64,000 nt of DNA from Cylindrospermum sp. NIES-4074. GTDB lineage: Bacteria; Cyanobacteriota; Cyanobacteriia; Cyanobacteriales; Nostocaceae. The stretch lies in the NCBI GenBank assembly GCA_003994795.1, contig AP018269.1:1-64000 (forward strand), given 5' to 3'. A program made the position numbers and the translations under genes. Shown piece by piece: positions 1 to 64,000 of the stretch. The first letter of the stretch is position 1. Each line of letters begins with the position of its first letter. The notes under the pieces are model-generated. The model saw nothing but the letters and a program-made list of their open reading frames with translations, was not told where the DNA came from and searched no databases.

Positions 1-63
1 TTTTTTGGGAACTTTGCAGATGCCAATGTAACCCTTAAAATGCAAGGGTTCTACTCCGTTAGT

Positions 64-236
64 TTGCATCCGCTGAACATGAACACAGGGACTTTTGATT
101 AAATTATCTCTCTGACGGATATAGCTACGGAGGATACAAATTTGCCCTTAAAGACTATTGTTGATTCCATTGTTACGGTTTCAATCCTGCATTGCTTCAA
201 CCAGTCTGCCATTGCATATGGTTCGGCTGTGAAACA
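64..236 (-). pseudogene. IS110-family transposase remnant
   Basis: Two short stretches on the minus strand translate to recognisable IS110 transposase sequence. Positions 236-159 read through a segment containing MADWLKQCRIETVTMEST, the usual N-terminal block of the RNase H-like domain. Positions 141-64 read ICILRSYIRQRDNLIKSPC and onward, which in intact proteins lies some tens of residues later. The two blocks are in different frames and the DNA between them is too short, so there is at least one deletion with a frameshift. No intact reading frame or element ends are visible. The left side is cut by the window edge. Confidence 0.75.
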
Positions 237-494
237 TGCCTGTGGCTTTGGGGTTTATTTGCGCTAGGCTACCATCCGAATCCTGCGTTTTTGCCTGTAT
301 GTGGTTGCTCATGGGAAGTTAATGAGGCGATCGCCTTATTTGTCTTGTTGGGTGTACCCTAACCTGGGTGCGGCTTTGCAATTTTCACACTTTCGGAGGG
401 ACGAGGCAAGATGCTGCCTGTTGCCCAGATACTAGAACGCACACAACCCTGCTGATAGTTTTCGACAATGACGTCATCATTCAAAATACATTCA

Positions 495-779
495 CTGGCT
501 TCCAGTTGATGCACTTTGGTCATCCCCGACAAAGAGTTTCACCAAACTGCGCTGCTGGGTTGCGTCCCATGTTCAGTAGACTTTTGCTCGTGCTACACCG
601 GGAGTTTGCGAAGAGATCGCCTCATAATCATCCCCCGAAACCGCTCGCTCAAAGGTCAGCACTGAGCAGGGCGCATAGTGGCGAATTTGCTCTGGTGGTT
701 CTGGATCAGCCCCTCCCCCAACACAAACGGGATAGCGGATAGCTTTGAGGTATCGATTTACTAATGGCGATCGCGTCAC
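495..779 (-). pseudogene. Baseplate J-like (phage or contractile injection system) protein remnant
   Basis: The minus strand from 722 to 576 translates to a segment with GADPEPPEQIRHYAP, FERAVSGDDYEAI and QTPGVARAKVY. These resemble the conserved block of putative baseplate assembly proteins of phage tails and contractile injection systems. A TGA at 575-573 stands where family members have a Trp codon. The same frame then continues TWDATQQRSLVKLFVGDD to about 495 before further stops. It is therefore a decayed fragment of a much larger gene, with no neighbouring tail genes left. The family assignment rests on remembered motif similarity. Confidence 0.6.
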
Positions 780-943
780 AGTTTGTCTGATGCCTGGTAT
801 TTATCAATTACCCCAATCCCTACAACTAGGGACACAGCACTCTAACCTTACTTTAGACGGCTGGGGAAAAGCATTACATGTAAAGCAATTGCACAGATAT
901 TGAACTAAACTAGAACCACAGGATAACAATAAATAGGGATGTT

Positions 944-1549
944 ATGATGAGCGATCGCGACTATACATTAATCATCGATAAAAGCGGTAGTATGTCCACC
1001 CCTGACCAAGCGGGTGGTAGAAGTAGATGGGATATAGCCCAAGAGTCTACAATCGCCCTAGCCAGAAAGTGCGAACAGTTTGACCCTGACGGGATTACCG
1101 TTTATCTGTTTTCCGGTAAATTTAAACGTTTCGAGAACGTCACCGCAGCTAAAGTCTCGCAGATATTTCAGGAAAATGACCCCGCTGGGACGACAAACTT
1201 AGCCAGTGTACTGCAAGATGCACTCAGAAATTTCTTTGAGCGCAAAGCTGCTGGTCAAGCCAAACCCAATGGTGAGACAATTTTAGTAATCACCGATGGC
1301 GAACCAGACGATCGCAAAGCAGTATTCGAGGTGATCATTCAAGCAACCCGCCAAATGGAACGGGATGAAGAATTGGCAATTTCCATCATTCAAGTAGGTT
1401 CTGACCCCCAAGCAACTAAGTTTCTCAAAGCTTTGGACGATCAGTTGCAAGGTGTAGGCGCAAAATTTGATATCTGCGACACCATTACCTTAGATGATTT
1501 GGAAGACATGAGCCTCGCAGATGTGTTGATGAATGCGATAACTGACTAA
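944..1549 (+). CDS. VWA domain protein (first of a tandem pair)
   Basis: A 201-residue single-domain von Willebrand factor A protein with no signal peptide or membrane segment, so probably cytosolic. The MIDAS metal-site motif DKSGSM lies at about residues 12-17, a Thr of the second loop in the GTTNLA region, and the third-loop Asp in ITDGEPDD at about residue 118. VWA domains of this type bind protein partners through a divalent metal; the partner is not known here. It is followed after 42 bp by a close paralogue and then an Slr1339-type gene on the same strand, so the three probably form one operon. The start could be the ATG at 944 or 947. Confidence 0.88.
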   Translation: MMSDRDYTLIIDKSGSMSTPDQAGGRSRWDIAQESTIALARKCEQFDPDGITVYLFSGKFKRFENVTAAKVSQIFQENDPAGTTNLASVLQDALRNFFERKAAGQAKPNGETILVITDGEPDDRKAVFEVIIQATRQMERDEELAISIIQVGSDPQATKFLKALDDQLQGVGAKFDICDTITLDDLEDMSLADVLMNAITD

Positions 1550-1591
1550 TTTATCAAATTGAATAGCAGCTGATAACTAATATCTGGAGAG

Positions 1592-2203
1592 GTGAAAGTG
1601 TTGGAAAACCGTGACTATACATTGATTATTGATAAAAGTGGCAGCATGGCCACCCCAGATCAAAAGGGTGGTAGAAACAGATGGGTAACAGCACAAGAAT
1701 CTACCTTAGCTTTGGCTAGTAAGTGTGAACAATTTGACCCAGATGGGATTACCGTTTATGTATTTTCTGGTAAATTTAAGCGGTACGAAAATGTGACAGC
1801 AAGCAAAGTAACGCAAATTTTTCGCGAAAATGATCCCTCTGGAACAACTGATTTAGCAGGTGTGTTAAAACACGCTACTGATGATTATTTTCAACGCAAA
1901 GCCACCAATCAAACTAAACCAAATGGTGAGACAATTTTAGTTGTGACTGATGGCGAACCGGACGATCGCAAAGCGGTAATGAAGGTAATTATTGAAGCTT
2001 CTCGCCGGATGGATCGTGATGAAGAATTAGCTATTTCTTTTATTCAAGTTGGCACAGATGTCCAAGCTACGCGCTTTCTAAAAGTATTGGATGATGACCT
2101 CCAAGGGGCTGGCGCTAAATTTGATATTTGTGACACTGTGACAATGGAAGATATGGAAGATATGAGTCTTTCAGAAGTGCTGCTCAATGCCATTAATGAC
2201 TAG
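1592..2203 (+). CDS. VWA domain protein (second of a tandem pair)
   Basis: A 203-residue VWA protein closely similar to the gene just upstream over its whole length. It keeps the MIDAS motif DKSGSM, the GTTDLA loop and VTDGEPDD. It begins with GTG at 1592 preceded by a good ribosome site (TGGAGAGG); a second GTG at 1598 is possible. The pair is a tandem duplication. The two proteins differ mostly in surface residues and in the segment around residues 90-100, which would allow different partners. Shared operon with the flanking genes is inferred from 42- and 26-bp gaps. Confidence 0.87.
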   Translation: MKVLENRDYTLIIDKSGSMATPDQKGGRNRWVTAQESTLALASKCEQFDPDGITVYVFSGKFKRYENVTASKVTQIFRENDPSGTTDLAGVLKHATDDYFQRKATNQTKPNGETILVVTDGEPDDRKAVMKVIIEASRRMDRDEELAISFIQVGTDVQATRFLKVLDDDLQGAGAKFDICDTVTMEDMEDMSLSEVLLNAIND

Positions 2204-2229
2204 CCAAAACTTGGACAGGACTGGAAAAA

Positions 2230-2628
2230 ATGGACTCCATTGATGAGCTGTTAGCTCAAGTAAAAGCTGAATACGAGAAACCACAACCTCAGCAGCAGCG
2301 ACCAAAATCGCCTGCTGCTAAACCTTTCAAACAACAGCCAGCAAAGTCAGCTTCTTTCGGGATAGATAATCTGTTAGCAGAAGTTCAAGCTGATATTGCT
2401 GCACAAGATGCTGCGGAGGATTTGAGAAAACAGCAAGAATTAGCACAGGAGCAAATTCGCCAAGCACAACTTAAAGCCCAGCAATTAGAGGCTTTAAGGA
2501 AACCGGCCAAGGAATGGTTAGCCAAATTAGATCCACTTTCATCAGAAGGACTGTGGTTTGATGGGTTTGCTAAAGGATACCCCTCAAAATTAGACGCGGC
2601 GATTGAATATTTACAAAATAATCAATAA
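2230..2628 (+). CDS. Slr1339-type salt stress protein
   Basis: A 132-residue soluble protein. The N-terminal half is rich in Gln, Lys and Ala with two similar short blocks (IDELLAQVKAEYE and IDNLLAEVQADIA), then a predicted coiled coil (about residues 58-92). The C-terminal part has PAKEWLAKLDPLSSEGLWF and AIEYL, which I recognise from the cyanobacterial Slr1339 family annotated as salt stress protein; its molecular role is unknown. It lies 26 bp after the second VWA gene, so the VWA proteins and this protein probably work together. The two small repeated blocks may be the VWA docking sites, but that is conjecture. Confidence 0.75.
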   Translation: MDSIDELLAQVKAEYEKPQPQQQRPKSPAAKPFKQQPAKSASFGIDNLLAEVQADIAAQDAAEDLRKQQELAQEQIRQAQLKAQQLEALRKPAKEWLAKLDPLSSEGLWFDGFAKGYPSKLDAAIEYLQNNQ

Positions 2629-2647
2629 ACAATTCAAAATTCAAAAA

Positions 2648-2980
2648 TTACCTATTACCTAAATGCTGAATAGCCCACTCATGCATTGCATAGAGAATTG
2701 GTTTTAGACTTTCTCCCAAAGGCGTCAGCGAATATTCTACCTTAGGGGGGATTTGCGGATATATTTCTCGATGTATAATCCCGTCCTCTTCCATTTCTCT
2801 GAGTTGCTGGGTAAGCATTTTTTGGGTAATTCCTGGTAAGGAACGCTGCAATTCACCAAAACGTTTTACCCCGACAATTAATTCTCTAATAATCAAAACT
2901 TTCCAGCGTCCACCGATTACCTTAAGTGTGGTTTCTACTTCACAAGTTAGTTTGCTATCAATTTCTGCTTCAGCTTTCAT
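2648..2980 (-). CDS. HxlR-family winged-helix transcriptional regulator
   Basis: A 110-residue protein with the standard HxlR layout: [22 protein letters not shown] at about residues 13-34, a recognition-helix region with [20 protein letters not shown], and a wing containing [19 protein letters not shown]. One Cys at about residue 13 corresponds to the redox-sensitive N-terminal Cys of YodB/HypR-type members. It is divergent from an azoreductase gene 148 bp away, the same arrangement as YodB-type regulators that control azoreductases in response to quinones or electrophiles. The regulatory link here is inferred from that arrangement and from the repeats in the shared promoter region. Confidence 0.88.
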
Positions 2981-2982
2981 AG

Positions 2983-3053
2983 TTACTTTTTGGTAAGTAT
3001 CTTACTTTAAAGTGCGTACTTTCCATATTAACTTTACATAGTTTAAAGTAAAC
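2983..3053. promoter_or_regulatory. Candidate HxlR operators between regulator and azoreductase
   Basis: The gap between the divergent genes carries repeated ACTT/AAGT half-sites. They include the inverted repeat TTACTTTTTGGTAA (2983-2996), the palindrome ACTTTAAAGT (3004-3013) and a further TTTAAAGTAAA (3042-3052). The first lies a few bases from the regulator start codon. This spacing suits autorepression and control of the azoreductase. Binding is inferred, not shown. Confidence 0.5.
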
Positions 3054-3128
3054 TCGGCAAGTATTTTGTACTTCAACCATTACTTTATTTAACGCCTATG
3101 GGCGTAGTTTTATTAGGGAAAGCTATTT

Positions 3129-3752
3129 ATGGCAAATATTCTGCACATTGATACTAGTCCTCGTGGCGATCGCTCTATTTCCCGCGCGCTTTCCTATGAA
3201 TTCGTCACTTCTTGGAAAAATACCCATTCGGGTGATACAGTAACTTACAGAGATTTAGGTCGCAATCCTGTTCCCCATGTAGATGAATCCTGGATTGCTG
3301 CTGCCTTTACACCACCCGATGCCCGTACACCCGAACTAGCTGAGGCTATTAAGTTATCTGACGCTCTAATTGATGAACTGCTTGCAGCTGACCGCTACGT
3401 TTTTGGTGTACCCATGTACAACCTGAGTATACCTTCTACCTTGAAAGCTTATATTGACCAAATTGTTCGTGTTGGTCGCACTTTTGTAATGGGTGAAGAT
3501 GGCTACACAGGTTTAATCGATAGTAGCAAAAAAGCACTTGTGATTACGTCTCGTGGTGGCACTTTCCTCCCAGGAACCCCCTACGCTGCCTATGATTTGC
3601 AAGAACCCTACATCCGGACTATTTTTGGTTTTATCGGCATTACCGATGTTACTTTTATCCACGCTGATAGCTTAAATTTAGGTGATGATGCCCGTGAAAA
3701 GTCTTTAGCTGCTGCTAAAGATGCGATCGCACAAGTGGTAGTTAATTGGTAA
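3129..3752 (+). CDS. azoR: FMN-dependent NADH:quinone/azo reductase (AzoR type)
   Basis: A 207-residue flavodoxin-fold protein of the usual AzoR length. The N-terminal FMN phosphate loop is seen in HIDTSPRGDRSISRALS (about residues 6-22). VPMYNLSIPSTLKAYIDQI (about 95-113) is the second FMN contact, and TSRGGTF (about 140-146) the third. AzoR enzymes reduce quinones and azo compounds by two-electron transfer from NAD(P)H and act in quinone/electrophile detoxification in the cytosol. It is divergent from an HxlR regulator, which suggests induction by such compounds. No other gene follows closely on this strand. Confidence 0.92.
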   Translation: MANILHIDTSPRGDRSISRALSYEFVTSWKNTHSGDTVTYRDLGRNPVPHVDESWIAAAFTPPDARTPELAEAIKLSDALIDELLAADRYVFGVPMYNLSIPSTLKAYIDQIVRVGRTFVMGEDGYTGLIDSSKKALVITSRGGTFLPGTPYAAYDLQEPYIRTIFGFIGITDVTFIHADSLNLGDDAREKSLAAAKDAIAQVVVNW

Positions 3753-3774
3753 TAGATATCTGGTGAAAAAGAAT

Positions 3775-3802
3775 GTAGAGACGTTCCGTGGAACGTCTCT
3801 AC
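3775..3802. repeat. 28-bp dispersed palindrome, copy 1
   Basis: The arms are GTAGAGACGTTCCG and TGGAACGTCTCTAC, a near-perfect palindrome. Related palindromes with the same GTAGAGACGTT ends but different centres occur at 12793, 38575 and 63442. It lies 22 bp after the azoreductase stop codon. Confidence 0.9.
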
Positions 3803-3925
3803 AAGGATTCTGGAAAACGCATATTTCAAGCCGAGGTTTTAAACCTGGTCGATGTCTAATTTATAGAGATTGTGAAAGCTTCAGATCCCTAACTTATTAA
3901 AAAAGTCGGGGATATTTTAGCTTGA

Positions 3926-4429
3926 TTAAGATTGTAGTGACTTAAACAACTTATTCACAACTGTGTTAAAAGTCTTTTTCATTTGATGCTTGCGATTCCA
4001 CTTTTGGAATGCTCTTTCGTATTCTTCACCTTTAGATTGAAAGGTGTTCCAACCATCAAGCCCGATGAATAAGCCGCTGACTAACAAAATATATAGCCCC
4101 CAAGAAATCCCACCAGTACTAATAAGATTTAGCAACACCAAAAAACCATTGAAAATTGCATAATTGCCAAGACGTTTGTTGAATTTTAAGCTGCGGTAGG
4201 AATCAAAAGCTTTTCGTTGTTGCAAGTCACTTTTTTGGTCTACCCAATCTTGTTCTGCTATGTTTAAAGCTTCTGGGGAGATTTCTAACTCAGCAGCAAT
4301 TTCTAAGATTTGCTCAAAGGAAAATTCTTTTTCTTGATCGTCCGATTGACGTGCGATCGCCAATTGCAGAATTTGCTGGACATCTTCTTGGCTATAAGAA
4401 CGGAGGACTTTAGGTTCAAACACCGTCAT
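3926..4429 (-). CDS. 2TM domain-containing protein
   Basis: A 167-residue protein. Its N-terminal third is soluble, with YSQEDVQQILQLAIARQ and FEQILEIAAELEISPEAL, a motif block common in cyanobacterial 2TM proteins. It is followed by two hydrophobic helices at about residues 92-108 and 110-126 (AIFNGFLVLLNLIST and WGLYILLVSGLFIGLDG). A basic C-terminal tail follows. The fold resembles other 2TM proteins; the function is unknown. It stands alone between unrelated genes. Start ATG at 4429 is preceded by GAGAAAAAAT, a weak ribosome site. Confidence 0.75.
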   Translation of the reverse strand: MTVFEPKVLRSYSQEDVQQILQLAIARQSDDQEKEFSFEQILEIAAELEISPEALNIAEQDWVDQKSDLQQRKAFDSYRSLKFNKRLGNYAIFNGFLVLLNLISTGGISWGLYILLVSGLFIGLDGWNTFQSKGEEYERAFQKWNRKHQMKKTFNTVVNKLFKSLQS

Positions 4430-4584
4430 AATTTTTTCTCTGTAATTAATTTTAATAGAAATTTGCTGTCTGATTGCTATATACAGCTACGCAACCACCT
4501 TTCTACACTAGCAAATCTAAATGGGGCTGGCGATATGGATTTTACAAATTGTCTGTCAATTTAGGATATTAAAGGCTCCCTTCC

Positions 4585-5388
4585 CTAACTCGGTTGCGGT
4601 AGTTGAAAAGCGTAAATATCTCTAATCACCTGTACCCAACCGTTAGCGACAGATTCGAGAATGCGTGAGCCTTTTTCCTGACTTGCAGTTGTCGCGTCAC
4701 CAATCACCCCACTTTTACTAATATCTCGCGTCACCCAAGACACTGGCAACTTACCTTCCCAACTGATTAAACTGCTTTCTGTTTGTTCTGGTGGATACTC
4801 AGCAACAGCTTTATCTAGTTGCACCAGTTCTGGTAAAATTGCCAGCATAATGCTAGTTTCTGCATCTCCGGCGTGCATTCCTTGTGTTGCTTCTTTGGGA
4901 GTTAATAAATCTTTAGTAATGTTGGGCACACGCCAAACAAACAAGGGAAATACCAAAAAATCACTATATTTAACGTGTAAATCCCGTGCTGCCATTTGCA
5001 TAACTTGGGGTTGTCCCCCGTGGGCATTCATCAGTACAAATTTTCTAAACCCGGCACGGTAAATACTTTCTCCCACTTCCATAATCGTAGCGGTGAGGGT
5101 TTCTGTACTCAGGGTAATTGTACCGGGAAAATGCCAATGTTCGTTAGATTTGCCGTAATACAGAGTGGGTAGAGCATAGGCAGGAATGTCAGCATCCAGG
5201 CTTTCCAAGGCTTTTCCCAAAACTCCCACTGCGATCGCCGCATCCACAATCAGCGGTAGATGGGGGCCATGTTGTTCAATTGCCCCTACTGGTTGGATAA
5301 TCACCACATTTTCCTTATCTGGCATTGCCTGAACCTCATTCCAGGTAAGGTAGGGAAAAAATCTGGCTGGGGGAATAAAGCTGTGCAT
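4585..5388 (-). CDS. Creatininase family metallohydrolase
   Basis: About 267 residues, the usual length for the creatininase (creatinine amidohydrolase) family. Metal-ligand motifs are visible: GAIEQHGPHLPLIVDAAI (Glu, His and Asp ligands, about residues 35-52), NAHGGQ (about 121-126) and HAGDAETS (about 173-180). Family members are hexameric Zn/Mn amidohydrolases acting on cyclic amides or peptides; some work in cofactor maturation. Context gives no substrate. I place the start at the ATG ending at 5388; a TTG nine bases upstream is also in frame. The DNA just upstream is an A/T-rich repeat of the form AAATTAAAAATT. Confidence 0.85.
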   Translation of the reverse strand: MHSFIPPARFFPYLTWNEVQAMPDKENVVIIQPVGAIEQHGPHLPLIVDAAIAVGVLGKALESLDADIPAYALPTLYYGKSNEHWHFPGTITLSTETLTATIMEVGESIYRAGFRKFVLMNAHGGQPQVMQMAARDLHVKYSDFLVFPLFVWRVPNITKDLLTPKEATQGMHAGDAETSIMLAILPELVQLDKAVAEYPPEQTESSLISWEGKLPVSWVTRDISKSGVIGDATTASQEKGSRILESVANGWVQVIRDIYAFQLPQPS

Positions 5389-5608
5389 ATTTACCAATTA
5401 AAAATTAAAAATTTAGAATTAAAAATGAAAGAATACAGTCGTGGTCAGCATCCTGGCTATGGACTGGATGCGAATTAAATCCTTGACAACTTACTCTTAA
5501 TCTTAGCGGAATTTATCTAAATTCTGGAAGTATAAAGACACTCCAAACATCTGGTTCTCAGATGAATTCAGCAAAGCATAATATCGAAAGATGTAGCAGC
5601 AACAAGGA

Positions 5609-6325
5609 ATGAACCCAATGGTTGAAGATAACGGATCAATTCGCACCCTATCGATTGATATTGGCGGTAGTGGTGTCAAGGCTATGGTGTTGGATGTTAC
5701 AGGTAAACCTTTAACAGAAAGGGCACGATTAGAAACGCCCCAACCTGCTAAACCGGAAGTTGTGATTAATGCCATAGTTGTGTTAGCAGCGGCTCAAGGC
5801 GATTTTCATCGGGTTTCTGTAGGTTTTCCGGGTGTGGTGCGACGTGGAGTTACAGAAACAGCGGTAAATCTACATCAAGATTGGATTGGGTACGATTTAG
5901 CGACAACATTATCCAACCAGTTATATAAACCTGTGCGAGTGATTAATGATGCCGATATGCAGGGGCTAGGAGCGATCGCCGGAAAAGGCGTAGAATTGGT
6001 GGTGACTTTGGGTACTGGCTTTGGTTCGGCGTTGTTTACCGATGGTAAATTGGTGCCAAATATGGAAATGGGACATCATCCATTTCGCAAAGGGGAGACT
6101 TATGAAGAACAACTCAGACGTGCAGCTTTAGAAAAGATTGGTGAGAAAAAATGGAATCGGCGTTTATCCAAGGCGATCGCATCTTTGCAGCATCTATTCA
6201 ATTATGATTACCTCTACATCGGTGGTGGTGAAGCCGTCAAGGTAAATATGCATTTGCCGTTGAATGTGAAACTCATCCCCAATGTTACTGGTTTATTGGG
6301 TGGGATTGCCTTGTGGCGAGATTAG
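5609..6325 (+). CDS. ROK-family sugar kinase, polyphosphate glucokinase type
   Basis: A 238-residue protein with the sugar-kinase ATPase fold. The phosphate-1 loop is SIDIGGSGVKAMVLD (about residues 10-24), a sugar-site segment is GFPGVVRRG (about 72-80), the connector is VINDADMQGLGA, and the phosphate-2 loop is TLGTGFGSALF (about 133-143). NMEMGHHPF follows where ROK kinases have their conserved Glu/His sugar contact. The short length and the segment after it resemble polyphosphate glucokinases, which phosphorylate glucose with polyphosphate or ATP. The phosphate donor cannot be decided from sequence alone. Ribosome site AAGGA precedes ATG 5609. Confidence 0.8.
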   Translation: MNPMVEDNGSIRTLSIDIGGSGVKAMVLDVTGKPLTERARLETPQPAKPEVVINAIVVLAAAQGDFHRVSVGFPGVVRRGVTETAVNLHQDWIGYDLATTLSNQLYKPVRVINDADMQGLGAIAGKGVELVVTLGTGFGSALFTDGKLVPNMEMGHHPFRKGETYEEQLRRAALEKIGEKKWNRRLSKAIASLQHLFNYDYLYIGGGEAVKVNMHLPLNVKLIPNVTGLLGGIALWRD

Positions 6326-6415
6326 ACAAATTGCTATGGGCGTAAGTCTTGTGAGGGATGAAGCGATCGCCAATCAAATGTATCACATAAAAGCAGGAGA
6401 TACAGATGGTTGACC

Positions 6416-7456
6416 ATGCAATTAAAACCAATTAATCAGCAAGTGGTAGTCGTCGTTGGGGCTTCTAGTGGTATCGGACGAGAGACAGCGCTGAAGTTTG
6501 CCCAACGCGGCGCGAAGCTAGTAGTTGCAGCCCGAAGCGAACCAGGGCTAAAGTCCTTGGTAGAAGAAATCCGCAGCTTTGGCGGTGAGGCGATATATGT
6601 GATTGCAGATGTGAGTGATTTTCAGCAAGTAAAGGCGATCGCCGACAAAGCTGTGGCAGAATATGGCAGATTGGACACTTGGGTTCATACTGCGGCTACA
6701 GGCGTACTTGCAACCTTCGATCAAATCACCCCAGAGGAGTTTGCGCGAGTCGTTGATGTTACCTTAATGGGACAGGTGTATGGGGCAATGGCAGCATTAC
6801 CCCATCTCAAACAAGAGGGAAGGGGGGCATTAATTCATATTTCCTCAGTGGAGGGTAGACGCAGTTTGCCATTGCAAAGTCCCTATTCTGCCGCCAAACA
6901 TGGTTTAGAAGGGTTTCTCGACGCCTTGCGGGTGGAGTTGCAACACGAAAAATGGCCTATCAGTGTCACTGCAATTCGTCCTTCGGTAATTAATACACCT
7001 TACTATAATAAAGTTCGCACCAAGTTAGGTGTAAAACCAACAGGAATACCGCCATATTATCAACCCAGCTTGGTAGCTGATGCCATTCTTTATGTTGCTG
7101 AACACCCCACAAGAGATTTTATTGTTGGGGATGTGGGTAAAGCGTTAGATTTGTTGCAACGCATATCACCTGGGTTAGCAGATGCTTTATTATTGGCGAT
7201 TACCTCCGGTAGGCTGTGCGCCAACGCATTTCCAGGACAACGCACCAATGAACCAAAATCAGAAGATGCGCCAAATAACGTTTTTGCCCCCATTTCCGGT
7301 TATGACAAAGTAGAAGGAGACTTTAGCAACCTCACAGTACCAACTTTTTTAGATTGGTTAGACATGAATCCCACCTTAAAATGGGGGGCGTTAGGGTTAG
7401 CAGCCTTAGGGGTGGCGGCGTTTTTGGGTGTGTGGGGTAATGAAAAGGAGGGATGA
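6416..7456 (+). CDS. Short-chain dehydrogenase/reductase with C-terminal membrane helix
   Basis: About 346 residues. The NAD(P)-binding motif is GASSGIGRE (about residues 15-23), with a basic residue in VVAARSE suggesting NADP(H). The catalytic Ser is in HISSVEGRR and the Tyr/Lys pair in YSAAK (about 156-160). Beyond the 250-residue SDR core there is a Pro-rich linker and a final helix (WGALGLAALGVAAFLGVWG) that would anchor the protein in a membrane. Such extended SDRs are common in cyanobacteria; the substrate is unknown. ATG 6416 and TTG 6410 are in frame; the AGGAGA site at 6394-6399 would fit either. An out-of-frame ATG at 6405 opens only a nine-codon reading frame. Confidence 0.88.
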   Translation: MQLKPINQQVVVVVGASSGIGRETALKFAQRGAKLVVAARSEPGLKSLVEEIRSFGGEAIYVIADVSDFQQVKAIADKAVAEYGRLDTWVHTAATGVLATFDQITPEEFARVVDVTLMGQVYGAMAALPHLKQEGRGALIHISSVEGRRSLPLQSPYSAAKHGLEGFLDALRVELQHEKWPISVTAIRPSVINTPYYNKVRTKLGVKPTGIPPYYQPSLVADAILYVAEHPTRDFIVGDVGKALDLLQRISPGLADALLLAITSGRLCANAFPGQRTNEPKSEDAPNNVFAPISGYDKVEGDFSNLTVPTFLDWLDMNPTLKWGALGLAALGVAAFLGVWGNEKEG

Positions 7457-7463
7457 ATTTTGT

Positions 7464-7580
7464 GTGAACTTGCGTAAATCCCTTAAAAACAAAGATAAAT
7501 TGATAGAAAGCATTGATTTAGCAGCACAGCTAAAGGAGTCTACTTTTAGGCTCCTTAATCAACAACATGGTTATCCCTAA
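7464..7580 (+). CDS. Small ORF, unknown
   Basis: A 38-codon frame starting with GTG, 12 bases after a strong GGAGG at 7447-7451. It encodes a Lys/Leu-rich peptide with a heptad-like centre (LIESIDLAAQLKE) and ends in QHGYP. It follows the SDR gene by 7 bp and overlaps the next small frame by 14 bp. I do not recognise it. The ribosome site is the main support; the GTG start and short length keep confidence low. Confidence 0.3.
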   Translation: MNLRKSLKNKDKLIESIDLAAQLKESTFRLLNQQHGYP

Positions 7581-7743
7581 AACTATGAATCACCCAACAC
7601 CAGAAAAAATTATCAATATTCTCCCCCAATTCACAACTGAAGAACCAGAATCAAATCAGCCCAATCAAGATAACCAACCTATCTACACATTAGAAGAGTT
7701 GGTGCAAATTTTAGAATTATTAGCGAATACCTTAGATCAATAA
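7567..7743 (+). CDS. Small acidic protein, unknown
   Basis: A 58-codon frame (alternative ATG at 7585). The encoded peptide is acidic, rich in Gln, Asn and Pro in the middle, and ends in an amphipathic helix containing IYTLEELVQILELLANT. It overlaps the end of the preceding small frame, so translational coupling is possible. A hairpin (AAGGAG at 7535 pairing with CTCCTT at 7553) lies just before the start. I do not recognise the family. It could be a small regulator or simply a degraded frame. Confidence 0.4.
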   Translation: MVIPKTMNHPTPEKIINILPQFTTEEPESNQPNQDNQPIYTLEELVQILELLANTLDQ

Positions 7744-8126
7744 GGCATCACCCCGCAACTGAATATGATGATTATAATGCTGGCTGTGTGCGATCGGTAC
7801 AAATCCCTTCAAGCGTATCGGTTCGCCAATCATAGCAGATGGCTTAATATGTTTAATTAGAGAAGAATTATATTTATAGCTGTTGTTGATGGAATCTATC
7901 ATATTTTTTGTGTGGGATTGTTAATTGAGGTGAGAGGAGATATTTAAAACTGTAAAAATACTTAAACACCTATAGAATTATCAATTATTCTACCATCAAG
8001 ATTATTTATTTCCTGATGATGTAATCAATTTAATGCAGTGAAAATACTGTAGTAGCTTTAGTAATAAATCTGGTTCAATTACAAAAGCAAACGGTTTTGC
8101 CGATATTCCCGTTTGATAATTATGTA
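7744..8126. other. Gene-free, AT-rich gap at the left edge of the ParA island
   Basis: No convincing reading frame, RNA or element ends were seen. The composition becomes distinctly richer in A and T than the SDR gene to the left and stays so through the next two genes. A TTG-initiated extension of the next gene reaches to 8097. Confidence 0.5.
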
Positions 8127-9497
8127 ATGGTACTTACAGACTGGAATCAAATTTTAGATAACATTCTACCAGATGAGAGTAATGAAGCCATCATCAGCAA
8201 TGATTTTGTACGACCTCTTATAAAGGCACTTGGATTTAATAAACAAGAGCAGATTCCAGAATTTCCTACAGGAAATGGAACAGTAGATTTTGCTATACGC
8301 AAGAATACTGTGGGTGATATTTTCTCATCTACTAAAACTAATCCCTATTTACTTGTTGAAGTTAAGGCACGAGCAACAGGGTCAGGAGCAAAGATTAATT
8401 TATTAGAAGGCACTCCCCAATACATCAGCACTAGAGAGCAAATAAAAAGATATCTACTTGCTTCTGAGTGCAATACATCTCAATGGGGCATTATTACTAA
8501 TTCAATTCATATTCAATTATTCCGGCGACATGGTAGAGTTGTTGTACCCGCAACTTCTAGCATATTAATTAAAAAAGATAATATTCATAAAATTGTTGCT
8601 GATATCAAACATTTGATTGACCATCCACCCAAAGCATTAATTGTTTGCTTGTATAATGATAAAGGAGGTGTGGGGAAAACTACAACTACTATCAATTTAG
8701 CAGCTACCTTAAGAAACCAGGGCAAGAAAGTTCTGGTAATTGATTTTGATCCACAACAAAGAGATTTAAGTGAGATCCTTAAAGTAGAACCAACAGATGT
8801 TAAAATTTCCGACTGCCTAATTAATAATCAACTAAATATTGCTGATGCCGTTCAGCCTTTTTATTTAACGACTAAATCTAATAAGAAAGTACATATATTC
8901 GATGTCATTCCTTCAGATAAAAAACTAGAAGAATATATGTTACCTGAATATAGTGCCAAAATTCAAAAAGGCCCAGCAAAACTAAGAGATTTAGTTAATA
9001 TTTTTATATATAACTATGATTATATACTGATTGATGCCCCTACTAACTGGACATTTTTTAGTAAAAGTTCTGTATATGCTTCAGATGTGGTACTGATACC
9101 AACTAAACATAATAATTTTGCATCTATTAAAAACGTTGTGAAAGTAATTAAGCAGTTTATTCCCGAAATTCAACAGCAAAGAAATGACGGTAGACCAATT
9201 GCTTTACCAATATTTTTCAATGAGCATAAACCTACTGATGCTTCAATCCATAGAGCCAAAACAGAAATTACAAAAATACTGACTATTAATAATGGACAAA
9301 GACCCATAATAGATAATCAATTATTGCCATACTTTTATCCTAAAGCTAGAAAAGGCAATTTTGATACAACTATATTCCACATTCCAGAATATGCTGTTGT
9401 TTCTAGCGCTGCATTTGCTAATATACCAGCAGTTTTTCAACATAAACATGTGGCTGAATATTATCTCGGTTTGGCTGAGGAGTACTTTATTGTATGA
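8127..9497 (+). CDS. HsdR-N-like nuclease domain fused to ParA-family ATPase
   Basis: 456 residues from ATG 8127 (an in-frame TTG at 8097 would add ten). Residues about 1-145 resemble the N-terminal domain of type I restriction R subunits. DFVRPLIKALGF is the conserved entry helix, and VDFAIR (Asp about 54) with LLVEVKA (Glu about 78, Lys about 80) form a PD-(D/E)XK-like site. Residues about 170-456 are a ParA/Soj ATPase: deviant Walker A KGGVGKTTTT (about 179-188), switch region VIDFDPQQRDLS, and Walker B DYILIDAP. The second gene overlaps by 4 bp (ATGA), so the two are coupled. Base composition is more AT-rich than the neighbours. The domain union is unusual; whether it cuts DNA is not shown. 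Confidence 0.82.
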   Translation: MVLTDWNQILDNILPDESNEAIISNDFVRPLIKALGFNKQEQIPEFPTGNGTVDFAIRKNTVGDIFSSTKTNPYLLVEVKARATGSGAKINLLEGTPQYISTREQIKRYLLASECNTSQWGIITNSIHIQLFRRHGRVVVPATSSILIKKDNIHKIVADIKHLIDHPPKALIVCLYNDKGGVGKTTTTINLAATLRNQGKKVLVIDFDPQQRDLSEILKVEPTDVKISDCLINNQLNIADAVQPFYLTTKSNKKVHIFDVIPSDKKLEEYMLPEYSAKIQKGPAKLRDLVNIFIYNYDYILIDAPTNWTFFSKSSVYASDVVLIPTKHNNFASIKNVVKVIKQFIPEIQQQRNDGRPIALPIFFNEHKPTDASIHRAKTEITKILTINNGQRPIIDNQLLPYFYPKARKGNFDTTIFHIPEYAVVSSAAFANIPAVFQHKHVAEYYLGLAEEYFIV

Positions 9498-10291
9498 GTG
9501 ATTTTGATAATATTGGCAAACTAATGCATCTTCCCTTAGAAGATATTGAGTCTGGAGAGAAGTTTTCTGAATCGGAATTTATTATTAAAGGAGCAGCAGA
9601 GGCAGTTTTAAAAGCAGATGGGCGAAATTGGATTCCTCTAATTGTCAAAGAAACTAGTGACGGTAAATATGAAGTTATTAGCAATCAATTTATATATGCA
9701 GTTGCTCAACAAGCTGAGTTAGAGCGGGTTTGGTGTATAGTAATTTCACCTGAGACTCAAATTATTGAACAGGTAAAAATTTTGGCTAGAGAAGTAACTC
9801 CTAAAGTAAATCTATCCACAGCATCAAGAGATACGATTCTAGCCGCACTGAGATACTTAATTGCAGAACCAGGTAGTGCATTAAAAGGTGTAGATCCTAT
9901 CGTTGCTACAAACAGAATTGCAGCAGCAGAGCGGGAAAAGTGGTCAGATTTTAACCCTATTACTACTTTAAAATGTGGTATTACTAAAGGCAAAAAATTA
10001 GATGCTCTGACTAAAGTGTTCTTTTTACCATCACCTCAGAAACTTCCACCACCGCCACCATTACCAGAGATTATTAGTATTAAACGTGCTTCCAGGGATG
10101 AAATATTTACTCGTTTAAGTTATTTATCCAAATACAAAATAGATAACTTTGAAGTTGATGTAGAAAAAGCATCTGACATTATATTCAGTGAAAGTAAAGG
10201 TAAATGGAAAAGCTTAAATCCTATTTCTAAACTTGACTGTGGTATTGATGCTAAAAAAATCAAGACTCTGAAAAAAGTGTTTAGTCTCTAA
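9494..10291 (+). CDS. ParB-like protein with two C-terminal helical repeats
   Basis: 265 residues, start ATG overlapping the stop of the ParA fusion. Residues about 8-92 look like a divergent ParB/Srx-type domain: LPLEDIESGE, then GRNWIPLIVKE and KYEVISNQFIYAVAQQA, in the order beta-strand, ligand loop and helix of ParB N-domains. The usual GERR-type CTP/phosphate motif is replaced by ISNQF. The C-terminal part has two related units of about 65 residues, starting ASRDTILAALRYL and ASRDEIFTRLSYL. Each ends in NPI, CGI and a Leu-Lys-rich KVF, separated by a Pro-run linker (PPPPPPLPE). I do not recognise the repeat. By position it is the partner of the ParA ATPase. Confidence 0.75.
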   Translation: MSDFDNIGKLMHLPLEDIESGEKFSESEFIIKGAAEAVLKADGRNWIPLIVKETSDGKYEVISNQFIYAVAQQAELERVWCIVISPETQIIEQVKILAREVTPKVNLSTASRDTILAALRYLIAEPGSALKGVDPIVATNRIAAAEREKWSDFNPITTLKCGITKGKKLDALTKVFFLPSPQKLPPPPPLPEIISIKRASRDEIFTRLSYLSKYKIDNFEVDVEKASDIIFSESKGKWKSLNPISKLDCGIDAKKIKTLKKVFSL

Positions 10292-10374
10292 TCTCACTAG
10301 TTAGGATTAAAAGCATTAGCTGGGTTAAAGCTCATATTATTAAGTAGCTCAACCTAACAAAAGTAAGATGTAGT

Positions 10375-10508
10375 AGTGGCGTGACATAGCTAAAATAGTG
10401 CATTATCTTTTTCTTGTAGAACAGGCGTCTCGCCTGTTTTGGGAGGGCGAGACGCCCACCCCACAAGAAGCTTCATTTTATGCATCATTTTAGTCTTGCC
10501 ACGCCACT
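10375..10508. mobile_element. MITE-like element with about 28-bp terminal inverted repeats
   Basis: 134 bp. The left end AGTGGCGTGACATAGCTAAA and the reverse complement of the right end AGTGGCGTGGCAAGACTAAA match imperfectly over about 28 bp. The interior holds two GGCGTCTCGCC-type palindromes. There is no coding capacity and no clear target duplication. A second, rearranged copy of the right end lies at 29379. It closes the AT-rich ParA island on the right. Confidence 0.75.
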
Positions 10509-10577
10509 CCGATTGTTTTATGTTTAATTAAGTTGATCTACTCTCTAGACCGTTCAGATTCAACCGTAAAGATGAGG

Positions 10578-12629
10578 TTACTTCTTAACAATCAACTCTT
10601 GAGAGTTTTTCACCAAGCGAATAAATTCATCTCGGTAGCCTTCCTGATCTTCTCCCTTCGACTGAGTTGCTAATTTCAACACCAAATCATAGTTGGCATT
10701 CCCCTTATACTCAGAGTCCCGCAGTAACATACCAAAAGTAGCCACCGCAGCAGCAAATTTCAGGTTTGTAGAAGGAACTTGGTCAATGTTGAGATTATTA
10801 TCTTGGATTGTTTGGGTAATGAGTTGACTGGTGCTATCTTGAGGCAATTTGTAGCGCAGTTTCACCAACATCAACTCATTATTAGCAGCATCCGGGACAG
10901 CTGCATTAGGTTGCTGATATCGCAAGGGGTCTACCTTCGGTAATTTAACATCGCTCTCAATACCGGCGGGAATGATTTCATAAAGTGCGGTTACAGAATG
11001 ACCAGCACCAATATCCCCAGCATCTTTTTTGTCGTCATTGAAATCTTGATTTTGCAACAAGCGGTTTTCATAACCAATCAAGCGGTATGCTTGGACTTTT
11101 TGCGGATTAAACTCCACCTGAATTTTGACATCTTTGGCAATAGTAAACAAAGTTCCTCGAATGTCGTTAACTAATACTTTTTTAGCTTCCAAAAGAGTAT
11201 CAATGTAGGCATAGTTGCCGTTACCCTTATCAGCTAATTGTTCCATTTTTCCATCTTTGTAGTTGCCGGTGCCAAATCCCAGAACAGTGAGGAAAATTCC
11301 CTGATCTCGCTTTTGTTCAATTAATCGAGTCAGGTCGGCATCACTAGAAACCCCTACGTTAAAGTCACCATCAGTAGCTAGAATTACCCGATTATTACCA
11401 GATTTGAGGAAGCTTTGTTTAGCTATTTTGTAAGCTAATTCAATACCCTGACCACCAGCAGTAGAACCACCTGCCTCTAGGCGATCGATCGCCGCCCGAA
11501 TCCTGGTTTTTTGACTGCCAGCGGTAGCAGGTAAGACTAATCCAGCATTGCCAGCGTAGACAACTAAACTCACCCGGTCTTCAGGACGCAATTGGTTCAC
11601 CAGTAACTTGAGGGACTGTTTCACCAAGGGTAGTTTGTTAGGTTCATTCATGGAACCGGAGACATCAATCAGAAATACCAAGTTACTGGGGGGTAAAGTT
11701 TCACTCTCTAGGCGTTTTCCTTGTAAACCCACCTGTACCAGCTTATGTTTAGGATTCCAGGGAGCAGCAGCAACTTCAGTAGTGACAGAAAAAGGGCTTT
11801 GGCCTTTTGGTTGGGGATAATTGTAAGTAAAGTAGTTGATCAGTTCCTCAATTCGCACTGCATCCTTAGGTGGCAATTGCCCTTCAGTAATAAATCGTCG
11901 CACGTTGCTATAGGATGCTGTATCTACATCAATGGAAAAGGTAGAAAGAGGGTCATTACTAACACGACGAAAGGGATTATCTTCAATGCGGTTGTAGTTC
12001 TCTGTATTGAATCTGCCACCCGCTTGAGATTCATCGGCTGACATCCGATCAAAATTGCCAACAGGTACAGGTGCGGCAAGGGGAGATAACTTCGGTGCAG
12101 CTGCATTCTGATTGCGAATTCTGGGAACCCCAGGAACTCGAGAGGCTCCACCCTCGCGTTGGAGTGATGGTTTAGCTGTTGTGGTTCCCTGAGCCTGATT
12201 AGGAATATTAGCATTAGGGACTTCCAACTTCTCCACCTCATCCCCCAGGGTTGCTAACTCTGGTGCAAATGCTCTCTGCAAACGTTGCAGAGTTTTAATG
12301 TCTGCTTGAGCGACTTTCTTGGGGTCAGTTGCTAGTAGTTCATTAATTCGCTCCTGGCAAGCATTTAAGACTGCGGCAAACTCAGTCCGAGTCACAGGAC
12401 GAGTACCAAAATTCTGGACGAAAACAACGCAACTATACCGTTGTCTCAATGCTTGGAGTGCTTGGTAGTCAGGATGACTAGGTTGAATGGGGGACGCTGG
12501 CACGGAGGCGACTGGAGCAGCATCGGTGACAGACTGACGCAAAACTGCAATTGTGGGTGGCAGTATTAACAATAACAGTGCTAGACCACTCACACGCTGC
12601 CAAATTTTCAACGGAATGCGGTTTGACAT
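10578..12629 (-). CDS. YfbK-type VWA protein with SLH-like N-terminus
   Basis: 683 residues. The N-terminal hydrophobic segment (about 11-30) is a signal peptide or anchor. Residues about 55-100 (LQALRQRYSCV then RPVTRTEFAAVLNACQERIN) resemble the SLH motif of cyanobacterial outer-membrane proteins. The middle has the YfbK family entry block NPFRRVSNDPLSTFSIDVDT (about 218-237). The VWA domain follows with MIDAS motif DVSGSMN (about 324-330) and ATDGDFN, then the family's C-terminal domain. The combination suggests an exported protein holding partners at the cell wall. The function of the YfbK family is not established. It is monocistronic, preceded by a 256-bp gap that holds a palindromic repeat. 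Confidence 0.85.
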   Translation of the reverse strand: MSNRIPLKIWQRVSGLALLLLILPPTIAVLRQSVTDAAPVASVPASPIQPSHPDYQALQALRQRYSCVVFVQNFGTRPVTRTEFAAVLNACQERINELLATDPKKVAQADIKTLQRLQRAFAPELATLGDEVEKLEVPNANIPNQAQGTTTAKPSLQREGGASRVPGVPRIRNQNAAAPKLSPLAAPVPVGNFDRMSADESQAGGRFNTENYNRIEDNPFRRVSNDPLSTFSIDVDTASYSNVRRFITEGQLPPKDAVRIEELINYFTYNYPQPKGQSPFSVTTEVAAAPWNPKHKLVQVGLQGKRLESETLPPSNLVFLIDVSGSMNEPNKLPLVKQSLKLLVNQLRPEDRVSLVVYAGNAGLVLPATAGSQKTRIRAAIDRLEAGGSTAGGQGIELAYKIAKQSFLKSGNNRVILATDGDFNVGVSSDADLTRLIEQKRDQGIFLTVLGFGTGNYKDGKMEQLADKGNGNYAYIDTLLEAKKVLVNDIRGTLFTIAKDVKIQVEFNPQKVQAYRLIGYENRLLQNQDFNDDKKDAGDIGAGHSVTALYEIIPAGIESDVKLPKVDPLRYQQPNAAVPDAANNELMLVKLRYKLPQDSTSQLITQTIQDNNLNIDQVPSTNLKFAAAVATFGMLLRDSEYKGNANYDLVLKLATQSKGEDQEGYRDEFIRLVKNSQELIVKK

Positions 12630-12792
12630 GGCTAAATCCTCACATTAAATCTACGTTCTTTTATGCCTGAAGCTCGCATTTATCCACAATAGTCCTCAGT
12701 AGCATCAGATTTGCTATTGTTGCAGTTTTGGTAACTGTAACAGGGCAAAATACCGTAATTTTATTTCCACACTTAAGTCATTTTTTACAGCA

Positions 12793-12820
12793 GTAGAGAC
12801 GTTGCATGCAACGTCTCTAC
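12793..12820. repeat. 28-bp dispersed palindrome, copy 2
   Basis: A perfect palindrome with half-site GTAGAGACGTTGCA, placed between two genes read leftwards (before the YfbK-type gene and after rtcA). The outer 11 bases equal those of copies at 3775, 38575 and 63442, while the centre differs. Confidence 0.93.
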
Positions 12821-12885
12821 ATGGGTTTGAATGAAGATTATGTAGTGTATTGAACGGAAAACTGTTGTAAGACATGAAGGAGATC

Positions 12886-13932
12886 CTAAGCATTCCCAGG
12901 CATTACCACCACTATCTTTTCGGCCTCATCTACCCTTACCCGCGCCAAGCCAAATTGCTCAATTACTGCTGCATTTGTCGTTAAATGAGTACTCACCTCA
13001 GCCACCCGATACTGACTACCCTGTGACGCCAAAGCAGCAGGTAACAATAACTGATCTCCTAAATGTTGATCCACAGGTGCGCCGGTATGATGAAACTTCA
13101 GCAATTCCTCACAAGCGATATCTGCAACCTTTTCTGCGGCTAACCGCAAACGTCCCAACCCACTAAATCCAGCCAAGCTATTTTTATATTCAGAAGTTAA
13201 GAAAATTCCCGCCCCCGGTGCAACGCCTTTTTCTCGCAACGCTTGCACACCCACTTTTAATCCTGCTTCCTGTAACAAATTTTCGGCACGATTCGCCATG
13301 CGTTGGGGAATATGAGAAGGTAATTCTGTCACCACCGCCAGTCCCCGCACCCGTTCTAAATCTCCCCGTTCTAGCAGATTAATACCGTTAAAGCTACTAA
13401 CACCACTAATCTGTATCTCTACCTCTCCCCCACCTTGGGGATACCACCCCCAAGCGCCTAACTTGATTTTTGCCTCTACACCCATACGCTGTAACATTGG
13501 CAAATAAACTTGCTCAATATAGGACATTGTGGGACTAAAAATCACATGAGTTCCACCCCGCAGGGTTATTTGAGAATTACCAGTTGCTAAAGCTAAGGGT
13601 AAAAGAACAGTTTGTAAAACTAAAGTAACTGCACCAGCAGAACCGTTTGGCTGTGCTTCCCTGACATCAAAAATATAATTTCCCGCCTGCACAGGACTAC
13701 CAGGAATGAACTCTAACATCATTGAACCCAAAGCATCACCCCGCAATTGGGCCTGACAAATTCTCGCCGCAGCACGAACTGAGGTTAAATGTTGTGGTGC
13801 TAAACCTGGTTTTGGGCGTCCAGCGCGTATCCCTGTAATGCGAATGGCTTGGCCTGTGATGGCGGCTAAACTCAGGGAAGTGCGAAGGACTTGTCCACCT
13901 CCCTCACCGTAGGAACCGTCAATTTCAATCAT
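12886..13932 (-). CDS. rtcA: RNA 3'-terminal phosphate cyclase
   Basis: 348 residues, the normal RtcA length. The start has IDGSYGEGGGQVLRTSLSL (about residues 4-22), diagnostic for the family. RAGRPKPGLAPQHLTSVRAA follows, and HLGDQLLLPAAL (about 311-322) contains the His that is adenylated in RtcA. The enzyme converts RNA 3'-phosphate ends to 2',3'-cyclic phosphate using ATP. No rtcB ligase or rtcR regulator is adjacent, so any RNA repair partner must lie elsewhere. Motifs are intact. Confidence 0.95.
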   Translation of the reverse strand: MIEIDGSYGEGGGQVLRTSLSLAAITGQAIRITGIRAGRPKPGLAPQHLTSVRAAARICQAQLRGDALGSMMLEFIPGSPVQAGNYIFDVREAQPNGSAGAVTLVLQTVLLPLALATGNSQITLRGGTHVIFSPTMSYIEQVYLPMLQRMGVEAKIKLGAWGWYPQGGGEVEIQISGVSSFNGINLLERGDLERVRGLAVVTELPSHIPQRMANRAENLLQEAGLKVGVQALREKGVAPGAGIFLTSEYKNSLAGFSGLGRLRLAAEKVADIACEELLKFHHTGAPVDQHLGDQLLLPAALASQGSQYRVAEVSTHLTTNAAVIEQFGLARVRVDEAEKIVVVMPGNA

Positions 13933-13987
13933 GGGTGATGTTGGATATTTAATTTAGACTACTGGCAAAAATCCTGGCTGATTTTTT

Positions 13988-14056
13988 GAACCACAGATGA
14001 ACCACGAGATTTGCACAGTTTATTTATCTGTGTTTATCTGTGTTTATCTGTGGTTC
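13988..14056. repeat. Inverted dispersed repeat (GAACCACAG family)
   Basis: The left arm GAACCACAGATGAAC pairs with a right arm ending GTTTATCTGTGGTTC. Between them a unit TTTATCTGTG is repeated three times. A related sequence (AACCACAGATAAACACAG) lies at about 22259. Confidence 0.8.
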
Positions 14057-14134
14057 CATTTTCATAAAATTGACTTTGACAACGGGTTTATTTTTGATTG
14101 TGCCTATGATTCTAGAAACCACAGCGCAAATCTT

Positions 14135-15490
14135 TTAATTGGGAATTTTGAATTTCAACACCTTGCTTTTACCCGGATTCATCAATCCATAGGGGTCAAC
14201 CATTTCTTTAAATTTTAACTGCTCTGGGTCAATAACTTTTCTACCCCCATCTTCAATAATATATGTGTGGGGATTGGCGATCGCTACACCTTGGGCTTCG
14301 AGATAGTGGATAATCTCGTTGAGACGTTCTTCTGTGGTGTAGCGCACGAGTTGCAAAGCGCCGGGAGTTGCCCTACCCTTCACCCGCATAAATTCGACGT
14401 GCATCATCGCTTCATCACCAAAATGATGATACATCTCTTCTAGTAGTTGCAGATTAGAATCTGTGGGGAACATACTTTGCAAATACGTTATGGAAGTATC
14501 AACAGTCCGGGCGTGTAATGTTGTGTGGTTCCAGGTAAATTCTGCTAAATTCACCCCTTTACCTGCTTCTTGGGCTGGTTTTTCATAGGTGATTTGTCCG
14601 CCGTATTGCTGTACTAACCCTGGTAAAAATTCTAAGCTGGGTTCTGCAATGAGCAAAAATACTGCGTGTGTGCCTTCAGGGATATATTGCCGCAAAGCAG
14701 TAAAGTATTGAGGAATTGGGGCGGCAAAGACGGAAATTAGCTTTTTAATTATGCCATCAGCATCACCAAGGTATTGCCCAAACTTGGCTGCTGTGATGAA
14801 GTCGTCAAAGGTGACAATTACCTCTGCCCAAGGATAAGCTGGCCCCAAGGGGATTTCAACTTGGGTAATGATGCCATTAATGCCCCAAGCGTGGTTGACT
14901 TTTTGCACATCGTCGCCGCGTAACTCAATGATGCGGGGATTTTCTTCTAATGTTACGACTCGTAGAGCGAGGATATTTCCGCGATCGCCTAATAACCCAT
15001 ATTGTATCGAGCCAATGCCCCCACTGCCACCAGCAATAAATCCGCCAATGGTTGCTGTGCGGTAGGTTGACGGGGCCATTCGCATTTCCCAGCCAATTTC
15101 TCGCGCTTTTTTATCCAGTGCAGCCAATTTCACCCCAGCTTCCACCCGCGCTACTCCTGGTTTTACCCAAGGAATTTCCTGCATCCGCGTCATATCAACA
15201 ATGACACCACCATGCAAGGGTACGCATTGTCCATAATTCCCTGTTCCTGCACCTCGTACAGTCACAGGGACTCTGTATTTAGCGCAGGTAGCAGCTACTT
15301 TTAACACTTCTTGTTCATTGGCGGGACGTACTACAATATCTCCCACTTTTCCCGCTAGTTTTGGCACTAGCACGGGGCTAAAGGTGTGGTAATCTTGCGA
15401 TAATTTGGCTACTTGGGTTGAGTCTGTAATAATTTCCATGCCTGCAAAGGCATTAATTAAGGCATCTAAGTTAGTTGGTGTTGTCGTCAT
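14135..15490 (-). CDS. FAD-linked oxidase (GlcD-type, FAD_binding_4)
   Basis: 451 residues. The PCMH-type FAD domain is clear: VVRPANEQEVLKVAATCAKY (about 50-69), the diphosphate loop VTVRGAGTGNYGQCVPLHGG (about 75-94) and the GGFIAGGSGGIGSIQYG segment (about 149-165). The C-terminal cap ends with IDPEQLKFKEMVDPYGLMNP, as in glycolate/lactate-type and other hydroxyacid oxidases. The substrate cannot be named. No iron-sulphur subunit gene is adjacent, unlike glcDEF. Its start ATG at 15490 faces a 600-bp gene-free region. Confidence 0.87.
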   Translation of the reverse strand: MTTTPTNLDALINAFAGMEIITDSTQVAKLSQDYHTFSPVLVPKLAGKVGDIVVRPANEQEVLKVAATCAKYRVPVTVRGAGTGNYGQCVPLHGGVIVDMTRMQEIPWVKPGVARVEAGVKLAALDKKAREIGWEMRMAPSTYRTATIGGFIAGGSGGIGSIQYGLLGDRGNILALRVVTLEENPRIIELRGDDVQKVNHAWGINGIITQVEIPLGPAYPWAEVIVTFDDFITAAKFGQYLGDADGIIKKLISVFAAPIPQYFTALRQYIPEGTHAVFLLIAEPSLEFLPGLVQQYGGQITYEKPAQEAGKGVNLAEFTWNHTTLHARTVDTSITYLQSMFPTDSNLQLLEEMYHHFGDEAMMHVEFMRVKGRATPGALQLVRYTTEERLNEIIHYLEAQGVAIANPHTYIIEDGGRKVIDPEQLKFKEMVDPYGLMNPGKSKVLKFKIPN

Positions 15491-16092
15491 AGTTCATATC
15501 CTTTTTTAATGCAGAGAGATGCAGAGAAGTTAGTTCTGTATATCCCTCTAATTTTAAAAACTCTCATTTTCATACCATTTGCTGAAGATAACGTCAGATA
15601 AGACGCCAAAATTTCCGCATTGACAGAATAACAAAGTAATCCATTGATAAAAATAAATCATCTACTAATAGGTATGTGTAGCCCATCGCTTAGACTCATT
15701 CCGCTTCAATAGCTTTGTCATCCGTTGCCTGCAAAAAAGGTGAAAGTTCCAGAAGCTGTCACCAGGGGCAAATTAACCTGGAAGTAAGTATTGCGGGACA
15801 CAACGGTTGAAACCTTGGCCCAGCAAAGATCATAAGAATAAGAGTGCATTTGCCGTATTAAAATCATAAATTTCCTATGCATATCGTGAATTAAATGTAT
15901 TTCCGAATACGTCTAAAAAGATAATCGTAATGCTACGATTCGTCTTGAGTTCAAGTCAAACTCTTTCAAACCTTCGGAGCCTCAAATCCTTTTCAGCCAA
16001 GCATTTTTGTCTATTTTGATGCCTCTTGATCAGGATCGTATCGAGGCTTGAAAGAGTATACGACTGCCGTTATCAAGGTGAGTGAATATACA
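15491..16092. other. Gene-free region with a candidate operator
   Basis: No gene was recognised. A perfect inverted repeat, AATCGTA-ATGC-TACGATT (15923-15940), lies about 150 bp before the next gene and could be an operator or small hairpin. A short frame at 15729-15779 (containing KKVKVPEAVTRGKLTWK) ends quickly and is not supported. AAGGTGAG at 16075-16082 is the ribosome site of the next gene. Confidence 0.45.
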
Positions 16093-16764
16093 ATGAAGAT
16101 CAAAACTCTAATTTCCTCTATTAGCGCTATCTGCTTTAGCCTTGTTGTGGCACTCAGTGTGATTTTTATGCCTGCTGAAGCAGCTTCTGCTGTAAGTATC
16201 AGTGAGCTAGTAAACAAACCTGTTCTCATTGAAAATCTAGTGACAAAGCGGTATCTATTTTCCGATGGAGACCCCATCAAAGGAAACCGTGGAGATGAGG
16301 GCGGCTGGCTAATCTCCAGCGGCTTTGCAAGTCCTAAAGTTGTGGGGGCTGATGCCAATTACTACAACCGTGCCCTTTGGAAGATCATCCCAAGTGGTAA
16401 TAGTTATCTCATCGAAAATCAAGAGACAAAGCGGTATCTATTTTCCGATGGAGACCCCATCAAAGGAAACCGTGGAGATGAAGGTGGCTGGCTAATCTCC
16501 AGCGGCTTTGCAAGTCCTAAAGTTGTGGGAACTGATGCCAATTACTACAATCGTGCCCTTTGGAAGATTATCCCAAATGGTGATAATTTTATCATTGAAA
16601 ATCAAGAGACAAAGCGGTATCTATTTTCCGATGGAGACCCCATCAAAGGAAACCGTGGAGATGAGGGCGGCTGGCTAATCTCCAGCGGTTTTGCAAGTCC
16701 TAAAGTTGTGGGAACTGATGCCAATTACTACAATCGTGCCCTTTGGAAGATTATAGCTAAATAA
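16093..16764 (+). CDS. Secreted protein of three near-identical 61-residue repeats, lectin-like
   Basis: 223 residues from ATG 16093, chosen because it gives a clean signal peptide (MKIKTLISSISAICFSLVVA, cleavage likely after AEAASA) and an AAGGTGAG site. The mature part is three repeats of 61 residues (16225, 16408, 16591), each with TKRYLFSDGDPIKGNRGDEG, then GGWLISSGF, and closing with NRALWKI. The three-fold architecture with a W-K-I ending recalls ricin-type beta-trefoil lectins, whose lobes are usually 40-50 residues; this is inference. The repeats are nearly identical also in DNA, implying recent amplification or gene conversion. No neighbouring partner is evident. Confidence 0.8.
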   Translation: MKIKTLISSISAICFSLVVALSVIFMPAEAASAVSISELVNKPVLIENLVTKRYLFSDGDPIKGNRGDEGGWLISSGFASPKVVGADANYYNRALWKIIPSGNSYLIENQETKRYLFSDGDPIKGNRGDEGGWLISSGFASPKVVGTDANYYNRALWKIIPNGDNFIIENQETKRYLFSDGDPIKGNRGDEGGWLISSGFASPKVVGTDANYYNRALWKIIAK

Positions 16765-16981
16765 CGCAAAATCAGGTCTTGTCTCTATCGGTGGTGGAAG
16801 TTACAGAGTGCCTTCGTAAGTTGGGTTGAAAGGACGGAACATAACAAAAAACTTACTCTGGCTAGGTGGCACTTCGTTAAAAGTTCCATAGCTAAAGTTG
16901 AGACTTAGTATTGCTTCTTTTAGCTTCTGTTGGGGGATGCTTATTTTAACTGCAAGCATCTCCTTATTTTTTTGGTGAAAA

Positions 16982-17476
16982 CTACACCATCTCAAACTCT
17001 AATTGATGACTTTTAAGAAAATCATGGGTGGAAAAATCCACTATATTCGTATCAGCAAGTTCTAAATTATAAAAATCCACAAAATCATGCTCAAAATAAG
17101 GGCCAGCGTGCCAAGTTCCCTCATTTAATTTGATAAAACAATTCCCCGGAATTCGGAAAGCGGCAATTTCTGCTAATGCTGGTTCTTTCACATCATTATT
17201 AGGCGGACAAACGGCAATTAACCAGTCTTTACCTGACAAAGAACCGAGACATTGAGTACATTGCACATGGCGGGCAATTTGGTGAAACTTCCGCCCTATC
17301 TTTTCTAGGCGCATAATATAAAATCGGGGAATCCCATTTTGCAGATTTAACTGGGCATCTTCTGCATCAAAAGGCTTATGATCTGTACTGGGAAAAATCA
17401 CCTGTCCATAAGGACGAAAATTTTCCGGTGTTACCCATTGTGCTGGCAATTGTTGTAATGTATGTGATGTATTCAT
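16982..17476 (-). CDS. Ureidoglycolate lyase (AllA) family protein
   Basis: 164 residues, the family's normal length. It has the family's starting block (VTPENFRPYGQVI, about 15-27), RHVQCTQCLGSLSGKDWLIAV (about 69-89, with the conserved Thr-Gln and Cys/His region) and the cupin closing motif LNEGTWHAGPYF (about 118-129). AllA converts ureidoglycolate to glyoxylate and urea in purine catabolism. No allantoin genes surround it, so the substrate is inferred only from the family. It is followed upstream by a DoxX-like gene on the same strand 85 bp away. Confidence 0.85.
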   Translation of the reverse strand: MNTSHTLQQLPAQWVTPENFRPYGQVIFPSTDHKPFDAEDAQLNLQNGIPRFYIMRLEKIGRKFHQIARHVQCTQCLGSLSGKDWLIAVCPPNNDVKEPALAEIAAFRIPGNCFIKLNEGTWHAGPYFEHDFVDFYNLELADTNIVDFSTHDFLKSHQLEFEMV

Positions 17477-17561
17477 AAAAATATCTTGGCATGGGAATTA
17501 TTTGCATAATTCATCAATCTTTTCTTCCGAGAAAAGGATTAATGTTGGAAAAACTCCATCA

Positions 17562-17996
17562 TTACCATTTTAAGTTTTTGGGAATCAGAGACTTAGGGAT
17601 GATAGAAGCTTGTTTGGTTCTATCTGAAGGTTTGGTATACCACCAAGCCCAAGCAATTAAAACTGCTTGAAAGGGAAGTCTAACTGCATGAACCCAAGGT
17701 GAATCTGGTATATATTCTAGTTTAATATGATTAACTGCCATGTTAATATTAGCTGGGTAAACAGCTATAAAAAGGGCAATTAATCCCCAAGCAGCAGCTT
17801 GACTGACAGGCGGAACTAATAACCCAATACCACCCAAAATTTCAAAAAATCCACTGATATAAACTAATTCTAAAGGGGCAGGGAGTTGTGGGGGCATGAT
17901 TTTGACGTAGGGTGCAGGAATGATAAAGTGTGACACTCCTACTAAAATGATAGATATTGCAAGGATGACACGAAATAGTTCCTTTTGCTTGTCCAT
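17562..17996 (-). CDS. DoxX-like small membrane protein
   Basis: 144 residues with four hydrophobic helices: about 9-27 (VILAISIILVGVSHFIIP), 45-63, 68-84 and 110-124. The YISGFFEILGGIGLLVPP segment (about 47-64) matches the DoxX/DoxD-like family signature. Members are poorly characterised inner-membrane proteins linked to quinol oxidation or redox stress. It lies 85 bp before the AllA-like gene and may be co-transcribed with it. Confidence 0.75.
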   Translation of the reverse strand: MDKQKELFRVILAISIILVGVSHFIIPAPYVKIMPPQLPAPLELVYISGFFEILGGIGLLVPPVSQAAAWGLIALFIAVYPANINMAVNHIKLEYIPDSPWVHAVRLPFQAVLIAWAWWYTKPSDRTKQASIIPKSLIPKNLKW

Positions 17997-18169
17997 GTGT
18001 TCTACCTCACTCTTTACTTGCTTATACTACTACAGTGTTTGTTGCCTGTTATCTCTCTATATATAGGCAAGAGTAGTGAAATTTAGTCGCCCTCTTCCAA
18101 AATAGCGCCTATAAATTCTAAAGTATTGTAGTCAGAGTGTTCTAACTTCAAAAGTATCCCAAATATGTG

Positions 18170-18213
18170 GAACAGGCGAGACTTGTACTGAGCTTGTCGA
18201 AGTGCGCCTGTTC
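18170..18213. repeat. Hairpin repeat (GAACAGGCG arms)
   Basis: The arms GAACAGGCG and CGCCTGTTC enclose a 26-base loop. The same arm sequence occurs inside the MITE at 10375 and its relative at 29379, so this is a dispersed repeat rather than a gene-specific terminator. Confidence 0.7.
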
Positions 18214-18278
18214 TACGGGGATAATTTATGAAAGTGGATGACTCTAGCTAAAATAACTTTTCTTCTGAGGGCTATGGT

Positions 18279-19331
18279 ATGGGGGTACACTTGAGTCGGC
18301 GTAAATTTATTTTGTATGGTTCAGCAGCTTTGACTACAAGCCTGCTGCTGAAAGCTTGCAGCAATAGCCAAACAAAGACACCAACATCTGCGGGGAGTAG
18401 TGCAGGGTTTAAAATTGCGATCGCACTCCCTGGAGTGATCACAGATCAAGCTTGGAATCAATCTGGCTATGAAGGGGTGAACCTAGCAAAACAAGAACTG
18501 GGTGCAGAAATTGCCTATGTCGAAAAGGTAGCACAAGCTGACCAAGCAGAGGTGCTAACAGACTTTGCCCGTAAAGGCTACAATGTAGTATTTGCCCACG
18601 GCGGACAATTTGATGCAGCTGTGGAACAAGTCGCACCACAATTTCCTAATACATTTTTTGTGGCGGTTAATGGTTCTATCAAAGGTGAAAATATTGCGGC
18701 TTTACGCCTAGATCATCTTCAAACTAGCTATTTATGCGGAATAATTGCCGCTTCCGTCACCAAATCTAACAAATTAGCTTACATTGCTGGGCAAGAATTC
18801 GCAGCTACTCAACAAGAGTTACGAGGATTTGAATTAGGAGCTAAATCTATTAAACCAAATATCCAGGTTATTTCTACTTTTACTGGTGATTGGAATGATG
18901 TCGCTAAGGGGAAGGAAGCAACACTTGCATTAATTTCTGCTGGTGCAGATGTCATCTATCAATGGTTAGATAATGCTTCACCCGCAGTATTGCAAACTGC
19001 TAGCGATAAAGGAGTCTACGCTTTTGGGAACACAAAAGACCAGTTAGATATTGCCCCAAAAGCGGTTTTAACTAGTGCCGTTAAGCGGTTAGATTTAGCA
19101 ATTGTTTATTTGGCTGAACTTGCAAAACAGAAAAAGATTACAGGGCAAATATATACAATTGGGCTGGAAAGACCAGTTATATTATCTTTAGGCAATTTTG
19201 GGGCGACATTGCCAGCAGCGTTGAAACAAAAGGTACTGGCTACAAAACAGGCAATTGTTGACAAAAAACTTATCTTTGAAGACTGCAAAGAAGGCGGGAA
19301 AGATACGCGCTGTGCGAAAAAAGTGGGCTAA
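18279..19331 (+). CDS. BMP-family solute-binding lipoprotein (nucleoside transporter)
   Basis: 350 residues. The N-terminus has a twin-arginine-type signal (LSRRKFILYGSAALTTSLLL) ending in lipobox LKAC, so it is exported and lipid-anchored. The mature part has BMP/PnrA family features: KIAIALPGVITDQAWNQSGYEG (purine-site loop with Asp and Trp), VFAHGGQFDAA, and LRLDHLQTSYLCGIIAA. BMP proteins bind purine nucleosides or related ligands. The genes for the ATPase and two permeases follow on the same strand, completing an ABC importer. GAGG lies a few bases before the ATG. Confidence 0.92.
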   Translation: MGVHLSRRKFILYGSAALTTSLLLKACSNSQTKTPTSAGSSAGFKIAIALPGVITDQAWNQSGYEGVNLAKQELGAEIAYVEKVAQADQAEVLTDFARKGYNVVFAHGGQFDAAVEQVAPQFPNTFFVAVNGSIKGENIAALRLDHLQTSYLCGIIAASVTKSNKLAYIAGQEFAATQQELRGFELGAKSIKPNIQVISTFTGDWNDVAKGKEATLALISAGADVIYQWLDNASPAVLQTASDKGVYAFGNTKDQLDIAPKAVLTSAVKRLDLAIVYLAELAKQKKITGQIYTIGLERPVILSLGNFGATLPAALKQKVLATKQAIVDKKLIFEDCKEGGKDTRCAKKVG

Positions 19332-19417
19332 AAATATTTATATTTAGCATTTTTTGAAAAAACCACCCATGCCTAAATTGCTTCTTGCCTACACAAGTAT
19401 GTGATTTAATTACCTAA

Positions 19418-20905
19418 ATGATATATTTACAGCTAGAAAACATCACCAAACTCTTTGGTTCATTTGTTGCTAATGACAATATTAGCTTAAGTGTGGAAGC
19501 TGGTAAAATTCATGCTATTTTAGGTGAAAATGGTGCAGGTAAGACTACTTTAATGAACATTATTAGTGGTCTTTATCAACCTGATAGTGGTCAAATTTAT
19601 CTAGAAGAAAAACCTGTAAATATTACCTCACCTAATGAGGCGATTAAGCTGGGTATTGGCATGATACACCAACATTTTATGCTGATACCTCAGTTAACTG
19701 TGACAGAGAATATTATATTAGGACGTGAAAATAACTGGCGTTTAAATATCCGGCAAAAACAACAGGAAATAGCTGCTTTATCCCAAGCATATCAATTGGA
19801 AGTTGACCCCACTGTTAAAGTAGAAAATTTACCTGTGGGCACACAACAGCGAGTAGAAATTCTCAAAGTTCTCTACCGTCAAGCTAAATTATTGATTCTC
19901 GATGAACCAACAGCAGTGCTGACACCGCCAGAAGTAGCATCATTAATTGTGATCTTGCGCCAACTTGCAGCTAAAGGTAACACGATTATTTTTATTAGCC
20001 ATAAGTTAGAAGAGGTAATGCATCTCTGCGATACGGTTACGGTGTTACGTCGGGGAAAGGTAGTTGCAACGACAACAACCAAAAATACAACAACTCAGCA
20101 GTTAGCAGAATTGATGGTAGGGAGGGAAGTTATTTTAAACTTGTCCAAATCTCCACCATCACCGGGAAAGGTGATTTTATCTGTGCAAGGGTTGCAAGTT
20201 GCAGACGATCGCAAAATGATTGCTGTCAGGGATGTATCTTTCCAACTGCGGGCGGGGGAAGTTTTGGGAATTGCTGGTGTTGATGGGAATGGACAGCGAG
20301 AATTAGCAGACGCAATCGCCAGTTTGCGAACTGTGAAACAAGGAAAAATAGATTTACTGCATCCTACCCCCGCTAGTGAGGAAAGGTTAAGAGTGGCTTA
20401 TATCCCGGAAGATAGGCAAAAAACGGGTTTAGTTTTGCAGTTTAGCATCGCCCAAAATTTGATTTTGAAGTCTTTTACAAAGTTGCCATTTTGTCGCTAT
20501 TTTTGGTTACAACAACAAGCGATCGCCAATTACGCTAAATCTGCAATGCAAAATTTTGATATCCGCGCTACGGGGGAAGATGTGCAGGTGAGTCAGTTGT
20601 CAGGAGGAAATCAACAAAAGGTGGTGTTAGCGCGGGAATTGACGCCAGCACCGGCTTTAATTGTGGCGATGCAACCCACACGCGGGTTAGATGTGGGGGC
20701 GACAGAAGCAGTACATCTGCGGTTGTTGACGGAACGCGATCGCGGTGCAGCGATTTTGTATATATCCACTGAGTTAGAAGAAGTGATGGCAATTAGCGAT
20801 CGCATTGCGGTAATCTACAGAGGTGAGTTTGTGGATATTTTGGATGCACAAACAGCAACAGTTGAGGAAATTGGTTTGTTGATGGCTGGGAGCAGAAAAC
20901 AGTAG
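19418..20905 (+). CDS. BMP-type ABC transporter ATP-binding protein, duplicated ATPase
   Basis: 495 residues with two ABC cassettes in one chain, as in sugar and nucleoside importers (NupA/YufO type). The first cassette has Walker A LGENGAGKTT (about 35-44), signature LPVGTQQRVEIL and Walker B LLILDEPTAVLTP. The second has a degenerate Walker A (IAGVDGNGQRELA) and signature SQLSGGNQQKVVLAREL, with IVAMQPTRGLD as Walker B, where the usual Glu is Gln. One catalytic and one degenerate site is normal in this family. It powers the transporter formed with the two permeases downstream. Confidence 0.94.
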   Translation: MIYLQLENITKLFGSFVANDNISLSVEAGKIHAILGENGAGKTTLMNIISGLYQPDSGQIYLEEKPVNITSPNEAIKLGIGMIHQHFMLIPQLTVTENIILGRENNWRLNIRQKQQEIAALSQAYQLEVDPTVKVENLPVGTQQRVEILKVLYRQAKLLILDEPTAVLTPPEVASLIVILRQLAAKGNTIIFISHKLEEVMHLCDTVTVLRRGKVVATTTTKNTTTQQLAELMVGREVILNLSKSPPSPGKVILSVQGLQVADDRKMIAVRDVSFQLRAGEVLGIAGVDGNGQRELADAIASLRTVKQGKIDLLHPTPASEERLRVAYIPEDRQKTGLVLQFSIAQNLILKSFTKLPFCRYFWLQQQAIANYAKSAMQNFDIRATGEDVQVSQLSGGNQQKVVLARELTPAPALIVAMQPTRGLDVGATEAVHLRLLTERDRGAAILYISTELEEVMAISDRIAVIYRGEFVDILDAQTATVEEIGLLMAGSRKQ

Positions 20906-20949
20906 TTTAATTACCTAACAACATTGCAGATTCTATTCTCTTTTCACTA

Positions 20950-21055
20950 CAGGACTTACACAAGAACTTTCTGAAACTCTTATTCCTTCTCTACGAGACG
21001 CTAACGCGAATGCGTCCTTTGCGGTTCCTTTTTTCGTGATTTTGCGTAAGTCCTG
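20950..21055. mobile_element. MITE-like repeat with CAGGACTTAC ends, copy 1
   Basis: 106 bp bounded by CAGGACTTACACAAGAAC at the left and GCGTAAGTCCTG at the right, inverted. A second copy with the same ends but a different interior is at 22368. It has no coding capacity and lies 42 bp before the first permease gene of the transporter. Confidence 0.85.
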
Positions 21056-21096
21056 ATTGATATTTATTGAAGTTGAGGGTTGGACATCACTGCATC

Positions 21097-22131
21097 ATGA
21101 TCACAAATAATCGTCTTCAACTCCTGCTACCAATCCTATCACCGCTAATTGCGATCGCATCAGCTTTACTTGTCGGTGCTATCCTCATCTTACTGGCTGG
21201 GGCGAATCCTTTCGTCGCATATACCGCCCTGTTTCAAGAATCCCTCTCCACCTACTTTGGATTTGGTAACACCCTCACGAAAATGACACCGTTATTATTC
21301 ACCAGTTTAGGGGTGTTGGTGGCATTGCGTGCTGGTCAATTTAATATTGGTGGCGAGGGACAAATTTATCTTGGTGCTTTGGGAAGTGCTTTGATGGGGT
21401 TATATGTGCAGGGATTACCTGCTTTGATTCACATCCCATTGGCTTTGTTGGCGGGGTTTCTGTTTGGTGCAGTTTGGGGGGGAATTCCCGGTTATCTGAA
21501 AGCTGTGCGGGGTGTGAATGAGGTAATTACAACTTTGCTGCTGAATTATATCGCGGTGAATTTAGTTAGTTATTTAGTGCAAAACCCGTTGATGTCACCT
21601 GGTGCGCCTAGTCCTTATTCGCCACTAATTGCTAAATCTGCCCAATTACCAATTATCTTACCCCAGAGTCTTGCCCATGCCGGAATTTTGCTGGCGTTAA
21701 TCGCTGCGGGGATTTTGTGGGTGTTGTTGGTGCGATCGCCTCTAGGATACCAAATTATCGCCGTGGGATTTAACCCCAGCGCCGCCCGTTATGCCGGAAT
21801 TTCTGTAGAACGCACTATTATGTTGGTGATGAGTTTGGCGGGTGGTTTGGCTGGTTTGGCTGGCGCTTGTGAGGTGATGGGAGCAAAATATCGGCTGTTT
21901 GAATCGGTTTCGCCCGGTTATGGATTTGATGCGATCGCGATCGCTTTTTTAAGTCGTGGTAGTGTATTCGGTGTGGTGTTAACTTCTCTGTTTTTCGCCG
22001 CCCTTCGCAGTGGTGCTAATGTTATGCAACGCAGTGCGGGGGTACCGGTGACTGTGGTTTACGCTATTCAAGGTTTAATGGTGTTGTTTATCGCTATCAG
22101 TCTCGCTGTGGAAAGAGAGATAAACAATTAA
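21097..22131 (+). CDS. BMP-type ABC transporter permease, first subunit
   Basis: About 344 residues from ATG 21097 (in-frame TTG at 21067 rejected because the next ten residues are hydrophilic and derive from near the repeat). It has about nine hydrophobic helices beginning LLLPILSPLIAIASALLVG. The family blocks NIGGEGQIYLGALG and AVRGVNEVITTLLLNYIAVN are intact. It matches the larger permease of nucleoside ABC importers (NupB/YufP type). It pairs with the permease at 22485; both are preceded by a copy of the same MITE. Confidence 0.92.
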   Translation: MITNNRLQLLLPILSPLIAIASALLVGAILILLAGANPFVAYTALFQESLSTYFGFGNTLTKMTPLLFTSLGVLVALRAGQFNIGGEGQIYLGALGSALMGLYVQGLPALIHIPLALLAGFLFGAVWGGIPGYLKAVRGVNEVITTLLLNYIAVNLVSYLVQNPLMSPGAPSPYSPLIAKSAQLPIILPQSLAHAGILLALIAAGILWVLLVRSPLGYQIIAVGFNPSAARYAGISVERTIMLVMSLAGGLAGLAGACEVMGAKYRLFESVSPGYGFDAIAIAFLSRGSVFGVVLTSLFFAALRSGANVMQRSAGVPVTVVYAIQGLMVLFIAISLAVEREINN

Positions 22132-22367
22132 AAATTCAAAATTCAAAATTCAAAATTCAAAATTCAAGAATATTTCTGATTTTTATCTTTACCCCGACTG
22201 TGGCAAAATACCGCAGGGTATGGGTATTAAACCGAATAGTTCCAGATTAAAGTTATGAAACCACAGATAAACACAGATGAACACAGATAATAAAGATTGG
22301 GTGTTGCATATTTGCAGAATGATTTTTTAGTTTTGTGGGTGGGCTGTCTCACCCCTGCAACATATGA
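22132..22367. repeat. A/T-rich tandem AAATTC repeat and GAACCACAG-type repeat
   Basis: Directly after the permease stop there are about five copies of the octamer AAAATTCA (22131-22166). At about 22257-22290 there is a direct repeat of the AACCACAGATAAACACAG type also seen at 13988. Then GTTTTGTGGGTGGGCTGTCTC (22330-22350) resembles part of the repeat between cmpC and cmpD. No gene is seen. Confidence 0.6.
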
Positions 22368-22482
22368 CAGGACTTACGCAAGAACTCTCTCAAACCTTTC
22401 TTTCTTCGTGTCCTTTGCGTTCTTTGCGGTATGCCTCCGGCACGCTACGCGAACGTTTCTTCATAATTTTGCGTAAGTCCTG
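22368..22482. mobile_element. MITE-like repeat with CAGGACTTAC ends, copy 2
   Basis: 115 bp with ends CAGGACTTACGCAAGAAC and GCGTAAGTCCTG in inverted orientation. The interior has TTCTTCGTGTCCTTTGCG and a GC-rich block. Its right end stops two bases before the start codon of the next permease gene, so it supplies the whole 5' leader of that cistron. Copy 1 is at 20950. Confidence 0.85.
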
Positions 22483-22484
22483 AT

Positions 22485-23420
22485 ATGAATAATTTTAACT
22501 TCTTCTCTGATTACCTCGCCGCCAGTTTACATTTAGCTGTACCTCTAGCATTTGCCGCCCTGGGAGGACTTTATTCGGAACGTTCAGGGGTGTTAAATAT
22601 AGGTCTAGAAGGAATGTTATTAACTGGCGCTTTTACTAGTGCTGCTGCAACTTTCTACACCCAAAATCCTGGGCTGGGAATCTTCGCAGCTTTGATTGCT
22701 GGGGGTTTAGTGGGGCTACTCCATGCTTTTTTGTGCGTCACTTTGCGGGTTGATCAACTAGTTTCAGGTTTAGCAATTAATCTTGTCGCTGCTGGGATGA
22801 CAGCATTTTTGGCGCGGTTGGTATTTAGCGGTAGTAGCACCCAAAGATTACCAGGAATTGAGGCTATAATTATTCCTGGTTTGGCTAATATTCCCCTCTT
22901 GGGAAGTTTGTTATTTCAACAAGATATATTTGTCTATTTACTGTTGTTATTAATTGCCTTAACTACATATATTTTATTTCATACCAGCTTTGGCTTGACC
23001 TTGCGGGCTGTGGGAGAATATCCGCAAGCGGCAGATACATCTGGTGTTTCTGTGTCATGGGTGCGTTATTGTGCTGTCATCATTGGTGGCTGTCTTGCCA
23101 GTTTGGGAGGCGCTTATTTAACTTTAGTACAGGTGAGGTTTTTTGCTGAGGGGATGAGTGCTGGGAAAGGATTTATTGCGATCGCCGCTTTAATTTTTGG
23201 CAGATGGCATCCTATAGGTAGTACCTTGGCTTGTTTGCTGTTTGGGGCTACGGAAGCTTTGCAACTGCGAATTCAGGCTTTAGGTGTGAATATTCCTTAT
23301 CAGTTTCTCCTGATGCTACCTTATGCGATCGCTATTTTGGCATTAGTGGGGTTAGCTGGTAAATCCACACCACCTAAAGCATTGGGCCTTCCCTACTTTA
23401 AAGGCGATCGCCAGCCTTAA
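22485..23420 (+). CDS. BMP-type ABC transporter permease, second subunit
   Basis: 311 residues with eight or nine hydrophobic helices. The family blocks GGLYSERSGVLNIGLEGMLL (about 29-48), LRVDQLVSGLAINLVAAG and the closing FGATEALQLRIQ are present, as in the smaller permease of nucleoside importers (NupC/YufQ type). No Shine-Dalgarno is present because a MITE end lies two bases upstream of the ATG; translation may be weak or start from the MITE-derived leader. With the binding protein, ATPase and first permease it completes the transporter. Confidence 0.92.
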   Translation: MNNFNFFSDYLAASLHLAVPLAFAALGGLYSERSGVLNIGLEGMLLTGAFTSAAATFYTQNPGLGIFAALIAGGLVGLLHAFLCVTLRVDQLVSGLAINLVAAGMTAFLARLVFSGSSTQRLPGIEAIIIPGLANIPLLGSLLFQQDIFVYLLLLLIALTTYILFHTSFGLTLRAVGEYPQAADTSGVSVSWVRYCAVIIGGCLASLGGAYLTLVQVRFFAEGMSAGKGFIAIAALIFGRWHPIGSTLACLLFGATEALQLRIQALGVNIPYQFLLMLPYAIAILALVGLAGKSTPPKALGLPYFKGDRQP

Positions 23421-23668
23421 TTAATAATAGACAAGGACGAGGCAATGAGATCTGTTTTTCCCTATCCGCTCATGAGATTATCTTGCCCCAAATAGGCGAT
23501 CGCGAACATCTTGGACAAAGCTGGCTTAGATATCAGTCTTAGGACAGATGTCAATCACTTTAATCTATCGTTTTAACAAGAAATAATATTTGTGCTTATC
23601 AGAGAGGAAGCGTACATTAATGTTCATGAGGAAGAACGCAAAACGAACAAACACAAAAGAGGTGCAAC

Positions 23669-24289
23669 ATGAATCCATTTAAAACAGCATTGTCAAACCG
23701 TGTTGGTACAAAAGTAGTTAACAAACCCAGTGTTGTGCAGCTACAACAATCAACAGCCCCACAAACCACCACAGAAGAATTAACTCGTGGTCAGCGTCTA
23801 GCCGATAAACTAGCGTGTCAAGTCGGTTCTTGGGGATTTCTCATTGGTCAAAGCGTTGTTTTGGCAGGGTGGGTTGGTATAAACGCCATGCCTGGGATGC
23901 CTCACTGGGATGAGACACCATTCATGATGCTCAACTTAGTGTTTTCCTTTGCCTCAGCCTACACAGCCCCAGTTGTCTTGATGAGTCAAAACCGCCAGTC
24001 TGATACTGACCGGAGAAACGCCGAAATTGACCACCAAGTGAATTTGAGAGCGGGACAAAATATTGAACTGCTCCATGAAAAACTGGATGATTTGCATTCG
24101 CAACAGCTAACAGAACTGACTCAAATAATTAAAGAACAGCAGCGAGTTCTTAATGAGCTTAAAGTAACTTTAGTACCTGCTTCCAAAGAGATTAAAGAGT
24201 TGAAAGTGAGTGTACTGCCAGGAGTTTATGCCCAAACAGGTAGTCAATTTCCCAAAGTATTTGTTCCTAACAAACGCCCTCAACATTGA
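23669..24289 (+). CDS. DUF1003 family membrane protein
   Basis: 206 residues. The family core is seen from about residue 45: LADKLACQVGSWGFLIGQSV, GWVGINAMPGMPHWDETPF, MLNLVFSFASAYTAPVVLMSQ and NRQSDTDRRNAEID. There are two transmembrane helices (about 59-75 and 92-111) followed by a coiled coil (about 135-180). Family function is unknown. A strong AAGAGGTG site precedes the ATG. Length and core are typical. Confidence 0.88.
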   Translation: MNPFKTALSNRVGTKVVNKPSVVQLQQSTAPQTTTEELTRGQRLADKLACQVGSWGFLIGQSVVLAGWVGINAMPGMPHWDETPFMMLNLVFSFASAYTAPVVLMSQNRQSDTDRRNAEIDHQVNLRAGQNIELLHEKLDDLHSQQLTELTQIIKEQQRVLNELKVTLVPASKEIKELKVSVLPGVYAQTGSQFPKVFVPNKRPQH

Positions 24290-24682
24290 GCAACCAGTTG
24301 GAGTTAGCAACAAAATTTTTAATCAATTTATCTGTTGTTAAGAGTGCGCTAAACCCGCTTTGTTAATCATCCTGATAAAGTGAAAGTCTGAATATGACTT
24401 GACTCGAATGCATTTGTTAGTGAAACTCTGAGACTCTATCACTATTAATCTGAACTATCCTGTGAGCATTTTGAGCCAAAAGAATATTAGCTCTTATTCA
24501 ACAGAGTTCTCAGAGTCAAATCACACATTTTGCACTAACTCTCTTTCAGAAACAGCCTACTAGTTTAATTTGGGATTGCTACGCCTCCACACTTGACCAA
24601 GTAGCAGTTTCCCAGACCTTTGCAGACATAGGCCAATACTAACTTAGACAACCACCAGTGTGAAGATTTAGGAGAAATAGAA
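24290..24682. other. Gene-free gap before the cadD-like gene
   Basis: No frame or clear RNA fold was recognised. AGGAGAAATAGAA at 24670-24682 is the ribosome site of the next gene. The long leader could hold regulation of the transporter, but I see no known riboswitch. Confidence 0.4.
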
Positions 24683-25417
24683 ATGAACGGACTCGTTACT
24701 GCAATTTCCACAGGAATCACAGCTTTTACAGCCACAAATATTGATGATTTAGTCATCCTCACGCTGTTGTTCTCCCAGGTAAATGCAACTTTCCGTCATC
24801 GGCACATTGTGATTGGTCAGTATCTAGGCTTTAGTACTTTGGTCATTGCCAGCTTGGTTGGTTTTCTAGGGGGCTTGGTCTTACCATCCCAATTTATGGG
24901 TCTGCTGGGTCTAGTACCCATCGCCGTTGGGCTAAATCGGTTACTGAATTCAGAAAGCGATTCAGAGACAAATACAGAGTTATCCCACACTTCATCTTTT
25001 GGTAGTTTGCTGTCTCCCCAAAGTTATAGCGTGGCAGCGATTACCATCGCCAATGGTAGTGACAATGTAGGTATTTATATGCCATTGTTTGCCAACACTA
25101 CCCTCCCTAGTTTAATGGTGATTATTGCAGTCTTCTTGTTACTTGTTGGGGTTTGGTGCTATGTGACTTACAAGCTGACTTGCCAGCCTGCCATCTCCAA
25201 TCTGCTAACCCGCTACGGCAATGGTTTTGTTCCCTATGTGTTGATAGGCTTAGGTGCTTTTATTACTCTAGACAGTGCTTCGTTAAATCCAATTACTTTA
25301 GCAGCTAGCTGCTTGTGTTTGATAGGAATCATCAAAGCAATTCAAAGTTCAAAATCACCGAAGTTCACAACAGTAGAAGCTGCTGCTCCGACTTCCCTCA
25401 AAATTCAAAACTCGTAA
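24683..25417 (+). CDS. CadD-family cadmium resistance-type transporter
   Basis: 244 residues, about six hydrophobic helices. The family start block is TGITAFTATNIDDLVILTLL (about residues 11-30), where two acidic residues sit inside the first helix. It continues RHIVIGQYLGFSTL and TIANGSDNVGIYMPLF (about 120-135). CadD proteins export divalent cations such as cadmium; the ion in this organism is not determined. No adjacent metal regulator is visible. The C-terminal hydrophilic tail is variable. Confidence 0.88.
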   Translation: MNGLVTAISTGITAFTATNIDDLVILTLLFSQVNATFRHRHIVIGQYLGFSTLVIASLVGFLGGLVLPSQFMGLLGLVPIAVGLNRLLNSESDSETNTELSHTSSFGSLLSPQSYSVAAITIANGSDNVGIYMPLFANTTLPSLMVIIAVFLLLVGVWCYVTYKLTCQPAISNLLTRYGNGFVPYVLIGLGAFITLDSASLNPITLAASCLCLIGIIKAIQSSKSPKFTTVEAAAPTSLKIQNS

Positions 25418-25796
25418 TCTATAAAAGATTGAAGAAGGCAGGAGGTTTTTTTTCACCTATAGGATTCCAAGCGCTCCTGAAAAAGAGCCACCAAATTGAA
25501 AATTTGGTGGGGGTCTTCAACCCTTGTTCCCTTTGGTCACCTCCGGAAACAGAGAGCAGTTTTCCTCCTGCCCTCTGCCTTCTTTGATAAAAATTGTACC
25601 ATTCCATCCTTCCTACTAATAGAAAGGGTGTTTAAATTATGGTAATGTCAGCTTTTTTATAACTTTAATAAAGCTAGTCTGGTATTCATTGCTGTCTGGA
25701 GGTAAAGTAAAAGCTTACCTCTTTGAGCAAATGTGTTTGTCAATTAATCAATCTGTTTAAATAGTGGTAATGGCTTTTTTAATATTTATCCCTAAT
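25418..25796. repeat. Repeat-rich gap with large inverted repeat
   Basis: The outer arms GAAGAAGGCAGGAGG (25431-25445) and CCTCCTGCCCTCTGCCTTCTT-like sequence (25564-25584) pair imperfectly. A strong inner hairpin, CCACCAAATT-GAA-AATTTGGTGG (25489-25510 region), sits between them. This looks like a MITE-like dispersed element or a composite terminator between convergent genes. No coding sequence is supported. Confidence 0.6.
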
Positions 25797-26573
25797 TCAC
25801 AGCGGAGAAATAGCGCAAACCTGCAACCCAATCGGCGTGTGAATAATCACAGATTCCACCCCAAATACTTCCGCTATGGTGTTTGGTGTCAGCACTGCCT
25901 CTGGTGTGCCAACTTCCCAAAGATGACCTTGTTTTAATAAGGCAATGCGGGAACTGTAACGCGATGCTAAATTCAATTCGTGTAAAACTGTGACTATGGT
26001 TAATTCTTGCTGTTGATTTAAATTTTTTAGTAATTCTAAAAGTTGTAATTGATAGTTAATATCCAAATAAGTCGTAGGTTCATCTAATAATAACACCTTT
26101 GGTTCTTGCGCCAAAGCTAAAGCTAAAAAAGCCCGTTGTCTTTCACCGCCAGATAATTCTTCAATTGGGCGATCGCTAAAATTTTCTAGTTGCGTTTTTT
26201 GAATTGCGGCTGTAACCTTCTGCCAATCTTCAGTAGTTAATTCCCATTGCCACCAAGGTTGATGAGGAGTTCTGCCTAAACTGACTAATTGCCGCACCGT
26301 CAAACCCACAGGAACCGTTTGTTGTTGGGGTAACAATGCTAACTTCTGAGCAACTAAATTCGGCGGTTGAGAGTGAATTGCCTTCCCATCAAGCAACACT
26401 ATCCCTTGCTGTGGGGAGAGAATACGACTGAGTAACTTGAGTAATGTAGATTTACCAGAACCATTAGCACCAACTAAACTTAACCATTCTCCTGTTTGTA
26501 GAGTGAGATTAATATTTTGGATAATTGGTGCAGCGGTGTAACCACCCGTGAGATTTTGTAGTTCTAAGGGCAT
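25797..26573 (-). CDS. ABC transporter ATP-binding protein, iron-siderophore/cobalamin type
   Basis: 258 residues, a single ABC cassette of the FecE/BtuD class. Walker A is VGANGSGKSTLL (about 34-45), the signature LSGGERQRAFLALAL (about 141-155) and Walker B LLLDEPTTYLDI (about 161-172), where the T-Y-L-D-I sequence is typical of siderophore and heme/B12 importers. The matching permease gene lies just upstream on the same strand. No substrate-binding protein gene is adjacent, so the substrate (ferric siderophore, heme or cobalamin) is undecided. Confidence 0.9.
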   Translation of the reverse strand: MPLELQNLTGGYTAAPIIQNINLTLQTGEWLSLVGANGSGKSTLLKLLSRILSPQQGIVLLDGKAIHSQPPNLVAQKLALLPQQQTVPVGLTVRQLVSLGRTPHQPWWQWELTTEDWQKVTAAIQKTQLENFSDRPIEELSGGERQRAFLALALAQEPKVLLLDEPTTYLDINYQLQLLELLKNLNQQQELTIVTVLHELNLASRYSSRIALLKQGHLWEVGTPEAVLTPNTIAEVFGVESVIIHTPIGLQVCAISPL

Positions 26574-26590
26574 TTTTAGGAATTATAGGT

Positions 26591-26620
26591 GAGTGCTGAG
26601 TGCTGAGTGCTGAGTGCTGA
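26591..26620. repeat. Heptanucleotide tandem repeat (GAGTGCT)
   Basis: About four perfect copies of GAGTGCT between the permease and ATPase genes of the transporter. The same heptamer in the other orientation (AGCACTC) forms the longer array at 55675. Confidence 0.9.
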
Positions 26621-26672
26621 TGCTGACTCCGCAACGCACTGCCTTGTCTTTGCGGTTCGTTTATAGCATTTC

Positions 26673-27674
26673 TCATTTACTCAAACTACCAGAACGCCGA
26701 TAAAGCAACCAGATAAACAACGGCGAACCCAGCAAAGCTGTAACCGAACCTACTGGTAATTCTACCGCGCCCAGTCTAGAGAGTAAATCTGCAAAGATCA
26801 GCAACCATGCACCCGCTAACGCCGAGAGGGGTAAAACAAAGCGGTGATCTGTACCTACAATCAAGCGGACACCGTGGGGAACGACAAGTCCGACAAAACC
26901 AATCAAACCGCCGATACTGACTGCTCCTGCGGCTAATAGAGTGGCAACACCACCGATTAAAAGACGCGATCGCATTAAAGAAACCCCCAAACCCACAGTT
27001 AAATCATCACCCAAAGCTAACACATTCAGCGATCGCGCCAACAAACACCCCACCAGCAAAGCAGCAATGATGTAAGGCCCCGCCGCAGTAATTTCTTGCC
27101 AACCCCGGCCATTAAGGCTACCCACAAGCCAACTCAGGGCAATTTGAATTTGACCATCTTCGGCTAACAAAAGCAAGGTACTTTGCACCGAACCGAACAA
27201 AGAACTTACCGCCACCCCACCTAAAATCAACCGTTCCACAGAAATTCCCCCACCCGCACGACCTAGTAAAATTACTAAAGCCGAAGTCAAAATTGCACCC
27301 AACCAAGCCGCCAACGGAATTGCTAAGGGGAAGACTTGCAAAACTATCATAACAATGACAATTAGCCCTGCACCAGCAGAAATTCCCAAGATAAAAGGAT
27401 CAGCCAAACTATTACGTAACATTCCTTGCAGCAGTGCGCCAGACATTCCCAAAGCTGCACCGACAATCAGGGCTGCTATAATACGCGGCAGGCGCAAATC
27501 CCAGAGAATTGTTTGTTTCACCGGATCTCCTTGGTGGAAGAGTGCTTGCCAAAATTCCGGCAAACTAAAAGGGACAGCACCTTGAGAAAGAGATAGCGCT
27601 AGCGTCACCACCAAGCCGCTACCAAGGAGTAAAACCGCCCAAAATAGGCGATGTTTGCTGAAAATTGTCTGCAA
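26673..27674 (-). CDS. FecCD-family ABC transporter permease
   Basis: 333 residues with about nine hydrophobic helices. Family blocks are intact: WDLRLPRIIAALIVGAALGM (about 58-77), GILRNSLADPF-like LQGMLRNSLADPFILGISAG, GFVGLVVPHGVRLIVG (about 255-270) containing the coupling-helix region, and a closing ELPVGSVTALLGSPLFIWLL. It forms the transport channel for the ATPase gene downstream. The 99-bp gap between the two holds a heptamer repeat. I saw no clear Fur box or cobalamin riboswitch in the region upstream of 27674. Confidence 0.92.
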   Translation of the reverse strand: MQTIFSKHRLFWAVLLLGSGLVVTLALSLSQGAVPFSLPEFWQALFHQGDPVKQTILWDLRLPRIIAALIVGAALGMSGALLQGMLRNSLADPFILGISAGAGLIVIVMIVLQVFPLAIPLAAWLGAILTSALVILLGRAGGGISVERLILGGVAVSSLFGSVQSTLLLLAEDGQIQIALSWLVGSLNGRGWQEITAAGPYIIAALLVGCLLARSLNVLALGDDLTVGLGVSLMRSRLLIGGVATLLAAGAVSIGGLIGFVGLVVPHGVRLIVGTDHRFVLPLSALAGAWLLIFADLLSRLGAVELPVGSVTALLGSPLFIWLLYRRSGSLSK

Positions 27675-27912
27675 GTTTCTAGTTACCTCACTTCATATCC
27701 TATAACTATGTTATGGCGGTTTGCGAGCGTAGTCCCTTCCCTACAGTCAGCTGCGATCGCACCGGGGAATTTTGGGCACACTACCTGTAACTACGTGCAA
27801 TCTAGAACTGGAAAATACCCAGCATTATTTGCAACCTACCTGCTATCATCACTTGAGTGCTGAGGCGAAGTTTTAGTTTGAGCCTGACACCAAATTTTAA
27901 CGACAATTCACT

Positions 27913-29283
27913 ATGTTACAGAAAATTTCGTCTACTGTAAACGTAATTTCTAGTTCACTAGCAATCGGGTTTTTATTCAGTGGTAACGCCTATGGAAACC
28001 AACAATTAATCAATACCCTTAATGCCGAAATCGATGCTGACAATCCGGCTCTAGACTACTTAATTCAAGATGTATGTGTAGACGCTTTAGACAATCCGAT
28101 TCCCGGAGACCCCACAGTTTGTCCCAAACACAGAAATATTTGGATAGGTGAAAAGGTTCCTTATCTGCTTACAGACAAGGATACAGCAAATGAAAACGCG
28201 ACTTATCAGGCTCTTTCTAGCTATCCTGTGCTGGGAACTGATGGAGCCTTAAAAATCATGGTTTCCAAAAATATGGAGGGTAACTTTAATTCATCTTTTC
28301 GATACAGCTTTTTCAAGTCACGCGATGCTTATGATTTGATCGACACTTCTGGGCCATATATTTCAATAATTAGAACATCAGACCCTGGCTGCTATGATCA
28401 AAAGTTCGCTCTTAATTCCAGCCAGCGGACAAATGGGTGGATACTTTTTGCGCCGGGTGGTAGTGGAAAATTGCTTCACCAAATCATGATCACTAGGCTT
28501 GATTTAAATCCGCCGCCTTCGTGTATTGCAGCCAATACAGTTAACAAAGTTTACCAACCTGTTAGTCAAGTCAAAAAGAATTCCGTTCAAGATATTTGGA
28601 ATGCTCCAACTGCTGTTTCATTTGAATCAGGAAAGCGCTTGCAATCAATTGTTACCTATCACGTCGCCAATGATGATTTCACTCGGCGGAATAATGCCAT
28701 TGAGCGATTCTTTTTTACCCGTGAATATGGATTTACTCGATGGGAAGCGTGGATTCCTCTTTCTCGCTGCATCAGTGAAAATGGAGCAAATTCTCCCGTA
28801 TGTAAACCAGACAGTCCGCAAAATTTCCTCAAGGGACGGTGTGGAGTGAGCAGTCCCATTCCCGGAATTGAAGTCTGGGGTAATCAGCAGTGGGTTCGCG
28901 TAGACTGTCGGGACAGCACTAACTATGTTGCTCTTTCTAAACCTATGATTCCGCTCACCTTCAGGATGGCGCGAACAAATAATCTTCTGGATGTGGATTA
29001 CCATTCAGTAATCGCAGCACAGCCTCTTAGATGGTGGAGCAGTAAGGGTGCAGGCAAATATCCTGTAGTAGGAAATGCTAATTGGGAGATTCTTGCTAAT
29101 GGTAAATACAGTACACTCACTTATCAACCGGATGTGCAACCGTTGCCCTCTGGAACTCAAAACGGCGTGTTTACTCTGAAGACTAATAACAATAACGCCA
29201 ACAATAAGTTATTGGTAGATATTGATGTTTTTAGCAATTATCCGAGTATGTTTTTTGGCACAAATACAATTTTAGGACAGTAA
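27913..29283 (+). CDS. Secreted protein of unknown function, Cys-containing
   Basis: 456 residues. The N-terminus looks like a signal peptide (VISSSLAIGFLFSGNAYG, about residues 10-27). The rest is hydrophilic with about eight Cys residues placed in pairs (VCVDAL and TVCPKH near 55-70; DPGCYD; PPSCIA; SRCISENGANSPVC; GRCGVS; VDCRD), which suggests disulphides in a periplasmic or extracellular protein. I do not recognise a domain. Motifs such as WEAWIPLSRC and WVRVDCRDSTNYV may help a profile search. It is a single-gene unit between divergent and convergent neighbours. Confidence 0.6.
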   Translation: MLQKISSTVNVISSSLAIGFLFSGNAYGNQQLINTLNAEIDADNPALDYLIQDVCVDALDNPIPGDPTVCPKHRNIWIGEKVPYLLTDKDTANENATYQALSSYPVLGTDGALKIMVSKNMEGNFNSSFRYSFFKSRDAYDLIDTSGPYISIIRTSDPGCYDQKFALNSSQRTNGWILFAPGGSGKLLHQIMITRLDLNPPPSCIAANTVNKVYQPVSQVKKNSVQDIWNAPTAVSFESGKRLQSIVTYHVANDDFTRRNNAIERFFFTREYGFTRWEAWIPLSRCISENGANSPVCKPDSPQNFLKGRCGVSSPIPGIEVWGNQQWVRVDCRDSTNYVALSKPMIPLTFRMARTNNLLDVDYHSVIAAQPLRWWSSKGAGKYPVVGNANWEILANGKYSTLTYQPDVQPLPSGTQNGVFTLKTNNNNANNKLLVDIDVFSNYPSMFFGTNTILGQ

Positions 29284-29378
29284 TTTATTGCTGCTAACAA
29301 CTGGAAAATTTCTAGCTACTGCTATACATTAAATTCTCTACATCTATAGGAATAATATTTGATTTTTCAATTACACGT

Positions 29379-29660
29379 AGTGGGGTGGCAAGATTAAAAT
29401 GATGCATAAAATAAAGCTTCTTGTGGGGGAGGCAGCGCGTTGCGGAGGTTCCCTCCGTTGTGATACCGTTGGCGAATTCAAAAATAATGAATATTTAGCC
29501 CCTGGAGTTGGTTTACAGTAATGACAGCACAAGGCTTTTAGAGCTTTGTAGTACATTCGCCAACAGTATCCGTTGTAGCGACTGCCGTTGGGCGTCTCGC
29601 CCGCCCAAAACATAAGAGACTTATGTTCTACCCCAAAACAGGCGAGACGCCTGTTCTACA
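29379..29660. mobile_element. Relative of the 10375 MITE, disrupted by a second element
   Basis: The left end AGTGGGGTGGCAAGATTAAA continues GATGCATAAAATAAAGCTTC, matching one end of the element at 10375. After CTTGTGGGGG the match is broken and resumes at about 29589 with GGGCGTCTCGCCCGCCCAAA and a GGCGAGACGCCTGTTC palindrome. The opposite terminal repeat is missing. The interruption contains a separate inverted-repeat element (29462-29570). Confidence 0.65.
29462..29570. mobile_element. Nested small element with 16-bp inverted ends
   Basis: The left end GATACCGTTGGCGAAT and the reverse complement of the right end GATACTGTTGGCGAAT differ at one base. The 109-bp unit sits inside the larger MITE-like sequence, i.e. 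one small element inserted in another. There is no coding capacity. Confidence 0.6.
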
Positions 29661-29701
29661 GGATTATGAACGCTGCGCGAACAATTTTTAAGTGTTAAAG
29701 T

Positions 29702-30916
29702 TCATTCGATTACAGCTAATACGGCTTTCGGCAATAACTTATCTTTAAACCAAACAATTCTGGCGGGAACATCATTTAATTTTACCCCGGCTTTTTCTAA
29801 ATTTAATCTTTCAGAAATTGCCAAAATCAAATCATCACGACCTGCACGCCGCACCTGAGAAAACTTCTTTTGTAAATATTCCGGTCGCCAATAACCAACA
29901 ATTTCTAATAAAAAACTACGTCCATCAGGATGCACCAAGCGGAAATCGGGAATCATCACACTACCGGGAATGGGAATTAAATCAACTTCTCGCTCTAAAA
30001 TCCATGCACTTTTAAGAGCATCCCACTTATCGGCAAAAGATGCTTCTAGCATACTATCATAAGGCTTACCTTTAGGATAATGGGACACCAAACCACATTC
30101 AGAATTAAGAGTAAAACGTCCAGTTTTCCAAGTATTTGTGTAAGCGTCGCGGGTTTGGAGTGTAGCCGCTAGACTCCATTTAGTAACATGAAGTAAAGCG
30201 GGAATAAGTTTCGCTATTGCCAGACCATAGCGCGTACTGGGATTAAATAAACTCGTCGGGCCATCAATAGTAATTGTAAAACCGTGGTCAGCATCACCTT
30301 CAATATAAGCCATCAATTGAAACAACTTAAGATAGCGAAATAACAGCTTATATTCTCCCGGAACATTGCGGTGAGCATTTAACATCAACTGACTAGCTTT
30401 ATAAAAAATACCTTGCACCTGAGACAAATTATAACGGTTTAACAAATCTGGTGTTGTGGGTGCATCAAAAGCCGTCAAAATCTTATTTTCTGCCAAATCA
30501 GCATACAAACCATCTCGCACCTGTGCCGGTAAAACTTCCCGTTCCAATTCTTGAGTTAACTCATCAGCAACTTTACTCAAAGTAACTTCCGTTGATTCTC
30601 GACTAGCAACAGATTTCGCCGCCAGCGCAAACACCCTTTCTCTTAACATTGGTGGTTCCAGAGGACTAACCACCTCAAAATTACAAAAACTGCTCTTCAG
30701 AATATAAGCCAAACCCCGCTTCATTCTATAATCAGTCGTATCACCTTCAAAATCTGCCAATTGACGCTCAAGCATCCCCTGAGTCTTCCCCACCGCCTCT
30801 TGAAAAAAAGTAATTAACTCACTCGCTAACCCCAAATGTTTCTCATCAAGTTTCAGTCTCTTCGGGATTATCTCCTCCCCGTTGAGACGGTGCATCAATA
30901 AATCTGTCGGTAACAT
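29702..30916 (-). CDS. DUF790 (Bax1-like) nuclease
   Basis: 404 residues. It starts MLPTDLLMHRLNGEEIIPKR, the family's characteristic beginning, followed by YRMKRGLAYILKSSFCNFEV. The C-terminal nuclease-like region has FADKWDALKSAWILERE, MIPDFRLVHPDGRSFLLEIVGYW (about residues 315-345; Asp, then Glu and following Gly-Tyr-Trp) as a PD-(D/E)XK-type site. In archaea the homologue Bax1 is the structure-specific nuclease partner of the XPB helicase in nucleotide excision repair. The gene overlaps the end of an XPB-like helicase gene by 71 bp, which supports that pairing here. Confidence 0.85.
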   Translation of the reverse strand: MLPTDLLMHRLNGEEIIPKRLKLDEKHLGLASELITFFQEAVGKTQGMLERQLADFEGDTTDYRMKRGLAYILKSSFCNFEVVSPLEPPMLRERVFALAAKSVASRESTEVTLSKVADELTQELEREVLPAQVRDGLYADLAENKILTAFDAPTTPDLLNRYNLSQVQGIFYKASQLMLNAHRNVPGEYKLLFRYLKLFQLMAYIEGDADHGFTITIDGPTSLFNPSTRYGLAIAKLIPALLHVTKWSLAATLQTRDAYTNTWKTGRFTLNSECGLVSHYPKGKPYDSMLEASFADKWDALKSAWILEREVDLIPIPGSVMIPDFRLVHPDGRSFLLEIVGYWRPEYLQKKFSQVRRAGRDDLILAISERLNLEKAGVKLNDVPARIVWFKDKLLPKAVLAVIE

Positions 30917-32447
30917 CTGAACTCTTAATCTTAGATTTTGGATTTTCGATTGAATAATTAATTTCTAACTGTTCCGCCGCCTTAGCACTCTTCTGGTTCC
31001 CACCCCCATAAATCACCTGCAAATTCCCCCTCTTCTTCTCTTCCTCTCTGTGTTCTCCGTGTCTCTGCGGTTCGTTTCTCTTCTCTCCCCTTCTCCTAGC
31101 CGAAGTCCCTTCCTCACTCGTATCCTCCGCCACCACCTCATATAAAATCGCCTGCTTATTTTCAGTATTCCCCTTACGTAAAACCCTCCCCAAACGCTGA
31201 ATATATTCTCTCGCCGAACCAGTTCCCGATAAAATAATTGCTATGCTCGCCGCCGGCACATCAACACCTTCATTCAACACATGAGAAGCAATCAAAGTAT
31301 TATATTCACCCTCACGAAACTTAGTTAATATTTCATGTCTTTCCTTCACAGGTGTTTGATGAGTAATTGCCGGAATTAGCAACTCTTGAGAAATACGGTA
31401 AACAGTGGCATTATCAGCCGTAAAAATCAACACTCTTTCGGGATAATGTTCCGCCAACAAATCAATGAGAATTCGCAATTTCCCATCAGTGCCCAAAGCA
31501 ATTTCCTTAGCTTCCCGATGTGCTAACATAGCTCTGCGTCCAGTTTGCGATCGCGCACTCATTTGCACAAACGTCTGCCAACCTTGCAAACTCCCCAAAG
31601 AAATCCGCGATTGGCGCAAAAAATCATTCCGTGTTTGAATTAACTGGCTGTATCTTTCGCGCTCCAGTTGTGATAACTTCACCTTAATTTGTACAATCTG
31701 ATGTTCTGCTAAAGCCTTACCTGCCAAATCTTCAGCGCGTTGGCGATAAACTTCCCTACCAATGAGAATGTTTAAATCAGCGTGTTTACCATCAGTGCGT
31801 TCTGGTGTAGCAGAAAGTCCCAAGCGATAGGGTGCGATCGCATATTCAGCAATTACCCGACTAAAATCTGTGGGTAAATGGTGACACTCGTCAAAAATCA
31901 GCAAAGCATAGAGATTTCCCAAAGTTTCCGCATGAATCGCTGCACTGTCATAAGTTGCAACTAAAATCGGAGTGCGATCGCGCGAACCACCCCCCAACAA
32001 ACCTACATCCGCATCAGGAAACGCCGCTTCTAAGTGTGCATACCACTGGTGCATTAAATCCAAAGTTGGCACTACAATCAGTGTGGTGCGGGGTGTCGCT
32101 TGCATCGCCATTTGCGCTAAATACGTCTTTCCTGCCGCCGTGGGAAGCACAACCACTCCCTGCCTTCCGGCCTGTTTCCAAGCGGCTAAAGCCTCACTCT
32201 GGTGGGGATAGGGTGTCATTTCTAAAGCCGGAACCAAATCTACGGGATAAAATTCTTTAGCCTCGTCGATAAAATACGTCTCTTCCGCTTGTAGTGCTTC
32301 CACTAAAGAGCGGTATCTAATCGCCGGAATGCGGAACTTTTCAATTCTATCATCCCACGTAGCATAATCCATCCATCCCTTACCCCGTGGTGGTGGATGC
32401 AAAATTAATGTGCCACGATCAAAGGTTAATGTGGGGGTGCGACCCAT
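30846..32447 (-). CDS. XPB-like superfamily 2 DNA helicase
   Basis: 533 residues. N-terminal DNA damage-recognition-like segment, then motif Q/I: PHQSEALAAWKQAGRQGVVV and LPTAAGKTYLAQMA (about 98-111). Motif II is DECHH in LIFDECHHLP, motif III is LSATPERTDG, and motif VI lies near EYIQRLGRVLRKG (about 415-427). It is expected to unwind DNA together with the overlapping DUF790 nuclease, as XPB-Bax1 does in archaea. The last 90 residues are odd: RRRGEKRNEPQRHGEHREEE and the following SIENPKSKIKSS are translations of dispersed intergenic repeats, so the C-terminus has been lengthened by repeat insertions. Confidence 0.87.
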   Translation of the reverse strand: MGRTPTLTFDRGTLILHPPPRGKGWMDYATWDDRIEKFRIPAIRYRSLVEALQAEETYFIDEAKEFYPVDLVPALEMTPYPHQSEALAAWKQAGRQGVVVLPTAAGKTYLAQMAMQATPRTTLIVVPTLDLMHQWYAHLEAAFPDADVGLLGGGSRDRTPILVATYDSAAIHAETLGNLYALLIFDECHHLPTDFSRVIAEYAIAPYRLGLSATPERTDGKHADLNILIGREVYRQRAEDLAGKALAEHQIVQIKVKLSQLERERYSQLIQTRNDFLRQSRISLGSLQGWQTFVQMSARSQTGRRAMLAHREAKEIALGTDGKLRILIDLLAEHYPERVLIFTADNATVYRISQELLIPAITHQTPVKERHEILTKFREGEYNTLIASHVLNEGVDVPAASIAIILSGTGSAREYIQRLGRVLRKGNTENKQAILYEVVAEDTSEEGTSARRRGEKRNEPQRHGEHREEEKKRGNLQVIYGGGNQKSAKAAEQLEINYSIENPKSKIKSSDVTDRFIDAPSQRGGDNPEETET

Positions 32448-32503
32448 GTAGAAGCTTCTCTCCCAACTATTTCACATTAAACTACTCATAACGCAAAAAG
32501 TGC

Positions 32504-33805
32504 ATGATGCCTCAGCGTAATTTCAGCAAAACCCAACACGATGCGATCGCTAGTCCGCAAATGTCCAATTGGCAAACTAATAGTCACCCTAGTGAATCTT
32601 ACACCAAACAGCGACAGCGCTTTTTGCTCAAACGGCTGCAATTGCTAACGCAAATTATGCTGCTTGTTGGCTTAACAATGATTGCTTTCTTTCTGTGGGT
32701 AAATTCCCAGCTAGAAAGTAAGGTATACGCATTTAAAATCGGTGTAGTTGTTGAATTATTCATTTTAATTTGTTGGGGTTTGTGCAAAACTGCTATTGGT
32801 CGTCGTTACCCACACTTAATTTTTTTGAGCTTATCTTGGTCTGTAACTTGTGTTGTGCAAATTGATATAGCTTTACTATTTAATAATTTAGAACCTAGAT
32901 TCAGTATTTGGAATCTGATGTTTCTTACCCAAGCAGTAATTGTTCCAGCATTATGGCGAATACATTTATTAGCCCAATTCGGGACGCTTTTCTGCTATAT
33001 CACATTATATCTTTTGTATCAACCGCAATTAGAGCAACCATTAGCTTTTTATATTGAGCAAGCATTATTTTTATTTTGGACGGGCATAATTTGTGTTTTT
33101 TCAGTTTATTTATACGAAGGGTTACAGCAAAAAGAATATCACGCTAGGCAAGAATTAGAAATAGCCCAGCAACAGTCCGAAAAACTACTTTTAAATATTT
33201 TACCAGAGATGATTGCTGACCAATTAAAACAGCAACCCACTACTATTGCTGATAGCTTCTTGGCGGTGACAGTATTATTTGCTGATATCGTCGGGTTTAC
33301 CGAGCTTTCAACTCGCACCTCTCCACCGCAATTAGTCGAGTTACTCAATGAAATCTTCTGCTTATTTGATGAATTAGCAGAACGTCACGGAGTAGAAAAG
33401 ATTAAGACTATTGGCGATGCTTATATGGCTGTTGCTGGTTTACCCAATCAGCATAGCGACCATGCTATGGCTATAGCTAATATGGCATTAGATATGCAAT
33501 TAGCTTTAGCTCAGTTTAACAAGGAAAACAATCAAAACTTTCGCATCCGCATTGGCATTAGTACAGGGCCAGTGGTAGCTGGGGTGATTGGATTGAAAAA
33601 GTTTGCTTACGACCTTTGGGGAGATACAGTCAATACAGCTAGCAGAATGGAATCGCACGGCATAGCAGGTGGCATCCAGGTTTGTGAAGCTAGTTATCAG
33701 CTCCTAAAAGATAATTATTTATTGGAAAAACGTGGATTAATTCAGGTTAAAGGTAAAGGGGAAATGATGACTTATTTATTACAGGGCGTTAAGGGTAAAG
33801 ATTAA
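32504..33805 (+). CDS. Membrane-bound class III adenylate/guanylate cyclase
   Basis: 433 residues. About six hydrophobic helices between residues 45 and 205 are followed by a short linker (LLLNILPEMIADQLKQQPT, the S-helix-like connector) and a class III cyclase domain. Metal Asp residues are in FADIVGFTEL (about 261-270) and GDAYMAVAGLP (about 305-315). The base-contact Lys lies in EKIKTIGDAY and transition-state residues in LWGDTVNTASRME. Asp at YDLWGD suits ATP, so adenylate cyclase is favoured. It resembles cyanobacterial CyaA/CyaB1-type enzymes that make cAMP. The sensory role of the membrane part is unknown. It is divergent from the helicase gene. Confidence 0.88.
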   Translation: MMPQRNFSKTQHDAIASPQMSNWQTNSHPSESYTKQRQRFLLKRLQLLTQIMLLVGLTMIAFFLWVNSQLESKVYAFKIGVVVELFILICWGLCKTAIGRRYPHLIFLSLSWSVTCVVQIDIALLFNNLEPRFSIWNLMFLTQAVIVPALWRIHLLAQFGTLFCYITLYLLYQPQLEQPLAFYIEQALFLFWTGIICVFSVYLYEGLQQKEYHARQELEIAQQQSEKLLLNILPEMIADQLKQQPTTIADSFLAVTVLFADIVGFTELSTRTSPPQLVELLNEIFCLFDELAERHGVEKIKTIGDAYMAVAGLPNQHSDHAMAIANMALDMQLALAQFNKENNQNFRIRIGISTGPVVAGVIGLKKFAYDLWGDTVNTASRMESHGIAGGIQVCEASYQLLKDNYLLEKRGLIQVKGKGEMMTYLLQGVKGKD

Positions 33806-34037
33806 AATTTGATAAGCTTTCGCTACTTGAATAATCACAATGAATATGATTAAGATTATTTAGAGTTACAATCTGAGCAAACATTGGACAAACCTAATAT
33901 TTACTTCTTTAGATAGATTTACTTTCAGCAAATGTGAAATAGTTTTTACTACTTTTTATAGATTCATAGTCAGCAAATGTTTATTTGTGTACTTCGCCAA
34001 GTCATAATAGGTGTTGAGCTATCGCTTTGTCTAGCTA

Positions 34038-37000
34038 ATGTTGGGAACAGTCCCCTCAGCTAGCTGCACCAAAGGAGAAGCCACGTTGAAAGCAATTCCT
34101 ACCCGCCTAAAATCTTACGCTGTGGTAGTGTTAGCTGTTGGTAGTGCATTGCTACTAACATTATTACTACAACCGCTATTAACACCAACAATTTTCATGC
34201 TCTTCTTTGCTGCCGTAGCCGTGAGTGCCTGGTATGGTGGCATAGAAACAGGTCTATTGGCAACAGCTTTGTCTACTTTAGCCGTTACCTATTTTTTCTT
34301 AACGCCACTATTTATGATCTCCGATTATGCTGTCGATAGCATACTGCGGTTATGTTTATTTATGTTGGTGACAACACTAATTAGCTCCCTCAGCGAGCAG
34401 TTACGCACAGCTAAAAAGCGTCTGGAATTGAGTATGCAGAAGCTACAAGCGAGCGAGATTCGGTTTAGACGCTTGGCAGAATCTAATATTGTGGGCATGA
34501 TAACAGCTGATATAAATGGGGGAATTTTTGAGGCTAATGATGGATTTTTAACAATGGTAGGTTATACACGGGAGGAATTACTGGCAGGGCGATTGCGCTG
34601 GAGTGAGATCACACCACCAGAATATTTAGATATTAGCCATCGCGCCGTCGCTGAACTCAAAAGCAAAGGGGTATGTCAGCCTTTTGAAAAAGAATACATC
34701 CGCAAGGATGGTAGTCACATTCCCATCCTGGTGGGTTCTGCCTTGTTAGAAACCAATTCAGATCAAGTAATTAGTTTTGTTATAGACTTAAGCAAACGCA
34801 AGCAGGCAGAAGATGCTTTGCGTGAAAGCCAGAGTAGATTTCAGGCTTTAGCTGATGCCACCATTGAAGGTGTATTGATTCACGAAAATGGGAAAGTTCT
34901 GGATGCTAACCCAGCCTTTGCCAGAATGTTTGGCTACGACATCGACGAAGTGATTGGCATGTCGGCATCTGACTTTTTAACGCCAGTCAGACAAAATATA
35001 TTACAGGAAAATATTTATGGGGATGATGAAAAGCCTTATGAAATGATTGGCTTAAAAAAAGATGGTACAAGTTTTTTCTTAGAAGTAGTTGGTAAAAGTT
35101 GCATTTACCAAGGGCGTAAGGTCAGAGTTGCGGCTACACGGGACATTACAGAACGCAAACTAGCCGAAGAAGCACTGGGAGATAGTGAAAGGCGTTTCCG
35201 TAGACTAGTGGAATCAAATATTTTTGGTGTGGCTTTTGGCAATATTCAAGGTGGTATTCACTACGCTAACGACTATTTTTTAAATATGGTGGGCTACACC
35301 CGTGAAGACTTGCTGGCAGATAAGATACATTTGGAGCAGATGACACCGCCAGAATACATCTGTTTGGATGTCCAAGCAGTAGCAGAACTCTTAAACAATG
35401 GAGTTACCACCCCCTATGAGAAAGAATACATCCGTCAAGATGGTAGCCGTGTTTCCATTCTGATTGGTTCTGTTTTGTGGCAAGAACCTTATAATAGCCA
35501 ACGGGAGATAATTGCATTTACTCTAGATTTAAGCGATCGCCAACGGGCAGAAGAAGCGCTGCGCCAACGAGAAGAAGAACTGCGTCTGATTACAGATGCT
35601 GTGCCTGTATTAATTTCCTATGTTGATGCCCAGCAGCGCTATCGCTTCAATAACAAAGGATATGAAGAATTGTTTGGGATACCCGCCTCAGAAACTTATG
35701 GTAAGCAAATTAAAGAAATTCTCGGCGAATCGGTTTATCCGTTAATTCTTCCGTACGTAGAAGCGGTATTATCAGGAGAGCAAGTTACTTTTGAAAGCCA
35801 AGTTTATGATAAATACGGCGCAAAACACGACGTTAGCACAACTTACGTTCCGCAGTTTGGGCTGCATGGGAAAGTTGAAGGATTTGTTGCCCTAGTCAGA
35901 GATATTACAGAGCAAAAACAAGCAGAAGCAGCACTCAAACAAAGCGAGGAACGGTTGCGGAAACTCACAGAAAAAGTGCGTGTCATTCCTTGGGAGGCCA
36001 ACGCCACTACCGGAAATTTTACTTATGTCGGGCCGCAAACAGCGGAAATTCTCGGTTATCCCTTAACAGACTGGTATACCAACAATTTTTGGGTAGAACA
36101 CATCCACCCAGAGGATCGGGAGTGGACAGTTAGTCATTGTACAGAATGTTCGCTGTTACAGGATAATTATGAATTTGAATATAGAATGTTGGCAGCAGAT
36201 GGCAGAGTCGTGTGGTTGTATGACATTGTGAATGTTGTGCGGGGGGAAGATGGGCCACAGCTACTGCACGGCTTTATGATTGATATTACCGATCGCAAGC
36301 AAGCAGAACAAGAACGAGAACAACTGCTACAGCGAGAACAAGCAGCAAGGGCTGAGGCTGAAACCTTGAACCGCATCAAAGACGAGTTTTTGGCCACCCT
36401 TTCCCACGAACTCCGCACCCCTCTCAATGCCATGTTGGGGTGGACACAGCTGCTTAAAAGCCGCAAGTTTGATGAGGCTACCACCACTAAAGCACTAGAG
36501 ACAATCGATCGCAATAGCCGAGCTTTAGCCCAACTCATTGAAGATGTTCTCGATGTCTCCCGAATTATTCGCGGCCAACTCCGCTTAGATACCTATCCTC
36601 TAGAATTAGTACCAGTTGTAGAAGCTGCCATTGATACCGTGCGTCCAGCAGCTGACGCCAAAGAAATTTCTATAGAGTGCAGATTAGATTCGGCAGTTGG
36701 GGTAGTGATGGGAGATGCCAACCGCTTACAACAGGTGGTGTGGAATTTACTCTCCAATGCCGTTAAATTTACACCCAAGGGGGGAAGAGTTGATGTGGAA
36801 TTAGAGCGGATTAATTCCCGTGTGCAAATTCGGGTGAGTGATACCGGTGGGGGAATTGCACCTGATTTCTTGCCTCATGTATTTGAGCGCTTTCGCCAAG
36901 CTGATAGTTCCACTACGCGATCGCATGGTGGATTAGGATTAGGATTAGCGATCGTCCGCCACTTGGTAGAATTGCACGGTGGCACAGTTGCGGCTGAAAG

Positions 37001-37508
37001 TCAAGGACTTGGACAGGGGGCGACATTCATTGTCAACCTACCGATGAGAGCTGTAGCTGTAGAGTCTAGTACACCACAACAACCTTCCTCCCCTAGAGAT
37101 AATGAAGTGCCTAAAAACCCTTTGCCGGTACTGGAGGGTGTGCGGGTGCTTGTTGTTGATGATGAAGCAGACACCCGGCGTTTACTTACCGCAATTTTGG
37201 CACAATACGGCGCTCAAGTTATGGCTGTTGCATCCTCCCTTGAAGCATTAATGTCCCTGCAACAATTCCCGTTTGACATTCTGGTAAGTGATATTGGGAT
37301 GCCCGAAGAAGATGGCTACACACTCATTCGCAAAGTTAGAGACCTTTCCTCCACGTCTGGAAGAATTCCCGCAGTGGCGCTAACAGCTTATGCACGGGCA
37401 GAAGACCGCACCCGCGCCTTGTTGGCAGGTTTTCAGTTGCACATCCCTAAGCCAGTTAATCCCAGTGAGTTAGCCGCAGTGGTTGCTAATTTGGCAGGGC
37501 GTACTTAA
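34038..37508 (+). CDS. Multi-PAS hybrid sensor histidine kinase
   Basis: 1156 residues from ATG 34038; TTG 34086 has a far better ribosome site (AAAGGAGAAG) and may be the true start. A four-helix DUF4118-like membrane region (about 20-115) is followed by five PAS domains (about 135-770). The first and third are clearly duplicated, sharing FRRL-ESNI and MVGYTRE and EKEYIR-DGS. Then come HisKA (ATLSHELRTPLNAM, His about 795), HATPase_c (NLLSNAVKFTPKGG, DTGGGIAPD, GLGLGLAIVRHLVELHGG) and a receiver domain (VVDDEAD, phosphorylatable Asp in ILVSDIGMPEEDG, Lys in HIPKP). No response regulator gene is adjacent, so the output partner is elsewhere. Confidence 0.92.
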   Translation: MLGTVPSASCTKGEATLKAIPTRLKSYAVVVLAVGSALLLTLLLQPLLTPTIFMLFFAAVAVSAWYGGIETGLLATALSTLAVTYFFLTPLFMISDYAVDSILRLCLFMLVTTLISSLSEQLRTAKKRLELSMQKLQASEIRFRRLAESNIVGMITADINGGIFEANDGFLTMVGYTREELLAGRLRWSEITPPEYLDISHRAVAELKSKGVCQPFEKEYIRKDGSHIPILVGSALLETNSDQVISFVIDLSKRKQAEDALRESQSRFQALADATIEGVLIHENGKVLDANPAFARMFGYDIDEVIGMSASDFLTPVRQNILQENIYGDDEKPYEMIGLKKDGTSFFLEVVGKSCIYQGRKVRVAATRDITERKLAEEALGDSERRFRRLVESNIFGVAFGNIQGGIHYANDYFLNMVGYTREDLLADKIHLEQMTPPEYICLDVQAVAELLNNGVTTPYEKEYIRQDGSRVSILIGSVLWQEPYNSQREIIAFTLDLSDRQRAEEALRQREEELRLITDAVPVLISYVDAQQRYRFNNKGYEELFGIPASETYGKQIKEILGESVYPLILPYVEAVLSGEQVTFESQVYDKYGAKHDVSTTYVPQFGLHGKVEGFVALVRDITEQKQAEAALKQSEERLRKLTEKVRVIPWEANATTGNFTYVGPQTAEILGYPLTDWYTNNFWVEHIHPEDREWTVSHCTECSLLQDNYEFEYRMLAADGRVVWLYDIVNVVRGEDGPQLLHGFMIDITDRKQAEQEREQLLQREQAARAEAETLNRIKDEFLATLSHELRTPLNAMLGWTQLLKSRKFDEATTTKALETIDRNSRALAQLIEDVLDVSRIIRGQLRLDTYPLELVPVVEAAIDTVRPAADAKEISIECRLDSAVGVVMGDANRLQQVVWNLLSNAVKFTPKGGRVDVELERINSRVQIRVSDTGGGIAPDFLPHVFERFRQADSSTTRSHGGLGLGLAIVRHLVELHGGTVAAESQGLGQGATFIVNLPMRAVAVESSTPQQPSSPRDNEVPKNPLPVLEGVRVLVVDDEADTRRLLTAILAQYGAQVMAVASSLEALMSLQQFPFDILVSDIGMPEEDGYTLIRKVRDLSSTSGRIPAVALTAYARAEDRTRALLAGFQLHIPKPVNPSELAAVVANLAGRT

Positions 37509-37528
37509 TGGGTAATGGGTGATGGGTA

Positions 37529-37747
37529 ATGGGTCAGCCAGTTGATCCAGTGTATTTCACAGCATTTAATACGGTTCCTGAGCTTTTTGATGCGATTGAA
37601 GATGCGATCGCGCGTAATGCATACCGTCTAGATGCGAAATATGACCGTAAACTCGGCTATCCAACGGAAATTACCATCGATTACAGCGCTCAACAAGCCG
37701 ACGAAGGACAGTATATCTCGATTCAGAATCTAGAAGTAATTAGATGA
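37529..37747 (+). pseudogene. Truncated DUF6174 gene copy
   Basis: A 72-codon frame whose residues from GQPVDPVYF onward match the last 70 residues of the complete gene at 37985 (shared DAIARNA, LGYPTEITIDY, NLEVI). The N-terminal part, including the signal peptide and the conserved Cys region, is missing. The junction lies at a run of GGGTAAT-type heptamers that ends exactly where homology begins, so the truncation is linked to that repeat. It is probably not a functional exported protein. Confidence 0.8.
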
Positions 37748-37984
37748 GTTCTGCGGAACCATCTTGGTGATCAAAGAGTCTCTAGTGTGTAAACTGTGGC
37801 ATCAGAAATTCCCAATTTTCTGACATCTGCATAAGTTCATCTCTATAGTCTGATACATCAGCAAAGTTTCTCATCGGGGTATTGATGTCTGTTGAGATGT
37901 ACATACTCACGATAAAAATCTCCTGACTTTAGAAGCTGTGAAAACGCCATATTAACCAGAGTAGACAAGGATTAAGGATTTTTT

Positions 37985-38482
37985 ATGCGCTTACCTATCG
38001 CTATTACTGCGGGATTACTGATTTCTTTGGGACTAAACGCACCAGTTTTGTCTCAAGTCCCCACCAAGATAGCACAATCAATAGAAATCGCTGCTAACGC
38101 CAATGCAGGACAATTAAAAAATAATCGCCGCTTGTGGAATCAGCAAAATATCTCCAATTACCGCTATACACTGACTAGAAGTTGCTTCTGTACAGCCGAA
38201 GCTAGAGGCCCAGTAATCGTTGAAGTTCGTAACGGTGTAACGACTTCTGTAACTTCTGTTGCTACCGGTCAGCCAGTGAGTGCAGACCTATTCAAAGAAT
38301 ATGATACAGTTCCCAAGCTGTTTAATGTCATCAAAGATGCGATCGCGCGTAAAGCATCTAGCCTGACTGTAGAATATAACCCTACACTCGGCTACCCAAC
38401 CCAAATCAACATCGATTACAACGCTCAAATAGCCGATGAGGAACTATACCTCACAGTTGAAAACTTTGAAGTAATTCAATAG
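37985..38482 (+). CDS. DUF6174 family secreted protein
   Basis: 165 residues with a signal peptide (LPIAITAGLLISLGLNAPVL, about 3-22). The family core is NRRLWNQQNISNYRYTLTRS, CFCTAEARGPVIVEV (about 73-87), then TVPKLFNVIKDAIARKASSL and LGYPTQINIDY. DUF6174 members are small exported proteins of unknown function in bacteria. A truncated second copy lies 240 bp upstream, so this was a tandem pair. No other context clue. Confidence 0.82.
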   Translation: MRLPIAITAGLLISLGLNAPVLSQVPTKIAQSIEIAANANAGQLKNNRRLWNQQNISNYRYTLTRSCFCTAEARGPVIVEVRNGVTTSVTSVATGQPVSADLFKEYDTVPKLFNVIKDAIARKASSLTVEYNPTLGYPTQINIDYNAQIADEELYLTVENFEVIQ

Positions 38483-38574
38483 TTTGTAGTGGGGACTTCA
38501 GTCCCCAAATCCAGGACTTTAGTCCTGACTACGAACGAAAATTTTTATTCAGTTTGATTAAATACGCTAAGAAT

Positions 38575-38602
38575 GTAGAGACGTTACATGTAACGTCTCT
38601 AC
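38575..38602. repeat. 28-bp dispersed palindrome, copy 3
   Basis: A perfect palindrome with half-site GTAGAGACGTTACA; the flanking AAT and ATT extend it. Its core is identical to copy 4 at 63442. It lies between the DUF6174 gene and the NACHT gene. Confidence 0.93.
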
Positions 38603-38665
38603 ATTGTCTTTCCCCTAATATTACGGCTATGTTAGTATAATTTAGGACTTAAATCTAAAAATAAA

Positions 38666-41600
38666 ATGATTTCAGAACTAACCATTGCTAGCACTGTCGG
38701 AAAAGCACTATTTCCAGTAATTGCGAAACAACTGATTACTACAATTAGCAGTCAATTAAATCCTACAGACTTAGAGAGAGCATTAAAAGCGGGAATAAAA
38801 TCTGCTGAAGAGTGGGACAATGCTCAATCTCCCCAGAAACATTTATTTTATCATTGTGAACCAAAGTCGGCTAGAGAACTGGTAGAGAAATTTTTCAAAG
38901 ACACAGGAGTTCAAGAAGAATTACAAAAACCTCTCAAAGAGAAAACCACACCAGATTTAGAACTTTTGATTAGTATTTTTAACAATAAAGTAAAATCAGA
39001 CTTTTCTAAGTTAAAATTTCCTGAAAAAAGTATTGAAAATTGGCTAAAAAGATTTGTTGATGCTTATTTTGAGCAAACCAATACATATTTAAAATTTCCG
39101 ATTGCTAAAGCAGATTATCTCAAGCAACTTTCAAACTACTTCGATGATGTGGAATTTGTGGGATTGAAGGTGAAAAGTAGAGAAGATGAAAAATCTGCTA
39201 AATTGCCACAAATTTTTGTGATGCCTAATGTGGTGGAGCAGGTAGAAAGTAGTTCGTTACAGTTAAAGAGAAACTTCGATTTTGAGAAAATAGAAAATCG
39301 ACAGCTAAATTTACTTTGGGAACAACAACAAATAGCCCGACTGCAACCAAGTAGCGGCAAGAAATTTTCAGCCCAAAAATTATTGAAGGAAAGTAGATTA
39401 AATAAATTTGTGGTGTTGGGAGAACCAGGAATTGGTAAAACAACTTTGATGAGTTACTTTGCTGTGATGTTGGCAGAAAAGCAACCTGAAAAACTGGAAT
39501 TACCAGCGGATATAGAATTGCTGCCGATTTTGATTAGAATTAGGGATTTAGCTAAATATCCAGAAAAGAATATCTTAGAATATGTCCGACATTTCGCCAA
39601 GAATATACATACTAAAGAATTACCTCCAGGTTTCTTTGAATATTGGCTAGATGATGGAAAAGCATTAATTTTACTTGATGGGTTAGATGAAATTGCTAAC
39701 CCTGCTGAACGTTCGGAAATGGTCAAGAGAATTGAGAGTTTTCTTGGTCAATATTCTCAAAATCGGGCAATTATTACATCCCGTCCAGCGGGTTACAGTC
39801 GGGAATTTTTCCGCACAGAGGAGTTTCCCCATTATAGATTAGAAAAATTTGATGATAGTCAGATTGAGCTATTTATTAAACAGTGGTATGAAAGCCGATT
39901 AAAAAATTATGACAAAGCACAAGAAAGCCAAAAAAGTTTAAATAAAGCATTAGCAGAACAAGAACGCATCAAGTTATTAGCACGCAACCCATTACTACTG
40001 ACAATAATCGCTCTAATTCATCGGTATAATTCTCTCCCAAAGCATAGATATCAACTCTATGAACAAGCAGTAGATACACTATTGATTAACTGGGACGAAG
40101 GGAAAGGTATTGGCGCTTGGAAAGAAATAAAATATATCAACTGCGATGATATAAAAACATTAATGGAACACCTTGGTTATTGGATTCATACTCAGGGAAA
40201 AACTGGCGATAAAGAGGGAGGAACACTAATAGAAAAGGAGGAATTAATTACACAAGTAAGTAACTACATTAGCGAATTAGATTATCAAAAACAAATTCCT
40301 AAACATCGAGCTAAATTAGAAGCAGGGCGCTTTGTTAATCATATTCGAGAACGCAGTGGTTTATTGAATGAGCAAGGTCAAGATAGATATGCTTTTGTGC
40401 ATAAGACTTTTCAGGAATATTTGACGGCTCAAGAAATACGAAATCGCCAAGAAGAAGGTTTTGCGGTGGTGCTAGATCATGTTCGGGAACATTTACACAA
40501 TCCCCACTGGCGAGAGGTTTTGCTGCTGTTAATAGCTCAACAAAAAGGCAGTAACCCGAAAAAAGTTATTGAAGAAGTTCTCAAACAGGACACTCCTTAT
40601 GAAGCATGGCTGCACCGCGATCTTTTCTTTGTAGGTAGTTGTTTAGCAGAAAATGTAGAATTCAAATCAGATAATGCTGATTTGATTAGAGATATTTTTC
40701 TGCGATTGGTTAAGCTGGAAGTTAGTGATTCTAAACGGGTAGGTTACAGAATTAAAGCCCAGGTTTTTAAAACTATTTGCAGTTTACATGAAACTAAATT
40801 TCAATCTCAAGCGCTGGAACTGTTAAAGGAATCAGCAGATTTGATAGATAAAGTAAGGTTGCAAGAATATCGAATAGAGTTAGGTGAAACAGAGGAGGCA
40901 ATTGCAGAATTACTATCCCTACTCCAGGATAAGAGTTATGAGGTGCGGAACTCTGCTGCTAAGGCATTGGGCAACTTGGGTAATGCCTCAGAACAGGTAA
41001 TTACAGAACTACTGTCCCTTCTCCAGGATAAGAGTTATGGGGTGCGGGACTCTGCTGCTAAGGCATTGGGCAACTTGGGTAATGCCTCAGAACAGGTAAT
41101 TACAGAACTGCTGTCCCTTCTCAAGAGTGAGAGTGAAGGGGTGCGCGACTCTGCTGCTGAGGTATTAGTCAAGTTGGGTAATGCCTCAGAACAGGTAATT
41201 ACAGAACTACTGTCCTTTCTCAAGAGTGAGAGTGAAGAAGTGCGTTTATCTGCTGCTGAGGTATTAGTCAAATTGGGTAATGCCTCAGAACAGGTAATTA
41301 CAGAACTACTGTCCCTTCTCAAGAGTGAGAGTGAAGGGGTGCGTTTCTTTGCTGCTGAGGCATTGGGCAACTTGGGTAATGCCTCAGAACAGGTAATTAC
41401 AGAACTACTGTCCCTTCTCAAGAGTGAGAGTGAAGGGGTGCGTTTATCTGCTGCTGAGGTATTAGTCAAGTTGGGTAATGCCTCAGAACAGGTAATCACA
41501 GAACTACTGTCCCTTCTCAAGAGTGAGAGTAAAGGGGTGCGTGACTCTGCTGCTGAGGTATTAGTCAAGTTGGGTAATGCCTCAGAACAGGTAATTACAG

Positions 41601-42286
41601 AACTACTGTCCTTTCTCAAGAGTGAGAGTGAAGAGGTGCGTTTATCTGCTGCTGAGGTATTAGTCAAATTGGGTAATGCCTCAGAACAGGTAATTACAGA
41701 ACTACTGTCCCTTCTCAAGAGTGAGAGTGAAGGGGTGCGTTTCTTTGCTGCTGAGGCATTGGGCAACTTGGGTAATGCCTCAGAACAGGTAATTACAGAA
41801 CTACTGTCCCTTCTCAAGAGTGAGAGTGAAGGGGTGCGTTTATCTGCTGCTGAGGTATTAGTCAAGTTGGGTAATGCCTCAGAACAGGTAATTACAGAAC
41901 TACTGTCCTTTCTCAAGAGTGAGAGTGAAGAGGTGCGTTTATCTGCTGCTGAGGTATTAGTCAAGTTGGGTAATGCCTCAGAACAGGTAATTACAGAACT
42001 ACTGTCCTTTCTCAAGAGTGAGAGTGAAGGGGTGCGTTTCTTTGCTGCCAAGGCATTGGGCAACTTGGGTAATGCCTCAGAACAGGTAATTACAGAACTG
42101 CTGTCTCTGCTTCAGGATGAGAATCAATGGGTGCGTTACTTTGCTGCTGAAGCATTGAGGAAGTTGGGTAAAAACTCTAGTAATGTTACTCCTAAAATCG
42201 CTCAATGGATTTCGCAACACCAAGATTCAGAATTTGTAGGGAAAGGCATTGATGTGCTGTGGGATTTGGTGGTAACGGAACTGTAA
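38666..42286 (+). CDS. NACHT ATPase with C-terminal HEAT-like repeat array (NLR-like)
   Basis: 1206 residues. The N-terminal helical region (about 1-190) begins MISELTIASTVGKALFPVIA and is of the kind found before bacterial NACHT modules. The NACHT ATPase follows: Walker A LGEPGIGKTTL (about 251-261), Walker B ALILLDGLDEI (about 331-341), sensor-like ITSRPAG (about 371-377), and the helical part with RNPLLLTIIALIHR and FVHKTFQEYLTAQEI. The C-terminal 430 residues are 13 units of 33 residues, most starting SEQVITELLS. Bacterial NACHT proteins of this build include known anti-phage sensors, where the C-terminal repeats recognise phage proteins. That role is inferred here. It is a single-gene unit. 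Confidence 0.9.
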   Translation: MISELTIASTVGKALFPVIAKQLITTISSQLNPTDLERALKAGIKSAEEWDNAQSPQKHLFYHCEPKSARELVEKFFKDTGVQEELQKPLKEKTTPDLELLISIFNNKVKSDFSKLKFPEKSIENWLKRFVDAYFEQTNTYLKFPIAKADYLKQLSNYFDDVEFVGLKVKSREDEKSAKLPQIFVMPNVVEQVESSSLQLKRNFDFEKIENRQLNLLWEQQQIARLQPSSGKKFSAQKLLKESRLNKFVVLGEPGIGKTTLMSYFAVMLAEKQPEKLELPADIELLPILIRIRDLAKYPEKNILEYVRHFAKNIHTKELPPGFFEYWLDDGKALILLDGLDEIANPAERSEMVKRIESFLGQYSQNRAIITSRPAGYSREFFRTEEFPHYRLEKFDDSQIELFIKQWYESRLKNYDKAQESQKSLNKALAEQERIKLLARNPLLLTIIALIHRYNSLPKHRYQLYEQAVDTLLINWDEGKGIGAWKEIKYINCDDIKTLMEHLGYWIHTQGKTGDKEGGTLIEKEELITQVSNYISELDYQKQIPKHRAKLEAGRFVNHIRERSGLLNEQGQDRYAFVHKTFQEYLTAQEIRNRQEEGFAVVLDHVREHLHNPHWREVLLLLIAQQKGSNPKKVIEEVLKQDTPYEAWLHRDLFFVGSCLAENVEFKSDNADLIRDIFLRLVKLEVSDSKRVGYRIKAQVFKTICSLHETKFQSQALELLKESADLIDKVRLQEYRIELGETEEAIAELLSLLQDKSYEVRNSAAKALGNLGNASEQVITELLSLLQDKSYGVRDSAAKALGNLGNASEQVITELLSLLKSESEGVRDSAAEVLVKLGNASEQVITELLSFLKSESEEVRLSAAEVLVKLGNASEQVITELLSLLKSESEGVRFFAAEALGNLGNASEQVITELLSLLKSESEGVRLSAAEVLVKLGNASEQVITELLSLLKSESKGVRDSAAEVLVKLGNASEQVITELLSFLKSESEEVRLSAAEVLVKLGNASEQVITELLSLLKSESEGVRFFAAEALGNLGNASEQVITELLSLLKSESEGVRLSAAEVLVKLGNASEQVITELLSFLKSESEEVRLSAAEVLVKLGNASEQVITELLSFLKSESEGVRFFAAKALGNLGNASEQVITELLSLLQDENQWVRYFAAEALRKLGKNSSNVTPKIAQWISQHQDSEFVGKGIDVLWDLVVTEL
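40889..42175 (+). repeat. Thirteen 99-bp coding tandem repeats in the NACHT gene
   Basis: Unit starts fall every 99 bp (40889, 40988, then on to 42077). Units 2-13 all begin SEQVITELLS and nearly all end LGNA. Variation is confined to a few positions: the residue after LLS, the KSES/QDKS block, and the two residues after VR (DS, LS, FF, NS, YF). Units 3-12 follow the order A-B-C-D-A-B-C-D-B-C, so a four-unit block of 396 bp was itself duplicated. This order is read directly from the translation. Confidence 0.95.
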
Positions 42287-42445
42287 TATCATGACCGGAT
42301 GATTGCTTATGATGGCGATCATCGCACAACATCAGCATTTACGCTTTCATCATGAAGAAACGAACCCCTCACAAATTCCTCACATTCAAGCTCTAAATTG
42401 TTGGTAAATCCAGTTTTCGACCAACGCCAGCAGAGTGCCCAAGAA

Positions 42446-43282
42446 ATGAGACCAGAATCAAGCGTGATGGAATCCTCAGACAATCAGCAGTTTCCCTCAA
42501 TCTACGGCCCTGTAAACTCCTGGCGATTTGGGCGATCGCTTGGTATCGATCCTATCGGTGCAGTGTCTACCTGTTCCTTTAATTGCGTTTATTGTCAGTT
42601 GGGGAATATTCAACAAAAAACAACTCAGCGGCAAATCTTCGTCCCCACAGCCCAAGTTCTTAGGGAATTACAAGCGATCGCACCTTGGGATTATCAAGAT
42701 ATAGATGTAGTCACTCTCAGCGGTAGTGGTGAACCTACCCTAGCCGAGAATTTAGGGGAAATTTTGGCAGTTGTCAAAAAAATCACCAAAAAACCCATAG
42801 TAGTTTTGACCAATAGCAGCAAATTAGGCGATCGCGCAGTCCGTAGCGATTTAGCATTAGCAGATATTGTGGCTGTCAAACTAGATGCAGTTTCGTCAAA
42901 ACAGCTACAACGCATTAATCAATCTATGGAGACAATAGATTTACCAGATATCCTCACAGGAATTGAGCAATTTCGCCAGGAATATCACGGTTGTTTAGCT
43001 ATGCAAACAATGGTTTTGTCTGTTTGGACACCAGATATAGAAGCAAATTACATCCGACTAATTCAGCGTCTCCACCCTGATGAAATTCAACTTAACGCTC
43101 CTTCCCGTCCCCGCGTTTTAGCCCGTCAGTTAGAATCTAGCGGTAATGATGGGGTCGAAACCCGTTCATATAGCTGTCAAAGTCTCAAGTGTATCAGCGC
43201 CGAAGACCTCACCGCATTAGCTAACAGAATTCATCATATTACCCAAATTCCAGTGCGTTACGCCCCTGTAGCTTCGTTATAG
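42446..43282 (+). CDS. COG0731-type radical SAM protein
   Basis: About 278 residues from ATG 42446 (in-frame TTG 42398 and ATG 42467 also possible; none has a strong ribosome site). YGPVNSWRFGRSLGIDPIG is the COG0731 entry motif, followed by the radical-SAM cluster CSFNCVYCQLG (about residues 46-56) and the Gly-rich SAM loop SGSGEPTLAENLGEI. The family is related to the Fe-S oxidoreductase part of wybutosine-type tRNA enzymes; the substrate in bacteria is unknown. It stands alone downstream of the NACHT gene. Confidence 0.85.
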   Translation: MRPESSVMESSDNQQFPSIYGPVNSWRFGRSLGIDPIGAVSTCSFNCVYCQLGNIQQKTTQRQIFVPTAQVLRELQAIAPWDYQDIDVVTLSGSGEPTLAENLGEILAVVKKITKKPIVVLTNSSKLGDRAVRSDLALADIVAVKLDAVSSKQLQRINQSMETIDLPDILTGIEQFRQEYHGCLAMQTMVLSVWTPDIEANYIRLIQRLHPDEIQLNAPSRPRVLARQLESSGNDGVETRSYSCQSLKCISAEDLTALANRIHHITQIPVRYAPVASL

Positions 43283-43351
43283 TTACATTTGGGCTAACTG
43301 GGTCTTCTCCCTCTCGTCCCAAACAGTCCCAAGATTTTTCTTCAGGATCAA

Positions 43352-43510
43352 AACGTAGACGGTAAGTCGCAGATGCCGATTAAGGCAGCTGCTGATAATT
43401 TGAGGCATTCGGTGGAGATTCACACCGAGATTGATCAGAAGTGGTTCAGTTTGGAGAATCGAAAGAAGGTAATTAACCCTCTTCCATTAAACTGGGAATC
43501 ACAAAAATAA
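43352..43510 (+). pseudogene. Fragment resembling an integrase C-terminus
   Basis: An open stretch ending at TAA 43508-43510 translates to a segment with KAAADNLRHSVEIHT then QKWFSLENRKKVI. The spacing of His-Ser, Thr and a following Trp-Phe recalls the C-terminal end of phage-type tyrosine recombinases (the LGHS region followed by a Tyr). Upstream there is no continuation in this frame. I regard it as a remnant. The call is tentative. Confidence 0.3.
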
Positions 43511-43668
43511 TTCCCTAATATTGAAATCCAGATCTGGTAAAGGTTTGAACATTTTATTACTAACAAAATGTGGCGAACATTTTCAAACATTAATAAATCG
43601 CCAAAACCCTTGTTAAATAAAGGTCTAAAATTTTGCGTTGCCTAGAGTGATGGAAGAGGGTTAAGCAG

Positions 43669-43788
43669 GTGGTGGATAAAAGGGATGATGTTGAGGCTTT
43701 GAAAGAAGAGAACGCACGTTTAAGGGCTGAAGTTGAGCGGCTTAAATATGCGTTGGCACGGAGGCAAGTTTCAAAGGTTTTGTTGTAA
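43669..43788 (+). CDS. Small coiled-coil ORF
   Basis: A 39-codon GTG-initiated frame encoding a Lys/Glu-rich heptad segment (VEALKEENARLRAEVERLKY), a leucine-zipper-like coiled coil. It runs towards the Uma2 gene and overlaps its 3' end by 18 bp. The GAGGG upstream (43656-43660) could serve as ribosome site. It may be a real small protein, or the remnant of a coiled-coil tail of a larger Uma2-type protein. Confidence 0.35.
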   Translation: MVDKRDDVEALKEENARLRAEVERLKYALARRQVSKVLL

Positions 43789-44430
43789 AACTTCTTTGGC
43801 GGTCAGGCGTAATTCTGGGAAGGTTGGAGATACTATCAAATCGTCGCCCCTAAACAGGGTTACTTGATATTCACCTTCAATCAAGGAATAAATTGACAGT
43901 GTTGGTAACTTGGGATTACCAATAAATCTCCTACCGCCTATTCCCAAATAATCTATTATCCAATATTCAGGAATCCCTATGGCTTCATAGTCACTAACTT
44001 TATTCCCGTAATCAACTCCCCAATTAGAGCTAACAACTTCGACGACGAAGGGGACTGATGCGGCTTGGCTGACGGTTGACTGTTTTTGCCACAAGGGTTC
44101 ATTGTCCAAGTTGTCTAAATTTAACAGCAGGATGTCGGGGGCATAGGCTGATTCAGATGTTGGTGTTTTGACGAAAGTATTTTTAGCGATTCTGTAAGGC
44201 AGGTCAAGCCGGATTATCTCTTTTATTAGGTTATGACACAGCTCCAAGATAATAAGTTCATGCTCACCTGCGGGCTGATTCATTTCGACAATTGCTCCGT
44301 TGTGCAATTCATAGCGTACCCCTGTGTCGGGATACCATTCTGCGAATTGTTCAAAGGTTACTGGTTTTGGTAAAGCTTGAACCATAGTTCGCCCTCTTTG
44401 TGCGATCGCTTTTATTTTACTCGTTGCCAT
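43771..44430 (-). CDS. Uma2 family (PD-(D/E)XK nuclease-fold) protein
   Basis: 219 residues. Typical cyanobacterial Uma2 features: TFEQFAEWYPDTGVRYELHNG (about 24-44, Glu in the active-site region), YAPDILLL (Asp, about 109-116), and PFVVEVVSSN followed by KVSDYEAIGIPEYWIIDY (about 139-170, the E-x-V and Lys/Tyr region). Such proteins are very abundant in cyanobacteria and have the restriction-endonuclease fold; their biological role is unsettled. Either the ATG at 44430 or an internal ATG 16 codons on (MVQALPKP) may be the start. It is convergent with a small ORF. Confidence 0.85.
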   Translation of the reverse strand: MATSKIKAIAQRGRTMVQALPKPVTFEQFAEWYPDTGVRYELHNGAIVEMNQPAGEHELIILELCHNLIKEIIRLDLPYRIAKNTFVKTPTSESAYAPDILLLNLDNLDNEPLWQKQSTVSQAASVPFVVEVVSSNWGVDYGNKVSDYEAIGIPEYWIIDYLGIGGRRFIGNPKLPTLSIYSLIEGEYQVTLFRGDDLIVSPTFPELRLTAKEVLQQNL

Positions 44431-44685
44431 TTGCAGGGGGCGCGTTTCCTGGTGAAGTGCGATGGCGTCTCGCCCGCCGGAGGCGATCGCTAATTTAAAA
44501 TTTGATTAAAATTTAAGTAGCAGAGAGTCAGACAAATGGCGCAAAAACACTCATTTCTAACAGTTTTTGAGCGGTATTTGAGTAGCATGGAGAAAGAAAG
44601 ACTTGAAAGCGCTTGCTGACACGAGTTTGCTGTAGCTCCGTTATATTAACAATTAATAACCAAAGCTTAATCAGGAATATACAAG

Positions 44686-45309
44686 ATGGAAACACAGGCA
44701 AACATCCCACCGCTAGCACTGGCAGAAATTCCCCCTGGTCATCTTAACATTATGGGTTATATTGACCAGTCAGAAGTTAACGGCCCTGGTTGTCGTGCTG
44801 TGGTTTGGGTGCAAGGCTGTCCCCGTGAGTGTCCTGGATGCTTTAATCCTGACTCTTGGGCGTTTGAGGTTAACCAGCTGATATCTGTGGATGCGATCGC
44901 CGAAAATATTCTCAGTAACCCCAACAACACAGGTGTCACATTCTCCGGTGGTGAACCTTTTGCACAAGCCTCTGCACTAGCTGCTGTAGCCCGTAAGGTG
45001 AAAGCGGCTGGATTAAATGTGATGTCTTTTACTGGGTACACCCTCAAGCAGCTACAATCTAAATCTGCACCCCCTGGTGCCCAAGAATTGTTAGCAGAAC
45101 TAGATATCCTGATTGACGGGCCTTTTGTGCAATCTCTGGCTGTTAATTCTCCTATTTCTCCCGTTTCATCAAGTAATCAAAATGTGCATATATTTAACCC
45201 TGCATTTCAAGACCAGATTAGCTGGGCTAGTGACCAAATAGAGGTTCATGTCCTCAAAGATGGCGATCGCATTGTCACCGGCTACCAAGGTTGGCTAGAA
45301 CTGACTTAA
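44686..45309 (+). CDS. NrdG-like 4Fe-4S radical SAM activase
   Basis: 207 residues. The N-terminal GPGCRAVVWVQGCPRECPGC (about 31-50) carries the CxxxCxxC cluster motif after the NrdG-type lead-in, followed by VTFSGGEPFAQASALAAVAR (Gly-rich SAM site). COG0602 members activate glycyl radical enzymes such as anaerobic ribonucleotide reductase. No nrdD or other glycyl radical enzyme is adjacent, so its target is not known. The length is slightly longer than typical NrdG. Confidence 0.82.
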   Translation: METQANIPPLALAEIPPGHLNIMGYIDQSEVNGPGCRAVVWVQGCPRECPGCFNPDSWAFEVNQLISVDAIAENILSNPNNTGVTFSGGEPFAQASALAAVARKVKAAGLNVMSFTGYTLKQLQSKSAPPGAQELLAELDILIDGPFVQSLAVNSPISPVSSSNQNVHIFNPAFQDQISWASDQIEVHVLKDGDRIVTGYQGWLELT

Positions 45310-45380
45310 TCACAATTGACATTATTCCCAGAACCCCACCCCAAGTCTCCCCCGCAGACGGTGTGAGGTTTCTGGGACAT

Positions 45381-46223
45381 TTAATCAACGCCAGATTGCA
45401 CAAGACTTTTAGCCTGGATAGACTGCAATACACCATCCCAAAGAGAATAACGTGCTTTGAGAGAATTTTCCGCCGAGTGTAAAGCTTGCTCCCATTTGCT
45501 CACATCTTCACCGCAGAGATTTTTTAATAGCTGCTGTCCCATTGGGGAATGTTGTTCTTCATCAATATGAGTATGTCGGTCTAGGTAAAGACGAAAGGAA
45601 TCACAAGTAAATCCATAAGAATGAGATAAACTTGCCAAAATCTGCCTAAACATAGTCGGAATTATATCTTCCCGTCCCAGCAGAAAAGATGCGGCGACTT
45701 CGTGGTTTGACTTGCTTGTAATTGCTAAAGTGGAAAGCACAAAAGCTCTTGTGGATTCAGGTATCGAAACATAGCTGATAGCTTGCTCAATAGTAAATCC
45801 TTTTCGCAGAAAATAAATAAAATTTTTTATTTGACTGGTATCAGCACCAATCTCAACCATTGCCTTGAGATAGAGATCAAAGTGGCTTGTATAACATCCA
45901 GGAGCAATTTCATCAGTTTCTTCAACGAGAACAATATCATTAATTAATCTTGCTGAAAGAATATCTGTTGGTGGCAACCAAGGCACATCTACGGAAGTTA
46001 ATCGGCGTTGTAGAGTTTTTAGCAGCAACATGAAATCCCAAACTGCAAATACATGAGATTCCATAAATATCTGCAAAGATTCCAGGGTATTTAACCGTTT
46101 ATAAACAGGATGGTTTATCAGATTTATGCGGGCAGAGTTCATATTTTCTACGATTTGAATATATAAGCAATTGACTTGAAATTCATCTTCGTGAAATCTT
46201 CTCTGTCTTAACATCGTTTTCAT
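45381..46223 (-). CDS. DUF3050 (heme-oxygenase-like) protein
   Basis: 280 residues. The family core starts at about residue 37: INHPVYKRLNTLESLQIFMESHVFAVWDFM, with HVFAVWDFM carrying a candidate metal-ligand His. Then NDIVLVEETDEI and SHFDLYLKAM follow, and finally DRHTHIDEEQHSPMGQQLLK (about 222-241, second ligand cluster of His and Glu). The family has an all-helical, heme-oxygenase-like diiron-type fold and no established reaction; related proteins occur beside natural product genes. No such genes are next to it here. It is divergent from a 1-kb gene-free stretch. Confidence 0.78.
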   Translation of the reverse strand: MKTMLRQRRFHEDEFQVNCLYIQIVENMNSARINLINHPVYKRLNTLESLQIFMESHVFAVWDFMLLLKTLQRRLTSVDVPWLPPTDILSARLINDIVLVEETDEIAPGCYTSHFDLYLKAMVEIGADTSQIKNFIYFLRKGFTIEQAISYVSIPESTRAFVLSTLAITSKSNHEVAASFLLGREDIIPTMFRQILASLSHSYGFTCDSFRLYLDRHTHIDEEQHSPMGQQLLKNLCGEDVSKWEQALHSAENSLKARYSLWDGVLQSIQAKSLVQSGVD

Positions 46224-46574
46224 CCTATATTGGTTGGTATCTGCACGCTCAAGAATCGATTTTTGAACTTAGATAGTTTGTATGATTGCCATAATAATTG
46301 TTTTGATATTTAATTATTTTTATTAGCTGCATTAAAGCCTTTGAATAAAAATTCAAAAGACAACTGGTGGAGGATTTAAATCAACCATTTTCTTATAGAT
46401 CACCAAATTAAAAATTTGATGTCTTGATTCACCAATTATTTATCTAGCAGGTGCAAACAGCACTTTTGAATGCTGGCTCCCAACTCCTGAATTTCTTTGG
46501 ATTAAATTCAATTCTTCATCAAAAGTATACTTTTATAAATATAGATTTATCTGTCGTTAGACATAGATTGTGGT

Positions 46575-46601
46575 ATGGCTTTCTCAGAAAGCCATGTTTT
46601 T
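46575..46601 (+). terminator. Rho-independent terminator-like hairpin
   Basis: The stem ATGGCTTTC / GAAAGCCAT with a TCA loop is followed by GTTTTT. It lies in a gene-free stretch with no plus-strand gene upstream for more than 1 kb, so if active it ends a short RNA or acts as a repeat. Confidence 0.6.
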
Positions 46602-46626
46602 AGGGTTACATGAGCCATTTTTGATA

Positions 46627-46663
46627 AAATCGGTGACAATGGCAGCGCTATGCCGATTTTTTT
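46627..46663 (+). terminator. Second terminator-like hairpin
   Basis: AAATCGG pairs with CCGATTT, followed directly by T residues (seven in all). An inner GGCA/TGCC pair is an alternative. It lies 25 bp after the first hairpin. Together they bracket the end of a possible small RNA. Confidence 0.5.
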
Positions 46664-46785
46664 AGTACATAAGCACTATAGAATTAGCTTTTATTTACAC
46701 AGGTATATGTATCAACCAGTTGTGGCAACATAGCCGTAAAACCAAGCTGGATAGGAATTCTGGCATCCAAGAGATGTGAAAAACC

Positions 46786-46962
46786 TTGAAAAGAGTTATA
46801 TATTTTGTGATACTAGCGATCGCAGGCTTTAAATTTATTCCAGTTGTCTAGACAGTTGTCAGTGATGCCACTAGCTGTACAGAAGTCTTCTGTGCCAACT
46901 ATATTCCCTCCACAGCCAAGCTTCACAAGGTAATCGCTAACCATTTTGATATAAAAATTTAA
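46786..46962 (+). pseudogene. Possible broken small gene
   Basis: From TTG 46786 the frame reads a hydrophobic start (LKRVIYFVILAIAGFKFIPVV), is stopped by TAG at 46849-46851, and continues in the same frame for 36 codons (SCTEVFCANYIPSTAKLHKV) to TAA 46960. It looks like a small exported protein with one amber stop. I do not recognise it, and chance cannot be excluded. Confidence 0.25.
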
Positions 46963-47248
46963 CTTTCAAAAAAGGAAAATACCTAATTATCAAAAATCTT
47001 CATCTCCACCTAGCAAAAAGCAATTTTGAGTCGAGGTTTAATCTTTAGTCTATACTGCTTAATTCCTATGTTTCTGGGGAGGCAAATGCAGCCAACTTGC
47101 TTTTAGCGAAAACCAAAACATCATTCACAAAGGTGAAGCCAATTTTTGTAGGGTGGGCAATGCTTTTATTGCCATGAAACCCCGATTCTTGCGTCACGGG
47201 CATTGCCCACCTTTGGGTTAATTAAAAATGGTGCAAGATATCAGTATA

Positions 47249-48091
47249 TTAACCTACATCATCATGAGCAAAGCGGTTAAACAAGAAGTCTAAGGCATAG
47301 TTACGAAGTTGGTAATATTGGGGATCTTCCATAATTCTGGCTCTATCCCGTGGCCTTGCAAAAGGAATTTCCATCACTTCCCCAATTTTCGCATGAGGGC
47401 CATTGGTCATCATCACCAATTTATCTGCCAAAAATAGTGCCTCATCAATATCATGGGTAATCATCAGCACAGTACAACGATTATCACCCCAGATTTTCAG
47501 CAATTCTTCCTGTAACTCTTCCTTGGTAATCGCATCTAGCGCCCCAAAAGGTTCATCTAAAATCAGCACTTTCGGACGAATAGCCAAAGCACGGGCGATA
47601 GAAACCCGCTGTCTCATCCCCCCAGACATTTGCATGGGTTTCTTTTCCATTGCATCACCTAAACCCACCATTGCCAAATGTTCCCGAACAATTGACCGTT
47701 TTTCAGCTTCTGGCTTGGTGGGGTAAACTGCATTTACAGCCAAGTAGATATTTTCAAATGCAGTCCGCCAAGGTAATAACGCATAGTTTTGGAAGACAAC
47801 CATTCTATCTGGGCCAGGCTTGGTAATTGGTTCTCCTTCTAACAGCACTTGTCCGGTGGTAGGAAAGTTAAAACCAGAAACCATATTTAACAACGTCGAT
47901 TTACCGCAACCAGAGTGGCCGATAACACAAAGAAATTCACCTTTTTCAACGTTGAGGTTAACACCATCAAGGACGGTAAATGGCCCTTTTTTGGTGGGAT
48001 AAACTTTGGAAACGTCTTTAATTTCTAGGAAAGGCTGACGGCTGATTGTGCTTGTAGCGGTGTTGGTAGTTCTCAAGTTACGGTTTTGCAT
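47249..48091 (-). CDS. cmpD: Bicarbonate ABC transporter ATP-binding subunit CmpD
   Basis: About 280 residues from the ATG ending at 48091 (MQNRNLRTTN). A longer frame reaching 48223 exists, but its extra 44 residues come from the inverted repeat between cmpC and cmpD, so I reject it. Walker A is IGHSGCGKSTLLNM, the signature MSGGMRQRVSIARAL, Walker B VLILDEPFGALD. It is the last gene of the four-gene operon cmpABCD read leftwards. It energises import with cmpC. It would equally fit nrtD; the assignment rests on the binding protein. Confidence 0.82.
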   Translation of the reverse strand: MQNRNLRTTNTATSTISRQPFLEIKDVSKVYPTKKGPFTVLDGVNLNVEKGEFLCVIGHSGCGKSTLLNMVSGFNFPTTGQVLLEGEPITKPGPDRMVVFQNYALLPWRTAFENIYLAVNAVYPTKPEAEKRSIVREHLAMVGLGDAMEKKPMQMSGGMRQRVSIARALAIRPKVLILDEPFGALDAITKEELQEELLKIWGDNRCTVLMITHDIDEALFLADKLVMMTNGPHAKIGEVMEIPFARPRDRARIMEDPQYYQLRNYALDFLFNRFAHDDVG

Positions 48092-48116
48092 TGTTTGGGA
48101 AGATGATTTTATTAGT

Positions 48117-48181
48117 TTTGTGGGATGGGCATCTTGCCCGTCCCTTAGATTTTCGGGCGGACAGGATGTCCACCCCACAAG
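48117..48181. repeat. Large inverted repeat between cmpC and cmpD
   Basis: Arms of about 27 bases: TTTGTGGGATGGGCATCTTG at the left (48117 on) and the complementary GGACAGGATGTCCACCCCAC at the right (ending 48181). They allow a long hairpin in the operon mRNA. The GTGGG..CCCAC ends resemble other dispersed repeats in the window (22330, 10460). Confidence 0.8.
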
Positions 48182-48197
48182 ATTCATCCCCAGTGTT

Positions 48198-50201
48198 TTA
48201 AGCTGCGGTTTTTCTGGGGGCATCTAGAACAACTTCGGCAATGGAGAAGTCGCGTTTAATTTCTAAATCGTTGAGATAGCTAATGGGGTCATCGGCGTTG
48301 AAGGGTTTACCATCAAATAATTGAATCGGTTGACGGGTGTAACTAATATCCAAACCCAGTTCTCTAGCAGCGGTACTGAAAACACGCACTCGACAAACTC
48401 GTTCGACGATTTCTACCCAATTTCTAGGGAAGGGAGTATCACCCCAACGCGCTAATTGAGTCATAATCCAAATTTGTTCAGTCCGGCTGGGGCGGTTAAT
48501 GGCAGACTCAGAATAAAATTGGTGATGAGCATACTCCCGCATGGGATGATCTAAGTCACAGCTTGCACCATTGACATCTTCAATTTGGATATAGTCAATA
48601 TCTGTGCTGACATATTCCCGACTTGCTAAAATTTGGCGAACTTCTTGGGCATTGGCAGGATTTGCACAATATTGGCAAGCTTCTAGTAAGGCTTTGGTTA
48701 AAGCAATATGGGTATTAGGATAAGTTTCTGCCCAATCTTCTCGCACTCCCAGAACTTTACCGGGGTGTCCTAACCAAACTTCTAAATCAGTCGCAATGGT
48801 AAAGCCTGAACCTTCTACCGCAGCGCGATAATTCCAAGGTTCACCGACGCAGTAACCGTCAATGGTTGTGCCTTTTAAGTCTACTACCATCTGAGCAGGG
48901 GGGATATTTTTCATAGCCACATCAATGTCGGGGTCAATCCCACCTGCTGCTAACCAATAACGTAGCAGTAAGTTGTGCATGGATGCAGGATGGACTACAC
49001 CCATTCTATGTTGTTGTTCGCGGGTGTTGAGAAGGTAATTTTTGAAGTCGGATAAACTGCGGACACCTTGATCATAAAAGCGTTTGGCTAAGGTGATGGC
49101 GTTACCGTTGCGGGTCATGGTGAGGGCGGTGACAACGGGTAAGGGTTCATTTTTATTCCCTCCCAAACTTAACCACATTGGCATTCCTGATGGCATTTGT
49201 GCCGCATCTAAATATCCGCCTGTCATCCCATCCACAATTCCCCGCCAACTGCTTTCTCGGACTAAATTGACTTCATCTAAGCCATGTTTAACAAAAAAGC
49301 CTTTTTCTTTGGCTATGGCTAGGGGGGCGCAAGCGGTGAGGGGTAAGAAGCCAATCTCTAAATTAACTTTTTCTAAACCATGACGAACAACAGCAGCGGT
49401 TTTTCTGGCCCGAATTTTCTTGACGCGTTTTTGTTGGTTGAGGAAGTAGATCATTTCACTCCGCAAGCTGTAGTAGCTGGGATGTTCTACGACTTCCATG
49501 CGTTTGCGGGGTCTGGGAATATCGACTTCGAGAATATCGCCAATTTTCGATTCGGGGCCGTTGGTTAACATGACAATTCTGTCAGATAACAACACGGCTT
49601 CGTCTACGTCGTGTGTCACCATGACGGCGGTAACTTCGTTTTCTTCGCAGATTTGCATGAGTTGTTCTTGCAAGTTACCGCGAGTGAGTGCGTCTAAAGC
49701 ACCGAAGGGTTCGTCTAATAGTAATAGTTTAGGACGAATTGCCAAAGCGCGTGCGATCGCCACCCGTTGTTTTTGTCCACCCGATAACATTCCCGGTTGT
49801 TTGTCTGCATGGGGACGCAAACCCACCATATCTATATGTTTTTCGATTATGGCTTTGCGATCGGCTGCCGGCATCCCATTTAAGACTGAATCTACAGCTA
49901 AGGCAATATTTTCTCTGACTGTCCGCCAAGGTAAGAGAGAATAATTTTGGAAAACTACCATTCTATCGGGGCCTGGTTTTCTGATTCTTTGCCCTTCCAA
50001 AGTCACCAAACCTTCTGTTGGTAAGTCCAAACCGGCAATCATGTTTAAAAGAGTGGATTTTCCGCAACCGGAGTGACCGATAAGAGAAACAAATTCGCCT
50101 TTTTTAATTTGGAGGTCAATACCTTTGAGGGCAATATATTGACCACCACCAGTTAATTCAAAAACTTTATCAATTTGCTCAACGCCAACAAATACAGACA
50201 T
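48198..50201 (-). CDS. cmpC: Bicarbonate ABC transporter subunit CmpC (ATPase plus CmpA-like domain)
   Basis: 667 residues. An N-terminal ABC ATPase (about 1-265) has Walker A LIGHSGCGKSTLLNM, signature LSGGQKQRVAIARAL, Walker B LLLLDEPFGALD. After a short linker (about 270-280) a C-terminal solute-binding-like domain follows, with LEIGFLPLTACAPLAIAKEKG, RYWLAAGGIDPDIDV and YCVGEPWNYRAAVEGSG. This two-domain build is unique to NrtC/CmpC, where the C-terminal domain regulates transport. It follows cmpB after a heptamer-repeat gap of 140 bp. No strong ribosome site is seen before ATG 50201. Confidence 0.87.
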   Translation of the reverse strand: MSVFVGVEQIDKVFELTGGGQYIALKGIDLQIKKGEFVSLIGHSGCGKSTLLNMIAGLDLPTEGLVTLEGQRIRKPGPDRMVVFQNYSLLPWRTVRENIALAVDSVLNGMPAADRKAIIEKHIDMVGLRPHADKQPGMLSGGQKQRVAIARALAIRPKLLLLDEPFGALDALTRGNLQEQLMQICEENEVTAVMVTHDVDEAVLLSDRIVMLTNGPESKIGDILEVDIPRPRKRMEVVEHPSYYSLRSEMIYFLNQQKRVKKIRARKTAAVVRHGLEKVNLEIGFLPLTACAPLAIAKEKGFFVKHGLDEVNLVRESSWRGIVDGMTGGYLDAAQMPSGMPMWLSLGGNKNEPLPVVTALTMTRNGNAITLAKRFYDQGVRSLSDFKNYLLNTREQQHRMGVVHPASMHNLLLRYWLAAGGIDPDIDVAMKNIPPAQMVVDLKGTTIDGYCVGEPWNYRAAVEGSGFTIATDLEVWLGHPGKVLGVREDWAETYPNTHIALTKALLEACQYCANPANAQEVRQILASREYVSTDIDYIQIEDVNGASCDLDHPMREYAHHQFYSESAINRPSRTEQIWIMTQLARWGDTPFPRNWVEIVERVCRVRVFSTAARELGLDISYTRQPIQLFDGKPFNADDPISYLNDLEIKRDFSIAEVVLDAPRKTAA

Positions 50202-50209
50202 ATTATTTT

Positions 50210-50338
50210 GTAATGGGTAATGGGTGATTGGTGATTAGTAATTGGTAATTGGTAATTGGTAATTGGTAATTGGTAATTAGTGATTGGTGACTGGTAACTT
50301 TCTTACCCATTACCCATTACCCATTACCCATTACCCAA
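50210..50338. repeat. Heptamer repeats in opposing orientation between cmpB and cmpC
   Basis: The cmpC side has TAATGGG and TAATTGG units (about 50211-50275). The cmpB side has about five TTACCCA units (50303-50337), the reverse complement of TGGGTAA. The two arrays can pair, giving a hairpin in the operon mRNA between the permease and ATPase cistrons. Confidence 0.85.
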
Positions 50339-50341
50339 TCT

Positions 50342-51181
50342 CTATTTTTGTTCTGTGGGAAGAATCCAGTTCTGTAGTGCAGCCATGAGTTTATCTAGGA
50401 TTAGACCAACAACACCGATATAAACTAGAGCCAAAATAACTTCGCTGACGTTGTTATTTTGATAAGCATCCCAGATAAAAAAGCCAATTCCCACAATACC
50501 GGACATAACGATTTCTGCGGCGATAATCGCTAACCAAGCTAAACCGATGGCAATTCTCAAACCTGTGAAAATGTAGGGTAATGCTGAAGGAATGAGAATG
50601 TTAAAAAAGTATTCTTTGCGGCTGAGTTGCAGAACTTTAGCAACGTTGTTGTAATCTTGGGGAATTTGAGTAACACCTACAGCAGTATTAATGAGAATCG
50701 GCCAAATTGCGGTGATGAAAATCACAAATAATGCTGCTGGTTCGTTTTGGCGTAAAGCTGCCAAAGAAATAGGAACCCAAGCCAAAGGCGGTACAGTTCT
50801 GAGTAACTGAAACAAAGGATCTAAAGCCTTGGACATGGTTTTATTGACACCAATCAAAACCCCCAAGCCAATACCGACAACTGCCGCTAATGTATAGCTA
50901 ATAGCAACCCGTTGGAGACTGGCTAAGATTTGCCAAAAAAGTCCTTTATCAGTGCCACCTTTATCATAGAAGGGGTACAAAATTAAGATCCAAGTGTCTT
51001 GAATAACTTTTACTGGGCCTGGTAGTGTTGCCCCTGGAGTCCAAGAGAATAATTGCCAAATAGTTAAGAAGATCAAGAGGGCAATAACTGGAGGGAAAAG
51101 TTCAGGGAATTGCTTTTGCAAACTTGATAAAAAGCTATTATCAAATTTAGGGCTTGCGGAACGTTTTTGGGCTAAAGTCAT
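50342..51181 (-). CDS. cmpB: Bicarbonate ABC transporter permease CmpB
   Basis: 279 residues, six hydrophobic helices. The N-terminal cytosolic segment is followed by LFPPVIALLIFLTIWQLFSW. The coupling-helix region GVTQIPQDYNNVAKVLQLSR (about 172-191) and AIGLAWLAIIAAEIVMSGIVG match the NrtB/CmpB/SsuC permease family. GAGGAAACATCC gives a good ribosome site before ATG 51181. It is 36 bp after cmpA and forms the membrane channel with cmpC/cmpD ATPases. Confidence 0.87.
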   Translation of the reverse strand: MTLAQKRSASPKFDNSFLSSLQKQFPELFPPVIALLIFLTIWQLFSWTPGATLPGPVKVIQDTWILILYPFYDKGGTDKGLFWQILASLQRVAISYTLAAVVGIGLGVLIGVNKTMSKALDPLFQLLRTVPPLAWVPISLAALRQNEPAALFVIFITAIWPILINTAVGVTQIPQDYNNVAKVLQLSRKEYFFNILIPSALPYIFTGLRIAIGLAWLAIIAAEIVMSGIVGIGFFIWDAYQNNNVSEVILALVYIGVVGLILDKLMAALQNWILPTEQK

Positions 51182-51217
51182 GGATGTTTCCTCAAAAAAT
51201 TTATTAATGAATAATTA

Positions 51218-52588
51218 CTAAACACTGGCTTTTTTGATTTTCAGACTCTTGAGATATTCTTCTGGCTTATTAGGGTCAAATTTAATACCATCAAAGAATT
51301 CTTCTACTCCACGAGATGTGCTGGTGGGAATTTCAGCAGCAGGTACTTCAAGTTCTCTAGCAGCTTCTTTCCATATATCTTCGCGGTTAACTTTTTTGAT
51401 TAATTCTTTGGCTTTGGCTGCACCATTAGCAATGTAATCTTTAGGCAAGAATCCCCAACGCACATTTTCAGTTATGAACCATAAATCATGACTTTGGTAA
51501 GGATAAGAAACACTGCCTTTTTCATCTTTCCAGTAGTAAGCAGCCATTGATTTATCATCAATTTTGCGACCATCACCCATGTCATATTTACCTTGATATG
51601 GGTCGTTAAGAACCTCTGGTGAAGATAAGCCAAAATACTTTTTAGCAGCAAGAATTTCCGCTGCTTCTTTACGATTGTCAAAGTTATCTAACCATTGCTG
51701 GGCTTCCATGATGCCTTTGAGTAGGGCTTTTGTGGCTTTGGGATGTTGGTCAACCCAGTCACCTCTCATGGCAAAATATTCTTCTGGGTGATTTTTCCAA
51801 ATTTCGGCGGTTAATGCCGCCATGAAGCCAATTCTGTCGTTAACGAGGCGAAATGGCCAGGGATCGCCGGTGCTGAAAGCATCCATTGTACCGGTTTTCA
51901 TGTTAGCAACGGTTTGCGCCGCAGGTACTGTCAGCAACTTGACATCTGTTTCTGGGTCGATTCCACTTGCTGCTAACCAGTAACGAATCCACAAGTCTTG
52001 GTTAACATGGGGGAAGGTAAAGGCTGCGGTGAAGGGAGTTGAGGATTTGAGTTGGGCTAATAGGGGTTTAGCACCATCAAGTTTTAAGCTGATACCTTTC
52101 CCTAGATGTTTGTTGGCGATCGCAATTCCGTTACCATGTGTAACTAACTGCGCTAATACATACATGGGGATTTTTTTATTCCCCTTGGTGATTAATCCTT
52201 CTGTAATTAAGTGTGGCATGGGCATTTGCCATTGACCACCATCAATACCACCACCACCAGAACCAATTTCTACGTTGTCTCTCGCTGAACCCCAAGAAGC
52301 TTGTTTAGAAAGTTCTACATCGGACATTCCGTATTTAGCAAAAAATCCTTTTTCTTGAGCAATGATTAGGGGTGCAGATTCAACAATAGGGATATATCCA
52401 AGTTTAGCTTTTGTTGTTTCTGGTTTTTGTTCTGGACTAATATTAGCAACTGGTTGAGCAGAAGGTTTTGTGGAACTGCCACTTTCCGGTGGATTTCCCA
52501 AACAGCCTTTGAGAAATACCGCACCTGCTGAAACTCCGGCTGTAACAATAAATTTTCGGCGAGAAACTTGATTAAAAAATTCTGTCAT
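51218..52588 (-). CDS. cmpA: Bicarbonate-binding lipoprotein CmpA
   Basis: 456 residues. It has a twin-arginine-type signal ([18 protein letters not shown]) with lipobox LKGC, so it is exported and anchored. It is closely related to both NrtA and CmpA. Diagnostic points favour Cmp[16 protein letters not shown] (NrtA has GGIDGAHILTPMP), [10 protein letters not shown] in place of FCVGEPWP, and Glu at about residue 268 in NHPEEYFAM. At that position NrtA has a nitrate-binding Lys and CmpA a Glu, as I recall from the published structures. No nirA or narB gene flanks the operon, which also speaks against nitrate. AAGGAGATGTT precedes the ATG. It probably responds to carbon limitation through CmpR. 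Confidence 0.82.
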
Positions 52589-53115
52589 AACATCTCCTTA
52601 ACTGAAATTTTTATTTTTTAATCATGAAAATTCAGGCGAGAAAACAGGTTGTTATCTCACTTTTAACTGAAATTATCCATCTATATCTAGGCATTAAAAA
52701 TCAGCCATTTTCACGCAAAAAAGGCTTGCTTGTACACCTGGAAACCTGGTTTAATTTCTTGACGTGGCGTGACGAAGGGACATCACTCATCTAATTGAGA
52801 TTAGTTTACAGTCTTTTTTGTGAAAGTTGTCAACTCTCAACCGGAATTATTAAATAAATATTAGATTAAACCTATAAGTAAAAACTTATATATCTGCCCA
52901 AATTATCCCCAACTTCTCTACTCTATAGATTTGTCCTGATGATAACTATTCTATTTCAACTATGATTAAGTCTCTTTTGGCTTAATTAATTAGCACAAGC
53001 CAGAAATTTATAGATTTTAGGCAATGATAACTATCAAATATTATATATATCCATTCAAAAAGGGTTTAGGGGGTAGGGTGTAGGGTTTAGGGGGAGATGG
53101 GGGAGCAGAGGAATA
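52589..53115. other. Promoter region of the cmp operon
   Basis: No gene was recognised in the 530 bp upstream of cmpA up to the MITE at 53116. It is AT-rich and holds the CTAATTGAGATTAG palindrome and a direct repeat ACCTGG-AAACCTGG at about 52736-52750. The leader probably carries the transcription start and regulator sites. Confidence 0.45.
52791..52804. promoter_or_regulatory. Palindrome upstream of cmpA, candidate regulator site
   Basis: CTAATTGAGATTAG, a 5-4-5 inverted repeat, lies about 200 bp before the cmpA start codon. LysR-type regulators such as CmpR bind spaced TTA/TAA palindromes; this one has an acceptable form but not an exact consensus. Suggestive only. Confidence 0.3.
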
Positions 53116-53296
53116 ATATCCCTGTTTTGTCACTTTGGGAGAACCCAATTGCTGAAAGCCTTTGGAGCTTTAATCTTCAGATTTTGGCTACAAACTTTAG
53201 TTATTATTAAAAAATAAAGGCTCAAAGCTTGACTCAATCAAAGTTTCAGAATCTTGCTTAGGTAATTTTTTTCCAAGAGTGACAAAACAGGGATAT
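53116..53296. mobile_element. MITE-like element with 19-bp perfect terminal inverted repeats
   Basis: 181 bp. The ends ATATCCCTGTTTTGTCACT and its exact complement AGTGACAAAACAGGGATAT frame an interior that is itself partly self-complementary (AAAGCCTTTGGAGC with GGCTCAAAGCTT). There is no coding capacity. It lies upstream of the cmp operon and behind the alpha/beta hydrolase gene. Confidence 0.85.
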
Positions 53297-53308
53297 TTAA
53301 TATCTCTC

Positions 53309-53368
53309 ACTCCCCACACACCCCACACCCCACACCCCACACCCCACACCCCACATCCCACACCCCTT
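53309..53368. repeat. Heptamer tandem repeat (CACCCCA)
   Basis: About eight near-perfect copies of a CACCCCA unit follow the MITE, just before the end of the alpha/beta hydrolase gene (minus strand). It is a heptanucleotide array of the cyanobacterial STRR type. Confidence 0.9.
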
Positions 53369-53381
53369 ACCCTGTTCCTAG

Positions 53382-54308
53382 CTAGCAACTTACGTTAATA
53401 GACAATACCCAGTCGCGTAACAGTGGGTTTACTTGATGGGGTACTTCGTCGTGGGGACAATGACCTGCTGTGAGAAAATATTCTGTTAGTTGGGGATAAT
53501 ATTGGTGAAACTTCTGGGAACGTTCTCTCGCATTCATCCAAGGATCAGCTTCTCCCCACAACATTAATAGAGGACAAGTTAACTGCTTGAGTAGCACATC
53601 AACTTTTTCCCCTTGGGGTGAGCTAAAGACGGAAACAAACACATCCAAAGCACCTGTATCAAAAGCAGGACGATAAATTTCTTCTACTAATTGGTCGGTA
53701 ATTGCGCTTTTGTCAAGGTAAACTTTTTCTAGAGTTTGACGAATTACCCACCGCTGGCGCACATATTGAAATAATATGGACTGAGCTAGAGGTTGTTGAA
53801 AAATCCACTTGATAACATCACCCAATAATTGCTGTAAGGGTTGTTTTGGTGGCTGAATTTGGGCTTGTAAAGCTTCTGGTTCAGATGTTGGCTGGCTTTC
53901 ACTAAAGGGGCCGGCACTATTGAGCAATACTACACCGGCTACGCTATCAGAACGTTGGGCAGCAACACATAAGCAAGCATAACCTCCCAGCGAGTTACCT
54001 GCTAATACGGCTTTTTGACCAATTACTTCACTGATAAAATCGTTAAGTTGGTCGCGCCATAAGTCGCCGCTATACTGTAATTTAGGTTTTGCGGAACGTC
54101 CGAATCCTAACAGGTCGATCGCAAATACCTCAAAATCTTGACTCAATCCTGTGATATTCTTGCGCCAGTGGTCTGTAGAAGCACCAAACCCATGTACCAA
54201 TAGCAGGGGTGGACGTTGCGGTTGTTTCTCTCCCGCTTGCACATAATAAACATTGTGCCCTCGCCACTGCCAATAATTGCCAGGAATTGGGGCTGTAGTT
54301 ACCTGCAT
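53382..54308 (-). CDS. Alpha/beta-fold hydrolase
   Basis: 308 residues. The oxyanion-hole motif is LLVHGFGASTDHW (about 36-48). The nucleophile elbow GNSLGG (about 106-111) places Ser at about 108, the acid is likely in LMLWGEADPWM (about 248-258), and the His is in TAGHCPHDE (about 281-289). The cap region between 150 and 220 is helical. The family includes haloalkane dehalogenase-like and pheophytinase-like enzymes in cyanobacteria; the substrate is not deducible. It begins with ATG at 54308, and its 3' end is close to a heptamer repeat. Confidence 0.85.
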   Translation of the reverse strand: MQVTTAPIPGNYWQWRGHNVYYVQAGEKQPQRPPLLLVHGFGASTDHWRKNITGLSQDFEVFAIDLLGFGRSAKPKLQYSGDLWRDQLNDFISEVIGQKAVLAGNSLGGYACLCVAAQRSDSVAGVVLLNSAGPFSESQPTSEPEALQAQIQPPKQPLQQLLGDVIKWIFQQPLAQSILFQYVRQRWVIRQTLEKVYLDKSAITDQLVEEIYRPAFDTGALDVFVSVFSSPQGEKVDVLLKQLTCPLLMLWGEADPWMNARERSQKFHQYYPQLTEYFLTAGHCPHDEVPHQVNPLLRDWVLSINVSC

Positions 54309-54356
54309 AGTTCAAAGAAATGTTAAGTCGCTGTTGATAATTGTAAGCTAGGGCAG

Positions 54357-54425
54357 GGCAGGGTGTGGCGAGTGTGGGGAGAGGGGGGAGTGTGGGGAGA
54401 GGGGGGAGTGTGGGGTGTGTGAGGG
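54357..54425. repeat. G-rich tandem repeat (GTGTGGGGAGAGGGGGGA)
   Basis: Two to three copies of the unit GTGTGGGGAGAGGGGGGA between the hydrolase promoter and aroE. The complementary C-rich form makes up most of the gap after aroE (55530-55675). Confidence 0.85.
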
Positions 54426-54436
54426 AGAATATTTAA

Positions 54437-54527
54437 TGACTAATGACCAATGACTAATGACTAATGACTAATGACTAATGACCAATGACTAATGACTAAT
54501 GACTAATGACTAATGACTAATGACTAA
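54437..54527. repeat. Thirteen copies of the heptamer TGACTAA overlapping the aroE start
   Basis: 91 bp, exactly 13 units of TGACTAA or its variant TGACCAA. The ATG of aroE is inside the array: its A is the last base of unit 12 and TG belong to unit 13. The array supplies the whole 5' leader of the gene and has no Shine-Dalgarno. Confidence 0.95.
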
Positions 54528-55413
54528 AGAAAGATTGATTACAGGTAAGACTAAACTATTAGGTGTAATTGGGCATCCGGTGGAACATTCTCTGTCACCA
54601 GTGATGCACAATGTGGCTTTGGCTGAGTTGGGATTAGATTATGTTTATCTTCCTTTTCCTATAGAACCACAAAATTTAGAAACTGCGATCGCAGGTTTTG
54701 CCGCTGTTGGGGTTGTCGGTTTTAGTATCACTATTCCCCATAAACAGGCAATATTGCCGTTTTTATCAGAAATTACGCCCGTTGCCCAAGCCATAGGGGC
54801 AGTTAATACTGTGAGTCGCCAAAATCATCAATGGGTGGGGACAAACACAGATGTAGAAGGATTTATTGCCCCTTTGCAAACAACTTATCACCAAGATTGG
54901 GGGCAAAAAGTAGCGGTAATTTTAGGTAATGGTGGGGCAGCGAGGGCAGTTGTTGCAGGTTGTACTCAGCTAGGTTTTGCAGAAATTCATGTGGTGGGGC
55001 GCAATGTGCAGAAATTACAAGAATTTCGCCATAGCTGGGACAATTCACCCTTAAGTGATAAATTTCAGGTGCATCAATGGCAAGAACTACCAAATTTAAT
55101 TCCCCAAGCCGACTTGTTGGTAAATACCACCCCTATTGGTATGTATCCTAAAGTTGAGTATTCACCTTTGAGTGCAGAAGAAATGGCTCATCTGCCATCA
55201 GGTGCGATCGCCTATGATTTGATATATATCCCTAAACCAACACAATTTCTCCAACAAGCAGAAAAACAAGGGGCAATTGCCATTGATGGCTTAGAAATGC
55301 TAGTACAACAAGGTGCAGCAGCATTAAAAATCTGGTTACACCAAGAAAAAGTCCCTGTAGACGCCATGCGTCAAGCATTGCAAAATCATCTGGGGATAGG
55401 AGAGAGGGGGTAG
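54520..55413 (+). CDS. aroE: Shikimate dehydrogenase AroE
   Basis: 297 residues, slightly longer than average because of the tail. The substrate site is IGHPVEHSLSPVMHN (about 16-30), FSITIPHK (about 68-75, catalytic Lys) and GAVNTV (about 92-97), the NADP loop VILGNGGAARAV (about 130-141), then VNTTPIGM. It reduces 3-dehydroshikimate to shikimate in aromatic amino acid synthesis. The start ATG is provided by a heptamer array, so the first codons (MTKERL) may vary with array length. Core motifs begin 10 residues later, so function should be unaffected. Downstream is only repeat DNA. Confidence 0.94.
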   Translation: MTKERLITGKTKLLGVIGHPVEHSLSPVMHNVALAELGLDYVYLPFPIEPQNLETAIAGFAAVGVVGFSITIPHKQAILPFLSEITPVAQAIGAVNTVSRQNHQWVGTNTDVEGFIAPLQTTYHQDWGQKVAVILGNGGAARAVVAGCTQLGFAEIHVVGRNVQKLQEFRHSWDNSPLSDKFQVHQWQELPNLIPQADLLVNTTPIGMYPKVEYSPLSAEEMAHLPSGAIAYDLIYIPKPTQFLQQAEKQGAIAIDGLEMLVQQGAAALKIWLHQEKVPVDAMRQALQNHLGIGERG

Positions 55414-55674
55414 GGTGTGGGGTGTGGGGTGTGGGGGGAGAGGGGAGAGGGGGAAGATGAAAGATGGAACGGGTTAGGGTTTAGGAGAAGGAGAAGAAGA
55501 GGAAAGGGAGAAGGGTGAAATACTTGAACTCTTCCCACACTCCCCACACTCCCCACACTCCCCCCTCTCCCCCCTCTCCCCACACTCCCCCCTCTCCCCA
55601 CACTCCCCCCTCCCCCCCTCTCCCCCCTCTCCCCACACTCCCCCCTCTCCCCACACTCCCCCCTCTCCCCACAC
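55414..55674. repeat. C- and G-rich repeats between aroE and the next gene
   Basis: After the aroE stop there are GTGTGGGG units (55416-55436) and a G/A-rich stretch. From about 55530, CTCCCCACACTCCCCCCTCTC units run to 55674, in the opposite strand sense to the array at 54357. No gene is supported; open frames here are translations of the repeats. Confidence 0.85.
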
Positions 55675-55746
55675 TCAGCACTCAGCACTCAGCACTCAGC
55701 ACTCAGCACTCAGCACTCAGCACTCAGCACTCAGCACTCAGCACTC
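55675..55746. repeat. About ten copies of the heptamer CAGCACT
   Basis: A perfect heptamer array ending at CAGCACTCCCC. The reverse-complement unit (AGTGCTG) forms the short array at 26591. It lies just beyond the 3' end of the one-pass membrane protein gene. Confidence 0.95.
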
Positions 55747-55762
55747 CCCACACTCCCCACCC

Positions 55763-57610
55763 CTACCCTCCCGGATTCCGCATATACATTTCCTGCCCTT
55801 GGGAATTATAAAGAGTCAGGGGCAGGTTGGCATTTTGACTAATTACTACTAGCGCTTCCCGCAAGGTTTGGTAGTGGTTGTTAAGGTCAGCAGCAGCGCT
55901 TGGGTTTTCAGAATTAGGATTAGTCAAGCTGCTTTGTAGTGCTTGGTCATACTCAAGGGTTAACCGAACTGTAATTTTTTGATCGTCTATGGTGAACGTG
56001 CAAAACTGATCACCATTTGCACAGGTTTTAGTCAAGTCATTGCGGGTTTGTGCCAAACTATTAGCGAGTTTTAGTTTTTCTTCTGCTTGTGCGAGGGCTT
56101 CTGAATAAGGTTTGATGAGAGACTGACCTTGAGTGTAATACAAGCTATCACTGGCAATATTACTAGCAGCCTCCACAGCCCGCTTCCAGTATGCTACTGC
56201 TTGCTGCCATTGGTTGTTTTGCTCATAGACTTTAGCTTGATTGCCTGTAGTGACAGCTTGTTGATAGGCTGTGGCGGCTAATTGTTCTTTAGTGGCGCGA
56301 TCGCGTGCCTGTACAAATTTTGGTTTATAATCTGTCAGCAGTGCTTGTGCTTCTTTGTATCCTGAACTACTCTGGGGGATGCTATTCAAGGCGTTGACTA
56401 CTATCTGCCAAGTAGACTCTACCTTTTTCCAGTCATTCAGGGATTGAGCAGTAGCTTCGTTTTTGGTAACATTCATGGCTACAGCTTTGGCTGCGGTAAG
56501 TGTTTTTACCCATTTTTGCTCTTTAAACAACTGCTGATTTACAGTTCTTAGACCCAGGCGATAACTCAGTAATTTTATCTGTACCAGTTCATAGAGTTCG
56601 CTATTGGGGCGAATTGCCTCTAGTGGTGCGATCGCCTGTTGCCATGAACGTTGTCTTGTTTGTAATTCCGCTAGGCTATTGGCAGGAGTTTGACTTTTTT
56701 GGGCTACAGAAGCAGCCATCTGGAAAGCTTTGAGCACCTGGTTAATTTTTTCTGACTGTCCAGACAAGCTTGTAGCCAGTTCCTCAGCTTGCTGGTGATG
56801 GGACGACCATTGAGGAATCGAGGCTAGGGGTGCTTTGGCTGCCTCTAATTGCTGTTGCAGTGCTGCCAATTCTTTTTCTGATTTAGCGCGACGCATCAGT
56901 TGTCGCGATTCTATTTTTAATTTTTCCGCAGTTTGGATCTCTTCACATTTAAACATTACACAGGGGCGGGTCAAAAAGTAAGCACCACCTACAACGAAAA
57001 CTCCCACTACCGCTGCACCTAAGAGGATCTGTTGCACTGGAAGTGCTGGCTTCTTCTGGGACATCAACAAATCTGGTGTCCCTGCTAAGGGGTCAAATGC
57101 TTCCTCTGCCCCCATCTCATCTATATATGAGTTGTTTGGGATCGGTTCATCTCCATCAATATATGAATTGTCTGAATATGAATGATCTGAGATTGGTTCA
57201 TTTAGTGACGGGGATTGTGAATCGGGAAGGTGGGGAGGAGGAAAAATCAGGCGATCGCTTTCTCCCCCTTGCGCTTGCTCGTCACTTTGCGGGGGCCTTG
57301 ATTTCCCTTGCACCTTCGCAGTTAGGAAATGTTTAGCATAAGGGAGTTTTTCTCCAGTGACTCTGAGGAAAAGTTGTGCCCCCTGAGACTGGTAGTTAGG
57401 TTGCCACTGGAGTGCTTCCTCCAACACGGCAAAAATTGTTTCCGTGTCAACTGTCACACCAGAGGGGTGTTGAGTTAAAATCATTAGCTCATCATTTTTG
57501 ACAGCACACTTAACCTGGAAAGTTTCACCAGATGGGACTTCTGCCAGCAATTGTTCCTGTAAAATCTTGGCTAACAGATCTATATCTTCTTGTGGGAATG
57601 CTACTTTCAT
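55763..57610 (-). CDS. Conserved one-pass membrane protein, unknown function
   Basis: 615 residues. The N-terminal cytosolic domain (about 1-115) begins KVAFPQEDIDLLAKILQEQL and is compact. A disordered acidic linker (about 120-185) carries repeated NSYIDGDEPIPNNSYIDEM segments. One membrane helix (about 196-213, ILLGAAVVGVFVVGGAYFL) is followed by a long helical region (about 230-560) rich in coiled-coil and TPR-like pairs (QAVAYWKRAVEAAS). The C-terminus has a small beta-rich piece ending QEMYMRNPGG. This arrangement is one I associate with cyanobacterial hypothetical proteins; no function is assigned. Confidence 0.6.
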   Translation of the reverse strand: MKVAFPQEDIDLLAKILQEQLLAEVPSGETFQVKCAVKNDELMILTQHPSGVTVDTETIFAVLEEALQWQPNYQSQGAQLFLRVTGEKLPYAKHFLTAKVQGKSRPPQSDEQAQGGESDRLIFPPPHLPDSQSPSLNEPISDHSYSDNSYIDGDEPIPNNSYIDEMGAEEAFDPLAGTPDLLMSQKKPALPVQQILLGAAVVGVFVVGGAYFLTRPCVMFKCEEIQTAEKLKIESRQLMRRAKSEKELAALQQQLEAAKAPLASIPQWSSHHQQAEELATSLSGQSEKINQVLKAFQMAASVAQKSQTPANSLAELQTRQRSWQQAIAPLEAIRPNSELYELVQIKLLSYRLGLRTVNQQLFKEQKWVKTLTAAKAVAMNVTKNEATAQSLNDWKKVESTWQIVVNALNSIPQSSSGYKEAQALLTDYKPKFVQARDRATKEQLAATAYQQAVTTGNQAKVYEQNNQWQQAVAYWKRAVEAASNIASDSLYYTQGQSLIKPYSEALAQAEEKLKLANSLAQTRNDLTKTCANGDQFCTFTIDDQKITVRLTLEYDQALQSSLTNPNSENPSAAADLNNHYQTLREALVVISQNANLPLTLYNSQGQEMYMRNPGG

Positions 57611-58488
57611 AGTGCGTTACCGCTAGTCTTCTATATTGTTTTTATTATCTTTGATAGTAGTAAATATTCTGAACTGGCTTTTATGTATTTTAGATGCATA
57701 GTTGAACCAACCCCAGTTTCACAACTAATAGACCAACTTTTTAACACAAGTTCCCACTTTCGGCAAAAATCACTGTAAGCATTCAGCACTTCAGCGGTCA
57801 GCAGTCAGCGTTCGACGCTCGCTCACGCCGTAAGCGCAAAGCGCAGGCTTGTCTGCGACACGCTCCGCGAACCGCCAACGCGTAGCGTTCCGCAGGAAAG
57901 TCTAAAACTATTTCTTAGACTGAGTTTCAGGGTTTGGCGTTGGGGAGACTTACACCAAAAGCAATTAGTAATCTTTCTACCAAAATGCTCATAAATTCCT
58001 GAAAATTGCTGATTGCTTGAAGCTACAAGCTAAATGCTTACAAATCACTATGGGGATGATTGTTCGTATCTCTACTTTTTCGTCATACTAGATGGTAGAT
58101 TAGGAAGTTTAAGGGCAAATAAAAATTACCAAAATGGAAATAATGTGTGTTTTAAGCATTTTTACAGAAAAAATTGATAATTAAATGCTCAGTATATCTT
58201 ACCGTGCTAGTTTATAGATAGTGACTAAATAAACCCCAGCCTAGAAAATGAATACTCACTTCATGCTTTAATACAACTGTAAATTTACTGAGAGAATCCA
58301 TCAGTTTTATCAGTCTAATACCAATAGACTAGCTGTAGAAATTAATGTACCGCGTCTGTCGAATTCGATAAAATTGATCGGAGAAAAATAAATATATATA
58401 GCCAACCAAAGCTTGATTCTGCAATCAAGGTGCTATGAGATACCACCGTTAGAATTGCTTTGGAAATGTCAATACAAGGTGTGTGTCA
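57611..58488. repeat. Gene-free region with a GC-rich dispersed repeat
   Basis: About 880 bp. From 57780 to 57905 there is a GC-rich block with internal inverted pieces (CGCCGTAAGCGCAAAGCGCA, CGACACGCTCCGCGAA, CGCCAACGCGTAGCGTTCCG), unlike the AT-rich surroundings and typical of dispersed Nostocales repeats. A partly related GC-rich stretch (CACGCTACGCGAACG) lies in the MITE at 22440. The rest holds no recognised gene or RNA. Confidence 0.6.
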
Positions 58489-59712
58489 ATGGATTTATTA
58501 GAGTACCAAGTTAAAGAATGGTTTGGAATGATGGGCATTCCCGTCCTACCATCCCAAAGAATTGACCATCCCACAGATTTGAAACGATTAAAAATCCGCT
58601 ATCCCATTGTTCTGAAATCGCAGGTACACGCAGCTGAACGGGAAAAAGCTGGTGGAGTGAGGATGGTAGAAACAACAATCGATGCGATCGCCGCCGCGCA
58701 AACTATCTTCAATTTACCAATTTGGGGCGAACTGCCGGAAGTGTTACTGGCAGAATGTAAGTATGACGCCCACCAGGAATTTTATTTAGCAGTAGTTTTA
58801 GACACCGCTGTCTGCCGACCAGTGCTTTTAGGTTGCAAAGAAGCAAACATTGATTGGGAATCAGCAGGGGAGAAAATGCAATATGTGGTGGTAGAACAGG
58901 AGTTTTCCCCATTTTATGCCCGACAACTGGCTTTGAAAATGGGTTTGCGAGGTGCGCTGATGCTGTCGGTAAGCGGCGTCATTGAGAAGATGTACCAGTT
59001 ATTTATCCAAAAAGACTTGGATTTAGTAGAAATTAATCCTTTAGCAGTCAATAGCGCTGGGCAAGTTATGGCGCTCAATGGTAAAGTCAGAGTCAACGAA
59101 CGGGCAATCAACCGTCATCCCGCGATCGCGCAAATGGCAGCAAAAATAGTCAGCCGTCATCCTAATAGCGAGATCAACGGCATAATAGGTGACTGGAATA
59201 GCTCACAATCCCACGGTAAAATCGGTATTTTAGGCAATGGCACCGGTTCGGTGTTAACAACTCTGGATTTAGTCGTTAATGCTGGTGGTAAACCTGGAGT
59301 TTGTCTCAATCTGCGACATTCTTTTGTCACCGATACCTCACCAACTACCTTCTGTGGCCGCTTAGAAAAAGGTCTGAAAATTCTCGCTGCTGATAAAGGC
59401 ATTCAAGTAATCCTGATTAACTTCCTGGGTACTATTCCCCAGGTGGCAGAAATGCCAGAAGTAATTACCAAATTTATCCAACAAGACACAAGCGAAATCA
59501 CATCTCATCTGTCACGTACTAATGGTAATCAAAGCCGTGAGGGAAGTTTGCCGCGCTTAGTTGTTCGTCTTGCCGGTTCTGAATTTAATGCCGCCAGAAA
59601 ATATTTAGCCACACTCAAAACCCAAAGTGATGTGCTGATAGTAACTGAAAATTTAGATGAGGGAGTAGCAGCAGCAGTTCGTCTTGCTAAGTCAGCTAGA
59701 TCTAAAAAATAG
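58489..59712 (+). CDS. SucC-like (succinyl-CoA ligase beta) protein with altered active site
   Basis: 407 residues from ATG 58489 (GTG 58483 also in frame). It has the whole SucC layout: DLLEYQVKEWF start, ATP-grasp region (residues about 30-200), EINPL (about 186-190), a CoA-ligase domain from about 255, and VRLAGSEFNAA. Differences from canonical SucC: the ATP-site loop reads VHAAEREKAGG instead of VHAGGRGKAGG, the metal Asp in LDGK is Asn (MALNGK), and the LDVGGGA region is CLNLRHSFV. Alignment is from memory. It pairs with the SucD-like gene 168 bp downstream. Activity as a normal succinyl-CoA ligase is doubtful. Confidence 0.72.
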   Translation: MDLLEYQVKEWFGMMGIPVLPSQRIDHPTDLKRLKIRYPIVLKSQVHAAEREKAGGVRMVETTIDAIAAAQTIFNLPIWGELPEVLLAECKYDAHQEFYLAVVLDTAVCRPVLLGCKEANIDWESAGEKMQYVVVEQEFSPFYARQLALKMGLRGALMLSVSGVIEKMYQLFIQKDLDLVEINPLAVNSAGQVMALNGKVRVNERAINRHPAIAQMAAKIVSRHPNSEINGIIGDWNSSQSHGKIGILGNGTGSVLTTLDLVVNAGGKPGVCLNLRHSFVTDTSPTTFCGRLEKGLKILAADKGIQVILINFLGTIPQVAEMPEVITKFIQQDTSEITSHLSRTNGNQSREGSLPRLVVRLAGSEFNAARKYLATLKTQSDVLIVTENLDEGVAAAVRLAKSARSKK

Positions 59713-59880
59713 ACCCAAAGTATAGTTTTTCAGGTTTTTTAATTTTGCGGAAAGTTGCCAGAAGAATTAGCCCAACCTAGCAAACTTTCCCAGACGAATT
59801 TTAAATTTTAAACTCCGACAATAACCTCTCCTCTTACCCTAATTGCCTCTTACCTCCTTCCCTGTTCCCTCTTCTAATTT

Positions 59881-60762
59881 ATGAACCTAACGACAGACAG
59901 CAAAGTTTTAATTCAAGGCTTTTGTGAATTCATATCAGCAACTCATGTTGAGCAAATGAAAGCTTATGGGACAAATTTGGTAGCTGGTGTCAATCCCGGA
60001 TGTGGTGGACAGCAACTGTATGATCTGCCGATATTTGACTTGGTGGAGGAGGTGGTTGCACAATTTGGGGCAATCGACACAACTATTATCTGTGTACATC
60101 CTTACCAAGTTCTAGATGCAGCATTAGAAGCGATCGCATCTCATATTCGCCAGATTATTATTATTACTGCTGGCGTGCCACCTTTGGATATGGTGCAATT
60201 ACTTCGCAAAGCAGAAGCTTGTGAAACCATTGTGGTCGGCCCCAACAGTCCGGGAATCATTGTACCGGGAAAAATTCTCTTAGGAACTCATCCTAGTGAA
60301 TTGTATACCCCTGGCCCAGTAGGCATTGTCAGCCGTAGCAGCACCCTCACCTATGAAATCGCTTGGGAATTAACCAAAGTTGGTTTAGGGCAGTCGATTA
60401 GCGTCAGTATTGGTAGTGATGCGATCGTTGGTTCCTCGTTTTTGCAATGGCTGCAAATTCTCGATGAAGATGAGGCTACACAGGCGATCGTTTTAGTTGG
60501 TCAACCAGGTGGTGGTAGCGAAGAAGCAGCAGCGCAATATATTACCGAGGCCATTGATAAACCAGTAATTGCCTACATCACAGGTAGACACGCACCACCG
60601 GCTAAACATTGGCGTGAAACCGGAACTTTAGCCACATTTGTCGGACGTGACCCTAGTTTTGGCACAGCAGAAGGGAAATTAGCTGCTTTCCAAACAGCCG
60701 AAGTTCCCGTTGCTGAACGTCCTTCCCTGATTCCCGAATTGGTGAAAAAGGCGATTAATTAA
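59881..60762 (+). CDS. SucD-like (succinyl-CoA ligase alpha) protein lacking the phosphohistidine
   Basis: 293 residues with a full SucD layout: VLIQGFCEFISATHVEQMKA start, GVNPGCGG, VGPNSPGIIVPG, IVSRSSTLTYE and VLVGQPGGGSEEAAA. In canonical SucD the active-site His lies in GKRMGHAGA. Here the aligned segment is AKHWRETGTL, with Glu in the His position. The second active-site Glu (GEIGG) is Gln (GQPGG). The CoA loop GFTGSQGT is replaced by GFCEFISAT. Alignment is by eye. The gene lies 168 bp after the SucC-like gene. It is probably a divergent complex with another reaction or a regulatory role. Confidence 0.72.
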   Translation: MNLTTDSKVLIQGFCEFISATHVEQMKAYGTNLVAGVNPGCGGQQLYDLPIFDLVEEVVAQFGAIDTTIICVHPYQVLDAALEAIASHIRQIIIITAGVPPLDMVQLLRKAEACETIVVGPNSPGIIVPGKILLGTHPSELYTPGPVGIVSRSSTLTYEIAWELTKVGLGQSISVSIGSDAIVGSSFLQWLQILDEDEATQAIVLVGQPGGGSEEAAAQYITEAIDKPVIAYITGRHAPPAKHWRETGTLATFVGRDPSFGTAEGKLAAFQTAEVPVAERPSLIPELVKKAIN

Positions 60763-60961
60763 TATGTTTTTTGGGTGCTTGCTGCTAGTCGGGCGTAGCC
60801 CATCGCACTTTTCACTCTAACAACCAACCAAACAAATCCTTTCTCAGTAGATAACCTTGCGGTAATTTAATGCTAGTTATCTACAGACAAGTTTTCAGCT
60901 ACCGTTCCTACAAAGGATGAAGCGACTTAACTATACTTGTTTCAATAAATGCTCAGTTAAA

Positions 60962-61081
60962 AGCCGTGAAATAAATTTCCGGCTCAAAGCTTAAAACCAT
61001 TAAAATGGTTAAAAAGACTGCTTAGTAAGCTTTTAGCTTACTTTAGCTATTAGCCCAAAATTTATTTTAGGGCGGTTTTTT
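60962..61081 (+). ncRNA. Four consecutive hairpins ending in a T-run, structured RNA candidate
   Basis: Within 120 bases four hairpins follow each other. AGCCGTGAAAT/ATTTCCGGCT is at 60962-60984, AACCAT/ATGGTT at 60995-61010, AGTAAGC/GCTTACT at 61024-61042 and GCCCAAAAT/ATTTTAGGGC at 61053-61073. GGTTTTTT follows as a terminator tail. It lies 200 bp after the SucD-like gene and 123 bp before the next one, inside a 440-bp gene-free gap (60763-61203). It could be a small RNA, or an elaborate terminator of the upstream operon. No known RNA family is recognised. Confidence 0.45.
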
Positions 61082-61203
61082 GGGTTTTTCAAAGCAGTAT
61101 TGATACTTCTTCTACAGTCGCTGTATTTTTAGTTTTTTCAGGCATTAACCTGCGTCTTTATCTGTTATTTTTAACATACCGCAAGTGTATAATTTACCAA
61201 GCT

Positions 61204-61422
61204 ATGAAAGCATCAACTCAGGTAAACGAAATTTTGCAAGCTATTTCTAACCTTGCTTTTGAAGAACAGTCTTTTATTGCTGAAATTCTTACTAAAAGAA
61301 TGACTGAACTGAGAAGAAGTCAAATTGCCTCAAGAGCTAAAGAAGCTGAGGGAAATTACAAATTGGGTAATGTTCATACTGGGACTGTTGAAGATTTGAT
61401 GATGTCTTCAAGTGATGTATGA
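61204..61422 (+). CDS. Small antitoxin-like protein
   Basis: 72 residues: a helical N-terminal half (VNEILQAISNLAFEEQSFIAEILTKRMTELRR), then a basic/acidic mixed tail ending VEDLMMSS. The Q-A-I-S-N-L-x-F-E-E-Q start is seen in cyanobacterial antitoxin-type proteins that precede RelE/ParE-like toxins. No toxin gene follows here; downstream frames are short. It may be an orphan or a remnant of a toxin-antitoxin pair. Confidence 0.55.
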   Translation: MKASTQVNEILQAISNLAFEEQSFIAEILTKRMTELRRSQIASRAKEAEGNYKLGNVHTGTVEDLMMSSSDV

Positions 61423-61496
61423 ATCACCCACTTTATCCTGACTTGGAATCGTGGGTGATAATTATCTGGGATTTTGTGATCATTAACAAAGAATCC

Positions 61497-63341
61497 CTAC
61501 ATATCTTGCTTGTAACTTGCTAACAATTGGGGAATATGATCATAGCCATCTACACCAATAACAGAAATAATTTTCGGGCGATGTTGCTGTAAGACAATTT
61601 CAAATGTCTCTGCACCAATTTGTCCTTGTAAGATGGTTAGTAAACCTGCTACTTGCCGCCACTCACGAGAAGCAATTTGCTCTAGCAGATACATTCCCAA
61701 ACTGCCTGTATAAACTGCTTTTTCAGCATTTTGAAGATGATAATAAGCTTCGGCTAAATAAGCTAAATTTCGCCCTTGCAGATATAAATCTCCAGAAACT
61801 TGGGCTGTTTTAAAACCTTCTTCTAAATATTTAATTGCCGCTTGGTGTTGTCCAATTACTAAATAAGCAATGCCTAAACTACTGACACATAAGGCTTTAC
61901 TTTGAATATCGCCTAATTTTTCCGATAGCTTTAACCCTTGTTCTAAATAATTAATTGCCGTTTCATAAGTTTCTGGTTCGGCGTTTTCTAACTGCTGGGC
62001 TTGCATGACTTCGCTGTAGCCTAAATTTACCAGTGCATTAGCTTCACCAGTCCGATCGCCTGCTTGACGACTCAAAATCAATGCCCGCTGGCTGTAGTTA
62101 ATCGCTTCAGCATAATTCTGTTCTTGCACATAGGTGCGGCTGGTATGGTTAAGATTAGCAATTTCACAGGGGCGATCGCCTGCATTTCTGGCGATTTCTA
62201 GGGCTTGGCGGTGAAATTTGTGCGATCGCGGATATTGCCCTAATGCCCGTTGCGAATAGCCTAAGAGTGTCAAAATCCGGGCTTTTTCTTGGGTTCCCTC
62301 TACCTGAGTTAAGGGTTCATCTAGATAATCTAAGGCATCCCGCAAGGAACTACCAGAAAAAGAAGCGAAAATCCCACCATACAGGGGAAAATATGGACGT
62401 TGGGCAAAGGTTCGCAATATCTGAAGCATAATTTGCCAAGCAGCATTGCTGTAAACTGCCCCAGTATTCACAAAACCATTGGCTAACTGGCTCCAAATCA
62501 CCGCAAAGGTTAAAAAGGTGGAAATAGACAACTTCGGCCCCGCTAGGACATCATAAGCTTGTTGGTCAAACCAGTTAACTAACCCCCGTTGCAAGTATTG
62601 TAAAATTACAGTCAGTTCCACCCAATCGCCCAAAGTGATACCTTGATGCTGTTGTGCGAATTCTATCGGCGATCGCTCTAATGCTAAGGTGCGAAAAAAT
62701 GCCTGGGGTAACTCACTCTTAACTAACTTAGCCCAACTTGCCCAAGGGCCGCGTTCTCCCGGTACACCACCAAATCCCAAAGATCCTTTTTGCTCATACA
62801 TCCAACTGAGTAAGTTATCTTGCAATCGTTGCCATGCTGCTAAACCACGGGTGATCCCGTTAGAGATATGCTCGTAATCAGCATCAGCTTGAGCAAATTG
62901 CTGTAAGGATTTTGCTAACTGCTGGAGTTGTGACAAATTTAACGGTTGCCTTTGATTGGGGTCAGTAACACGGATGAAGGCAGCTAAACGATCGCCTGCT
63001 GGTGCTGTTGTGATTTCCCGCATTGCTAAGGCGATCGCTTCTGTGGCTTTGTTTTGCTCTTGCCAGCGCTGCCATTGACTTTGGATAGTTTTGATGGCTC
63101 GTAAACCCCTTGTGGCCTTGGATTTTTTGAGTTCATCTTTCTCGCCGTCTACTTGCCTTTGAACGGTATTCAAGCGATCGCTCAAAGCTAATTCAAACAC
63201 TTCTCCTGTCCCGGAAGTGATACCTTGTAGCAGTATTTGATACACTTGTTCCACAGAACTAATCTTGCCCTTGAGGGTAGTTTCGACAATTTCATCGATT
63301 AAGGCAAGATAGCGATCGCGTAATGGTAGAGAGTCAGACAC
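61497..63341 (-). CDS. TPR-repeat protein
   Basis: 614 residues, no signal peptide. The N-terminal 300 residues are helical with TLKGKISSVEQVYQILLQGI (about 18-37) and a membrane-like LSISTFLTFAVIWSQLANGF (about 265-285), which is amphipathic rather than clearly transmembrane. TPR units run from about residue 360: ARILTLLGYSQRALGQYPRS, YAEAINYSQRALILSRQAG, YLEQGLKLSEKLGD and IKYLEEGFKTAQVSGD. It is a cyanobacterial TPR protein for protein-protein contacts; its partner is unknown. It starts ATG 63341. The neighbour upstream is a 38-bp palindrome. Confidence 0.85.
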   Translation of the reverse strand: MSDSLPLRDRYLALIDEIVETTLKGKISSVEQVYQILLQGITSGTGEVFELALSDRLNTVQRQVDGEKDELKKSKATRGLRAIKTIQSQWQRWQEQNKATEAIALAMREITTAPAGDRLAAFIRVTDPNQRQPLNLSQLQQLAKSLQQFAQADADYEHISNGITRGLAAWQRLQDNLLSWMYEQKGSLGFGGVPGERGPWASWAKLVKSELPQAFFRTLALERSPIEFAQQHQGITLGDWVELTVILQYLQRGLVNWFDQQAYDVLAGPKLSISTFLTFAVIWSQLANGFVNTGAVYSNAAWQIMLQILRTFAQRPYFPLYGGIFASFSGSSLRDALDYLDEPLTQVEGTQEKARILTLLGYSQRALGQYPRSHKFHRQALEIARNAGDRPCEIANLNHTSRTYVQEQNYAEAINYSQRALILSRQAGDRTGEANALVNLGYSEVMQAQQLENAEPETYETAINYLEQGLKLSEKLGDIQSKALCVSSLGIAYLVIGQHQAAIKYLEEGFKTAQVSGDLYLQGRNLAYLAEAYYHLQNAEKAVYTGSLGMYLLEQIASREWRQVAGLLTILQGQIGAETFEIVLQQHRPKIISVIGVDGYDHIPQLLASYKQDM

Positions 63342-63436
63342 TAGAACTACTAGAGAACGTCACGTTAATTCTAATTGTAGTTGTGCCAAAGGGGGGAAGA
63401 CTGGCGATCGTTCTTAAATAGATTCTCAACACTGCC

Positions 63437-63474
63437 ACAATGTAGAGACGTTACATGTAACGTCTCTACATTGT
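63437..63474. repeat. 38-bp perfect palindrome, dispersed family copy 4
   Basis: Half-site ACAATGTAGAGACGTTACA. It contains the same 28-bp core as the copy at 38575, extended here by five matching bases on each side. It stands 95 bp before the TPR gene start. Confidence 0.93.
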
Positions 63475-63562
63475 GTATTGCGCGCAATCGAATCGTTCTC
63501 TCAACGTTTCTGTGTGACCTTTTCATCCTGTTATTAAGCAATGCCGTGCCTGAAAATTCAAG

Positions 63563-64000
63563 TTAAGCTTGAGCCGCAGCAACAGGTAAACTCACCTTCA
63601 AGCGTTTCAACATCGCTTCCCGCGCTTCTATCGCTAAGGTATCATCTAAAGGTTGCAAGGTAATTGCTTGCTGATACTTTAACCGCAACGCTGTTTGAAT
63701 TAACCAGTCAGCGACAAAGGGATTTTTTGGTAACAAAGGGCCGTGGGAATAAGTGGCGATCGCATTTTGATAAAATGCCCCCTCTGTGCCATCTTCACCA
63801 TTATTGCCCAAACCATACACCACACGTCCCAAAGCTTCCACTTTACCCAGCTTGGTACGTCCACCGTGATTCTCAAATCCCACCAAATAAGGTGTACTTC
63901 CCGTCATTTCTTTTAAGTCCTGCGCTAAACGGGAAGCTGTAACTTCAATCACCAAGTTACCAATACAGCGTTTAGTATTTTCACCAGGATGAACAGAAAC
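63563..64000 (-). CDS. GatD-like glutamine amidotransferase (partial)
   Basis: The C-terminal 145 residues of a gene that continues beyond the right window edge (the frame stays open to 64000 with NTKRCIGNLVIEV). Visible features: LVGFENHGGRT, YGLGNNGEDGTEGA, and TYSHGPLLPKNPFVADWLI, where the His of the glutaminase triad lies in YSHGP. These match GatD, which with MurT amidates lipid II. In cyanobacteria this class (CobB/CobQ-like glutaminase) usually sits next to murT; that gene is outside the window. The N-terminal Cys is not visible. Confidence 0.85.
   Translation of the reverse strand, partial: VSVHPGENTKRCIGNLVIEVTASRLAQDLKEMTGSTPYLVGFENHGGRTKLGKVEALGRVVYGLGNNGEDGTEGAFYQNAIATYSHGPLLPKNPFVADWLIQTALRLKYQQAITLQPLDDTLAIEAREAMLKRLKVSLPVAAAQA

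Follow-up and report, generated by a model that had tools for sequence, protein, structure and literature searches.

A nuclease-ParA fusion and its ParB-like partner in Cylindrospermum sp. NIES-4074: a candidate transferable DNA-surveillance module of cyanobacteria

Introduction

ParA and ParB proteins are known to transport DNA as well as other cargo. ParA undergoes ATP-dependent dimerization, binds DNA nonspecifically and has an ATPase activity that is stimulated by its partner. In ParABS systems (ParA/Soj with ParB/Spo0J), an ATPase with a deviant Walker A motif (KGGxGKT) has a ParB-fold partner encoded directly downstream, and multiple parS sites or iterons are present. DndI and SspE, which act in phosphorothioate-based defence, each sense modified DNA with a single polypeptide that combines a ParB-like domain and a nuclease. 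The R subunit of type I restriction enzymes carries an HSDR_N domain, of a family to which MmeI_N also belongs, with an E...D...ExK active site. A survey of ParB-CTPase-fold domain fusions describes, in its accessible part, divergent ParB-fold proteins tied to mobile elements, among which a DUF3850 fusion alone was consistently encoded together with parA (PMC12704722).

Here, a gene pair was analyzed in a 64,000-nt stretch of the genome of Cylindrospermum sp. NIES-4074 (contig AP018269.1, positions 1–64,000; hereafter the window, to whose forward strand the coordinates below refer unless a locus is named). The pair shares with ParABS the deviant Walker A ATPase and the ParB-fold partner encoded directly downstream, but its ParA is fused to a nuclease domain, its partner is devoid of a GERR box or HTH family match and ends in repeats or a Rho_N domain, and it occurs patchily, sharing three plasmids with other partition systems. 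Of repeats that might be compared with parS sites or iterons, the window copy has one inverted repeat, and a 21-bp array lies upstream of another copy (L010). With type I restriction R subunits the fusion has in common the domain family and the active site, but it contains no SF2 translocase motor, its ATPase being ParA, and no hsdM or hsdS (methylase and specificity genes) was found beside the window copy. As in DndI and SspE, a ParB-like domain would work together with a nuclease, except that in this pair ParA bears the nuclease and the ParB fold belongs to a second polypeptide. The nuclease-ParA pair is unmentioned in the accessible part of the fusion survey (PMC12704722), and a literature search, mostly judged by titles, returned no account of an HSDR_N-ParA fusion. 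Judged from its sequence, the pair looks like an undescribed, transferable DNA-surveillance module.

Results

The first gene (8,127–9,497, forward strand) starts with ATG and encodes 456 amino acids, with an HSDR_N-type PD-(D/E)XK domain and a ParA domain in one intact frame; an in-frame TTG at 8,097 is a possible alternative start. The nuclease domain (8,127–8,621; residues 1–165) contains the putative active-site residues E20, D54, E78, and K80. An earlier note on this DNA had proposed an HsdR-N nuclease fused to ParA, and profile searches bore this out. Residues 26–133 of the window copy matched Pfam HSDR_N_2 (E = 7.7e-5, 23.2 bits, slightly below the 25-bit cut-off), and among 21 diverse N-domains of the family, 15 matched HSDR_N_2 and 7 matched HSDR_N at E ≤ 0.01. 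A profile search of the N-domain against PDB sequences gave nothing significant, with MmeI as the top match (E = 0.14). The structure model of the fusion was of low confidence (mean pLDDT 56.7, with block values of 34–48 across residues 1–100), and its order of strands and helices was compatible with a nuclease domain.

The active site was examined in an alignment of 50 fusions, gathered via the partner or by sequence similarity and including the window copy and near-duplicates. E20 was found in 49/49 rows (1 gap), D54 in 48/49 (1 gap), E78 in 50/50 and K80 in 49/50. One locus, L142 (10,338–11,717), is the exception, with D54G and K80T occurring together and both ORFs still open. This conservation of the PD-(D/E)XK site predicts nuclease activity. 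A frameshift, which the earlier note had named as a possible explanation of the junction, or a chimera was ruled out because the same fused ORF is present in nine full-length relatives (59–65% identity) and in plasmid copies (27–46%).

The remainder of the same ORF encodes a ParA/Soj ATPase domain (8,634–9,497; residues 170–456) with the deviant Walker A motif KGGVGKT. Residues 172–349 matched AAA_31/ParA (Pfam, E = 5.5e-31), the domain matched Soj/ParA chains in the PDB, and Walker residues K184 and T185 were present in all 50 aligned fusions.

The second gene (9,494–10,291, forward strand, 265 amino acids) overlaps the stop codon of the fusion in an ATGA, as previously noted. Its N-terminal domain (9,494–9,787; residues 1–98) has a ParB/sulfiredoxin fold without the GERR motif, again in agreement with the first reading of the sequence. 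Residues 47–87 matched ParB_N below the cut-off (Pfam, E = 0.008), and the structure model (mean pLDDT 84.9, pTM 0.50) resembled ParB, Noc, PadC, KorB, and sulfiredoxin (Foldseek, best E = 3.9e-6). At the position of GERR most partners have N-x-F-x-Y (N64 in 51 of 54 rows without a gap, and F66 and Y68 each in 41), which makes canonical CTP binding by these proteins doubtful. A ParA-binding motif, LG-R/K-GL, is given for the ParB N-terminus in the accessible part of the fusion survey (PMC12704722). In the partners, G8 was found in 51/51 non-gap rows within (I/V/L)-G-x-L, and the following residue was K or R in 17 of 56 rows.

The rest of the partner contains the two repeat copies that had been recognized earlier, at 9,806–10,027 (residues 105–178; four helices in the model, possibly helix-hairpin-helix-like) and at 10,073–10,291 (residues 194–265), both on the forward strand. 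Over 74 residues they share 38% identity (E = 2e-12 in a single BLAST comparison), and single-repeat partners align to both copies. A profile comparison of the repeats at 99.7% was set aside because the window row has gaps at the template columns. Some relatives have a tail with a Rho_N domain in place of the second repeat, and Rho_N was above the cut-off in three of the six module partners scanned (E = 4.4e-8, 2.6e-6, and 5.1e-8). The repeat of the window lineage (type I) matched HHH_3, the ComEA-type helix-hairpin-helix (HhH), with a probability of 17% and a score of 20.5 (best of 30 shuffles, 17.2). Four tails of sister-lineage partners (type II) matched HhH at 80% with a score of 30.1 (hhalign; best of 30 shuffles, 12.4), and type I repeat and type II tails showed no similarity to each other (0.6%). 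The resemblance of the repeat to a helix-hairpin-helix is thus suggestive, being weak in the window lineage and better in the sister lineage.

On two IMG/VR contigs with phage-like genes by eye (L108:6834–8285 and L109:1–747), the partner N-domain was found at the C-terminus of longer proteins, with no fusion within the stretch examined. These proteins are possibly decoys or phage partition proteins.

Occurrence was studied in 386 cyanobacterial genomes. The partner profile matched 46 of these and the N-domain profile 77, other HSDR_N proteins among them. At E ≤ 2.2e-24 there were 49 N-domain places, comprising 3 short ones (206–256 amino acids) and 46 long-frame fusions (open frame of at least 424 residues). 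The latter lie in 44 genomes, a count that includes G121 and G357, each reported with one stop. For 41 of the 46 long-frame fusions, the partner follows immediately downstream; in this count G357 was taken from match coordinates only, and one or both ORFs are shortened in G121 (L146) and G105 (L173). The five fusions without an adjoining partner are four from one family (f24) and L284. The distance between the two genes was −59 to +53 nt in 38/38 measured pairs, with ORF starts taken as the first ATG, GTG, or TTG, and 16 pairs have a 4-nt overlap as in the window. A search of 72,556 plasmid records found fusions (query coverage of at least 80%) on seven, all cyanobacterial, and partners on exactly these seven; they include two plasmids of 77,793 bp, from two strains of Leptolyngbya boryana. 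In phage records, no match covered 80% of the fusion and the whole partner had no match (tblastn), while among the best 80 of 361 matches on viral contigs the full pair was found on one (L027). These data indicate that the pair is conserved as a unit. Median dN/dS values for seven Nostoc modules (21 pairs) were 0.31 for the nuclease (range 0.11–0.74), 0.18 for ParA and 0.15–0.17 for the parts of the partner, which places every domain of the pair under purifying selection.

A sister lineage (L271–L275, L277–L279, L289, and L290) combines HSDR_N, usually a longer linker, and ParA. A ParB-like protein with a different tail follows downstream in 9 of these 10 loci (5 by profile, 4 by eye), and at the tenth, L274, none of the ParB-like partner was found beside the fusion. 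The active-site letters of this lineage are recognizable by eye, and both lineages occur together in some genomes.

The GC content across the pair in the window is 0.30–0.36, compared with mostly 0.38–0.50 around it. This agrees with the AT-rich island described earlier, but the MITE that was said to bound it is not a boundary. This MITE-like element (10,375–10,508), with imperfect terminal inverted repeats, belongs to a repeat that is dispersed through the genome (48 matches), lies on one side of the module only and is not part of it. Just upstream of the fusion start codon is an inverted repeat, CAAACGG-14 nt-CCGTTTG (8,088–8,115), a pattern that, with a spacer of 10–18 nt, has a single match in the whole 7.7 Mb genome. 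Of 11 aligned Nostoc-type upstream regions, 9 have both arms exactly, L014 has one change and L140 a degenerate form. It is a probable operator or single recruitment site. No iteron array was found at the window copy; the array of L010 (5,653–5,860) lies some 140 bp ahead of the module and is made up of 21-bp tandem repeats.

The nearest neighbours in the window are genes for an SDR protein, a vWA protein, and rtcA, and the Nostoc copies are beside or near rtcA; neighbour names (SDR, vWA, rtcA, rpsB, tsf, and ATP synthase) were recognized by eye. An rtcA match was obtained in 23 of 40 Nostocaceae genomes searched, four partial matches being left out. Among 16 further Nostocaceae rtcA loci, the module was present in one (L187, apparently the L015 contig) and absent within 3–8 kb beyond rtcA at the other 15. 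Partner remnants lie beside rtcA at L149:9708–10277 and L175:9866–10108, where the fusion is gone, and these are decayed copies. Elsewhere the pair is often found among housekeeping genes, e.g., the ATP synthase operon, and many copies are on chromosome-size contigs. Six loci of one genus (L158–L163) have common neighbours. In a quick tree of 68 fusions, 12 of whose 65 inner branches are open, the family labels (55 labelled rows) need 32 changes, where the minimum would be 18 and shuffled labels need 39 on average. Together, these observations mark the pair as accessory, patchy, horizontally transferred, and decaying.

Modules of three families (L142, L150, L152, and L158) have ATP synthase genes in the same stretch, which is possibly an insertion hot spot. 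The four fusions without an adjoining partner that belong to one family (L280, L281, L282, and L283) come from four genomes of 2.5–3.3 Mb, and three of them are beside rpsB- and tsf-like genes. A tRNA gene was found within the examined stretch at 5 of the 45 loci scanned.

Sequence comparison with Nostoc modules identifies the window copy as a recombinant, in which about 700 bp of the ParA core has been replaced and the nuclease and partner are still of the Nostoc type. The approximate tract (8,745–9,460, forward strand) is delimited by drops in protein and DNA identity and by dS. Protein identity to the Nostoc modules falls from 70–86% over residues 1–200 to 33–70% and recovers in the partner; for seven Nostoc-type modules the values are 74–81% (residues 1–200), 49–52% (residues 206–456), and 72–81% (partner residues 1–180). 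The resulting difference is 23–30 points, while the average of 758 pairs is 6.4 (sd 5.1), and a truncated member, L146, shows differences of 17–26 points against many others. DNA identity to L010–L012 is 48–73% inside the tract, 74–94% on the nuclease side and 67–91% on the partner side. dS is 1.2–1.4 in ParA, compared with 0.42–0.82 in the nuclease and 0.4–1.0 in the partner. From the higher dS and the drop in DNA identity it follows that the ParA segment most likely diverged by exchange and not by selection. The exchange suggests that ParA carries specificity that can be swapped.

Known defence genes were not enriched beside modules in a comparison, using PADLOC, of 128 proteins encoded up to 6 kb from 18 modules with 146 proteins from 18 chosen control regions of the same genomes; L152 and control L214, proteins of <150 or >1000 residues, and 11 of 30 loci, for which there was no control, were left out. 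Proteins flanking modules matched 79 PADLOC families at E ≤ 1e-10, and control proteins 112. Among the most-matched families listed, mad3, mad8, and AriA appear on both sides alike. On the module side, the matches listed include restriction enzymes of type IV (two) and type II (one); type I restriction, Cas12, and Tns are among those listed for the controls. The fusion itself was matched in its ParA region only, by the candidate family PDC-M28B (E = 3.1e-9), and beyond such ParA-region hits the pair had no defence-specific PADLOC match. The earlier expectation of a fusion and partner in many genomes and near defence genes therefore holds for the many genomes and not for the proximity to defence genes. 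The absence of enrichment may still be compatible with a solitary defence gene pair.

Discussion

The reading that we tentatively favor is that of a two-gene accessory DNA-surveillance module, consisting of a nuclease-armed ParA and a ParB-like adaptor, acting most likely against foreign or competing DNA. With ATP, the ParA part would dimerize and coat DNA without sequence specificity, and the dimerization would also bring two nuclease domains together. The adaptor would dock on ParA and, via its tail, on DNA. It would mark the target, e.g., incoming or independently replicating DNA, and trigger ATP hydrolysis and cleavage, while the inverted repeat before the start codon might serve autoregulation. 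The pairing of nucleases on ParA-coated DNA and the choice of target by the adaptor are inferred steps.

Surveillance by the pair is consistent with the nearly invariant active-site and Walker residues of the 50 fusions, with purifying selection on all domains, with the partner directly downstream in 41/46 cases and the same seven plasmid records for both genes, and with Rho_N in three of six partners scanned. Its horizontal spread, its absence or decay at Nostocaceae rtcA loci and the mosaic window copy point in the same direction. Other observations fit less well, namely the lack of defence gene enrichment nearby, the absence of a defence-specific match except PDC-M28B in the ParA region, the retention of both ORFs in L142 without D54 and K80, and the 5/46 fusions without an adjoining partner. 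Among the best 80 of 361 viral-contig matches the full pair was on L027 alone, phage records held neither 80% of the fusion nor any partner match, and the repeat as the DNA-binding part is a candidate. A bolder version, with ParA loading on all DNA, the adaptor telling chromosome from invader and the nuclease cutting the invader, would make the ParA core a specificity cassette that lineages swap by recombination and the lone N-domains of phage-like contigs possible decoys; in this full form it seems unlikely.

Plasmid-borne copies bring in a different role, replicon maintenance or competition, which we regard as somewhat unlikely. The pair would be a plasmid-born stabilizer of the ParA/ParB type whose nuclease cuts unpartitioned or incompatible plasmids, and chromosomal copies would be captured cassettes excluding related plasmids. 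ParA combined with a ParB fold fits such a role, as do the seven plasmid records and the 12.6-kb plasmid ABRG53g, on which the ParA of the pair is the only ParA-type gene found; the single upstream inverted repeat could be a centromere. However, two Nostoc sp. UHCC 0870 plasmids with the pair also carry ParM and a third carries another ParA/ParB pair, separate systems that also favor surveillance. Many copies are on chromosome-size contigs, those of L158–L163 with common neighbours, the inverted repeat occurs only once in the genome, and no iteron array accompanies the window copy. Partition of the carrier is disfavored because copies are patchy, many are on chromosome-size contigs, and these three Nostoc plasmids have other systems. 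A relic of a plasmid partition system, as the earlier note suggested, does not agree with the conserved catalytic residues and the purifying selection on all domains.

The tails of the partners could instead recognize branched or damaged DNA (HhH or Rho_N) for a chromosomal repair or recombination factor, in which ParA positions a structure-specific nuclease. An HhH-like tail is supported for four sister-lineage partners by the 80% match (30.1, shuffle best 12.4), the pair is often among housekeeping genes, and it is present in two small genomes of 1.7–1.8 Mb (G165 and G310). Against this, it occurs patchily, in 44/386 genomes, has been transferred, has decayed in relatives, and is also plasmid-borne; a repair function appears improbable. 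A selfish or non-functional cassette, promoting only its own spread or degrading as a relic, is very improbable: although homology between window and Nostoc DNA begins about 100 bp before the fusion ORF and ends at the partner stop, the module of L012 (5,506–8,282) is flanked by a 128-bp direct repeat of the rtcA 3′ end (91% identical), and some copies have decayed, every domain is under purifying selection, and the other loci tested had no comparably long direct repeat (38 bp at L170, short at L027, at most short matches in the rest).

The earlier proposal of a defence or partition module is partly supported by these results. Its architecture and a conserved module are supported, enrichment of known defence genes nearby was not found, and defence and partition are both candidate functions. 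A ParA with an intact nuclease site, in a conserved, selected, and transferable pair, would extend the ParA/ParB repertoire to the destruction or processing of DNA. With 44 of 386 cyanobacterial genomes carrying the fusion, it is common enough for direct testing, and the pair could bear on transformation and resistance to phages in an ecologically and biotechnologically weighty phylum.
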